Part shown: piece by piece, positions 1 to 37,539 of the stretch | How positions within the stretch are numbered: position 1 is the stretch's first letter | Layout of the letters: each line of letters begins with the position of its first letter | Source: a virus | Virus record (IMG/VR): IMGVR_UViG_3300037115_000070 | Coordinates: 1-37,539 of that record | DNA length: 37,539 bases | Reading direction: 5' to 3' (one strand) | Position numbers and translations under genes: made by a program | Notes under the pieces: model-generated | The model's input: only the letters and a program-made list of their open reading frames with translations | The model's database searches: none | What the model was told of the DNA's origin: nothing

Positions 1-1
1 C

Positions 2-97
2 GCCGCCGACGCCGCCGGCGCCAACGCCGCCGACGCCGTCGTCGACGCCGCCGCCGACGCCGCCGGCGCCAACGCCGCCGCCGCCGCCGCCGACGGC
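2..97 (+). repeat. GCC-rich tandem repeat, 48-bp period
   Basis: The unit starting at base 2 recurs at base 50. The first 31 bases are identical (2-32 and 50-80), after which the second copy diverges. It encodes Ala/Asp/Gly/Asn in frame 2. Together with the GTCGAC-rich last 21 bases of the window, it is probably a repeat where a circular assembly was cut. Confidence 0.8.
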
Positions 98-211
98 GGC
101 GGCTACCTACGGAGAGCGTGGACTGGTGCGCGCGCTTCAGCGATGCGCAGGATCGCAACCAGGCTGTGCGAGCTGCTATGTGCGGCGCCCATCGGTGTGG
201 CGAGTGCCTGA
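2..211 (+). CDS. C-terminal part of Ala-rich phage protein (partial, joins 37006-37539 if circular)
   Basis: Frame 2 reads an Ala/Asp/Gly/Asn-rich low-complexity stretch (AADAAGAN-type units) for about 32 residues. It then continues into an Arg-rich helix with RRIATRLCELLCAAP and stops at the TGA at 209-211. There is no start in the window. Ala-rich repeats followed by a short helix ending in LL..AAP are typical, from memory, of a phage protein family whose N-terminal half matches the ORF at 37006-37539. The last residues of that ORF (VVDALVD) have the same composition and reading phase as this repeat (AVVDAAAD). Joining the two ends as given is out of frame by one base, which could be an assembly slip in the repeat. 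I infer that this is the C-terminus of one split gene. Function is unknown. Confidence 0.5.
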   Translation, partial: AADAAGANAADAVVDAAADAAGANAAAAAADGGGYLRRAWTGARASAMRRIATRLCELLCAAPIGVASA

Positions 212-548
212 CGCGCCACTCACCTGGTCCACCGACGGTCTGGCGGCCGCGCTCGACATCGATGCGGGGAGGCTTCGCCGCAATCTGCCGCGGTTGATGC
301 GCGAGCACGGGTTTCCTCGGCCGCTACCTGGCCTGGGCGTCGGCCGCCGATGGGATCGCCAGGCGGTGCTTGACTGGCTGGCGGTGCAGCGCGGCGCGGC
401 GGCGGCGCAGCAGGTTGTCGCCGCTGCCCCAGTCGAGACAGACTACGCGGAACTGCTTGACCGACGTGCCGAGCAGCTTGGCGCGCAGCTCGCGGCGCGC
501 GCGCGGCCAGGGAGGCGTCCATGTCCACCATCAGCGTCCGTTATCTGA
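195..548 (+). CDS. Excisionase-like HTH DNA-binding protein (putative Xis)
   Basis: Small protein with one helix-turn-helix of the MerR/AlpA/excisionase type near its N-terminus: a WSTDGLAAALDI helix pair, then a wing with GVGRRWDRQAVLDWL. The C-terminal half is Ala/Arg-rich without recognisable features. The frame is open back to the window edge, with GTG candidates at 126, 195 and 204. I prefer 195 or 204 because they lie next to the HTH and just before the stop of the preceding Ala-rich ORF, but no clear ribosome site decides between them. The gene overlaps the integrase start at 521 by 28 bp, the usual position for a recombination directionality factor. A general transcription regulator is the alternative. 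Confidence 0.6.
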   Translation: MWRVPDAPLTWSTDGLAAALDIDAGRLRRNLPRLMREHGFPRPLPGLGVGRRWDRQAVLDWLAVQRGAAAAQQVVAAAPVETDYAELLDRRAEQLGAQLAARARPGRRPCPPSASVI

Positions 549-1771
549 TCAGGCTGTCCGGTGCCGGCGGCTTGCCGCGCTGGTTTTGGCAACCCTCCAG
601 CAAGCTCCGCCGCGCCGGGTATCAGCCGCAGCGGGTGCCGCGGGACTGGGCTGACTTCATGGATGCCCCGGCGCTGGAGGCGGCGGCGATCGCGGCAGCG
701 CAGGAACTGAACGCCAAGCTCGATGATACGCGGGTGGCCTCAGCCGTCACTGCTGCGCGGCCTGTGCCGGTGGCGGCGAACCGCACGCTGGGGCAGCTCA
801 GCAAGCAGTTCCAGGACAGCGACCGGTGGCGCGCGCTGCGGCCGCGCACGCAGGTCGGCTACACGCAATGCCTGCGGCTGATCGAGGCCTGGGGCGGCGA
901 CGTTCCGGTGCGCGCGATCGACGCGGCGCGGGTGCAGCGCCTGATGAAGACGATGCGACGGACGCCGGCGTATGCGAACGCGGTGGTGCGCGTGCTGCGG
1001 CTGCTGCTCGAACACGGACGGCGTGAGGGCTGGATCGCCGTCAACCCCGCGATAAGGCCGGCGCTGACGGCGACGCAGCCGCGCGGGCTGATCTGGCCGC
1101 CGGCGGCGATCGAGGCGTTTGTGGCCAAGGCAGACGAGTTGGGCTGGTACTCAGTGGGCACGGCGGTAGCGCTGAATGCGTGGCTCGGACAGCGCGAAGG
1201 GGACATCCTCCGGCTGCCTTGGCAGGCCGTGCGAGGCGACGCGCTGGTGCTACGGCAGTCCAAGCGCGGCGCTGGCGTGACGCTGCCGATCGGCACCGTG
1301 CCGCACCTGGTGGCACGGCTGGAAGCGGAGCGGGCGCGCCAGGTCGCGCGGCAGGGCAACGGGCCGGTGTGCATGACGGTGATCTCCCATGAACGCACTG
1401 GGCTGCCGTGGAATGGCGATACGTTCCGGCATGTGTTCGCGCAGATCCGCGCCGCCGCGGCCGAGACGTCGCCGACATTCGCGGTCGAGTATCTGCTGCC
1501 AGGCCGCGACATGACGGAGCCGGATGCGTTCCTGGTGCGGATGGCGGAGCTGACGTTCCAGGTGCTGCGCCACACCGCGGTGACCCGGCTCGGTGAGGCG
1601 GGATGCGAGCTACAGCAGATCAGTTCGGTGACCGGGCACAGCATCGCAACAGTGGCGCACCTAATGCGGGTCTACATGGTGCACACGGCCAAGATGGCGC
1701 AGCTGGCGTTCGCCAAGCGGATGGCGGCCGAGGGGATCGAGGCGACGTCGGGGCGGGAGAAGGCGGGATGA
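521..1771 (+). CDS. int: Tyrosine-type site-specific integrase
   Basis: 416 residues. It catalyses integration and excision of the phage at attP/attB through a covalent 3'-phosphotyrosine intermediate. The N-terminal part (about 1-90) is an arm-binding-like region with LPRWFWQPS. Residues 90-180 are the core-binding SAM-like domain, and 195-400 the catalytic domain. Visible catalytic positions are R225 (GQREGD), K248 (RQSKRG), R350 (FQVLRHT), H373 (TGHS) and the nucleophile Y385 (RVYMVHT). The first His of the usual HxxR box is Gln (Q347). A strong ribosome site, GGGAGG, lies 6-7 bases before the ATG at 521 and fixes the start. The next gene overlaps the stop by ATGA. An attP-like tRNA 3' end about 1 kb downstream is its expected substrate. 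Confidence 0.95.
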   Translation: MSTISVRYLIRLSGAGGLPRWFWQPSSKLRRAGYQPQRVPRDWADFMDAPALEAAAIAAAQELNAKLDDTRVASAVTAARPVPVAANRTLGQLSKQFQDSDRWRALRPRTQVGYTQCLRLIEAWGGDVPVRAIDAARVQRLMKTMRRTPAYANAVVRVLRLLLEHGRREGWIAVNPAIRPALTATQPRGLIWPPAAIEAFVAKADELGWYSVGTAVALNAWLGQREGDILRLPWQAVRGDALVLRQSKRGAGVTLPIGTVPHLVARLEAERARQVARQGNGPVCMTVISHERTGLPWNGDTFRHVFAQIRAAAAETSPTFAVEYLLPGRDMTEPDAFLVRMAELTFQVLRHTAVTRLGEAGCELQQISSVTGHSIATVAHLMRVYMVHTAKMAQLAFAKRMAAEGIEATSGREKAG

Positions 1772-2064
1772 GCGATCGGGTTAGACGCCAGTTGACGCAC
1801 ACCGGTTTGTGCCTTGGCGGCCCATATGACGGCCAGCGCATGCCGTCGAGCGGCCAGAAGTGGGTGATGGTGCCAGAGCCGCGGCCGATGATAACGTCAA
1901 CGCCTGCTGGGTCGATTAGTCGGGTGGTCAATTTCCGATACCAGGAGTTTCTTCTTCGTACACCGGACCACGATGTGGCATTTTGGGTGCCCGAAGACGC
2001 CGATCCCGCTGACATCATCCTCATGCTGGCCAGCGGCTATCGGAAACCACGAGACAGAGGTTAG
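1768..2064 (+). CDS. Small conserved-type phage protein, function unknown
   Basis: 98 residues starting MSDRVRRQLTHTGLCLGGPYDGQ. The GGPYDGQRM motif near the N-terminus is seen in many small phage and actinobacterial hypothetical proteins of unknown role. The rest is a mix of predicted strands with a YQEFLLR segment and an acidic C-terminus. No signal peptide or membrane segment is visible. The start overlaps the integrase stop by ATGA, with a purine-rich GGGAGAAGGCGGG tract upstream, so it is probably translated by coupling to int. I do not assign a function. Confidence 0.75.
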   Translation: MSDRVRRQLTHTGLCLGGPYDGQRMPSSGQKWVMVPEPRPMITSTPAGSISRVVNFRYQEFLLRTPDHDVAFWVPEDADPADIILMLASGYRKPRDRG

Positions 2065-2119
2065 CAGCCGATCATGACCGAGATCTCGCTGGCCATCCCG
2101 ATATGCGTGCGCGCGCCGG

Positions 2120-2803
2120 ATGCCGATCCAGGCTGAAAACCGCCATCGCTACCCGCCTGAGTGGCCGCTGATCAGTCTATGGATGCGCGTCTGTGCGGGT
2201 TGGCGGTGCGAGTGGTGCAACGCCGAGCATGGCGAGCCGCATCCGGTCACCAGGTCACTCGTTGTCCTGACGGTTGCGCATATCGAGAACCCAGCGCCGG
2301 AGGACGTGCGTCCCGCCAACCTGGCGGCCCTTTGCCAGCGCTGTCACCTGAATCATGATCGTCGGCATCACCTGGCTGTACAGGCAGCGAACCGGCGCAA
2401 GGCCATGCGGACCATTGATCTCTTTGAGTTCGACGCGGGAGCGCGTGAGCTGTTGTGCTGGGACGTCATGTCGGTGGCGTCGCTCCGATCGTACTTGATC
2501 GAGCGGCACTCTCTGCGGCCAGAGGCGCTCCGCGCACTTCTCGATGAGCTGGCGGCACGGGAGACCGGCTGGCAACCGCTCGCGATAATGGAGTGGACCG
2601 GTACGGGGTGGACCGTCGACGTCGCCGGCGAGACATTCGGGGCCGACCCCAGCGGTGCAACGTTTTCGCTCGCCTCCGCTACGGACTTTTGCCGGCAATG
2701 GAAGGCGGGCGATCACTCGCCTGGGATGGCGGCGACGCTGTCAGACTGCGCCAGTCTGACGCGGTCTGACGTTCCGTTTCGTTCTCTTAGCAGCCACTCG
2801 TAA
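2120..2803 (+). CDS. HNH endonuclease-like protein
   Basis: 227 residues. The N-terminal half is an HNH/zinc-ribbon nuclease domain: C30-x2-C33, then LTVAHIENP with H54, an Asn in PANLAALC (N67), C72-x2-C75 and H79 in CQRCHLNHD. The four cysteines should bind structural zinc, and the His/Asn/His set the catalytic metal. The C-terminal half (about 100-227) is of unknown function and has a Trp-rich patch (MEWTGTGWTVDV). It is the last gene of the plus-strand arm and ends 15 bp before the attP core. HNH proteins in phages act in packaging, homing or host DNA attack. Far from the terminase, the role here is unclear. No good ribosome site precedes this ATG, so the start is uncertain. Confidence 0.75.
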   Translation: MPIQAENRHRYPPEWPLISLWMRVCAGWRCEWCNAEHGEPHPVTRSLVVLTVAHIENPAPEDVRPANLAALCQRCHLNHDRRHHLAVQAANRRKAMRTIDLFEFDAGARELLCWDVMSVASLRSYLIERHSLRPEALRALLDELAARETGWQPLAIMEWTGTGWTVDVAGETFGADPSGATFSLASATDFCRQWKAGDHSPGMAATLSDCASLTRSDVPFRSLSSHS

Positions 2804-2902
2804 CCAGTTGATCTCATTGGTGCCGACGCACGGATTTGAACCGTGGACCTACTGATTACGAATGTGCTGCAAGGTGTTGTTATTATTCGTCTTGTCAGAC
2901 TG
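2740..2902. promoter_or_regulatory. GTCAGACTG repeats flanking attP, candidate integrase arm or Xis sites
   Basis: A perfect 9-bp inverted repeat GTCAGACTG/CAGTCTGAC with a 3-bp spacer lies at 2740-2760. A further GTCTGAC is at 2764-2770. On the other side of the tRNA-like core another GTCAGACTG lies at 2894-2902. The left copies are inside the end of the HNH gene. Short repeats on both arms of a phage attP are typical of arm-type integrase sites, but the same word occurs elsewhere (near 30101), so this is only a candidate. Confidence 0.45.
2818..2862 (-). other. attP: attP core: 3' end of tRNA-Thr(CGT)
   Basis: On the minus strand this reads as the 3' part of a tRNA: anticodon loop TTCGTAA (anticodon CGT), the 3' anticodon stem strand, a GTAGGTC variable region, a T-arm with GGTTCAAATCC, an acceptor strand and CCA. 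The sequence preceding it on that strand does not form a D-arm or the 5' anticodon stem, so this is not a complete tRNA gene. Such 3' tRNA segments restore the host tRNA gene after integration, and thrW-type tRNA-Thr genes are well-known phage attachment sites. It sits between the two convergent arms of the phage, close to int. Confidence 0.8.
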
Positions 2903-2903
2903 A

Positions 2904-3101
2904 TCAGGCCGCCGGCTGCGCCGCCTGCAACGCGGCATTTGCCTTGTCGAGCGCGGCGTCGATCGCCGCCTGTTGCGCTGCGGTCGGCGCCGTCCCGCTG
3001 CTGAACAGCGAGAATTCGGTCTGCGCGGCAGTAACGATCTGCGGGATGATGGTGATGCCGGCCTCGAGGAGCTGTAGGACCACCGGGATAAGCGTGAGCA
3101 T
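2904..3101 (-). CDS. Small hydrophobic-start protein in lysis region, unknown
   Basis: 65 residues with an N-terminal apolar stretch (LTLIPVVLQLLEAGITIIPQIV) that contains a Glu, followed by an Ala/Gln-rich helix (TAAQQAAIDAALDKANAAL). A good ribosome site AAAGGAA precedes the ATG. It is the last gene of the leftward operon before attP. The first segment could be a membrane or amphipathic helix, so a holin-like role is possible but not shown. It has only one such segment, with an internal charge. Confidence 0.7.
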   Translation of the reverse strand: MLTLIPVVLQLLEAGITIIPQIVTAAQTEFSLFSSGTAPTAAQQAAIDAALDKANAALQAAQPAA

Positions 3102-3137
3102 GGCACGTTCCTTTCAGGTTGTGTGGGCGCCGTCTTG

Positions 3138-3470
3138 TCAGCTTGCCGGCGCGGCTGGCACCAGTGCGGACAGCTTCGCCACGGCGGCCTGCGCGGTTGT
3201 TAGGTCAGCCGACGCGCCGCTGGCTTCTGCGTCCTTCACCGCGGTGTAAGCGAGCTGCGCCGCGCTCTTGACCTGCGTGCTCACCGTGACTTGCGAGCAG
3301 AGCGTCGGTCCGCCAGATTTGCACAGCGGCAGGGTGACGTACTGCAGCGCGAGCTGGTCGGCCGCGGTCAGGGCCACCTCGACGCCGGAGATGGTGTTCT
3401 GCATACCGCCGGCGGCGCAGCCGGCAAGCAGGGCAATCGCACCAACTGCGTTCAGGAAGCGTTGGGTCAT
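3138..3470 (-). CDS. Phage lipoprotein, function unknown
   Basis: 110 residues with a type II signal peptide: MTQRFLNAVGAIALLAGC, lipobox LAGC with the lipidated Cys at 18. The mature part is Ala-rich and probably helical, with two further cysteines (LPLCKSGGPTLCSQ). It should be anchored in the outer or inner membrane facing the periplasm. It lies in the lysis cluster two genes after the endolysin, so it could aid lysis or exclude superinfecting phage. Neither is demonstrated by the sequence. Confidence 0.75.
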   Translation of the reverse strand: MTQRFLNAVGAIALLAGCAAGGMQNTISGVEVALTAADQLALQYVTLPLCKSGGPTLCSQVTVSTQVKSAAQLAYTAVKDAEASGASADLTTAQAAVAKLSALVPAAPAS

Positions 3471-3491
3471 CTCTCATTCTCCTTGTTGGGT

Positions 3492-3827
3492 TCAGCCCAG
3501 CGCCGGCGGCGCGGGGGTCGGCAGTACGGCAGGCGGGGTCGGCACTTGCGCCGCGATGGCTTTCGCCTCGGTCAGCACGTCCTCGGCGGTGATCTCGATG
3601 CCGGCCATGGCCATGTTGAGCGCGGGGTTTGTCTGCCGTATGGCCGCGACCTCCGATCGCGCGACGGCCACCGCAGCGGCGACGGCTGGGTCCGCGGTCT
3701 CGACCGTTTCGATATCGCGCTGCGCGGTCTGGATGTGTGCGATCAACCAGATCGCCGCCGTGCGGACGCGTTGCAGGGCCGCGGCCGTGGCGGCCTCGAT
3801 GCGGCTTTCGAGGGTGGTGATATCCAT
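3492..3827 (-). CDS. Helical small phage protein in lysis cluster, unknown
   Basis: 111 residues starting MDITTLESRIEAATAAALQRV. The start at 3827 is chosen because AGGAG lies 8 bases upstream. The frame is open further upstream, but that part is a shadow of the endolysin. The protein is mostly Ala/Glu-rich helices (possible coiled coil at 1-45) and ends in a Pro-rich tail (PTPPAVLPTPAPP). It begins 1 bp after the endolysin stop codon. No known domain is recognised. Confidence 0.7.
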   Translation of the reverse strand: MDITTLESRIEAATAAALQRVRTAAIWLIAHIQTAQRDIETVETADPAVAAAVAVARSEVAAIRQTNPALNMAMAGIEITAEDVLTEAKAIAAQVPTPPAVLPTPAPPALG

Positions 3828-3828
3828 C

Positions 3829-4311
3829 TTACGTCTCCTGTGGAAATTGCGAGATGTCGCCGAGGAACACGGCACGCTCAGACCGCCGGCGGTTGACCAG
3901 GTCCTCGACAACCTGGCCGCCGGCGTGAACCCATGCGCCGAACTGCTCCGCCGCGGCCGCGGCGTTGCCGGCGTTGAACAGGCGCAGCAGCGTCGAGTTG
4001 CGCAGCGCGCCGAAACCGAGGTTGTAGGCGAAGCTGATCAGCGCCGCAGTCTGCCCGGCCGTCGCCTCGACGCGCAGCGCGCCGGCGACCTGGTCGGCGA
4101 GCGCGGCGATGTTCGCCGCCAGCAGCGCATCCGCAATCGCCGCGCTGATCGCGCAGCCCTCGGTAACCGCGCTTCCGTCGGGAAGGAACCGAGCGCCATA
4201 GCCGACCGTCCATAGGCCCGCGACATCCTTGTATGCATCAAGGCGAAGCCCCTCGAACTGCTGGATGAGCCGACAAGCCAGCAGGATCGCCGCGGTCTGG
4301 TCAGGCGCCAT
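3829..4311 (-). CDS. Endolysin, GH24 (T4-type) lysozyme
   Basis: 160 residues, the normal size for a phage lysozyme. It hydrolyses the beta-1,4 bond between N-acetylmuramic acid and N-acetylglucosamine. The catalytic triad spacing of T4 lysozyme is exact: E20 in QQFEG, D29 in YKDV and T35 in LWTVGYG (E-x8-D-x5-T). A second GH24 signature, ALISFAYNLGFGAL, follows, and NRRRSER lies near the C-terminus. No cleavable signal peptide or SAR helix is obvious. The N-terminus AAILLACRLIQQ is the normal first helix, so export should need a holin. It is 2 bp downstream of the lipoprotein spanin gene. Confidence 0.92.
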   Translation of the reverse strand: MAPDQTAAILLACRLIQQFEGLRLDAYKDVAGLWTVGYGARFLPDGSAVTEGCAISAAIADALLAANIAALADQVAGALRVEATAGQTAALISFAYNLGFGALRNSTLLRLFNAGNAAAAAEQFGAWVHAGGQVVEDLVNRRRSERAVFLGDISQFPQET

Positions 4312-4313
4312 TG

Positions 4314-4745
4314 TTAGGGACCTCCGTGTTGAGGGTGGAGTTGCAGGGGCACCAGGTACGACCGCAGATCATCCAGTGCAGCCCGCGCCGCGGTGATGTC
4401 CGCATCCGTCCCATGCTGACTCATGCGTGTCACAGTCAGCTCGAGCGCTACCGTGAGCTTCGTCAGCTTGTCCACAACACCCGGGAGTGCTCCAGCGTTT
4501 TCCACATAGACGAACGCATCGGCGCGGGCGTTCTCGGCCGCCGCCTCGATCTGCGCCAACGCATCGGCGCGGGCGTTCTCGGCCGCCGCCTCGATCTGCG
4601 CCGGGGTCGTCTTGTGCGTAGGGATGATGTGGTCACTGGTGAGGGGAGGAGATGCTATCAAAGGGGATGCGGAGGGCGCGGACGCCGGGGTAGCCGGTGG
4701 CGTGCAGCCTATCAGCAGCAGAAGCCAGTAGAGGGCGCGGTTCAT
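4314..4745 (-). CDS. Rz1-like outer-membrane lipoprotein (candidate o-spanin)
   Basis: 143 residues from the ATG at 4745. MNRALYWLLLLIGC is a short lipoprotein signal with Cys14, followed by a Pro/Ala/Ser-rich linker as in Rz1-type spanins. Then comes a helical region made of two identical copies of a 15-residue segment (QIEAAAENARADA core) and a helical C-terminus. It is longer than classical Rz1. The start overlaps the stop of the membrane protein upstream by ATGA, the typical tandem arrangement of an i-spanin/o-spanin pair, and the endolysin follows. Assignment rests on topology and context, since spanins are poorly conserved in sequence. Confidence 0.6.
   Translation of the reverse strand: MNRALYWLLLLIGCTPPATPASAPSASPLIASPPLTSDHIIPTHKTTPAQIEAAAENARADALAQIEAAAENARADAFVYVENAGALPGVVDKLTKLTVALELTVTRMSQHGTDADITAARAALDDLRSYLVPLQLHPQHGGP
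4513..4602 (-). repeat. Exact 45-bp tandem duplication inside the o-spanin-like gene
   Basis: Bases 4513-4557 and 4558-4602 are identical. The unit is 15 codons, so the duplication keeps frame and doubles one helical repeat (EAAAENARADA). Perfect identity suggests it is recent. Confidence 0.95.
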
Positions 4746-5032
4746 CGGTTCAGCAACCGACCATCGGAACATGACTTGGGCGACTGCGTGCAGGCGATGA
4801 AGTCCAGTTCCTTCTGCATTTCGTTCATACGCTGCTTGAACACTTCATTCGTTTCAGTCAGGCGCAAGGCGGTGGTTACCGCGTTTTCGGTCTGCCGCTC
4901 CTTAATAGCTTCGATCAGGTCTGACTGGCGCTGCCAAGCGAACGCACCGACGACTATTACACTTAGCAGTGTAAAAGCGAAAGCCACCGCGGGAATGCGA
5001 GAGAAGAACTGATTAGGCGCGAGGTCAGTCAT
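4742..5032 (-). CDS. Single-pass membrane protein with coiled coil (candidate i-spanin, Rz-like)
   Basis: 96 residues. A transmembrane helix (about 12-32, IPAVAFAFTLLSVIVVGAFAW) follows a short cytoplasmic N-terminus. A charged heptad-like helix (RQSDLIEAIKERQ to EVFKQRMNEMQKELDF) and two cysteines (CTQSPKSC) lie near the end. An N-in, C-out protein with a periplasmic coiled coil fits an inner-membrane spanin. ATG 5032 overlaps the tail fibre stop by ATGA and is preceded by AAGGA. The partner lipoprotein follows directly. A single-TM holin is an alternative. Confidence 0.6.
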   Translation of the reverse strand: MTDLAPNQFFSRIPAVAFAFTLLSVIVVGAFAWQRQSDLIEAIKERQTENAVTTALRLTETNEVFKQRMNEMQKELDFIACTQSPKSCSDGRLLNR

Positions 5033-7080
5033 CTTCTATCCTTTTCCACAACTTCGGGCTTGGCCGTGAGCTTGTCGTCGATCGGCGCGCTATGGGTGCC
5101 GGGCGCCGCGCTTTCCGGCACATAATCCGACGCAACCGGTTTCCATGTGTCGTAATTGAAGTCGAATTCCTGCGGCCAGCCTGTCACCCAATAGCCGAAG
5201 CGGCTCTCAGGACTGCGCACGCAATACGTGTGCGATCCATCGACCACGAAATTATAAAGCTGCGTTGACGGCCGCGCGTAGAATTCCTCGATCAGCACCA
5301 CGCGCCGCGCGCCCGCCGTGGTGCGCAGTTCATGCCCCACCGCTAGCTGCGCCAGGCGCGCGCGCGGCAGGCCGACGTTGCGCCATTTGGCTGGACCGTC
5401 CGCGGTGATGACCGGCACGAAACTGCCCCACTCGGCATAGATCTGGGTGAGGCTGTTGGTATAAAACCCCGACAGATCGGCCGCGACGTGCGGATGATCC
5501 GGGGATGTGATGTGTTCGCCATTGAGCGCGAACAGGTTGCGCCGGCCGAGCAACGGGCGATCAAGCGCCCGGATCGGGTTGGACTCGCCCCTCGCGCCCG
5601 CAACCAGCTCGCCGATCGCCACTTGCTCGATCGGCTGCCAGACGCCATCGGCCATCAGCACATAGCTGCCGCCGACAAAGCAGGAGCCGCCGCCGGTTTC
5701 GATGCCGCCGCTGCCGGAGGCCGGGTAGGGCACGGTCTGCACGTTGGTGATGCGTCCGAGCGCGTCGATCGTGATCTGTAGCGCGCCGCTGGTGCCTCCA
5801 TAGGTCCCGGCCGTGAAGCCGCCGGGACTCGCCAGCACTGCCTGGTCATTGACGTAGGCGGCCTGCGCGTTGAGCTTGCCGGCGCCGAGATTGCCGCCGG
5901 TCGGCGTGCCCACCACGAGCGACGGCAGCGCCGCTATCGAACCCCACGTCGAGCCATTGGAGGTCAAGATGTTGCCGCTCGCGCCGGGTGCGACCGACTG
6001 AAGCGCCGCCGTGCCGTTTCCGAGCAGCACAGAGTTGGTCGGAAGCGTCGCTGTGCCGGTGCCCCCACTAGCAACCGGCAGCGGCGCAGTCAGCGCCAAC
6101 GACGCCGCGGCGAGGGCGCCAGCTATAGACACAAGGCCGCTCGCGCGCGTTACCGTCAAATATGTCCCAAGGAACGCGCCGGCATCACCCCATGCCAGCA
6201 GAACAAAATCCGACCCTGCATTGGCGCCACTTTCAGCCGTCGCGTTGGCGCCGAACGCCCATCGCTCGCTGGATCCCGTCTGGACACTTACAAGCTTCGC
6301 AGTCGCAGCCGGCGCAGATAGGATAGCGCTGGCCCCACTGGCGGCCGTCACTGTCAGTTCATCGGCGGTGGCGCCCCCGATCACTGACAGGCCGCCGCCC
6401 GATATCAATAGGGCACCCGACAGCGTGCCGCCGGCAGCGGCCAGCGCGCCCAATGCGGCCAGCGCCGCGGTGAGCGTGATCGCGTCGCACACCGGCGCCA
6501 TGGCGTCCGAGATCGTGCCGCCACCACCTCCGCCGCCGCCGCCCCCCTCCGGCGGGGCGATGGCAATCGTGTTGCCGAAACCATCAAACGCCAGGAACAG
6601 TCCGGCCCGGATCACGTCCGACGGCAGCGTCAGGTTAAGTCCGGGCGCATCGGTCGCCGGTGCCTGGATGGCGCGGGCCAGGCCCTGCTTGTTCTGCTGG
6701 CTGAGCATCGTCAGCCGGTCCAGGGCGCCCTCAATCGTCTTCGCCGGCTGCGGCCCGTTGGCCGTAAGCGAACTGAGCTGTAGATTGCTGACGCTGCGCG
6801 CGATCGTGACCTTCACGCCGGAAAGCGGCGCGTTGGTGAACACCACGGCCCCGCCGCTGAGATATTCCCCGGTCTCCGGGTCGTTGGTTCCGGTCACGAC
6901 GTAGTCATAGGTTCCGGCGCCGTTCAGCACCGGCTGCGGCGCCACGGGCACGCCGGTGGCCGTGGTCAGCAGACTGACGCCGAGGTCACTCGGCGCAAAG
7001 AAGTTGAACGGGAAACCGAATGTCGTTGTGACGCCGTTGCCGGCATATTGCGGCGGCGAATAGACGTTGGGGACTGTCAC
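5029..7080 (-). CDS. Tail fibre with T7-type N-terminus and C-terminal Hint domain
   Basis: 683 residues from the GTG at 7080, chosen because it overlaps the upstream stop as GTGA. An in-frame ATG at 7167 would overlap the previous gene by 90 bp. Residues 1-150 match the N-terminal virion-binding domain of T7-like fibres (YAGNGVTTTFGFPFNFF to TIEGALDRLTMLSQQ). A Gly10 linker follows, then a repetitive Gly/Ser/Thr-rich shaft (PVASGGTGT, LLGNGT). From C467 (SCFVGGSYVLMADG) to about 640 the protein reads as a Hedgehog/intein (Hint) domain, with PIEQVAIGELV, SPDH ending at H529, and YNFVVDGSHTY with H617. A Hint domain can cleave its own chain at the first Cys. The last 50 residues are unassigned. 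Confidence 0.85.
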   Translation of the reverse strand: MTVPNVYSPPQYAGNGVTTTFGFPFNFFAPSDLGVSLLTTATGVPVAPQPVLNGAGTYDYVVTGTNDPETGEYLSGGAVVFTNAPLSGVKVTIARSVSNLQLSSLTANGPQPAKTIEGALDRLTMLSQQNKQGLARAIQAPATDAPGLNLTLPSDVIRAGLFLAFDGFGNTIAIAPPEGGGGGGGGGGTISDAMAPVCDAITLTAALAALGALAAAGGTLSGALLISGGGLSVIGGATADELTVTAASGASAILSAPAATAKLVSVQTGSSERWAFGANATAESGANAGSDFVLLAWGDAGAFLGTYLTVTRASGLVSIAGALAAASLALTAPLPVASGGTGTATLPTNSVLLGNGTAALQSVAPGASGNILTSNGSTWGSIAALPSLVVGTPTGGNLGAGKLNAQAAYVNDQAVLASPGGFTAGTYGGTSGALQITIDALGRITNVQTVPYPASGSGGIETGGGSCFVGGSYVLMADGVWQPIEQVAIGELVAGARGESNPIRALDRPLLGRRNLFALNGEHITSPDHPHVAADLSGFYTNSLTQIYAEWGSFVPVITADGPAKWRNVGLPRARLAQLAVGHELRTTAGARRVVLIEEFYARPSTQLYNFVVDGSHTYCVRSPESRFGYWVTGWPQEFDFNYDTWKPVASDYVPESAAPGTHSAPIDDKLTAKPEVVEKDRR

Positions 7081-10000
7081 GGCCTGGGTGCTCCAAGGTT
7101 CGGCATTGCCATCGCCCCGCCTGGCGCGCTGGGTGGCGCGGTCAGCTCGGCACGGCGCGCGGTCCATTGCGCCTGGACCTTCTCGGCCAGGCCCGCATCA
7201 CCCTGCAGCAGTGCGTCTTTCGCTCGGCCGCGCGTTTCATTGACCAGCTTCACCACCTGCTGCGCGCGCTCCGCGTCGGATTCGCCGTTCCATTCCTGCT
7301 GATCGCCGGTCTGGTCGGTGCCGCTCGCCAATGCGTCGAGCTTGTCTTTCAGCCCAGCATGGCCGGGCTGGCCGTCCAGCGGCAGGTCGTTGCCCGCCAG
7401 CTTTTTCAGCGTGTAATGCTGCCACGGGTCGAGCGTCACGTGTGCCGGCACGCCGCTGCCATCCTTCGCCACAAAGGTCTGCGTTCGTCCTGTGGCGTAA
7501 AATCCCAGCTTGCCGTTATCGGCCTGCGGGAAGTCCTGCCGGTGCTGCCAGATCCAATTTTCGATCGGGCTGCCGCCGGCGCCGCTTTGCGTGCTGACTG
7601 GCGAAAGCAGGTTTGCCAGGAAGCTGCCGGACGCGCCGGGAAAGAAGCCTTGCCGCTGCGGCACATCCTGGCCCCACATCGTCGTTTGCGGCGGCAGCTT
7701 GCCGGCCACGCCGGGGATCTCGCTTTGCATCGTCTCAAGCATGCCGCTGTGCGCCCGCCGGCTTTCGTCCGCGGCACGCTGGATGCCCGGCGCGATCTGT
7801 GGAATCACCATGCTGCTCGCCTGCTGAGTGATCCACCGCACGCCCTCGCTCGCCGGCGCGTGCAGCGCCTGCAAGAAACCCGCGATGCTTTCCAGGTAGG
7901 TTGCCGACAGCACCGCGTTGCCGACGCCGAAAATCGCCGACGCGGCGATGTGCGTTGCGTCCTGCTCGGACGCGTAGCGCGCCACCTCCACGCTGTCGGC
8001 GATCATGCCCAGCAGGCTGCCCAGCGGCTCAATGCGCCGGTAACCGTACCAGTCGCCACCGTTGGAGAACCTGATCGAATAGTCGGGGATGCCGGTGTTC
8101 TGGTGCGCCTCGCGCAGCCCCGGGTCGGACGGGCCGCCGCCGGTCATGTTGCCGCCCATCGTCATGCCGTAGCCCAGCGCGGTGATGCCCGTGCCGAGCC
8201 CCAACTTCGCCAGCGCGATCGAGCGGCGCGCGCCGCCGGCGGCAAGGTCCAGCCGCATCTGGCTTTGCGACAGTGCCAGCGGCAGCGGCGTCATGTTGAA
8301 ACCGGCCTTGATGATGTTGGCCGGAACCTTGATGAACGGCAGCAGGCCGCGGATGAACGGGATATCGACGCCGCCGACGATCACCGGCCAGTCGGCCAGA
8401 GCCTGCAACGCCGCGGCGACGCCGGTCAGCGGCTCCTGAAACGTCGAGCGCAGCGAGTTGGTCATCGCCTGCTCGTGCAGCTCTCGCGGCAAGTTGCTCA
8501 ACAGCTCCTGCTGGCGGTCAACCTGGTCCTGGCCGGTCAGCCCCTCCCGCCACGCCTGGCGCCACGTCAGCGCGTTCAGCTCGGCCCGGTAGTTCATGAC
8601 CTTGGCGAAATCGTCCGCCGCCGAAATCAAACTGGTCGGCAACATGGCGCGCAGATACTGCCAGCCGGCCCATGTCGGACTGCTCTGCGTTGGCGTGTCC
8701 GGCCCCATGCCGTCTTTCAACACGCTCTCGCGCGGGTCCGGCGCGATGCCGTCCAGCGTGTTGTAGTCCTCATAGAACTGCGAGTGCCCCGCCATCGCGG
8801 CGCGGCCGGCGGCGCGAAACGCATCGCCCATCGAGCCGATGTAGCCGGCCAGCAGGGCGCCGGTCTCGCCCGGCGCCACGCCGTCGCCGGCGGTCTCGGC
8901 CAGGTAGCGGCTGACCAGGTTCCAGATCGCCATGCCGGTGTCGCTGAGTCCCTTCTTGACCAGCGTCACCGGATTGGAAAGCAACATGTTGTACCAGCCA
9001 TACAGCAGCCCGTCGCGGCTGGTCATGGTGCGCAGCGTGCGCAGCCACGGCGCCACCATCGCCGGGTCCGGCAGCATGGCGATCCGGCGCACCACGGCCT
9101 CGGCGTTGTCAGGGCCGATGTTGGCGATAACGGCGCGCACGGCCGCCGCCTCGTCGCCGCGCGCGTCGAACTGCAATTGCCGCGCGCGAAGCGCCCGGCC
9201 CTGCTCGGTGCCAACCTGCTGCCACTCGTCGGCAAATCGCATCATCAGCGCGACGCTGCGCAGCGCCTTGGTCCAGTCCTCTTGCAAGCCGCTTTCCACC
9301 GCGGTGCGCGATGTCTCCTGCACCTCCTTGGCGGCGGCATCCTCCATCAGCTTGTAGGCGATGATGCGCGGCGCGTCGGGCAGCCGGCCGACCAGCAGCG
9401 CGCCAAGGTGGTTCAGGTCCATCTGCTGGCTGTAGGCCAGCATTTGCAGCACCTGGTCGCGCATTGCCGGATCGCGCGGCATGAAGCTGGCGAGCCGGGT
9501 CACCTCGGCGTCCAGGTCGCCCTGGCCGGTAAGCTGCTGCAGGCTGACTTGCACCGGGTTGTCGCCGCTCTCGCCGGACAGGTAGCGGCGGGCGGCGACC
9601 ACGATATCGGGGCTGGCGGCCAGGCGGTCGATCGGCTGGCCGTTGATGCGGATCGGCGCCTCGGCGGTCGGACCGTAGTCGGGTCCGGCCACGTCGGGGC
9701 TTTGCTGGTGCGGCGTGCCGTTGAAGGCTTGCCAGTCGCCGGACGGGTGTTCTCCGACGTTGACGGTAGCATCAGCCGGCGGCGCCTCCGAGCCTGCCCC
9801 CGGGTTTGCCCCGGGGGTGTCGAACAGCCCCCCGCCGGGGGGCGCTACTTCTCCGGGACGCCCTCCCGCATCGCCAGATCCCGCGCCGCCAGCATCTGCC
9901 CCTGTAGCCACGCCTTCCTCGATTCCGGTGCGGACAATCCTAAGAAAGCGTCGGCCGGCGTCCGCTCGGGTTGCGGAGCCGGACTTGAGCTCGCGGGCAA

Positions 10001-11996
10001 TGGCGCTGAGCTGGTCGCTGATAGGTCCTTTTGTGGTGGCGAGTGTGGTGAGGAGTTGGGTTGCTTGTTCATCGGTGGTTAACCTCGCTTGGTTGCCTTC
10101 GGTGTCCAGCGTGTTGCCGGTGCCGGACTGGATTTCCGCCGCCCGGTTAACCAGCACGCGGAATGTGCCGCGGTCGCGGCCGAGCTGCTTGTTCGCCTCG
10201 TCGATGATCTTCGCACGTTCGAGCACGACTGACGAGGCAAATGCTTCGGGGCCGAACAGGCTGTCTTGCGTGCCCATCGTCGTGCCGCTTGACAGCAGAT
10301 CGCGCACCATCATCTCGGCCTGGAAGACGTTTTCCGGCCTGGCCTGCGCCAGCACGCGGATTGCCTCGCTCTGCTGCAACGGGTCGGTCACCAGCCGGCC
10401 TACGATCGCCGCCTGGTTGATCGGGATCACGCCGTTGACCGCCATCCCGAATGCGTCGTCGCCGAGCTTTGCCAGCGCCTGGCCGTCGCGCACCAGCGCA
10501 CTTTTCGGCGGCAGCGGCGGCATTTCGATGCCGTTGGCCGCGGCGACACGGATCACCTTGGCGGCGTCGATCGCGGTGCCAGTGCCCTCGGCGATGTTCT
10601 TCGCCGCGGCGATCGCGCGCACCATGTCGACGGTGTAGCCATCTTTCGCATCAAGCACGAACGCGTTGAGCCTCACGCCGGACTGCCCGGCTGCCTCAAG
10701 GCGCTGCGCCAGGCCGAGCCGCTGGTGCCCGTCGGCGATCATGTCCTGGCCCTGCGCGTTACGGTGGACCAGCACGGTGCCGGCCAGACGCGGGTCCCAC
10801 TTCTGCACGCCGGCCAGCCGGTCGGTCACGCCAGCCTCGTCTCCGCCGGCCTTGAATTGATACGTTGCCGCGTCGGTCCCGATCCCGCTCGGAACCAGGC
10901 TTTCCAGCCCGCCCGGTGTGCCGCTGGCGGTTCCACCCCGCATCGCGCCGACGGCCGCGCCGATCAGCGCGTGACCTGCCATCGGCAGCGCTGTGCCGAC
11001 CACGGCCCCGGGGATCGCGTTGGCGAGTCCCTCGGTCGCCGGCGCGCCGGTCTCCAGGTTGGTGATCGCCTTCTCGCCGACGGCCAAGGCCGGCTGCACG
11101 CCGAACGCCTGGAACAGCGCGTTTTTGACCAGACCCGAAAACGGGCTGGCGCCGAACATCGCCCAGCCGGCGGCCGTAAACGCGCCGTCCTGGCCGGATT
11201 TCGCCACCGCCTGCTTGAACGCCGCTTCGGGGTCCAGCCCGGCCTTGGCGCCGGCGGCGTAGTAGGGACCGAGCGTCTGCGCCATCTGCACCGCGGCAGC
11301 GCCGAGTGCGCCGCCGCCGAGCGCGCCGACCGTGGCGCCGGTCTTGCCGCCGGCCTGTTCCCCGGCAACGCCGCCGAGCAGGCCGCCGGCAAACCCGCCC
11401 GCCAGCACCGGCGCGCCGTGCGCGATCTGATACACCGCCTTGGTCAGTGCGGTTTCCGGGTGAACCATGTCCGACCAGGTCAGCGGCGTCGCGTAGTCGG
11501 CCGGCGCCGCCTCCGCGTCGGGTCTGGCCCGGGTGATGGCGTCGCCGAGCTGGTTGAGGTCGCGCAGGTTCTGCGCCAGGCCGCCGGTGACCGCGGCGCC
11601 AAGCGCGCGAAAGAAGCCGGGCGCCTCGGGCGAGCGGCTGGCGTCATCGATTTTCAGCCCGATCGGCCGGTTCGGGTCCTGTGGTCGCACCGTCACGGTG
11701 GGGGCGGCGGCTGGAATGCCCGGTGCCGGGGGCGCGACAGCCGCTGGCGGCGTGGCGCCCATTGGACCGGCAAACGCTGGCGCTGGCGCTGGCGACGCTC
11801 CTGGGGCTGCTGGGGCGGCTGCTGGCAGTGGCGTGCCGCCCGGCATGGGCGCCGGTGCCGTCCCGGGTTCCGGCAGTCGGAAACCCGCCTGCGCGGCTGC
11901 CGCAGCGAAATGGCGCAACGGCTGGCCGTCGTCGATCGGCGCCGGGCCTGGCGGTGGGGCGGGCCCTGGAGCCTGTTGCGTTGCCGGTTCGGTCAT
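7077..11996 (-). CDS. Giant internal virion (ejection) protein with ParB-like domain
   Basis: 1639 residues. ATG 11996 overlaps the stop of the preceding gene by ATGA, and upstream open frame is only a shadow of that gene. The N-terminus (1-110) is Pro/Ala/Gly-rich. A ParB/sulfiredoxin-like fold lies around 385-520, with ADGHQRLGLAQRL at about 421-433, as in DdrB-like ParB domains of phage polyvalent proteins. A low-complexity linker with a REP-like palindrome follows near 730. Residues about 1000-1450 (LLSNPVTLVKKGLSD onward) resemble the large-polyvalent-protein LPD38 region. This region includes apolar helices that may insert in the host envelope. By position after the gp14/gp15-like genes and before the fibre, it should be the gp16-like core protein ejected with DNA. 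Confidence 0.8.
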   Translation of the reverse strand: MTEPATQQAPGPAPPPGPAPIDDGQPLRHFAAAAAQAGFRLPEPGTAPAPMPGGTPLPAAAPAAPGASPAPAPAFAGPMGATPPAAVAPPAPGIPAAAPTVTVRPQDPNRPIGLKIDDASRSPEAPGFFRALGAAVTGGLAQNLRDLNQLGDAITRARPDAEAAPADYATPLTWSDMVHPETALTKAVYQIAHGAPVLAGGFAGGLLGGVAGEQAGGKTGATVGALGGGALGAAAVQMAQTLGPYYAAGAKAGLDPEAAFKQAVAKSGQDGAFTAAGWAMFGASPFSGLVKNALFQAFGVQPALAVGEKAITNLETGAPATEGLANAIPGAVVGTALPMAGHALIGAAVGAMRGGTASGTPGGLESLVPSGIGTDAATYQFKAGGDEAGVTDRLAGVQKWDPRLAGTVLVHRNAQGQDMIADGHQRLGLAQRLEAAGQSGVRLNAFVLDAKDGYTVDMVRAIAAAKNIAEGTGTAIDAAKVIRVAAANGIEMPPLPPKSALVRDGQALAKLGDDAFGMAVNGVIPINQAAIVGRLVTDPLQQSEAIRVLAQARPENVFQAEMMVRDLLSSGTTMGTQDSLFGPEAFASSVVLERAKIIDEANKQLGRDRGTFRVLVNRAAEIQSGTGNTLDTEGNQARLTTDEQATQLLTTLATTKGPISDQLSAIARELKSGSATRADAGRRFLRIVRTGIEEGVATGADAGGAGSGDAGGRPGEVAPPGGGLFDTPGANPGAGSEAPPADATVNVGEHPSGDWQAFNGTPHQQSPDVAGPDYGPTAEAPIRINGQPIDRLAASPDIVVAARRYLSGESGDNPVQVSLQQLTGQGDLDAEVTRLASFMPRDPAMRDQVLQMLAYSQQMDLNHLGALLVGRLPDAPRIIAYKLMEDAAAKEVQETSRTAVESGLQEDWTKALRSVALMMRFADEWQQVGTEQGRALRARQLQFDARGDEAAAVRAVIANIGPDNAEAVVRRIAMLPDPAMVAPWLRTLRTMTSRDGLLYGWYNMLLSNPVTLVKKGLSDTGMAIWNLVSRYLAETAGDGVAPGETGALLAGYIGSMGDAFRAAGRAAMAGHSQFYEDYNTLDGIAPDPRESVLKDGMGPDTPTQSSPTWAGWQYLRAMLPTSLISAADDFAKVMNYRAELNALTWRQAWREGLTGQDQVDRQQELLSNLPRELHEQAMTNSLRSTFQEPLTGVAAALQALADWPVIVGGVDIPFIRGLLPFIKVPANIIKAGFNMTPLPLALSQSQMRLDLAAGGARRSIALAKLGLGTGITALGYGMTMGGNMTGGGPSDPGLREAHQNTGIPDYSIRFSNGGDWYGYRRIEPLGSLLGMIADSVEVARYASEQDATHIAASAIFGVGNAVLSATYLESIAGFLQALHAPASEGVRWITQQASSMVIPQIAPGIQRAADESRRAHSGMLETMQSEIPGVAGKLPPQTTMWGQDVPQRQGFFPGASGSFLANLLSPVSTQSGAGGSPIENWIWQHRQDFPQADNGKLGFYATGRTQTFVAKDGSGVPAHVTLDPWQHYTLKKLAGNDLPLDGQPGHAGLKDKLDALASGTDQTGDQQEWNGESDAERAQQVVKLVNETRGRAKDALLQGDAGLAEKVQAQWTARRAELTAPPSAPGGAMAMPNLGAPRP
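9790..9817. repeat. REP-like GC palindrome, copy 1
   Basis: GAGCCTG followed by an 8-bp stem CCCCCGGG/CCCGGGGG with a 5-base loop (TTTGC). 26 of 28 bases match the copy at 20655-20682. It lies in frame in a Gly/Pro linker of the ejection protein. Confidence 0.85.
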
Positions 11997-13654
11997 TGCA
12001 GTGGCACCGAAGTGGACCCCGGCCAGGGGGTCGACGTGTTCGGCGGGGGCAGCGCCGCGGTTGCCGCCGGAGCAGCCGCACCCGGCAGCCGCACCGGGCT
12101 CGGCTTCGGCGGCAGCGGCACGCCGTTGCGCTGCTCCAGCATCGCCTTGAGCTGACGGAGCTGCGTGGTCTGCCCGGCATAGGTTGCCGCGTCGATCTTG
12201 CCGGCCTTGTAGTCGGCGTCGTTGGCTGCGTTCACCCGCAGCCAGTCCTGCTCGGTGCTGACGTAGTCGCCGGCGACCGTTTGCAGCGATGATGGCGGCT
12301 GCTGATAGCGCGTGATGATGTCCTGCGCGGTCGCCTGCGGGTTCTGGTGCAGCACAAGGGCGCGGTTGACGTATTCCGCCTGCGCCACCATCGCGAGCTG
12401 GCCCTGCTTCTGCTCGTCCTTGCCGAACACGCCGCGCTCGGCCGCCTCGGCGTTGAACGCCTGGCGCACCTGCGCCAGCCCGGCGGTGTAAAGCGCGTTG
12501 TCCTGGGTCTTCGACTGCTCGTCGACGGCCTTCAGCAGATCCACCGCGGTTTTGCCAGATATGCCCTGGTCGCCGTCCTGGCCGGCGAGTGCAGCCGCGG
12601 TGATGTCGGCGCCGGTCAGCGTGCGATCGTTCAAGTGCGCGATCAGTTGCAGGGTCGTCATGGTGTTGTCGGTGCCCTCGCGCTGCCTGGTCAGCGCGCC
12701 CTGGATCACCATGAAGCCGCCGGGGCTGAACAAGCCCTTGCGGCCGGCCTCGTCGATCGCCGCCCGGTCCATCGGCTTGCCGTCCGCGATATCCGCCAGC
12801 ACGCCGGTTTCGTTCCGCCGCAGCATGGCTTCCTGGTTCTGCTGCGCCATGGCGTCCTGGTGCGCGACCGCCGCGTTGTTGCGGTTCTCTACCCGCATCG
12901 CCTTGAAGCTCGCTTCGCCTGCCAGCGACGACGCGCGCTCGGGCAGCAGCCCGGGGAACGCCTGCGCCGACGCGCCCGGGTCGGCCAGCAGCGCCGCGGC
13001 CTTGATCGGATCGTTGGCGATCAACCGCTTCGCGTTCACCTCGGCGATTTGGCTGGTGAATTGCAGCTTGCGGTCGGCGCCCTCCTGCGGCGTCATCCAA
13101 TGCGACGCCACCGCGCTGTCGATCGTGTCGTTGCCGAGCTGCAAAAATTGCTGCCGCCCTGCCTCCGAGGTCGCCAGCGCCGCGTCCTGTGCGTAGCCTG
13201 CCCGGATGGTGTCGCCCTGGCCGCGAAACTTGCTGCTTTCCACCCCGAACGCCGCGTCGCGCGTTTCCTCGGCGCCGATGATCGACCGGCTGGTCAGGCT
13301 GCGCTGCACGTAGCTGGACACTTCCGGGTCGGACGATTGCCCCATCGTGTCGTGGATGATCCCGGCGGCGCCGGTCTGGTAGGCCGCATGCGCGGCGGCG
13401 CTGTCGTCCGTCTTGCTCAGCGTGAATTGGAGATTCTGCAATTGTTGCATACCCGACGCGGTCAGCGTGGTGCTGTCCTGCGTGCGCTTGGCCTGGGCAT
13501 AGATCGAGCCCCAATCGGTGCCGGCCTGCTCGAGCGCGCCGCCGGCCTGACCGAGCGCCTTGCTCGGCGCCTCGAACTGCGACGCATCGGCGTACGGAAA
13601 CGGCGCGCCGAGCGGTGCCATTTCCGTGTTCTGGAAGATGGGGATTTCGGGCAT
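11993..13654 (-). CDS. Internal virion protein (T7 gp15-like position)
   Basis: 553 residues starting MPEIPIFQNTEMAPLG. Nearly all of it is predicted helix, rich in Ala, Gln and charged residues, with a short Pro-rich C-terminus. No enzyme motif is seen. The order capsid, tail adaptor, nozzle, gp13-like, gp14-like, this protein, giant protein, fibre parallels T7 genes 10 to 17. It should form part of the internal core or ejectosome that carries DNA across the envelope. It starts 1 bp after the stop of the gp14-like gene, and its stop overlaps the giant protein start by ATGA. Function is assigned by synteny more than by sequence. Confidence 0.75.
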   Translation of the reverse strand: MPEIPIFQNTEMAPLGAPFPYADASQFEAPSKALGQAGGALEQAGTDWGSIYAQAKRTQDSTTLTASGMQQLQNLQFTLSKTDDSAAAHAAYQTGAAGIIHDTMGQSSDPEVSSYVQRSLTSRSIIGAEETRDAAFGVESSKFRGQGDTIRAGYAQDAALATSEAGRQQFLQLGNDTIDSAVASHWMTPQEGADRKLQFTSQIAEVNAKRLIANDPIKAAALLADPGASAQAFPGLLPERASSLAGEASFKAMRVENRNNAAVAHQDAMAQQNQEAMLRRNETGVLADIADGKPMDRAAIDEAGRKGLFSPGGFMVIQGALTRQREGTDNTMTTLQLIAHLNDRTLTGADITAAALAGQDGDQGISGKTAVDLLKAVDEQSKTQDNALYTAGLAQVRQAFNAEAAERGVFGKDEQKQGQLAMVAQAEYVNRALVLHQNPQATAQDIITRYQQPPSSLQTVAGDYVSTEQDWLRVNAANDADYKAGKIDAATYAGQTTQLRQLKAMLEQRNGVPLPPKPSPVRLPGAAAPAATAALPPPNTSTPWPGSTSVPLQ

Positions 13655-14197
13655 CTACGGACTCACCGGCGTGCCCTGCGTGGGCGCGACGCCCTGGCCG
13701 CCCGGGTTCGTCGTGCTGAAATACGGTTGCAGGTTCTTCGCTGCGCTCGAGGCGCCAGACAGCAGCGTGCCAAACGCGCTGATCGGCGCAGCGGCCGCGG
13801 CTTGCTGACCGCCGAAGGTCTGCAACGCGGCCGTGCTCTGTAACCCCTCGGCCTGGATCTTGCCCTGATACAGCGTGAGCTGCCGGGTCATTTCGCCTTG
13901 CGATTGCAGGTCCGACATGACGGACAGTGGCGTGCCCTGGCTCACGTCGACGCCGCCGGCGCCATACGCGCTTGCCACCGCGCCGATCTTCTGCCGGGTC
14001 TGGTCGGCGATCTGCTGCGCGTTGGCCTGGCTGCTGGACAGCGCCACCTGCGCCTGTTCCTCCGCCACGGCCGCGTTGTAGTCAGCCGTGTTCTTCGCGG
14101 TGGCGCCGGCGTTGATCGCGCTGTAGCCGGTAACCGCGGCGCCGGCGACGGCCGCCGCGGCGGCGATGAAGGGGAGGGCGGGGGCGATGAACGGCAT
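13655..14197 (-). CDS. Internal virion protein with apolar N-terminus (T7 gp14-like)
   Basis: 180 residues from the ATG at 14197, which shares one base with the preceding stop (TGATG). The N-terminal segment (PFIAPALPFIAAAAAVAGAAVTGYSAI) is a long apolar helix, followed by Ala/Gln-rich amphipathic helices (AQQIADQTRQKIGAVASAYGAGG) and a Gly/Pro-rich end. Short T7 gp14-type proteins have this layout: membrane-active N-terminus, helical body, and ejection into the outer membrane. The VDVSQGTPLSVM segment is common, from memory, in podovirus and siphovirus internal proteins of this type. Confidence 0.75.
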   Translation of the reverse strand: MPFIAPALPFIAAAAAVAGAAVTGYSAINAGATAKNTADYNAAVAEEQAQVALSSSQANAQQIADQTRQKIGAVASAYGAGGVDVSQGTPLSVMSDLQSQGEMTRQLTLYQGKIQAEGLQSTAALQTFGGQQAAAAAPISAFGTLLSGASSAAKNLQPYFSTTNPGGQGVAPTQGTPVSP

Positions 14198-14658
14198 CAG
14201 GCGGCAACCCGGGCGAACATGCGGTAATCGCGGCCCATCGGGTCGCGGCAGCGCATCAGCCCCTCGCACTGCATGCCCATCAGCCGGGCGAATTTTATCC
14301 CGTCCCACGGATCGCCGACGCGGCTTGCCATCTCGATCCGCTTGAAGGCTGGCAGCTTCTGGTACTGGTCCATCAGCTCGCGCAGCGTGCGCAGCGCGAC
14401 GATGCGTGCCGGCATGTCGGCCCGCGGCGACAGCATCATCCACGCCTCGGCCATGCCGTGCCAGCGCGGCAGCAGGCCGCCGGCGGCCAGCACGCGCCCG
14501 TCGCCGAGCAAGGCCCCGCAGTATTGGGGGTGGGTAAGGAACTGCGCCAGGAACGCCGGGTCCGCCGCCAGCTCGCGGGTCAGCGGGTCAGCTTCCTCCA
14601 GCACGGCCGCCCGCAGCAGCACGGCATCGAGCGGACGGATGATCCGAAACCGCGTCAT
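14197..14658 (-). CDS. Gp13-like phage protein (GNAT-like fold)
   Basis: 153 residues. MTRFRIIRPLDAVLLRAA, with GDGRVLAAGGLLPRWHGMAEAWMML and RIVALRTLRELMDQYQ, resembles the T7 gp13 family, a small protein with an acetyltransferase-like fold needed for virion assembly. It retains the GNAT-like strand-loop (AEAWMMLS), but no complete acetyl-CoA P-loop (RxxGxG/A) is evident, so catalysis is doubtful. ATG 14658 overlaps the nozzle stop by ATGA. Confidence 0.75.
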   Translation of the reverse strand: MTRFRIIRPLDAVLLRAAVLEEADPLTRELAADPAFLAQFLTHPQYCGALLGDGRVLAAGGLLPRWHGMAEAWMMLSPRADMPARIVALRTLRELMDQYQKLPAFKRIEMASRVGDPWDGIKFARLMGMQCEGLMRCRDPMGRDYRMFARVAA

Positions 14659-17405
14659 GGCTGCGCCATTTCCTCCAGGTCCACGCTCGCGCTGATCCCC
14701 AGCACGGTGAACGGCAGCGGCGACGGCTGGGTCAGGATCATCTGCTGCTCGCGATCGTGCGGCCCGCGCGCGTCGAGTTTCCGGATGCCGGTGAACAGCG
14801 GCGCCGCCTGGTTCATCGCATCGGCCGCGCTGCGTGACGGGATCGTTTCGAGGTTGTCGGTCATAGCGCTGGTCATCGGGTCGGTGGTGCGGGTGCCGAC
14901 CTGGCCGCCGATGGTTTCCAGCAGCCGGATGAACAGATGGTCGATGCGCTTGACGCGCCCGGCGACGCCGGCCTGCGCCGCGCGCTGCGGCGAGGCGGGC
15001 ATGGTCACAATGACGGGCGTCGAAGGTAGCCCGGCGATCACCGTGCTGGCACCTGGCACCGGCAACGTGACGTTGCCGGCGGTGGCCGTCTGCGTGCCGA
15101 AATCCTGCCCGTCGCCGAGCACGGCGACGGTCTCCCCGTTCAGCGCGGCGACGCCTGAAAACACCGTCACCAGCGGCATCATCGTCCAGCTTCCGGTGAG
15201 CGCCGGGGCCTGCGAGGTCAGCGGCAGCAGCACCTGGGCGGTCACCTGCCTGGGGCCGATGTAGGCTGTGACATTGAGGCTGCCGCCGTTCAGCCTGACT
15301 ACCTGGCCCACACTGGCGCTGGAGAACACCGCGGCGTCGGCGATCAGCGTTCCGGTGCCGGTCCAGGCCGGCGCCACGCCGGTCAGCGTCGCGCTGTTGG
15401 TGTAGCCACTCGGCGTCACGTCGGCTGCTGGCGCGGCCAGCACGTTGCTGACGGCCGCGTCGAGAAACCACGCCTGCTCGGCCGGCTGGTTGGCGTAGAA
15501 CTTGCTCATGACTTCGATCGAGCGCCACGGCACGCCGTTGACGGTGCGCAGCACCGCAAGCCACACCTCGTCATAGCTCTGGTCTGGCGACGGAATGACG
15601 GTCAGGCTTTCGACGATCGGCGGTCCGCCGTAATACTGGCCGCCGAGCTGGTGGCGATGCCAGGCGACGATTTCCTGCTCGCGCAGATACGTCAGCCCGA
15701 TCAGCGTTCCGTCGCCGCGGATCATCCAAATCACGCCGTAGGGCGATTGCTGGTAAGCCATCTGCGCCACGCCGGTCTGCGTGATGTGCTCGGCCAACAC
15801 GGACAGATCCGGCCCAAGATAGCCGTTCACCTGCCACTGAAAGGTCCATTCGTGCAGCTTGCGGCCGGGCCGGTTGAAAAACAGCACGGATTTCAGGATC
15901 CGCAGCGGGCGCACGTTCGGTGCGCTGCCGAGCGCGGTTTCGCGATACGCCTGCACGCTGGCCGGGGTCAGTGCCTGCGCCGTGGTGGCCGCCTGCATGA
16001 TCTGTTCGCCGGCCACGGTGCCGATGCCGAGCTGCATCGCCTGCGCGCTGCCGGCCGGTGACAGCCAGCGGACCCCGTTCACGCCGTCATCGTCGATGAC
16101 CCACGACAACGCGTTCACATCGGTCACGCTACCGTCGGACTGGCTCGGTGCGAAATTCGGAAAATCGCCGACGACGCTGAGCTCAAGCGCGTTCGGTTGG
16201 TTGTTCGTCCCGCACAGCGCCAGGCGTTGCTGCCAGAACGTCGGCAACCACGGATAGCCCGTGGTGCCGCACCATTTGCCCAGCTGCCAGTCGAGCGTGG
16301 ACAGCGTCGGGATGGTGCCACTCAGGCTCGACCAGACCACGCCTTGATCGACGATGCCGGTGCCGGTCCCTGACACGCCAGGCGCGCCGGTGGTTAGGCC
16401 CGCCTGGGTACAGACGTAATCAATTCCGCTCCTCGATACGAGCGCGCCGACACCGTAATTGTACAAGCCAAGGGGCGGCGAGCCCTGAGCGTAGGGCGCC
16501 ACCACAACGCCGGCGCCGGCAGCGGAAAAGTTCCACACCGCGCTGCCGTCGGCGATGTTGGTTCCCGTGCCGGTCGGGCCGCCGCTGCTGGCCGATAGGC
16601 CGGCGACCACGCAGCGATAATAGTTGTCGCCGTTCAGCGCGATGGCGCCCGCGGGGTAGCCTGTACTTGCAAGCCAGGGCGCGCCGTCGAGCCCGAAGGC
16701 GCCGTTGGGATTGGCCGGCTGCACTGTCGCCTGCACCACATTGACGTTGGTGACGCTCGCGATGGTGAGCCACCCCCAGAGCGATTGGAGCTTGATACGC
16801 AGGTGGCGTCCGACATCGGTCGCCTGAAAGCCCGCTCCGTTGTTGATGCCGGTGACGCTTGATGCAGTGACGGTGACCGTCCCGGTGTTCCCGGACAGGC
16901 TGAGCGTCGTCGCCGTGGTGTTGATGCTCTGGTATGGCCCATCGCGGAACGCGTACGGCACCAGCGTCCAGGCCGTGTTGCTGCTGCGGTCGAGCGTCTG
17001 TGTCGGATAGCTCGGATGGCACAAAAATAGCTCGTCATCGCTCTGCACGTATTCGAGCTGCGGCGTGTCGGTGCTGAGATAGGGCGTCACGACCTGCACC
17101 GGGCTGCCGCCGCTCTGCACCTGGCCGTCGTTGGCATAGACCCGCGCCAGCAGGTTGCCGAATTCGATCACATACGGTTGCAGCGTCGAAAAGATGAACT
17201 CGATCAGCCGCGAGCGAAAGCTGCTGCTGATCGCGCTGGCGACGCTCATGGTGCCGGGCCGGCGGGTGGCGCCGCCCTGCGGCATCACCACCATGTTCAA
17301 CATCGTTTCGCACGAGTTATAGTATTTCGACACGTCGGTGCGCGATTTCATCCGCGGCGACAGCTCGCCGGCGGTGAAGTTCGTCAGGTCCACGCTGTCT
17401 TTCAT
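14655..17405 (-). CDS. Tail nozzle protein (T7 gp12 / P22 gp10-like)
   Basis: 916 residues from MKDSVDLTNFTAGELSPRM. The N-terminal signature NFTAGELSPRM..RTDVSKYYNSCETMLNMVV...GG..RRPGT is the hallmark of podovirus tail tubular protein B or nozzle proteins. The rest is a large beta-rich protein. The nozzle hexamer closes the tail and releases DNA on host contact. ATG 17405 is chosen over the in-frame ATG at 17489, because the extra 28 residues look unlike coding sequence and the family starts near the NFT motif. It follows the tail adaptor gene (17526-18110) with a 120-bp gap. Confidence 0.88.
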   Translation of the reverse strand: MKDSVDLTNFTAGELSPRMKSRTDVSKYYNSCETMLNMVVMPQGGATRRPGTMSVASAISSSFRSRLIEFIFSTLQPYVIEFGNLLARVYANDGQVQSGGSPVQVVTPYLSTDTPQLEYVQSDDELFLCHPSYPTQTLDRSSNTAWTLVPYAFRDGPYQSINTTATTLSLSGNTGTVTVTASSVTGINNGAGFQATDVGRHLRIKLQSLWGWLTIASVTNVNVVQATVQPANPNGAFGLDGAPWLASTGYPAGAIALNGDNYYRCVVAGLSASSGGPTGTGTNIADGSAVWNFSAAGAGVVVAPYAQGSPPLGLYNYGVGALVSRSGIDYVCTQAGLTTGAPGVSGTGTGIVDQGVVWSSLSGTIPTLSTLDWQLGKWCGTTGYPWLPTFWQQRLALCGTNNQPNALELSVVGDFPNFAPSQSDGSVTDVNALSWVIDDDGVNGVRWLSPAGSAQAMQLGIGTVAGEQIMQAATTAQALTPASVQAYRETALGSAPNVRPLRILKSVLFFNRPGRKLHEWTFQWQVNGYLGPDLSVLAEHITQTGVAQMAYQQSPYGVIWMIRGDGTLIGLTYLREQEIVAWHRHQLGGQYYGGPPIVESLTVIPSPDQSYDEVWLAVLRTVNGVPWRSIEVMSKFYANQPAEQAWFLDAAVSNVLAAPAADVTPSGYTNSATLTGVAPAWTGTGTLIADAAVFSSASVGQVVRLNGGSLNVTAYIGPRQVTAQVLLPLTSQAPALTGSWTMMPLVTVFSGVAALNGETVAVLGDGQDFGTQTATAGNVTLPVPGASTVIAGLPSTPVIVTMPASPQRAAQAGVAGRVKRIDHLFIRLLETIGGQVGTRTTDPMTSAMTDNLETIPSRSAADAMNQAAPLFTGIRKLDARGPHDREQQMILTQPSPLPFTVLGISASVDLEEMAQP

Positions 17406-17418
17406 GCGGCGGCCCTGC

Positions 17419-17508
17419 TCATGCGTGGCGTCCGAAGACGTGCAGGTGCCACTGCCGCCAAAGCCGCGCGCAGACCACCCAATCGGCATCCCGGCATCGA
17501 TAGAACAT
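17419..17508 (-). CDS. Possible tiny ORF (29 aa) between nozzle and adaptor genes
   Basis: ATG at 17508, stop at 17419. It encodes 29 residues, Trp/Arg/Cys-rich (MFYRCRDADWVVCARLWRQW). It fills the only gap between two otherwise closely packed tail genes and starts 17 bp after the adaptor stop. There is only weak ribosome-site support, and I do not recognise it. It may be non-coding. Confidence 0.25.
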   Translation of the reverse strand: MFYRCRDADWVVCARLWRQWHLHVFGRHA

Positions 17509-17525
17509 GATCCACGGCCAGCATC

Positions 17526-18110
17526 TCACGCGCGCGCCCGCAGCCACACATCGTCGTCCAGCTCCCTGCTGGTGTTTTCCTGGCTGTCGACCAGGTCGGC
17601 CTTGTCCTCGATACGCTTCAGCTTGGTCTCGATCCCCTGCATGGTGCCCGACGACTGATCCAGCGGCTCGCACAGCTCAAGCGCCAGCTCCAGGCCGATC
17701 AGGTCGACCAGCAGCGCATCCATGACGGTCGGGTCCTGCAGGTCGAACAGATAGACGGCGTTGAACGGTGGCCCGTCATCGGTCAGCAGCAGGCCGGATT
17801 GCAGCTCGTAATCCGGCTGCGAATTGTCATCGTCGCTTTCGTCCCACATGCGCAGGAAGTCGAAGGGCAGCGGGTAGGCGTTGTCGTAATCGAACAGCGG
17901 CGCGGTGACGCTGGCGGCCAGCGCCATTTGCTTCTTCGCACACGTCCAGGGGTGCGCGCGCAGCACCCGGCGCCGCACCGGGTCGTAACGCTGGTTGCAC
18001 AGGATGGCCCGTTTGGAGTTGTCGGGCGGGAAGGCGCTCACGATCAGATCCTCGCCGAGATGAATCATCGCGGCGTTGCAGATCGACGTAATGCTGTCGC
18101 CCTGGGCCAT
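17526..18110 (-). CDS. Tail adaptor (tail tubular protein A, T7 gp11-like)
   Basis: 194 residues. It binds the portal and carries the nozzle. Family features: an N-terminal helix ICNAAMIHLGED, then NQRYDPVRRRVLRAHPW (the CN..Y...R...L..HPW signature), then FLRMW and a strand region DPTVMDALLVDLIGLELALELCEPL. The C-terminal helix has many Asp/Glu. A GGAG lies upstream of the ATG. It is located between a small virion-type protein and the nozzle gene, as expected. Confidence 0.88.
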   Translation of the reverse strand: MAQGDSITSICNAAMIHLGEDLIVSAFPPDNSKRAILCNQRYDPVRRRVLRAHPWTCAKKQMALAASVTAPLFDYDNAYPLPFDFLRMWDESDDDNSQPDYELQSGLLLTDDGPPFNAVYLFDLQDPTVMDALLVDLIGLELALELCEPLDQSSGTMQGIETKLKRIEDKADLVDSQENTSRELDDDVWLRARA

Positions 18111-18125
18111 CCTGTGCAGCTCCAG

Positions 18126-18608
18126 CTAGTCGATCGCATACTCGAAGATGACAACCACGTTGCCGGTCGCCGGCAGGTTGGCGACGGCGACGGTCATCAC
18201 GACATCCTCGTAACTTTTGGACAGGTTGCCGGTGGTCGCGTCGTAGCCGGTGGCGATCATCGCGCCGTGTGTCGCCGCGAGGCCGACCCGCGTTGGCGTA
18301 TTGAGCCCGGTCAGGGTCTGCGCCGCGGCATAGATCGCCGAATTTCCGGCCCCCACGTCGCCGAGTGCGATGGTCGAGGTGCCAAGCGAGGTGTCGGTGA
18401 TCAACTGAATCCCCGATATCACCGCGCCGAGCGGCAGGCGCGCCAGCATGATCGCGCTGCCGCTGGTCTGGCTGGCGAGCGCGAGGTTGGCGACCTGGAT
18501 GCGTTCGCGTCCGCCGATCTGGCTGACGGTGGGCAGCGTCTGCACCGCGCCGCCGGTGTTCCCGGTGAGCGCGGCCATCTGCGTGGAGAAGTAAGTGGCG
18601 ACGGTCAT
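18126..18608 (-). CDS. Probable minor capsid or decoration protein, unknown
   Basis: 160 residues, Ala/Gly/Thr/Ile-rich and probably all-beta, with no charged clusters, signal peptide or enzyme motif (RERIQVANLALASQTSGSAIMLARLPLGAVISGIQLI). Its place directly after the major capsid gene (62 bp gap) and the composition fit a head decoration or structural protein, as found after the capsid gene in BPP-1/BcepC6B-type phages. That is inference from position. Confidence 0.65.
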   Translation of the reverse strand: MTVATYFSTQMAALTGNTGGAVQTLPTVSQIGGRERIQVANLALASQTSGSAIMLARLPLGAVISGIQLITDTSLGTSTIALGDVGAGNSAIYAAAQTLTGLNTPTRVGLAATHGAMIATGYDATTGNLSKSYEDVVMTVAVANLPATGNVVVIFEYAID

Positions 18609-18670
18609 GTGCGACCGATCCTTTCAGGGTCTGCGGGCACCGCCCGCGCGTGGTTGCGTGCGTGAGCGGC

Positions 18671-19588
18671 CTAGGCGCAGATCAGTTCGACGAGTTTCTG
18701 TTCCTCCAGCCGGGCACCGCCGATCGCCATGCTGGCGTACGGATACCAGGCGAACGATTTGTCGGCCCGCTGCGCAAGCTGCGTTTCGATGTCCTGCGCG
18801 ATGCCGAGCCCCATCGCCGATTTCCGCCAGGCGGGCACGCGCGTGTATCCGCTGGCATTGGTCAGCATCCGCTCGCTGTGCACGAACGTGAAACCCATGA
18901 ACATCTTGATCTTGCCCTCGACAAGGGCTTTCACGGCGGCATAGTCGCTGTTGGTCGCTTCGGTGGTTGACAGCAGGTTGCCCTTCTGTTTCGCACCGAC
19001 AAGGATAAAGCGTTCCTCGTTCTCGTCGCCCTCGGCCTGGTCGAGCGCCACCGAGGCATAGATCAGCTTGCTGATCGTCAGCCCGGCGTTGCCGGACCCG
19101 TTGCCATAGGTCCAATCCCCCACGGCCACCTGCGTGCCGGCCGGCTGCGCTGGCGTGCTTTCGGTATCGCCGGCCGGCCAGGTCACCACGGTGCTGCCGG
19201 AATGCCCGGCGTAGGCGTTGGCGAAGAAGCTGGCGATCAGCTCGTCGTCCACACCGCGATTCATCGCGTAACCGGCGTTGAGGCTGTAGGCGCTGGTTGG
19301 GTCGATCAGCAGCCGGACCTTGTCCAGCTTGTCGATCAGGTCGCCCCACTCGTAATCGTATGGCGCCACCCGGCGGCGCAGATGCTGGGTGTTCATGATC
19401 GGCGAGTCGCCGCCGCGCGACTGGCGCTTGCGCGCGGCCGTGGGGGCGAGCTGTTCCAGGTAGCCGGACTCGGCCGGCACTTGGTCTTCAAGCACTTTGC
19501 CGCGCAAACGACTGTCCATCTGCTGGGCGATAAACCGCACGGTGCCAGTGAACTGCTGGATGAATGCGGTGGTGATCGTGAAGCTCAT
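18671..19588 (-). CDS. Major capsid protein
   Basis: 305 residues starting MSFTITTAFIQQFTGTVRFIAQQMDSRLRG. An N-arm-like helix, an E-loop-like region around QSRGGDSPIMNTQHLRRRVAPYDYEWGDLID, and a long mixed body (EERFILVGAKQKGNLL) suggest the HK97-fold capsid of the podovirus group that includes BPP-1. It ends ADKSFAWYPYASMAIGGARLEEQKLVELICA. It lies right after the scaffold gene, the usual order. The upstream ribosome site is weak (GGGAC), and the 213-bp gap before it contains two hairpins, so expression may depend on message structure. Confidence 0.85.
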   Translation of the reverse strand: MSFTITTAFIQQFTGTVRFIAQQMDSRLRGKVLEDQVPAESGYLEQLAPTAARKRQSRGGDSPIMNTQHLRRRVAPYDYEWGDLIDKLDKVRLLIDPTSAYSLNAGYAMNRGVDDELIASFFANAYAGHSGSTVVTWPAGDTESTPAQPAGTQVAVGDWTYGNGSGNAGLTISKLIYASVALDQAEGDENEERFILVGAKQKGNLLSTTEATNSDYAAVKALVEGKIKMFMGFTFVHSERMLTNASGYTRVPAWRKSAMGLGIAQDIETQLAQRADKSFAWYPYASMAIGGARLEEQKLVELICA

Positions 19589-19605
19589 TGGTTTGTCCCG
19601 TCATG

Positions 19606-19662
19606 CCCGGCGTCCTCAGCCGGGGCGTTGCGTGACGCCGCGCACCCCCATGGTGCGCGGCG
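19606..19662. repeat. Two hairpins in the scaffold-capsid gap
   Basis: The 19589-19801 gap has no convincing gene. It holds CCCGGC/GCCGGG (19606-19611 and 19619-19624, 7-base loop, preceded by CGTCATG) and a perfect 11-bp stem CGCCGCGCACC/GGTGCGCGGCG (19636-19646 and 19652-19662, 5-base loop). Neither is followed by a T-run on the minus strand, so they do not look like standard terminators. They could protect or process the capsid message, or be REP-type elements. Confidence 0.6.
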
Positions 19663-19801
19663 CATCCGACGGTTGAGCTCCCCGATTCCGCGCAGCTCGC
19701 GCCATATCGGACCCGTGCCTGGCGCGTTTCGTTCGCTTGTCACGCTCGCCTCAGCCGGACCCTTGCGAGCTCCCCGGCGCCGCGAGAGGCACGAAAATCG
19801 G

Positions 19802-20731
19802 TTAAGCGGTTGCTTCCTCCGGGTAAGCCTGTTCATACAGCGCCGACATTTTCGCGACCGCCGCCGCGTGCCCCGGGTTCGCTTTGTCGGTGTAGGCTTT
19901 GGAAAACTGCACCTCGCCGAGCAGTCCGGCGATCTGCTGCTGTGCTTCGACCGGCGCCAGTTGGCCCGTGCCGCCGCCGCCGCGTCCCGTGACCCCGTCC
20001 TCGGCGAGCTGCTTGCCGAGCTTCGCCAGCCCTCTGACGATGCCGATCGAGTCGCCGTATTTCGGGCTTTCCTCCAACAGCTTCGCCACGTCCTCGCCGA
20101 AGTAGTGCACCGCGGCGGCGCGGGCCTGCGCCATGTTCTCGCCGTAGGCTTTGCCCCATTCGCGGTTCAGCGTCGCCTCGTTGCTGGCGCGCAACGCGAC
20201 CGCCGCGGCGCCCTCGTCGCCGACCATCTTGTTACCGAAACCTTCATAGGCGGCGATCACCGCGTCGAGCTGCTTTTGATTGAGGCCGGCCGCGTGAATT
20301 GCCGGCAGCATCGCCGCCTGGAACGTCTTGTCGGCCTCGGTGAACGCGACCTGCCCGGCCGGCGGCTTGACGGTGTAGCCGTCCACCTTTTCCGGCCGGC
20401 CGAGCTTGGCATAGACGCTGCTCCAGCCCTCGGCATCGTCGATCCCCGGCAGCTTCACCAGATCCTCGGGCCGCCCGCCGATCATCTTGGCGGCGGAGTG
20501 GTAGCTTTTCGCCAGCCCGTCGAGATCCTTGATGTCGCGGAACACCGCATCGGCCCTGATCGCCTCGGGCAGACTGTCCGCGAACGCGGCCGGCGCGGCG
20601 GGTGGCGGCGCTACCGCGCCGGGCGGCGCTCCTCCTGCGCTGGGAGCACCTGGTGAGCCTGCCCCCGGGCTTGTCCCGGGGGGAGCGCCGCCAGGCGCGT
20701 CGGGGGGTGCGTAATAAATGATCCTCAGCAT
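19802..20731 (-). CDS. Capsid scaffolding protein
   Basis: 309 residues from MLRIIYYAPPDAPGG. GGAG lies 9 bases before the ATG at 20731, and the extra upstream frame is discarded. After a Pro/Gly/Ala-rich linker (10-45, containing the second REP-like palindrome), the body is a long acidic helical region (FADSLPEAIRADAVFRDIKDLDGLAKSYHSA.KMIGG), with the PE..DGY.V.PP segment typical of podovirus scaffolds, and a helical C-terminus (YTDKANPGHAAAVAKMSALYEQAY). It directs procapsid assembly and is later removed. It lies directly upstream of the capsid gene. Confidence 0.85.
   Translation of the reverse strand: MLRIIYYAPPDAPGGAPPGTSPGAGSPGAPSAGGAPPGAVAPPPAAPAAFADSLPEAIRADAVFRDIKDLDGLAKSYHSAAKMIGGRPEDLVKLPGIDDAEGWSSVYAKLGRPEKVDGYTVKPPAGQVAFTEADKTFQAAMLPAIHAAGLNQKQLDAVIAAYEGFGNKMVGDEGAAAVALRASNEATLNREWGKAYGENMAQARAAAVHYFGEDVAKLLEESPKYGDSIGIVRGLAKLGKQLAEDGVTGRGGGGTGQLAPVEAQQQIAGLLGEVQFSKAYTDKANPGHAAAVAKMSALYEQAYPEEATA
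20655..20682. repeat. REP-like GC palindrome, copy 2
   Basis: GAGCCTG followed by CCCCCGGG/CCCGGGGG with loop CTTGT. 26 of 28 bases match 9790-9817. It lies in frame in the Pro/Gly linker of the scaffold gene. CCCGGGCTTGTCCCGGG-type palindromes are, from memory, abundant in alphaproteobacterial chromosomes. Confidence 0.85.
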
Positions 20732-20732
20732 C

Positions 20733-21017
20733 TTATTCCGCTCCTGTATTGGCAAGCGATGCGTTCGCCTGGCGCTTCGCGAGCTCAAGCATCATCGGCT
20801 CGGTCCAGCGCATCCGTTCGATGATGTGCAGCCCGATCGCCCGCTTGCCGTCGTTGAAGTGGGTCATGCCGGGATCGCCGGCGACCGCGCTCACGGACAG
20901 CACGCCGGCCTCGCGCAGCAGGTCGTTCAGCACCTGCTCGCCGCCCGGGCCGCTGAACACCTCGCGATACAGCGCGCCGATGCGGGCGCGGCGCGTCCAT
21001 GCCTCAGGTAGCAGCAA
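20733..21017 (-). CDS. Bbp19-like small phage protein
   Basis: 94 residues. The pattern YREVFSGPGGEQVLNDLLREAGVLS, a DPGMTHFNDGKRAIGLHII segment and a helical end fits the Bbp19 family, named after a Bordetella phage BPP-1 protein of unknown function. The family lies between portal and capsid genes in this phage group. Its start overlaps the previous ORF by 14 bp, and the scaffold gene starts 1 bp after its stop. Confidence 0.75.
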   Translation of the reverse strand: MLLPEAWTRRARIGALYREVFSGPGGEQVLNDLLREAGVLSVSAVAGDPGMTHFNDGKRAIGLHIIERMRWTEPMMLELAKRQANASLANTGAE

Positions 21018-21435
21018 AGGCCCCTCCCTGCTTTTGCGCCTCGATGAATTCCGGGGTCGCGATCAGCGCGCCGATGTCCAGCAGGAAGCGGCGGTATTCC
21101 GGCGTCGTAATCAGCACCATCTGCAAGGTTGCGGCCTCGAAGTCGGGCCGGAAACCGAACGGCCGGATCTCGCGCGCCACACGCTCGGCCCGTGCCTTAA
21201 CCTTGTCCGTCCAGTAGTGCGCGACGTTGAATCCGTAGCGGTGCGCGTCGCAAAAATGCAGCGTGGTCATGATGCGCAGCGGCGTGTGGCCGAACATGTG
21301 CGGCGTGCGGCTCGGCAGGATGATGCGCGGCGCGCGCAATGGCTCGTACAGGCACCCGCCGGCCGGGCAGTCGCACCGCATGTCCGGCATCGGCAGTTGC
21401 TGCGAGGTGAGCGCACCCAGCCATGGCCGGCTCAT
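21004..21435 (-). CDS. Hypothetical phage protein with Cys-rich N-terminal patch
   Basis: 143 residues. The start overlaps the portal stop by ATGA (ATG 21435). Near the N-terminus MRCDCPAGGC resembles half a metal-binding cluster, followed by several His (HMFGHTP, LHFCDAHRYGFNVAHYW) and a C-terminal helical part (RPDFEAATLQMVLITTPEYRRFLLD). A zinc-binding role is possible. Similar proteins, from memory, sit after the portal in related phages, but no function is known to me. Confidence 0.7.
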   Translation of the reverse strand: MSRPWLGALTSQQLPMPDMRCDCPAGGCLYEPLRAPRIILPSRTPHMFGHTPLRIMTTLHFCDAHRYGFNVAHYWTDKVKARAERVAREIRPFGFRPDFEAATLQMVLITTPEYRRFLLDIGALIATPEFIEAQKQGGAFAAT

Positions 21436-23177
21436 GCCGCTTGCTGCATCGGCGCAGCCCCCTGATTCTGGTTGGCAGCGCCGGCGGCCATCATGCCCTG
21501 CGCCAGCGCCTGCGGCGGCACGCCGGCGGCGGCCATGTTGCCGACCGCGGCGCTGCCGTCCTTGGCAGTTTTCGCCATGCCCGCGGCCTGCAACTGCTGC
21601 TGCTGGTCGGCCTGCTGCTGCGCCGTCTGCGCGCGCGCCTGCTGCACGTCCGCCACCGATTTCAGCGCGCCGGCTGGGGCGTTCAGCAGCTTGCCGGTCA
21701 GCCGGATAATGCCCTCGGCGTCGACCACTTGGGCGGCCTGCGGATCGAGCTGCATCAGCGCAATCGCGGTCTGCACCAGGCGGCTGATCACGTCGAGCTG
21801 GCTGCTGCGCTGCGCAATCGCGATCGGGCTGATGTACTCCACGCGCAGCTTGGCGCCGGACAGGCTCGGCGGCGGGCGCGAGAACATCGCGTCGGGACCG
21901 AAACGCCGCGCCAGGCTGTGGCGCCACATGATCGCGAACGTGCGGTCGATCAGCGGCCCAAGGAACTCGCTTTGCAGCCGCGCCAGCATCGGCGACATGA
22001 GCCGCATCTTTTCGTCGCGGTTCTGCAACACATACGTCGCGGTGACACCCTTCCCGGCGCTCTGCGGATCGGTCACGTCCGACGGCATGCTCATCCACTC
22101 GACATAGAAACCGCGGATGATCTGCTGGCGCAGCGCGTTCACCATCTCCACGCCGAGCTGCACCTGGCCCTTGGTTTCCAGCGGCTCGATGCGGTCCTGG
22201 CTGCCGGCACGGTAGAAGTTCAAGCCGCCCGGCGTCGTCTTGATCGGCACCATGAATCCGTCGTCCGGCAGTTGCAGAGGCGGATCGACCACCTTTTGCG
22301 CCGCTTTCAGAACGGTCATCACCATGGCGTTCAGCATCTTGATGTCGGGCAGGTTGATCATGCCCGGGCCGCGGCCGTAGATCTCCGACGCCTTCTTGCT
22401 GAATCGCGGGCAGTGGTAGGGGAATTCGTTGAAGCCGCTTTCGCTGATCACCGTGCGATCGGCAACCGACACATAGACCGATTCCCACGGCTTGTTGCGA
22501 CCGTCGGCGCGGTTCACGTCGCGCAGATGGCGCGGCTTCACCGAATGGATGAAGCTGAAAAGCGCTTCGGGCCGTTCGTCGTAGGCTTTCAGCACGTTCG
22601 GGCCGGCCTCTTTGCCCCATGCCTGCACCGCCTGCTTGGCGGTGTAGTCCCAGCGGCGCACGCAGGTGTCGATGCGATCTTCCTCGTTCTCCGCCAGACA
22701 GCATTCCTTGAGGTGGCGCGTCGAAAACAGGATCCCGGAGCGGTGGCTTTCCAGCTCGGCCATGACGGCAGTGCCGATGCTGCCGATGTCCAGGTAAAGT
22801 TCGCCGGACTGGCTGGCAAAGTTGTGTGTCGGGCCGTTGAATATCGAATACATCCGATCGCCGGCGTCCTGCAGCCAGGCCATGTTGGCGCCGTCGGCGT
22901 TCATGCGGTCGTCCATGCATTTCAGGCCGAACCACGGCAGCGTCGGGCTGGTCAGCAACGCGTGCAGGCCGGCGGCGAACTGCTCCAGCGCCCAAAGCGG
23001 GGTGCTGTCGTAAATGTATTGCATCAGCTTCTGGCCGGGCGTGCGCTGCGTGATGTAATCGGCCCGGATCGGCAACAGAAAGTTGCTGAGGTCTTGCCAG
23101 TGGGTCAGCCAAACGCCTCGCGCGCCGTTCTTGGTTTCCCAGCTCTCGATGGCTTCGGCGGCAAGGTCCACGGCCAT
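21432..23177 (-). CDS. Portal (head-tail connector) protein, T7 gp8-like
   Basis: 581 residues. The dodecameric portal sits at one capsid vertex, docks the terminase and binds the tail adaptor. The N-terminus W.DLSNFLLPIRADY.......G.K..QYIYDSTPLWALEQFAAGLHALLTSP is the classical start of podovirus head-to-tail connectors. The GMINLPDIKMLNAMVMTVLKAAQKVVDPPL segment and the long C-terminal Gln/Ala-rich coil (QQQADQQQQLQAAGM) also fit. The length agrees with the family. The stop overlaps the next gene by ATGA. Confidence 0.93.
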   Translation of the reverse strand: MAVDLAAEAIESWETKNGARGVWLTHWQDLSNFLLPIRADYITQRTPGQKLMQYIYDSTPLWALEQFAAGLHALLTSPTLPWFGLKCMDDRMNADGANMAWLQDAGDRMYSIFNGPTHNFASQSGELYLDIGSIGTAVMAELESHRSGILFSTRHLKECCLAENEEDRIDTCVRRWDYTAKQAVQAWGKEAGPNVLKAYDERPEALFSFIHSVKPRHLRDVNRADGRNKPWESVYVSVADRTVISESGFNEFPYHCPRFSKKASEIYGRGPGMINLPDIKMLNAMVMTVLKAAQKVVDPPLQLPDDGFMVPIKTTPGGLNFYRAGSQDRIEPLETKGQVQLGVEMVNALRQQIIRGFYVEWMSMPSDVTDPQSAGKGVTATYVLQNRDEKMRLMSPMLARLQSEFLGPLIDRTFAIMWRHSLARRFGPDAMFSRPPPSLSGAKLRVEYISPIAIAQRSSQLDVISRLVQTAIALMQLDPQAAQVVDAEGIIRLTGKLLNAPAGALKSVADVQQARAQTAQQQADQQQQLQAAGMAKTAKDGSAAVGNMAAAGVPPQALAQGMMAAGAANQNQGAAPMQQAA

Positions 23178-23179
23178 CG

Positions 23180-23386
23180 CTATTGGCCTAGCAGCGTCTT
23201 GCGCAGCACCGGTGGCGCTGTGCTGACACCCATACCGCTGGTCAGGATGGTCGACCCGCGACCGCTGGCCTCGGCCTGGGTTTGCCGCAAGGCGTCGGCC
23301 GCGGCTTCAACCGCCGGATCGGTCGGCGTCGGCGCCGGCTGCGGCGCGGCTGGCACGGCCGGCATTTTGGCGCCCCCGAAGCTCAT
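23180..23386 (-). CDS. Bbp16-like small protein upstream of portal
   Basis: 68 residues: MSFGGAKMPAVP, a Pro-rich linker, a helix AVEAAADALRQTQAEASGRGSTILTSGMG and the end PPVLRKTLLGQ. The GRGSTILTSG...RKTLLG pattern is shared, from memory, by a small protein just upstream of the portal in many podoviruses. It is likely a minor structural or assembly protein. It is 2 bp from the portal start, and its own start overlaps the preceding stop. Confidence 0.75.
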   Translation of the reverse strand: MSFGGAKMPAVPAAPQPAPTPTDPAVEAAADALRQTQAEASGRGSTILTSGMGVSTAPPVLRKTLLGQ

Positions 23387-23610
23387 TTGCGCGGCATCGG
23401 ATCAGGGTTGGAATCGGCAAAGCGCGGCAGCTCGGTCGGTGCGACCGGCAGCGGGCCGGTCACTGCCAGCACCTGGGCCTCGGTAACCGGCGTGCAGAGG
23501 TTGGCTTCGTAGGCCGCCGCGACGCCGTCCTGCACCTCGCGTTGCAGGATGACGCCCGGCGCATACAGGTCGATCGCCGCGATCAGGTCATAGTAGCTGC
23601 TTCCAGACAC
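23383..23610 (-). CDS. Small hypothetical protein (GTG start)
   Basis: 75 residues beginning (M)SGSSYYDLIAAIDLYAPGV and ending DSNPDPMPRK. The GTG at 23610 is chosen because AGGA lies 8 bases upstream and the preceding gene stops at 23622. The stop overlaps the next gene by ATGA. Its N-terminal half is helical (VILQREVQDGVAAAYEANLCTP). Unknown role, probably virion assembly by context. Confidence 0.65.
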   Translation of the reverse strand: MSGSSYYDLIAAIDLYAPGVILQREVQDGVAAAYEANLCTPVTEAQVLAVTGPLPVAPTELPRFADSNPDPMPRK

Positions 23611-23621
23611 GTCCCGGGTCC

Positions 23622-24563
23622 TCAGTTCTCGACGGCGCTGATGTTGACCGCGGTGAGCGCGGTCACCGAGATGGTCGCCACGCTCTCCGCCGCCAAGTCG
23701 ATCCAGTAGGGGGTGCGGAGCGTGAGCCCGGTCACGTTCGCCATCTGGCAGGTCGGCAACGCCACGTCCGCCGCGGTCAGCGCGGCCGAGTTCTCGTAGG
23801 TTCCGATGGTGCCGATCTGCGTTCCCGCCAGCGTGGCGGCGTTCGACGGCGCCGTGCCGGTGCCGTACGAGAGCTGGTAGGCGATCCCATCGCCGGCGTT
23901 GCCAGAAGTGTTGGTGATTGTGAAACAGACCGAGATAGCGATATTGCCCGACCGGACGGGCGTAATCGCGCCGGCAAGCCCCTGCATCGTGTAGGCCGAC
24001 ACACTCGCCGGGGCCGTTGGGTTGGACGGCTTCGACTGCACTGCGGCGCCCAAAACGGCCGCCTGTAACGCATACTTCCCGCTTGCGCCGCCAGAGTTTA
24101 AGAACGCCGCCGCAGTGTTCGCCGTCAACGTCTTCAGTGTTGCCCCGGTCAGCGTGCCGCCAGCCGGTGCTGCGACGGTCAGTGCGGTGATGATCTGCGT
24201 CGAGAAGATCACCACCGATTGGCCGTCGTTCAAGGCGGGGAGATGGACAGTCAGCGTTGCGAGCGTGCCCGCTGGTGTGAGGTAGATCAGTGTCGTGTTG
24301 GCCGCAGGGACGACACTGCCCCCGGTGGCGGGGGTAGCGGCATAGCTGGCAGCCAGCGCAGGCATTCCGCCGCCATCCCCAAGACACGCCCCCGGCGCGC
24401 AATTCGTGCCACCCCACGTCGCAACATGGCCGCTCGTAGTGGCGCTTGGATTAGTGGCAGTCACACGACCACTCTGCACAGCGGAGCTTTGTGCATATGT
24501 GACGTGCGGCAGAGAGAGGGCAATGAAGGTAGCAGCAAGGATAGCACGTATCAGGGAGCGCAT
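23622..24563 (-). CDS. Predicted secreted beta-rich protein with Sec signal peptide
   Basis: 313 residues from the ATG at 24563, which shares its first base with the preceding stop (TGATG). MRSLIRAILAATFIALSLPHVTYAQS is a clear Sec signal peptide, with likely cleavage after TYA. The mature protein is Ser/Thr/Ala/Gly-rich with strand-like repeats. It includes a SGHVATWGGTNC segment and a LTPAGTLATLTVHLPALNDGQ region resembling phage tail-appendage modules. A signal peptide is odd for a virion protein, so it may be exported to the envelope of the infected or lysogenic cell. Its partner is probably the GH54-like gene immediately upstream, which also has a signal peptide. Function unknown. Confidence 0.75.
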   Translation of the reverse strand: MRSLIRAILAATFIALSLPHVTYAQSSAVQSGRVTATNPSATTSGHVATWGGTNCAPGACLGDGGGMPALAASYAATPATGGSVVPAANTTLIYLTPAGTLATLTVHLPALNDGQSVVIFSTQIITALTVAAPAGGTLTGATLKTLTANTAAAFLNSGGASGKYALQAAVLGAAVQSKPSNPTAPASVSAYTMQGLAGAITPVRSGNIAISVCFTITNTSGNAGDGIAYQLSYGTGTAPSNAATLAGTQIGTIGTYENSAALTAADVALPTCQMANVTGLTLRTPYWIDLAAESVATISVTALTAVNISAVEN

Positions 24564-26479
24564 CAGAACGCCCCCCCGTAGTAGGCATGAACGTCGTTGT
24601 AATACGACACCGCCTGCGCCGTCGTTGGTGTCGTCCCGAGGATCGCCACCTCGGCCACGTCGCCGGTAAGCGGGGTGGAACCGCCGGTGCCAGACCCGCC
24701 AATACACAGTTTTTGTGCAAATTGCTCGGTGGTGCCGCTGCCAGTCCCTGGGATCCCATTGTTGACCGCAACCGAGACCGATCCGTTCAGATTATTTCCG
24801 ACCAACAGCCCCCAAGTGCCATCAGTCAGGGGGGCGGTTGCTGAGGCCGTGTTGGAAACGATTGTGGCCGTGCTCGCGATGGCCGAGAAACCAAGATACT
24901 GCGAGTAGGACTGGTTGTTGCCAACCACTGCCGCAGCCGTCGTGTAAGCCCCGGTTCGCCGTGCGACTGCCATTATGGCCCACAGCGGAGTGAGGGCAAC
25001 GTCAGGGGCTGCAGTGCATAGGTTCTGTGAGCCGTTAAAGTGCATCGTTGTGCGGCCAGAGAGATTGGCGAACGTCAATAATGGTTGATCCGCTCCCACG
25101 GGTTGGGATAACGCCACGGTTGGGTTATGTGCAATATTTGATCTATATTCAATTGACTGATTGTAGAGAGTGTTTACGGAACAAGTCGTTGCAGCGCAAA
25201 ACGCCTGAGCAGATGCATCGTCAAAATCGCCAGTTGGAGAAAATCCAACATTCTGCGTTGTGAGATCGCTGGCGCGCTCGATCAGCGCAGCATAGCCGGT
25301 GTAGCTGAGGCGCAAGCGCCGGAGGCCATACAGACCACCATTCAGCTGCGTATCAGTCTGCCGGGCGGTTCCACTAACGACCCCGCCCTGTTGGAAATCA
25401 GAATATGGAACAATCGTATCAACGAGAAGCGGTCCGTAGAACCCAACAACATTTGCTTGGACCGCTTGATCCGTCGCGAGCGTTGTTTCACCTGCGACGA
25501 TCGCGCCCTCGAAAAACTCTGTCGCCTCAAATGTGGCGTCGCCACCCGATCCGAGAACGATACCATTCTCTGTGATAGGTGGATTTACATATGGCACGGT
25601 CTGGAACAGAACGCGGAGCGTCCCTTTCGTCGCGTCCCCAACCTCAACCAGTTCGACGTTCGCCCCGTCATATTTTCCGAAAGCGCTCAAAATTATAGGA
25701 TAAAACGCCAGCGGCCCGGTCGGAAGCCAGCGTTCGGTGTCTAGCCCGACACCAAGTTGGGATGGGTTGGCGGTGTAGAAACCTGGATTGTAGTTATTCT
25801 CGTACGCCAGAGAGAACATCGCACCAGACGGACAGTTGGTTTGTGTCGGGCAGTTCGTGGCGACCGGGTTCTCAGCTAGTCCATAGTCGCCGCAGCAAGT
25901 CCCATACCAGTCGGCGGCTCGAACGTAGTAAAGCGTCTTCGGCGCGGCCCCAGTGGGAATATTCACCCCAGTCCGATTGCTGTTATCATAGCTAGACATG
26001 TTGTTAACGTTGTTAAGAACTGGCAATCCGTTCCTGTGGTCTATATTCCACGCGGCCATGTTTGCCGTGTAAACAAGCAGGTGGTTGGCATTGATGGTTT
26101 GATCGAATAGTTCGCTCACCAGACAATCAGTTCCCAAGCAGAAGCTGGCCACCGCGGCTGCGTTGTAGAGGCCACTGGCCAGCGACCCGATATTGGCGGT
26201 GGTGCTGTCGCTTGTGCGTTCCAACTGAAAGAGCGGGCCAGTATAAGCGCCGAACAGCCGGCGCGCCACGCTGTGCGCTGCGACACAATTCTGGCCCGCT
26301 GCGGCGATGATGTCGCATGGGCCGATTGGGTTTGGGTTAGCTGGGCTGGAGACGACGGAGGTCCCCGAGATCACACCGGTCTGCGACGGCGGGCCGCCAA
26401 ACTCACCAGCGCGCGCCGACGACGCGAGTGGAATGCAAGCGCAGGCCGCGACGATAAGGACGTGGAGATAGCGACGCAT
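24563..26479 (-). CDS. Secreted GH54-type alpha-L-arabinofuranosidase-like protein
   Basis: 638 residues. The signal peptide MRRYLHVLIVAACACIPLASSARA should be cut before Gly25. Residues about 53-350 match the ArfB/AbfB GH54 catalytic domain: GPCDI...CVAAHS, FQLERTSDSTTANI, FCLGTDCLVSELFDQ, and TCCGDYGLAEN with the vicinal cysteines C195-C196. AYENN gives E227, matching the known nucleophile, and GSGGDATFE gives D314, matching the acid/base. The second half (about 355-638) holds a second partial ArfB-like motif (ALIERASDLTTQNVG, FCAATTC) and a LamG-like jelly roll. Such enzymes remove arabinose from polysaccharides. The gene is visibly poorer in GC (some 60-bp lines near 40%) than its neighbours, suggesting recent transfer. 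Whether it acts on host glycans, in the virion or as a lysogenic factor is unknown. Confidence 0.82.
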   Translation of the reverse strand: MRRYLHVLIVAACACIPLASSARAGEFGGPPSQTGVISGTSVVSSPANPNPIGPCDIIAAAGQNCVAAHSVARRLFGAYTGPLFQLERTSDSTTANIGSLASGLYNAAAVASFCLGTDCLVSELFDQTINANHLLVYTANMAAWNIDHRNGLPVLNNVNNMSSYDNSNRTGVNIPTGAAPKTLYYVRAADWYGTCCGDYGLAENPVATNCPTQTNCPSGAMFSLAYENNYNPGFYTANPSQLGVGLDTERWLPTGPLAFYPIILSAFGKYDGANVELVEVGDATKGTLRVLFQTVPYVNPPITENGIVLGSGGDATFEATEFFEGAIVAGETTLATDQAVQANVVGFYGPLLVDTIVPYSDFQQGGVVSGTARQTDTQLNGGLYGLRRLRLSYTGYAALIERASDLTTQNVGFSPTGDFDDASAQAFCAATTCSVNTLYNQSIEYRSNIAHNPTVALSQPVGADQPLLTFANLSGRTTMHFNGSQNLCTAAPDVALTPLWAIMAVARRTGAYTTAAAVVGNNQSYSQYLGFSAIASTATIVSNTASATAPLTDGTWGLLVGNNLNGSVSVAVNNGIPGTGSGTTEQFAQKLCIGGSGTGGSTPLTGDVAEVAILGTTPTTAQAVSYYNDVHAYYGGAF

Positions 26480-26790
26480 CAGTCTTCCCATCCGGCGACC
26501 TGGGATCCGGCCGTTCCGTACACGCTGAGGCGCCCCTTGAACGTCATACTGCTCCAATCGTCGCCCTGGGCGCCGGCGCTCCCCGCGGGAGATAGGATCA
26601 GCACGGTGAGGTTGCCGCCGGCGCCGTCGTCACGCGCCACCGTCAACGTAGCCACGCTCTGGTTCTGCACGCCCACATTGTTTCGCTGCGTGTTTGCGGC
26701 GATGGTCATCAGCAGGTTGAGGCCGGTCAGCGACGCCGCGTTTACCGAGTGGTCAATGCCGGTCGAGCCGGAGTGCGAAACCCAGCCCAT
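26479..26790 (-). CDS. Hypothetical protein, probably structural
   Basis: 103 residues starting MGWVSHSGSTGIDHSVNAASLTG. It has Ser/Gly/Thr-rich strands (SVATLTVARDDGAGGNLTVLILSP) and an acidic end (WED). No signal peptide. It is coupled at both ends: TGATG into the GH54-like gene, and a 1-base overlap of its start (26790) with the preceding stop. Base composition is back to high GC. Not recognised. Head- or tail-completion roles are possible by position. Confidence 0.65.
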   Translation of the reverse strand: MGWVSHSGSTGIDHSVNAASLTGLNLLMTIAANTQRNNVGVQNQSVATLTVARDDGAGGNLTVLILSPAGSAGAQGDDWSSMTFKGRLSVYGTAGSQVAGWED

Positions 26791-27125
26791 CAGGCGCTCC
26801 GGATCGTTGCGGTAAGCGGGCCTTCGTTTGACGGACTCGGCGCCAGCGTCAGATACGCCTGGTTGACGGTGTCGATCGCGGTTACCACGAAATCCCCGTT
26901 GTTATGGTTGGTGCGTTCGACCAGGATCAGGTCATTGAGTGCGAAAGCGGCAAACGTGCCGTTGGCGGCCTGCACCTGTTTCGTTGTGGAGTTGACGAAC
27001 GTGCAGCTCGCGGTGACGTTCTTGGTCATCCCGACGTCGCGCGTGTGGGTGCTGCTCTCGGACTCGCTTGGCGTCGCCGTCTTCTGCACGTTCTGCCGTG
27101 TGCGGGTGCCCGTCGATGCGCTCAT
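26790..27125 (-). CDS. Hypothetical protein, probably structural
   Basis: 111 residues starting MSASTGTRTRQNVQKTATPSE. After a polar, Thr/Ser-rich N-terminus comes a beta-rich section (ASCTFVNSTTKQVQAANGTFAAFALNDLILVERTNHNNGDFVVTAID), which looks like a small barrel. No membrane segment. The start overlaps the previous stop by ATGA. Function not recognised. Confidence 0.65.
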   Translation of the reverse strand: MSASTGTRTRQNVQKTATPSESESSTHTRDVGMTKNVTASCTFVNSTTKQVQAANGTFAAFALNDLILVERTNHNNGDFVVTAIDTVNQAYLTLAPSPSNEGPLTATIRSA

Positions 27126-27322
27126 TTCGGTTGTAATTCCTCGTTGGAGGCGAAGTCACCGCAGCGGTCAGTGGGCTGCTTTTCGATCGGCACCGGGTAG
27201 CGTTGGCATAGTCCGCGCCGTGGATAGTCCACCGCGCCCGGCCGCGGCGCAGTCGGCGGCGGTGCGGCGTTCGGCAGCCGGAAGTAGAAGCATGCGTCGC
27301 ACCGATAGGTGTCCGGCAGCAT
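27122..27322 (-). CDS. Small four-cysteine protein (possible zinc ribbon)
   Basis: 66 residues with C-x2-C (YRCDACFYFR) and two later cysteines (GLCQRY, DRCGDF), giving a C-x2-C...C...C arrangement as in short zinc-binding phage proteins with a final CG(D/E)F. The middle is Pro-rich. It may bind metal, nucleic acid or a partner. It ends overlapping the next start by ATGA and begins 2 bp after the preceding stop. Confidence 0.65.
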   Translation of the reverse strand: MLPDTYRCDACFYFRLPNAAPPPTAPRPGAVDYPRRGLCQRYPVPIEKQPTDRCGDFASNEELQPK

Positions 27323-27324
27323 GG

Positions 27325-27831
27325 TCAGTCGCCGAGGAAGGCGTCATCGCGCCATTCAGGGGTCGGCGTGTTGGCCTGCGTGTTGGCCTGCGTGTTGGCC
27401 TGCGTGTTGGCCTGCGTGATCCTGCTCCGCAGCCTGTCGCCGAGCGTCATCGGTGAGGGCGGCGCGGCGTCCGTAGCCGCGCCGCCCGGTCGTTGCGCCG
27501 GGGGTGCATGGGGATCGTTGGCGTGCGGCGTCGGGCCGGTGAAACCGGACTGCGGGGACCGGTCGCTCCCAACCATCTCCGACTCGTTCCTGACGACTCG
27601 GCGGTCCGCGTCGGCCGCCGGGCGGAACACGTTGGTGGCCTTGGCATCGTCCGAGATCGGAACGGCGTGCCACTCCACGGGCTTGTTCGGCACCAGCACC
27701 AGCACGTCGACCATGCGCATGTCGCCGTCCCCGTGCACCTGGCCGACGACACCGACCAGGGAGCCGAAGTGCTCAAGGTGCAGGTGTTCGGGGTGCGGCA
27801 CAAAGGTGCCGATGTCGCCGAGCTTGACCAT
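27325..27831 (-). CDS. Hypothetical protein with C-terminal QANT repeats
   Basis: 168 residues. The N-terminal 75 residues look folded, with MVKLGDIGTFVPHPEHLHLEHFGSLVGVVGQVHGDGDMRMVDVLVLVPNKPVEWHAVP in strands and several His. The rest is low-complexity (Pro/Ala/Gly) with QANTQANTQANTQANT near the end. No known domain is recognised. A 72-bp gap separates it from the upstream gene, and the small four-Cys gene follows 2 bp later. Confidence 0.65.
   Translation of the reverse strand: MVKLGDIGTFVPHPEHLHLEHFGSLVGVVGQVHGDGDMRMVDVLVLVPNKPVEWHAVPISDDAKATNVFRPAADADRRVVRNESEMVGSDRSPQSGFTGPTPHANDPHAPPAQRPGGAATDAAPPSPMTLGDRLRSRITQANTQANTQANTQANTPTPEWRDDAFLGD
27368..27415 (-). repeat. Four exact 12-bp tandem repeats (QANT codons)
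   Basis: GTGTTGGCCTGC occurs four times without spacer. On the minus strand it encodes Gln-Ala-Asn-Thr four times. It is in frame and probably a hypervariable linker. Confidence 0.95.
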
Positions 27832-27903
27832 TGGGCGCGTCTCCCGTGGGGCTGTTGTTGCGTCCTCCCCAGGGTTTCAGTCAGCCGCCGCGTCGTGCAA
27901 GCG

Positions 27904-28110
27904 CTAAGATGTCTCATAATCGGCCTTTTGTGTCTCATAATCGGCCGGTTTCTGTCTCATAGTTTGGGCGCAGCGCCAAAGATGCTGGCGGCTCCGCCCA
28001 TACAGCGCGGTCAGCACCTTCCACGACACATGCGCCTGGCGGCCGCGCAGCACCGCGTCGCCGGTCTCGGCCTGGCGGTCCTGCGACCAGTTCTGACGTG
28101 CCGGCATCAT
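27904..28110 (-). CDS. Small basic protein with HTH-like segment
   Basis: 68 residues: MMPARQNWSQDRQAETGDAVLRGRQAHVSWKVLTALYGRSRQHLWRCAQT, then a C-terminal 7-residue repeat (ADYETQKADYETS). VSWKVLTALYGRSRQHLWRC reads as a short helix-turn-helix, so DNA binding is possible. It ends 72 bp before the next gene and starts just downstream of the large terminase stop, so it may act with packaging. Not recognised as a family. Confidence 0.6.
   Translation of the reverse strand: MMPARQNWSQDRQAETGDAVLRGRQAHVSWKVLTALYGRSRQHLWRCAQTMRQKPADYETQKADYETS
27910..27961 (-). repeat. 21-bp direct repeats TGTCTCATAATCGGCC
   Basis: The 16-mer occurs at 27910-27925 and 27931-27946, and its first 9 bases recur from 27953. 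The spacing of about 21 bp equals two helical turns. It encodes the ADYET repeat at the end of the small HTH-like protein. Confidence 0.85.
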
Positions 28111-28112
28111 GG

Positions 28113-29627
28113 CTACCCTCCAACTTCAAGCGGGTTCCACTCGTGCTCGTGCTGCACGCTGCGCTGTGCGCGCGCGCGTTGCTCTTTGCGGTCGAACACC
28201 GCGGCGTGCTCGCCAGCGCCGAGGCAGACGTATTGCAGCGCATCGTGCGGGTGGCTCGCCTCGTTCTTCTCGGGTTCGTCGTGGTACTCCTCCACGCCTG
28301 GGCGCACGCGGCGGAACCGGTAGCTGGAATTGAAGCCCTCGCGCACCAGGATGCAGCGCGGGCTGAGCGTCAGGCCGGGCTGGCCGTCGATCATGCGCGT
28401 CAGCGGCAGCGTCACGGCGTCGATTCTTGGGATCAACCGGTTGGTCGGCGCCGGGATGATGGGGATACCCGTCTTGCTGCTGACGATCTGGATCCATGAC
28501 TGCTCGCCGGCGCGCTTGTCGTTGCCGTCGGCGGCCGAGGGGTCGGCATAGCCGCGGATCGTCCGCGCGTTCGGGAAACGATCCTTTAATCGCCGCGCCA
28601 GCGCCTCGCCGAACCGCGTCGCTCCGGTGCCGGTCTCGCCAACCAGCTCGTCGATGATGCGCCATTGCCCGTTGGGCAGCCGCTGGTTGAACACCGCTGC
28701 CGGGTTCAGCCCGGCATCGAGGCCGATCAGCAGCGCCAGCCCCTCGATGAATTCAAGTTCGGTCAGCGCGGTGTGGACGGTATCGGCGAAGTCGGCATAA
28801 ACCGGGCGGCCCTCGCGGGAAAACCCCGGCTTGTTGTCGATCATGCGGGCGATGTACCAAGCCTTCCGCGCGTTGGTGCGAGCCTGCCCGCCGTAGTAGT
28901 CCGGCGTCAGGTTTATCAGGTTTTCGGCGTTCGGGCTGCGGCCACCTGGTTGCTGGAACAGGTCGATATCGAGCTCGGCCAGCATCGACGGGCTGAGCTT
29001 GAAAATGTTGGTGTAGAGCCAGGACCGCAGCTCGGGCGCGTTGGCGTCGGCCAGCACACCGTGCCAGTTCGGACCGCCGTCATCCATGTCGGGAAACCGC
29101 CCGGCGCGCCCGACCGCGAACGTCAGCACGTCCTCGTCCAGCAGATCGAGCTCGTTGAGATACCAGGCGGTCACCTCGAACCCGCGCATCACGTCTTCGG
29201 CTGCGTTCTCGCCGATCGCGAGGAAATACGCCTCGAAATCGACGATCGAGCCGTCATCGAGCTGGAAGTTGACCCGGTGGGTGGCGGGGCCGTTCTCGCC
29301 GCCGTTGAAGGTGCCCATCTCCCGGGGCACGAGCTTGAACCAGCTCGGCAGCGTGGTGCGCCAGAGCTGGCGATAGGTGTCACGCACCACACCGAACCGA
29401 AACAGATGCACCAGCGCCCGCTCGCCCTGAGCGTTCCTGGCGAAACGGCGTTTGCTGGTGGTCTGGCGGCTGCCGAGCTGCATCCCTTTGATCAGACAGG
29501 TCGTGGTTTTTCCCGACCCGATCGGGCCATTGAGGATCTGAACCTTCCGCGTTGCGGCCATGAACCGCTCGGCCACTGGCCCTGGCGGCCGCCACGACAG
29601 GCGGATCAGGCCGTCCTCGTCGCTCAT
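28113..29627 (-). CDS. terL: Terminase large subunit (ATPase-nuclease)
   Basis: 504 residues. It packages DNA into the procapsid through the portal, using an N-terminal ATPase and a C-terminal RNase H-type nuclease. Walker A GPIGSGKT lies at 34-41. The Walker B-like strand is VTAWYLNELDLL, ending in the catalytic Glu. The nuclease motif GLDAG lies in ALLIGLDAGLNP, with further acidic residues in GYADPSAADG and SHPHDALQYV. The length is normal. Its start overlaps the upstream ORF stop by ATGA. Confidence 0.93.
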   Translation of the reverse strand: MSDEDGLIRLSWRPPGPVAERFMAATRKVQILNGPIGSGKTTTCLIKGMQLGSRQTTSKRRFARNAQGERALVHLFRFGVVRDTYRQLWRTTLPSWFKLVPREMGTFNGGENGPATHRVNFQLDDGSIVDFEAYFLAIGENAAEDVMRGFEVTAWYLNELDLLDEDVLTFAVGRAGRFPDMDDGGPNWHGVLADANAPELRSWLYTNIFKLSPSMLAELDIDLFQQPGGRSPNAENLINLTPDYYGGQARTNARKAWYIARMIDNKPGFSREGRPVYADFADTVHTALTELEFIEGLALLIGLDAGLNPAAVFNQRLPNGQWRIIDELVGETGTGATRFGEALARRLKDRFPNARTIRGYADPSAADGNDKRAGEQSWIQIVSSKTGIPIIPAPTNRLIPRIDAVTLPLTRMIDGQPGLTLSPRCILVREGFNSSYRFRRVRPGVEEYHDEPEKNEASHPHDALQYVCLGAGEHAAVFDRKEQRARAQRSVQHEHEWNPLEVGG

Positions 29628-29866
29628 ACCCCGGCCCTTGTCTTGGTCGTCCCGGTTCTGCCCCCGTCAACGCGAGCAGGGTCTTTCGGCGTTTTTTTGG
29701 CCGGGCCGCCCCGCTGGAAAGTGGGCAGATCGAGAAAATGCACAGCGGCAGGGGGAACGCGCGGGCGCTCAGCGCGAAAACCCGGGTGCCCCCCCCGCCG
29801 CTTTTTTCGACCAGGCGCGCGCCCGGCTGGTGCGTCGGCCAGGCGCAGCGCCCGCGCGCGCGTCAC
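29624..29866 (-). CDS. Small basic protein between terminase genes (GTG start)
   Basis: 80 residues, Arg/Pro/Lys-rich: (M)TRARALRLADAPAG, a GRKKRRGG stretch, AVHFLDLPTFQRGG and a basic tail. The GTG at 29866 overlaps the preceding stop as GTGA, and its own stop overlaps terL as ATGA. That double coupling is the main evidence that this frame is translated. The high charge suggests DNA or RNA binding. Function unknown. A longer frame starting at 30004 is less likely. Confidence 0.5.
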   Translation of the reverse strand: MTRARALRLADAPAGRAPGRKKRRGGHPGFRAERPRVPPAAVHFLDLPTFQRGGPAKKTPKDPARVDGGRTGTTKTRAGV

Positions 29867-30129
29867 CGGGGGCGCCCACGGGCGGCCGGGCGTGGCGTGT
29901 GCCCTGGCGCGGCCGAGCTGACGAGGTCGGGCAGCAGCGCGCGCTGCTGCCGGCATCGATCGAGGATGCACGTGTGCGGTGGCAGCAGGTATTGGCATTG
30001 GCACTGTGGCAGCGGTTGCTGGCTCGGCGCGGCATGCTGATTGCCGATCAGTGGCCGGACAGGCGGATCGTCCTGGGATGTCAACGCCTTAGCCTCGGCG
30101 TCAGACTGCTTGCTATCAGACTGGCGCAT
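29863..30129 (-). CDS. Small Pro/Gln-rich ORF downstream of small terminase
   Basis: 88 residues starting MRQSDSKQSDAEAKALTSQDD. It has a QPLPQCQCQYLLPPHTCILDRCR segment with four cysteines and an Arg/Pro-rich end. It overlaps the small terminase stop by 14 bp and the next gene by GTGA. No known domain. Translational coupling supports it, composition does not. It may be a short accessory to packaging or a chance ORF. Confidence 0.45.
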   Translation of the reverse strand: MRQSDSKQSDAEAKALTSQDDPPVRPLIGNQHAAPSQQPLPQCQCQYLLPPHTCILDRCRQQRALLPDLVSSAAPGHTPRPAARGRPR

Positions 30130-30649
30130 CCGGGGCCTCGCTAAGTGGTTGATCCGACAGGATTTCCAGGACTGCGCCGGTGAGCGTCATGCCGAGGTCG
30201 TCCCCCGGCCCGCCTGCATCGGCAGTGCCAGCCGCGTCCATGATCGAGAGGTAGACAACCTGCCGGTTCGTCAGGTCCACCGCGAGCGGCTGGCGCTGGT
30301 GCACGTAGGGCAGCAGCGCGATCGCCGCCTGGCGCTTCTCGGCCATGGCTTCCAGCGCGGTGCAGGCCAGGCTGTCGCGCAGAGCGGTGACGTGGGCCGT
30401 TGCGATTTGTGCCAACACCTCGAGGGGGCTGCCATAGCGGCGCGTAAGGTAGTTTGCCCAGGCGACCGTGCGCTTGTTGCGGCTGCCCAGCGGTCGGCCC
30501 GCGCCGCGCGGCACGGCTGCCGCGCTCGGCGTGCCCGAGCGTGGCGCCGGCAGTCCCAGCAGGTCGAGCTGCTCCGCCTCGGCGCCAGGCGGTGCGCCCG
30601 ATGGGTCAGCCTCGTCGAGCACCGCAGTCAGCCCGTTCAACTCCGCCAT
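30116..30649 (-). CDS. terS: Putative terminase small subunit
   Basis: 177 residues from the ATG at 30649, chosen because AGAGG lies 6-7 bases upstream. A GTG at 30673 would add 8 residues. After an acidic, Pro/Ala-rich N-terminus comes GRPLGSRNKRTVAWANYLTRRYGSPLEVLAQIA, a basic DNA-binding-like helix pair often seen in small terminase-like phage proteins. A helical middle with QAAIALLPYVHQRQP and a loose C-terminus follow. It lies upstream of terL with two small genes between. It should recognise the packaging start site. Identification is from motif and position. Confidence 0.7.
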   Translation of the reverse strand: MAELNGLTAVLDEADPSGAPPGAEAEQLDLLGLPAPRSGTPSAAAVPRGAGRPLGSRNKRTVAWANYLTRRYGSPLEVLAQIATAHVTALRDSLACTALEAMAEKRQAAIALLPYVHQRQPLAVDLTNRQVVYLSIMDAAGTADAGGPGDDLGMTLTGAVLEILSDQPLSEAPDAPV

Positions 30650-30708
30650 ATCCACCCTCTTGTTAATTGCCACATCGGCCGCGAAACGAGAATGCCAGCA
30701 ATATCAAT

Positions 30709-30943
30709 GCGTGAGACAGCGTGAGACGCAGCGTGAGACGTGAAGTCGAGTGCGGGCCTACGCTTATTTTGATTTCTCACGCTCTCACGCTTCTCACGCA
30801 GAGTTACTCATGATGCGCGTGCACGCGCGCGCGTGTATTACGCGCGAAGTGCGTGAGAGCGTGAGAAGCGTGAGAAATCCACCAAAACAGCCGTGATATC
30901 AACGAGTTACGTCGTCTCACGCTGTTCTCACGCTGTCTCACGC
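30709..30943. repeat. Array of 12 octamers GCGTGAGA in four alternating triplets (candidate origin)
   Basis: The gene-free stretch 30674-31007 carries GCGTGAGA at 30709, 30719 and 30731. TCTCACGC (its complement) is at 30775, 30783 and 30792. GCGTGAGA recurs at 30851, 30859 and 30868, and TCTCACGC at 30915, 30926 and 30936. That is three copies in each of four blocks, orientation switching block by block. The two inner triplets form a near-perfect long inverted repeat. Between them lies a 26-bp alternating purine-pyrimidine tract. Iterons at near one-turn spacing beside a helicase-primase pair suggest a replication origin. A pac site or regulatory operator are alternatives. Confidence 0.75.
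30813..30838. other. Central alternating Pu-Py tract with 14-bp palindrome
   Basis: 26 consecutive bases alternate purine and pyrimidine (mostly CG/CA steps), a sequence type that can form Z-DNA under supercoiling. A perfect 14-bp palindrome GCGCGTGCACGCGC lies at 30815-30828, close to the exact midpoint (about 30826) of the octamer array. Confidence 0.75.
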
Positions 30944-31007
30944 TCGCCGCGACGCCCGTGCCCTCTGCGCCCACAAGTCCGGGCGTGCGCCATGCCTGCC
31001 TCTGCCA

Positions 31008-31235
31008 ATGGGGTGGGGCTACCGATCCGCTGGGGCCGGGGGCCGCATCCACACCAACACGATTGAAGGATTTTGGGCCATCGTGAAGCGCGCGATCTAC
31101 GGCCAGTTCCACCACGTCAGCGAAAAATACTGGCCGCCGTATCTCAATGAGTTGACGTTCCGCTACAGCGAGCGGTCCAATGCCAACGCGTTCGGCCTCG
31201 CGCTTCATCTTGCGGTTAAGCCCCAAAGTGTATAG
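31008..31235 (+). pseudogene. IS1595/ISXO2-like transposase C-terminal remnant
   Basis: About 60 residues (from 31047 on) match the C-terminal end of IS1595-family DDE transposases: IHTNTIEGFWAIVKRAIYGQFHHVSEKYWPPYLNELTFRY, including the N-T-I-E-G-F-W motif with its catalytic-region Glu. The first two catalytic acids and the N-terminal domains are absent, and the sequence upstream is the repeat array. The tail AAGCCCCAAAGTGTATAG resembles the usual end region of such elements. No matching left end was found. It faces the helicase gene tail to tail, 12 bp apart. A fossil insertion is likely. Confidence 0.8.
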
Positions 31236-31247
31236 CTCCGGATCATG

Positions 31248-33041
31248 TCAAAGCGGCAGTTCGGGCTGCTGATCAGGCGGGGGCGGAACGAGATCGAGCG
31301 GCACCAGGGTGGTGCGCACGCTGGCGCCCCCGATGTAGATCGAGGGGCCTGCGACGGCACCCAGCAGTCGCCTGAGCGTCTGCATCCACACCCCCATGCT
31401 GCCGGCGCCAGTGGCCCAGTGGGTGTTCGCGAACAGCGGTGCCAGGCCACTGTGCTGGTTGGCGATCGCCAGCCAACGCTGACGGTTTTTGTCGGTGAAC
31501 ACCGTCAGGCCGTACAGCGCGATGGCGCGACGTGAATCATCGACATGCCCGTCGACGCGGCCAAGCGCGCACTGGAGATATTCGCCGAGCGGTTTGCGCC
31601 CGCCGCGGAATGGATCCACCGGCGCTTGCAGCAGGTGGTTGAGGCATGCCTCCGGATCGTCCACCGCCTCACTCGTCTCCGTCAGGTCGCCGGCGGCCGC
31701 GCGCCGCACCCACTGCTGCGCCATGCCAGGGTCCACGTCGCCATCGAACAGCAGGATATCAGCACTGCAAAGTAACGTTCCGAACTGATCCGCCCCGCGC
31801 GCGGAATGACCCTGCTGCTGCAGGGCGCTCCGGTAGTACGCGAAAGTTCGCGCAAATCGCGGCCATCCATCAATCATGCGCCGGCGCAGTAGCGCGCCCA
31901 GTCCACGCAATCGTTTCGCATCAAGTGCAGGTTCCGGCATGCCCGCGGGCAGTTTGTCCAGCTCGAGCACGGTGATGCGCGAGCGATCCTGCGGTTTCAG
32001 CGGCGGCATCAGGATCGAGCTGAAGGCGAAGCAGCTGCGGATGGTGAACTCGACTGCCTTGTGGCGATCGGTGCCGCGCATGAGCTTCCCGCCGCTCGGC
32101 GCCAACCGCGCCAGCTCGATCACCGCGTTCGCTTTGCGGTTGTCAACGCCCGCCTCGAGCTCCTCAAAGATCACCGGGAACGTCTGGTGTTTCAGCGTCT
32201 GCCAGAGGCTCGGCCCGGTCGCGTCCGAGGTCTGCACTCGCGCATCGCCAAACAACCCGTGCAGCAGGCGGTGCAGCGTGCTCTTGCCGGTCCCGCTGCC
32301 GCCAGTGAACCAGATCACCGGGCGCCACGGCAGCGCGCCACCGATCAGCGCTGCGCCCACCCAGCCGAGCAGCAGGATGGCGTCGAGCTCGACGTCGCTG
32401 TCCTCGGTTGGCTTGCGTTTCCAGTTCCAGCTGCTCAGCAGCGTCAGCACTTCCTCGGCCGCAGTGGCGAGGCCGGGAGATCCCGCCGGCGCCGGCACGC
32501 CGGCGGCTTCATCTGCCGGATAGACGTACCGGCCGATCAGACCCGTCTCGTGCTGCGCGGGCGCGTGGAAGAAGTCCGCAGCCGGCGGAAAAACGAACAC
32601 CGTTGATCCTGTGTGGATCACCAGCTCGCCATCGTCACCGTGCCAGGCTCCGCGCCCGCGCTCGCGCTCCTCGGCATTCCAGATGCCTGCGCGGTCGCAG
32701 GCGATCATCAGCGCGCCGGCGACCTCCTCGGGTTTCCAGCCGATGACGGCGCCTTCCTTGTTCAGCCGCGGCCATTGGTCGCGCAGCCAGGCCTGGTCGC
32801 CGCCGAACAGCCCCATCAACGACAGTCTTCCGTGCTTCTCGTCCTGCAGCGCGCGGAGCTGCCGCGCGACGTCGAGGTAGTACCGAGTGTCCCCGGACAG
32901 GCCGAGCGGGGTCACCGGGCAGCCCGGCGGCAGCAAGCTGGCGGGATCGCCACGCCGATCGCGGGGAGGCGCCGTCGCGGGCTTGGCGCCGGCCGCCGCC
33001 TGCCGCACGCGTCGTGTGCCGCCGCCGTCAGGCATCGGCAC
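31248..33041 (-). CDS. D5/SF3-like replicative helicase
   Basis: 597 residues. A Walker A motif FTGGSGTGKST lies at about 245-255 (Lys253), and a Walker B-like PVIFEELEAG follows about 45 residues later, then GGKLMRGTDRHKAVEF and FSSILMPPLKPQDRSRI. The layout (N-terminal region of 200 residues, then an AAA-type ATPase) matches phage/plasmid helicases that work with a Toprim primase. The gene overlaps the primase stop by 14 bp, and primase and helicase are co-transcribed. It probably loads at the adjacent octamer array to start phage DNA synthesis. No phage DNA polymerase is present, so the host replisome would be recruited. Confidence 0.82.
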   Translation of the reverse strand: MPMPDGGGTRRVRQAAAGAKPATAPPRDRRGDPASLLPPGCPVTPLGLSGDTRYYLDVARQLRALQDEKHGRLSLMGLFGGDQAWLRDQWPRLNKEGAVIGWKPEEVAGALMIACDRAGIWNAEERERGRGAWHGDDGELVIHTGSTVFVFPPAADFFHAPAQHETGLIGRYVYPADEAAGVPAPAGSPGLATAAEEVLTLLSSWNWKRKPTEDSDVELDAILLLGWVGAALIGGALPWRPVIWFTGGSGTGKSTLHRLLHGLFGDARVQTSDATGPSLWQTLKHQTFPVIFEELEAGVDNRKANAVIELARLAPSGGKLMRGTDRHKAVEFTIRSCFAFSSILMPPLKPQDRSRITVLELDKLPAGMPEPALDAKRLRGLGALLRRRMIDGWPRFARTFAYYRSALQQQGHSARGADQFGTLLCSADILLFDGDVDPGMAQQWVRRAAAGDLTETSEAVDDPEACLNHLLQAPVDPFRGGRKPLGEYLQCALGRVDGHVDDSRRAIALYGLTVFTDKNRQRWLAIANQHSGLAPLFANTHWATGAGSMGVWMQTLRRLLGAVAGPSIYIGGASVRTTLVPLDLVPPPPDQQPELPL

Positions 33042-34086
33042 ACACCAGATCGTTGACGTCTTTCATGCTTGCGGGGATCTCCGGCACCAGCACCTGGCGC
33101 CCGGCGCCGAAGTGCGCCTCCAGCGCGCGGTTGAAGGCGGCGATGGGTGCGGGCTTGCTGTCGTTCTGCCGCCACAACCGGACCGTGCGCGCCGCCGGTG
33201 GCAGCTCGACGGTGCCCATGTTCGACAGCGAAATTGCCGCGATCACGCGGAACTCCGGGCAGGCGTAGGCGACCGACAGTCCGTCCTCGATCCCCTCGGT
33301 GATGTCGATCGTTTCATCGGGCGCCATCTCCCGGAACGGCTTGCCGCTCGCCCCGCGCCACAGACGGATCGCGCAGCCCCGGTAGCCGCCCAGCACTGCC
33401 TTGTTACGCTCGACCGGCGCCTTGGCCACACTGCCGTCGGCGCGTTCCTCCAGCCATGTGCGGTGCACCGCGGCGGCGCTGCCATCGGGCGCCGTGATCA
33501 GCGACAGCATCGCCGGCCAGTGCCGCCGGCTGGGCACGTGCCAGAGCTGCGGGTGGTACCGCAACGCCCGCGGCTGGCGGCCGAGCGCGGCCAGCGAGAT
33601 GCCGCGCGACGTCAGGTAACGGTCCACCGGCGTCCCGCGCACGACGGCGCACGCGCCGAGCCATAGGCGCAGCGCGGTGCTGCGTGTGGCGGCGGCTTCT
33701 TCTTCGGCCTGGCGATCGAGCGCAGCGCCATCCGGCACCGCTGCGCGGGCAGCCGCGAGCCGCGTCGGATCTGCACCCTCCAGTCCAAGCCAGCTCTTCG
33801 CCCAGGCCAGCGCCTGGCGCTTGTCGCTGCCGTACCGAGACTGTGCGATCAGGTCGAGCGCATCGCCCGTTTCGCCTGTTGCGAAGTCGCACCAGATGCC
33901 GGCTTTCGCGCCGACCAGGTGCACCGCCAGGCTGTCGCCGCGTTCGCCGGCGAGCGAGCCGGCGCGCCATTCGTGACCATCGCGCCGGCCGCCTGGCAGC
34001 ACCGCCGGCGCCAGCTCGCGCACGCGCGCATTGAGCATGCGGGCGATCTCGCCGACTTCGACCAGGTTGCGCGCGATCGCGGTCAT
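33028..34086 (-). CDS. Toprim-domain primase
   Basis: 352 residues. The N-terminal part (about 40-100) contains GIWCDFATGETGDALDLIA, the zinc-less CHC2-like region common to phage primases. Then RGTPVDRYLTSRGISL and the central DUF7146-like region (ALRYHPQLWH, MLSLITAPDG, AVHRTWL). The Toprim domain follows from about 250: DITEGIEDGLSVAYACP, with the catalytic Glu, and VRLWRQNDSKP. In the last motif the usual Asp-x-Asp appears as Gln-Asn-Asp, so one metal-binding Asp may be replaced. It makes primers for the neighbouring helicase. Its start overlaps the preceding membrane-protein stop by ATGA. Confidence 0.85.
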   Translation of the reverse strand: MTAIARNLVEVGEIARMLNARVRELAPAVLPGGRRDGHEWRAGSLAGERGDSLAVHLVGAKAGIWCDFATGETGDALDLIAQSRYGSDKRQALAWAKSWLGLEGADPTRLAAARAAVPDGAALDRQAEEEAAATRSTALRLWLGACAVVRGTPVDRYLTSRGISLAALGRQPRALRYHPQLWHVPSRRHWPAMLSLITAPDGSAAAVHRTWLEERADGSVAKAPVERNKAVLGGYRGCAIRLWRGASGKPFREMAPDETIDITEGIEDGLSVAYACPEFRVIAAISLSNMGTVELPPAARTVRLWRQNDSKPAPIAAFNRALEAHFGAGRQVLVPEIPASMKDVNDLVCADA

Positions 34087-34598
34087 TTCACTGCCGTTGC
34101 AGCCAGCCGCGGACGCGGCGCCACCATTCTGCCTTGCGCATGTTTCGGCGCGCCCGCGCTGTCGCCACCCGTTCGCGCCACAGCATCCAGCGCAGCATCC
34201 AGTCCGGCATCGTCCGCCTCCATCGCCGCGAGCCGCGCCGCGATCAGCGCCTGTTCCTGGGCGAGCCTCGCCGCTATGGCGCCGGAAAGCCCGGGGGAGG
34301 CGGGGGCGTTCTCAGTGAGGCACCAATTCGGATCAGGAAAGGCCGCACCATAAGCATGGCCCGCAAGCGACCACCCGACCCAAAGCATCGAGACAGAGGC
34401 GCCCAGAGAGGCGCTAGCCCGTCGCCACGACCACCCAACCTCGCAACGGCAGAGAGTCAGCACAACGCCTCCAAAGCCAACGCTAATGAATGCAAGTCCG
34501 AGAAAACCCAATGCGATGGCCGTTGGTTGCGAAATTGGCCGGCCTGGGTCAGCGCAAGCGATCGCCACAGCGCAACAGGAGATCGACCGCATCGTCAT
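34083..34598 (-). CDS. Small membrane protein of unknown function
   Basis: 171 residues. Two likely membrane helices: about 26-50 (TAIALGFLGLAFISVGFGGVVLTLC) and 64-86 (SASLGASVSMLWVGWSLAGHAYG). The first ~20 residues are short and Cys-containing. The C-terminal half is a soluble helical region (GLSGAIAARLAQEQALIAARLAAMEADDAGLD). It overlaps the upstream 65-aa ORF and the downstream primase by ATGA, so it belongs to the early operon. It could be a membrane tether for replication or an exclusion protein. Neither is supported by a motif. Confidence 0.6.
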   Translation of the reverse strand: MTMRSISCCAVAIACADPGRPISQPTAIALGFLGLAFISVGFGGVVLTLCRCEVGWSWRRASASLGASVSMLWVGWSLAGHAYGAAFPDPNWCLTENAPASPGLSGAIAARLAQEQALIAARLAAMEADDAGLDAALDAVARTGGDSAGAPKHAQGRMVAPRPRLAATAVK

Positions 34599-34792
34599 TG
34601 CACCGTTCTGTCCGGCTGGCCCGGAGGATCGCTAGGCCGCACGAGCGCCTCGGGATCGTCCGACCAGTCGAGCCACGCCGATGCACGCGCGGTCGGCGGT
34701 GGCAGGGCGTACCGGTTGGCCGGCCACGCGAGGACGGCCGGCGGCGCCGCGTCGAGGAACCAGCACAGAAGGCGACCGATCAGGCGGCGCAT
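34595..34792 (-). CDS. Small hypothetical protein, early operon
   Basis: 65 residues: a basic start with an apolar patch (MRRLIGRLLCWFLDAAPPAVLAWPANRY) and an acidic tail (SDDPEALVRPSDPPGQPD). It overlaps the membrane-protein start by ATGA, which supports the frame. No known family recognised. Confidence 0.5.
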   Translation of the reverse strand: MRRLIGRLLCWFLDAAPPAVLAWPANRYALPPPTARASAWLDWSDDPEALVRPSDPPGQPDRTVQ

Positions 34793-34827
34793 GGCATGCT
34801 CCGACGGGCGATGATGGAGGAACCGAC

Positions 34828-34950
34828 ATGATGCTCGCTGCTGTGACCGCGTTGGGGCTTCTGGTGGCGTCGCCGCAACCGACGTCGGACGCCGCCCCAG
34901 GCGTGCTCGCGAAGCTCGACATGCTCGCCGACCTCTGGGGGAAGCGCTGA
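34828..34950 (+). CDS. Tiny plus-strand ORF (40 aa) in the minus-strand early arm
   Basis: 40 residues, MMLAAVTALGLLVASPQPTSDAAPGVLAKLDMLADLWGKR. It starts with an apolar signal-like segment. A strong GGAGG sits 7 bases before the ATG. It lies head-on in the 160-bp gap between the Cro-like gene and the early operon. It may be a small secreted or membrane peptide, or chance. A good ribosome site is the only support. Confidence 0.5.
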   Translation: MMLAAVTALGLLVASPQPTSDAAPGVLAKLDMLADLWGKR

Positions 34951-34952
34951 TC

Positions 34953-35189
34953 TCACGCGGCGCGATCCATTTCTTCGACCTTCGGAAGCGCTCCGTAGAG
35001 GTCCGGCCGCATCTCGGCGCCCGGGATGTCGGTGAAGCTTTCGATGCGCGGGATGTGGCGGGCCGGCACGCGCACCCATTGGACGACGGCCGACGGGCTG
35101 ATACCGAGTGCGCGTGCGCCCTTTGTCGGACCGCCCAGGGCGACCAGCACTCTTGCCACGACGGGAGGATAGACCTTCGGCGCTCGCAT
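34953..35189 (-). CDS. YdaS/Cro-like HTH regulator
   Basis: 78 residues from the ATG at 35189 (MRAPKVYPPVVARVLVAL). LGGPTKGARALGISPSAVVQWVRVPARHIPRIESFTDIPGAEMRPDLYG is typical of YdaS-type Cro-superfamily proteins: HTH with recognition helix SPSAVVQWV, then the DIPG.EMRPDLY end. It is the first gene of the leftward early arm and faces a frameshifted repressor-like gene across an 83-bp gap. By that geometry it acts as Cro: represses the opposite promoter and favours lytic growth. There is no clear ribosome site, so it may start from a short-leader or leaderless message. Confidence 0.85.
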   Translation of the reverse strand: MRAPKVYPPVVARVLVALGGPTKGARALGISPSAVVQWVRVPARHIPRIESFTDIPGAEMRPDLYGALPKVEEMDRAA

Positions 35190-35208
35190 CCGACGACTAT
35201 GCAGCAAT

Positions 35209-35237
35209 CCTAAACGCCCCGCAAGCCCTCCTCTCAA
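35209..35237 (-). promoter_or_regulatory. Candidate leftward early promoter
   Basis: On the minus strand TTGAGA (35232-35237), 17-bp spacer, then TTTAGG (35209-35214). Five of six -35 positions and three of six -10 positions match sigma-70 consensus. It would start about 12 bases before the Cro-like ATG. The -10 overlaps a CTAAAC half-site (35210-35215), also found in the inverted repeat at 35573-35613, suggesting repressor control. Confidence 0.45.
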
Positions 35238-35272
35238 CGGTGTGCAGGTTACCTCAATGCTACGTTCGCCGG

Positions 35273-35574
35273 GTGTCAGCATCAGATCACAGGCAGCAGG
35301 TCGGCGTGCGGCTGGCGCTCGCGATGGCCGCGCTCCGCCTCGCGCCTTCCGATGTGGCGAAGACGTTCGATGTTTCGCCGTCGAAGCTGTCGCACTGGAC
35401 GCACGGGCGCCACTATCCCGCTTCTGTGATCGGTATGGCGTGACCGCCGACTGGATTTATCGTGGGGTTGTCGCGGGCATAGCTGCGCCGCTTGCGGACG
35501 AACTGTGGGCGGCGCGGCAGGCGTCGTCTGCGAACGGGGAGGCGCCCAACCTTCCCGGCAGCGCCACCATTTAG
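35273..35574 (+). pseudogene. Frameshifted HTH repressor (CI-like)
   Basis: Frame A (from GTG 35273) reads VGVRLALAMAALRLAPSDVAKTFDVSPSKLSHWTHGRHYP, a HTH with recognition segment SPSKLSHW, then stops at 35441-35443 (...SVIGMA*). The expected continuation lies in another frame: RFCDRYGVTADWIYRGVVAGIAAPLADELW to 35574. Joined, they match a family of short XRE-type repressors seen in alphaproteobacterial phages (HTH, HYP, then FCxRYGVTxDWIYRGV). The frames change at about 35419-35430, where a few bases appear lost. Position opposite the Cro-like gene supports a CI role. Either a real defect (lytic-only variant) or a sequencing or assembly error. Confidence 0.75.
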
Positions 35575-35621
35575 GAAAGCTAAACTTTTCGCTTTACGCG
35601 GTTTAGTTTTCCTGCGATAAG
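35573..35621 (+). promoter_or_regulatory. Operator-like inverted repeat with promoter for the rightward genes
   Basis: Arms AGGAAAGCTAAAC (35573-35585) and GTTTAGTTTTCCT (35601-35613), 13 bp with one mismatch and a 15-base spacer, overlap a promoter: TTTACG (35593-35598), 17-bp spacer, GATAAG (35616-35621). It precedes the 35656 gene. The CTAAAC half-site also occurs at 35210 in the divergent region. A likely repressor-controlled promoter. Confidence 0.6.
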
Positions 35622-35655
35622 CCCCCTTCGCGCATCCACGCGGAGGGCAAATCCC

Positions 35656-35790
35656 ATGCGACCTGACGGCCTGAGCCTCGGGCAATCGGCACTCTCTTTC
35701 CTGGCTGGCATGACGCTGGCTGTCGTCTGCTGGCAGGCGCTTCCCGCCGGCGTCTACCTGGTCCTCGCGATCCAGGCGGTGCTGCAATGA
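35656..35790 (+). CDS. Small membrane protein (44 aa)
   Basis: 44 residues: MRPDGLSLGQSALSFLAG, one or two membrane helices (ALSFLAGMTLAVVCW, AGVYLVLAIQAVLQ). A GGAGGG lies 9 bases before the ATG. It follows the operator-like promoter and overlaps the next gene by ATGA. Unknown function. It is too short for typical holins but could affect the membrane. Confidence 0.65.
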   Translation: MRPDGLSLGQSALSFLAGMTLAVVCWQALPAGVYLVLAIQAVLQ

Positions 35791-36068
35791 GCGGCGCATC
35801 GCGGGTCCTGACTGCGAACATGCCGGCGCGCTGGCTGATGCCGGGCGACCGCATCCTGTCCAGCGGCATCGTCTGCCGGGTCGCGCGCGTCGAGGTCTCG
35901 CCCGGGCAGCCAATCGCGGTCACCGTGCTGCACCTGGGCGAGGACACCGTCAGCCGCTGGGCCGAGGTGATCAGCTTCCCGGCTGACGCGACGGTCGCCC
36001 GGGTCACCGGCGTGCACGCCGCCGGCGCGTCGCAGGGCGCGGCCGAGCCGGGTCCGGTGCTGCTGTGA
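35787..36068 (+). CDS. Small hypothetical protein, beta-rich
   Basis: 93 residues. LMPGDRILSSGIVCRVARVEVSPGQPIAVTVLHLGEDTVSRWAEVI suggests a small SH3-like barrel of the kind in RNA/DNA-binding or KOW-type proteins. The C-terminus is disordered (Gly/Ala). It overlaps both neighbours (ATGA start, GTGA end). It belongs to the rightward early/lysogeny arm. No function assigned. Confidence 0.6.
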   Translation: MSGASRVLTANMPARWLMPGDRILSSGIVCRVARVEVSPGQPIAVTVLHLGEDTVSRWAEVISFPADATVARVTGVHAAGASQGAAEPGPVLL

Positions 36069-36331
36069 GCGCCTGGGCCGACCGGATGGTCAACCCGCCG
36101 TCGGCGGTGCGCCCGGCCGGTCCGGGAAACTGCTGGCAGATCTTCGGCAACGGCACGCGGCTGGTATTGGCCGAGCGGTTCAGACGGCAGCACGTCGAGG
36201 TGCGCCGGCTGATGGTACGCGGGGGATGGTCCGAGCGGCGGTTTCCCGTGCTTCTGACCGATCTCTTTGTTCACGCCACCGACGCGCTGGAAGAGTACCG
36301 CCGCCGCCGCGCCGCGAGGGCCGCGCCATGA
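36065..36331 (+). CDS. Small basic hypothetical protein (GTG start)
   Basis: 88 residues. GTG 36065 overlaps the previous stop as GTGA. It contains NCWQIFGNGTRLVLAERFRRQHVEVRRLMVRGGWSERRFPVLLTDLFVHATDAL and an Arg-rich tail (EEYRRRRAARAAP). It is basic, so it may bind nucleic acid. Not recognised. Confidence 0.6.
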   Translation: MSAWADRMVNPPSAVRPAGPGNCWQIFGNGTRLVLAERFRRQHVEVRRLMVRGGWSERRFPVLLTDLFVHATDALEEYRRRRAARAAP

Positions 36332-36669
36332 CCGCGCACGCGGACGTGGCGGCGCGCCCGGCGTGGCTGCGAAGGGCTGACGGGGCCGCGTTCGATCGCT
36401 ACCTCGGCGCGCGCCGCCAACGGCCGCTCGGCGCGGCGCTGCTGGCGGTCATCGATCTGGACGGCCTCGCGCCGCGCTCGATCGAGCGGTTCGGCGCGGG
36501 CATCGGCTGGCAGCACTGCGTGTCGCTGGCCGAGGTTCTGTTGCTCGACGCGGCGGCCGAGGCGGCGGCCATGGTGGCCGAGGCTGAGCCGGTGCGGGCG
36601 CGGTTGCGCGCGGCGATCGAGGCGCTGGATGCGCGCAACATTTGGCTCGTGACCGGGCCGGTGAAGTAA
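36328..36669 (+). CDS. Hypothetical helical protein
   Basis: 113 residues from the ATG at 36328, overlapping the previous stop by ATGA. The N-terminal half is Ala/Arg-rich (AWLRRADGAAFDRYLGARRQRPLGAALLAV), followed by a hydrophobic LAEVLLLDAAAEAAAMVAEAEPVRARLRAAIEALDARN helix. The composition is Ala-heavy, as in many phage proteins here. No motif recognised. Confidence 0.55.
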   Translation: MTAHADVAARPAWLRRADGAAFDRYLGARRQRPLGAALLAVIDLDGLAPRSIERFGAGIGWQHCVSLAEVLLLDAAAEAAAMVAEAEPVRARLRAAIEALDARNIWLVTGPVK

Positions 36670-36683
36670 CCAGGGAGGGTTTG

Positions 36684-36938
36684 ATGGGTACCAAGCAGAA
36701 GCCGGGGAAGTTCGATTGCTGGAACGACGCGCTGCCGGATGAGCCGCGGTTCCCGCTGCTGGCGCGCGATCAGTCGATGCCCGAGCTGGTGCGGGCGTGG
36801 GCGGCGAAGCGCGCTCACGCGATCAAGGTTGGCCTGGCTCCCCCCGAGGATCAGGCGCAGATCGATGAGGCGCGGGCGGTCGCCGATCAGGCGCAGGTGT
36901 GGCGCGTAGCCAACCTGGGCCGGTGGCGCAAGGCCTGA
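36684..36938 (+). CDS. Conserved-type small phage protein
   Basis: 84 residues with GGAGG before the ATG (36684). KFDCWNDALPDEPRFPLLARDQSMPELVRAWAAKRAHAIKVGLAPPEDQAQIDEA is similar in wording to a small protein family of unknown function often found in phages and prophages. The DEPRFPLLARD turn is its most recognisable part. Probably cytosolic. Function unknown. Confidence 0.65.
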   Translation: MGTKQKPGKFDCWNDALPDEPRFPLLARDQSMPELVRAWAAKRAHAIKVGLAPPEDQAQIDEARAVADQAQVWRVANLGRWRKA

Positions 36939-36965
36939 CGCCTGAGCCGCCGAGGGCTGCGTAGT

Positions 36966-36992
36966 CGTTACAATTTCGTTACAATTTCGTTA
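36966..36992 (+). repeat. 11-bp tandem repeats upstream of the Ala-rich gene
   Basis: CGTTACAATTT is repeated twice and followed by a partial third copy (CGTTA), one helical turn apart, in an AT-rich 67-bp gap that has no gene. It lies immediately before the ribosome site of the 37006 gene. It may be a regulator binding site. Confidence 0.8.
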
Positions 36993-37005
36993 TCAGGAGA
37001 ATGTC

Positions 37006-37539
37006 ATGTTCGCCTACACACACCCGCAGCTCGACCGCGAAACGTTCCTGCGCGAGATGGCGTTGCACTGCGACTGCGCGGTCGATCGGTTGGTCCAGGG
37101 CAGCTACTGGGATGGCTCACGCGGATGCGCGATCGGATGCTCGCTGGAAACAGTGCGCGCCAAGCTCGGCATGCGTGAGATCGACCACGGCAGCCATGCC
37201 GCGCTTGAGGCGTATCTTGGTATCCCGCGCCAGCTCGCGCGATTGGAGGATGTGATCTTCGAGGGATTGCCCGCAGGGGAGGCGCGTGATTGGCCGTTAC
37301 AGTTCGGTTCCTCCATCCGGCAGGGTGCTGATCTGTCTCGGGTCTGGAATGAGCTGGCGCCCTGGATATTGCTGGTGATCGTGTTGCCGACCGTGAAGTC
37401 GCGCCACAGCAACTTGCGGACATTGATCGAGAGGGTCGCGGCTGCGTACGCAGAAGGCGCCAGCGCCGAGCAGTTCGCTACCCTTCGAAACAATATTCGT
37501 GCTGTCCGTTTCGGCTCCGTCGTCGACGCCCTCGTCGAC
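37006..37539 (+). CDS. Ala-rich phage protein, N-terminal part (runs off the window)
   Basis: 178 codons from the ATG at 37006, open to the window end. AGGAGA sits about 5 bases upstream, which favours 37006 over the ATG at 37001. The protein begins FAYTHPQLDRETFLREMALHC, with a YWDGSRGCAIGCSLETVRAKLG segment, HAALEAYLGIPRQLARLEDVIFEGLP and PWILLVIVLPTVKS. This arrangement matches a widespread family of proteins, often in phages, in which a folded N-terminal domain of about 170 residues is followed by a long Ala-rich repeat. The repeat begins at the window edge (VVDALVD) and would continue at 2-211. Function unknown. Confidence 0.8.
   Translation, partial: MFAYTHPQLDRETFLREMALHCDCAVDRLVQGSYWDGSRGCAIGCSLETVRAKLGMREIDHGSHAALEAYLGIPRQLARLEDVIFEGLPAGEARDWPLQFGSSIRQGADLSRVWNELAPWILLVIVLPTVKSRHSNLRTLIERVAAAYAEGASAEQFATLRNNIRAVRFGSVVDALVD

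Follow-up and report, generated by a model that had tools for sequence, protein, structure and literature searches.

The main finding of this study is that a compact array of octamers in a 37.5-kb viral contig (the window, that is, the whole 37,539-bp stretch of DNA analysed) is probably the DNA replication origin of this phage and belongs to the kind known from satellite phage P4 and the PICIs. This reading rests on how the array is built, on a scaffold conserved among relatives that use other motifs, on the array's association with helicase genes and on the predicted fold of the neighbouring helicase. Exact matching in the window finds twelve copies of GCGTGAGA between positions 30709 and 30943, ordered as three plus, three minus, three plus and three minus. 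The plus-strand copies start at 30709, 30719 and 30731 and at 30851, 30859 and 30868, and the minus-strand copies at 30775, 30783 and 30792 and at 30915, 30926 and 30936, which gives start-to-start spacings of 10/12, 8/9, 8/9 and 11/10 bp in the successive triplets (Table 1). An earlier sequence-only reading had described these twelve octamers, their four alternating triplets and their spacings, and every copy is exact and lies where it was placed. The octamer is not equally common through the rest of the genome, because only three further exact copies occur in the contig (at 17524, 34951 and 37173). At this density outside the array about 0.02 copies would be expected per 235 bp, which excludes chance as the source of the array and agrees with the earlier view that a chance origin was very unlikely. 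The array is also mirror-symmetric, with six pairs of opposite-strand octamers mirrored about a centre near 30825, while at least four mirrored pairs are reached in none of 60 shuffled relatives. The mirror symmetry first noticed in the letters is therefore real, but the palindrome around which it was thought to turn is not the conserved part; what is conserved across relatives is the 3+3 / 3+3 spacing together with IHF-like sites. No similarity at the DNA level was found between the array region and known phages.

Table 1. Components of the octamer array and neighbouring genes in the window
Feature	Position	Strand	Basis
Outer GCGTGAGA triplet, terS side	30709..30738	+	Exact matches
Inner GCGTGAGA triplet, terS side	30775..30799	-	Exact matches
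Centre of mirror symmetry, GC-rich, with alternating CG/CA/GT steps	30800..30850		Letters; mirrored pairs
Inner GCGTGAGA triplet, helicase side	30851..30875	+	Exact matches
Perfect match to the IHF consensus, TATCAACGAGTTA, in the spacer separating the inner from the outer triplet on the helicase side	30897..30909	+	Consensus match; enriched across relatives
Outer GCGTGAGA triplet, helicase side	30915..30943	-	Exact matches
AAA+ replicative helicase, proposed initiator	31248..33041	-	PHROG DNA primase families; AlphaFold; Foldseek; VIA-align
Toprim primase (DUF7146 + Toprim_3)	33028..34086	-	Pfam
Probable TerS, rival candidate for binding the array	30116..30673	-	Precedes TerL; similar to the gene at the same position in relatives
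TerL	28113..29627	-	phrog_2, weak; similar to BcepC6B TerL

The genes around the array form a minus-strand set in the order toprim primase, helicase, array, probable TerS and TerL, with a head-tail connector further on, so that the helicase-primase genes lie to the right and the terminase genes to the left, as had been read from the sequence. The array is 305 bp downstream of the helicase stop, and a plus-strand remnant of an IS1595/ISXO2-type transposase (31008-31235; Pfam DDE_Tnp_IS1595) lies in between. The probable TerS has no Pfam hit. Because the array in the window lineage stands between the helicase and terS, its position alone does not decide which of the two genes it serves.

The same arrangement, built with another motif, is found in most relatives of the helicase, which we gathered from viral contigs and bacterial genomes. 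The motifs in these relatives include GTTAGAAA, TGGAACC, CGTTGCA, GTCGTA, CGTAACA and CGTGAGA. Pairs of the window octamer in other viral contigs are scattered, and one of these contigs (L018) carries a CGTGAG array adjoining a helicase relative. In about 67 non-redundant arrays the spacing is mostly 8-9 bp in the inner and 10-12 bp in the outer groups, with medians over the 67 of 42 bp for the gap between inner and outer groups, 73 bp for the centre and 249 bp for the whole span. The conservation beside helicases in related phages that the sequence-only reading proposed to look for is thus clearly present. The spacers between inner and outer groups are AT-rich in the relatives, and a perfect IHF consensus (WATCAANNNNTTR) occurs in 14% of them, compared with 0.2% of shuffled spacers; these sites also tend to mirror each other in orientation. 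The centre alternates purines and pyrimidines more than the flank does in 52 of 69 relatives. The motifs of groups with and without a linked TerS resemble each other well above column-permuted motifs. Shared polarity of the motif between these two groups was considered as proof and dropped, since the same polarity gives the closer match in just 12 of 18.

The array could belong to the helicase or to TerS. In one alternative it would be a packaging site (cos or pac): the octamers would be recognised by TerS, IHF would bend the DNA in the manner of lambda cosB, and the terminase would begin packaging there. The cosB site of lambda likewise has repeated protein sites flanking an IHF bend next to terS, but it has three sites in a one-sided layout, adjoined by a nicking site, and no link to a helicase gene. 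The window lineage seems to favour such a reading, as its arrays lie at a median of 80 bp from terS with the helicase up to about 4 kb away, and IHF-like sites stand between the site groups. This closeness to terS does not hold across the relatives. In phage phi1422 the array follows the helicase by 11 bp and TerS is 7 kb off, and in Acjo_20 it lies about 260 bp upstream of the helicase and kilobases from terS. In KLER1-1 it comes directly after the helicase, while in MQ-4 and ZRG1 it sits between helicase and terminase, kilobases from each. Arrays also adjoin helicases in phages that have no recognisable relationship between their terminases. Where no homologous TerS was found (18 loci), the median distance to the helicase stop is 6 bp and most arrays are within about 10 bp of it, compared with a median of 305 bp in the TerS-linked group. 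This presence of the array at the helicase where there is no homologous TerS favours the helicase as the gene to which the array belongs. Another alternative is a partition site, or else a large operator or silencer controlling the late operon, read by a repressor, an activator or a ParB-like binder. Such a site would suit the many phages of this group in which the array separates the early genes from the late operon, yet the array stays behind the helicase even when kilobases separate it from the late operon, and a non-exhaustive search found no conserved regulator gene travelling with it. We give this explanation hardly any credence, and the silencer-type operator suggested earlier has no support of its own.

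Because a collection based on the helicase is biased toward helicase-linked arrays, a second collection based on TerL was made for balance. A strict scan for mirrored pairs proved insensitive, finding 38 of 117 helicase-positive records (sub-loci and duplicates included), and we therefore scored presence or absence by a cluster statistic that asks for at least seven identical 6-mers in two directions within 2.5 kb upstream of TerL. Of 66 helicase-positive loci, 60 have such a cluster, as against 2 of the 36 helicase-negative loci and one of 306 shuffles, which again favours the helicase. One of the two helicase-negative loci with a cluster is L163, where the scaffold stands beside another helicase family; its GGTTAC array (L163:5690-5880) overlaps the 3' end of a gene for a toprim-VapE-like primase-helicase. 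The association is not without exceptions, since PY223 and Dolphis have the helicase and no array near it. G007 (L160), whose contig stops short between the helicase and TerL, was not taken as evidence either way. Among contigs lacking the helicase, a 32-kb one with terS shows no array, which speaks against packaging. L151 (contig L234) speaks for it, having a degenerate CTGTAATGCC/CTGAAATGCC array before terS (about L151:7950-8240) and no helicase on its 14.3 kb. The TerS and TerL of this contig are close to those of the window, and it also encodes repressor-like, excisionase-like and integrase genes. A further TerL relative, with no helicase on its 8-kb contig, has repeated GGTTATCCGTAG/GGTTAACCGTAG-like words (L187:4040-4240). 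BcepC6B has a short inverted CGATAGGGA-like array at the start of its record (L129:1-110), downstream of the D5-type primase-helicase gene gp46, and the record ends fall beside this array; it was not counted as a member. Nor was VA-RY-3, a TerL relative without a mirror score in which AGGATA occurs nine times, in both directions, between two genes (L141:4867-5114).

Co-variation of the motif with helicase, TerS and TerL, assessed by distance matrices and by alignment columns, does not point to the helicase above the others. Among alignment columns the two strongest are in TerS, and motif similarity tracks helicase and TerS about equally, which would be compatible with packaging and also with a joint site, that is, an origin for the helicase at which, in the window lineage, TerS also starts packaging. 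The array is indeed close to both genes in that lineage, but the same scaffold lies far from terS elsewhere, and we regard a joint role as very improbable. Mirror symmetry has no role in one-way packaging from a single site. Taken together, packaging is an unlikely function of the array, though less so than either a joint or a regulatory one, and among the functions first offered for it a replication origin is the best supported.

The helicase itself points in the same direction. By sequence it matches no Pfam family above the cut-off, with DUF927, DUF5906 and the P4 primase C-terminal model matching weakly. Its AlphaFold model has a pLDDT of 92.6. Foldseek with this model retrieves D5-type helicases (poxvirus E5/D5, AsfvPrimPol, NrS-1 and SaPI5), and VIA-align ranks SCCmec Cch highest (Z 16.0 across 418 residues), with MCM and SaPI5 helicases next, the latter at a Z of about 15. 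The fold of the predicted model is thus that of a D5/Cch/SaPI-type ring helicase, as would be expected of the initiator. The C-terminal domain folded alone reaches a pLDDT of 91 and gives as its first match, a weak one, residues 452-558 of SaPIbov1 Rep (Z 4.5), and then several winged-helix DNA-binding domains, none above Z 4.5; Foldseek and sequence searches with this domain gave nothing significant. From these models we propose that the C-terminal part of the helicase, about 140 residues spanning roughly 455-597, may bind the octamers.

Several known systems resemble this arrangement. In the crr and ori regions of satellite phage P4, both annotated as replication elements, type-1 octamers likewise stand in groups of alternating direction; the P4 octamer is TGTTCACC, and we take its alpha protein to be a different helicase-primase. 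The spacings (crr: 9, 43 and 18; ori: 10, 11 and 43) are close to the 8-9, 10-12 and about 42 bp of the arrays described here. The alternation and the similar spacings favour the helicase as the array's gene. The alternation in P4, the nearest known kind, also contradicts the earlier statement that iterons normally share one direction. The P4 crr also ends 51 bp past the alpha stop, like the arrays past helicase genes. Unlike in the window, however, the P4 sites are split over two regions, crr is a tandem repeat with no mirror image, and no IHF consensus with fewer than two mismatches is present in crr or ori. Compared by published descriptions, the rep-ori units of PICIs and SaPIs (SaPIbov1 Rep, EcCICFT073 Pri-Rep) also combine a helicase-initiator gene with an origin directly 3' of it, and the structural match of the window helicase falls within this group. 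In SaPIs and PICIs the iterons form two sets and are read by the C-terminal domain of the helicase (PMC7581432, PMC6092414); in PICI origins these sets flank an AT-rich stretch (PMC6092414). As in P4/PICI-type origins, the short iterons of the window form two sets, the twelve octamers being divided between two mirror halves. In contrast to PICIs, the octamers form four alternating groups accompanied by IHF-like sites, full-size phages carry the array, and the centre between the two sets is not AT-rich, although the spacers within each half are. The array is therefore better regarded as a variant of the P4/PICI kind of origin than as a plain PICI origin. For SCCmec, whose Cch is the best structural match of the whole window helicase, the repeats bound by Cch2 follow closely on the cch2 gene, in the putative cch2-ccrC origin (PMC7581432); just three short direct repeats have been reported at that site, and replication of SCC is unproven.

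How the array might work can be outlined from its geometry. The C-terminal domain of the AAA+ helicase would bind the octamers, of which each half offers six, three outer and three inner in the opposite direction. The spacer of about 42 bp could be bent by host IHF or a similar protein, folding the outer group back onto the inner one, and each folded half could then seat one hexamer. Two mirror halves would set down two hexamers facing opposite ways, leading to bidirectional replication, with primers for both forks made by the toprim primase. The AT-rich spacers or the centre are candidate sites for the first opening of the strands. Cumulative GC skew is mixed and confounded by gene direction.

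The new design claimed in the sequence-only reading needs to be narrowed. Alternating octamers at about these spacings are already known from P4, two iteron sets are known from PICIs, and an origin 3' of a helicase-initiator gene is known from both. What we did not find described in the open-access literature is the mirror-symmetric 3+3/3+3 scaffold with IHF-like sites, present in dozens of phages with a freely changing motif. We tentatively suggest, with rather less confidence than in the origin itself, that this scaffold may define a separate class of phage origin, in which 2 x 6 sites folded by IHF load two helicase hexamers back to back, shared by dozens of phages and more than one helicase family, with an octamer that changes with the helicase and hence many mutually exclusive origin specificities. 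If the array is an origin, a large phage group whose replication start is mostly unannotated, including the cultured isolates phi1422, MQ-4, ZRG1, Acjo_20 and KLER1-1, would gain a predicted origin and initiator. With its fixed spacing and free motif, the array would then allow a direct test of how ring helicases are loaded onto double-stranded DNA facing opposite ways, and could yield a collection of origin-initiator pairs that work independently of one another. Such an origin would also connect full-size phages with the P4 and PICI satellites through their replicons.
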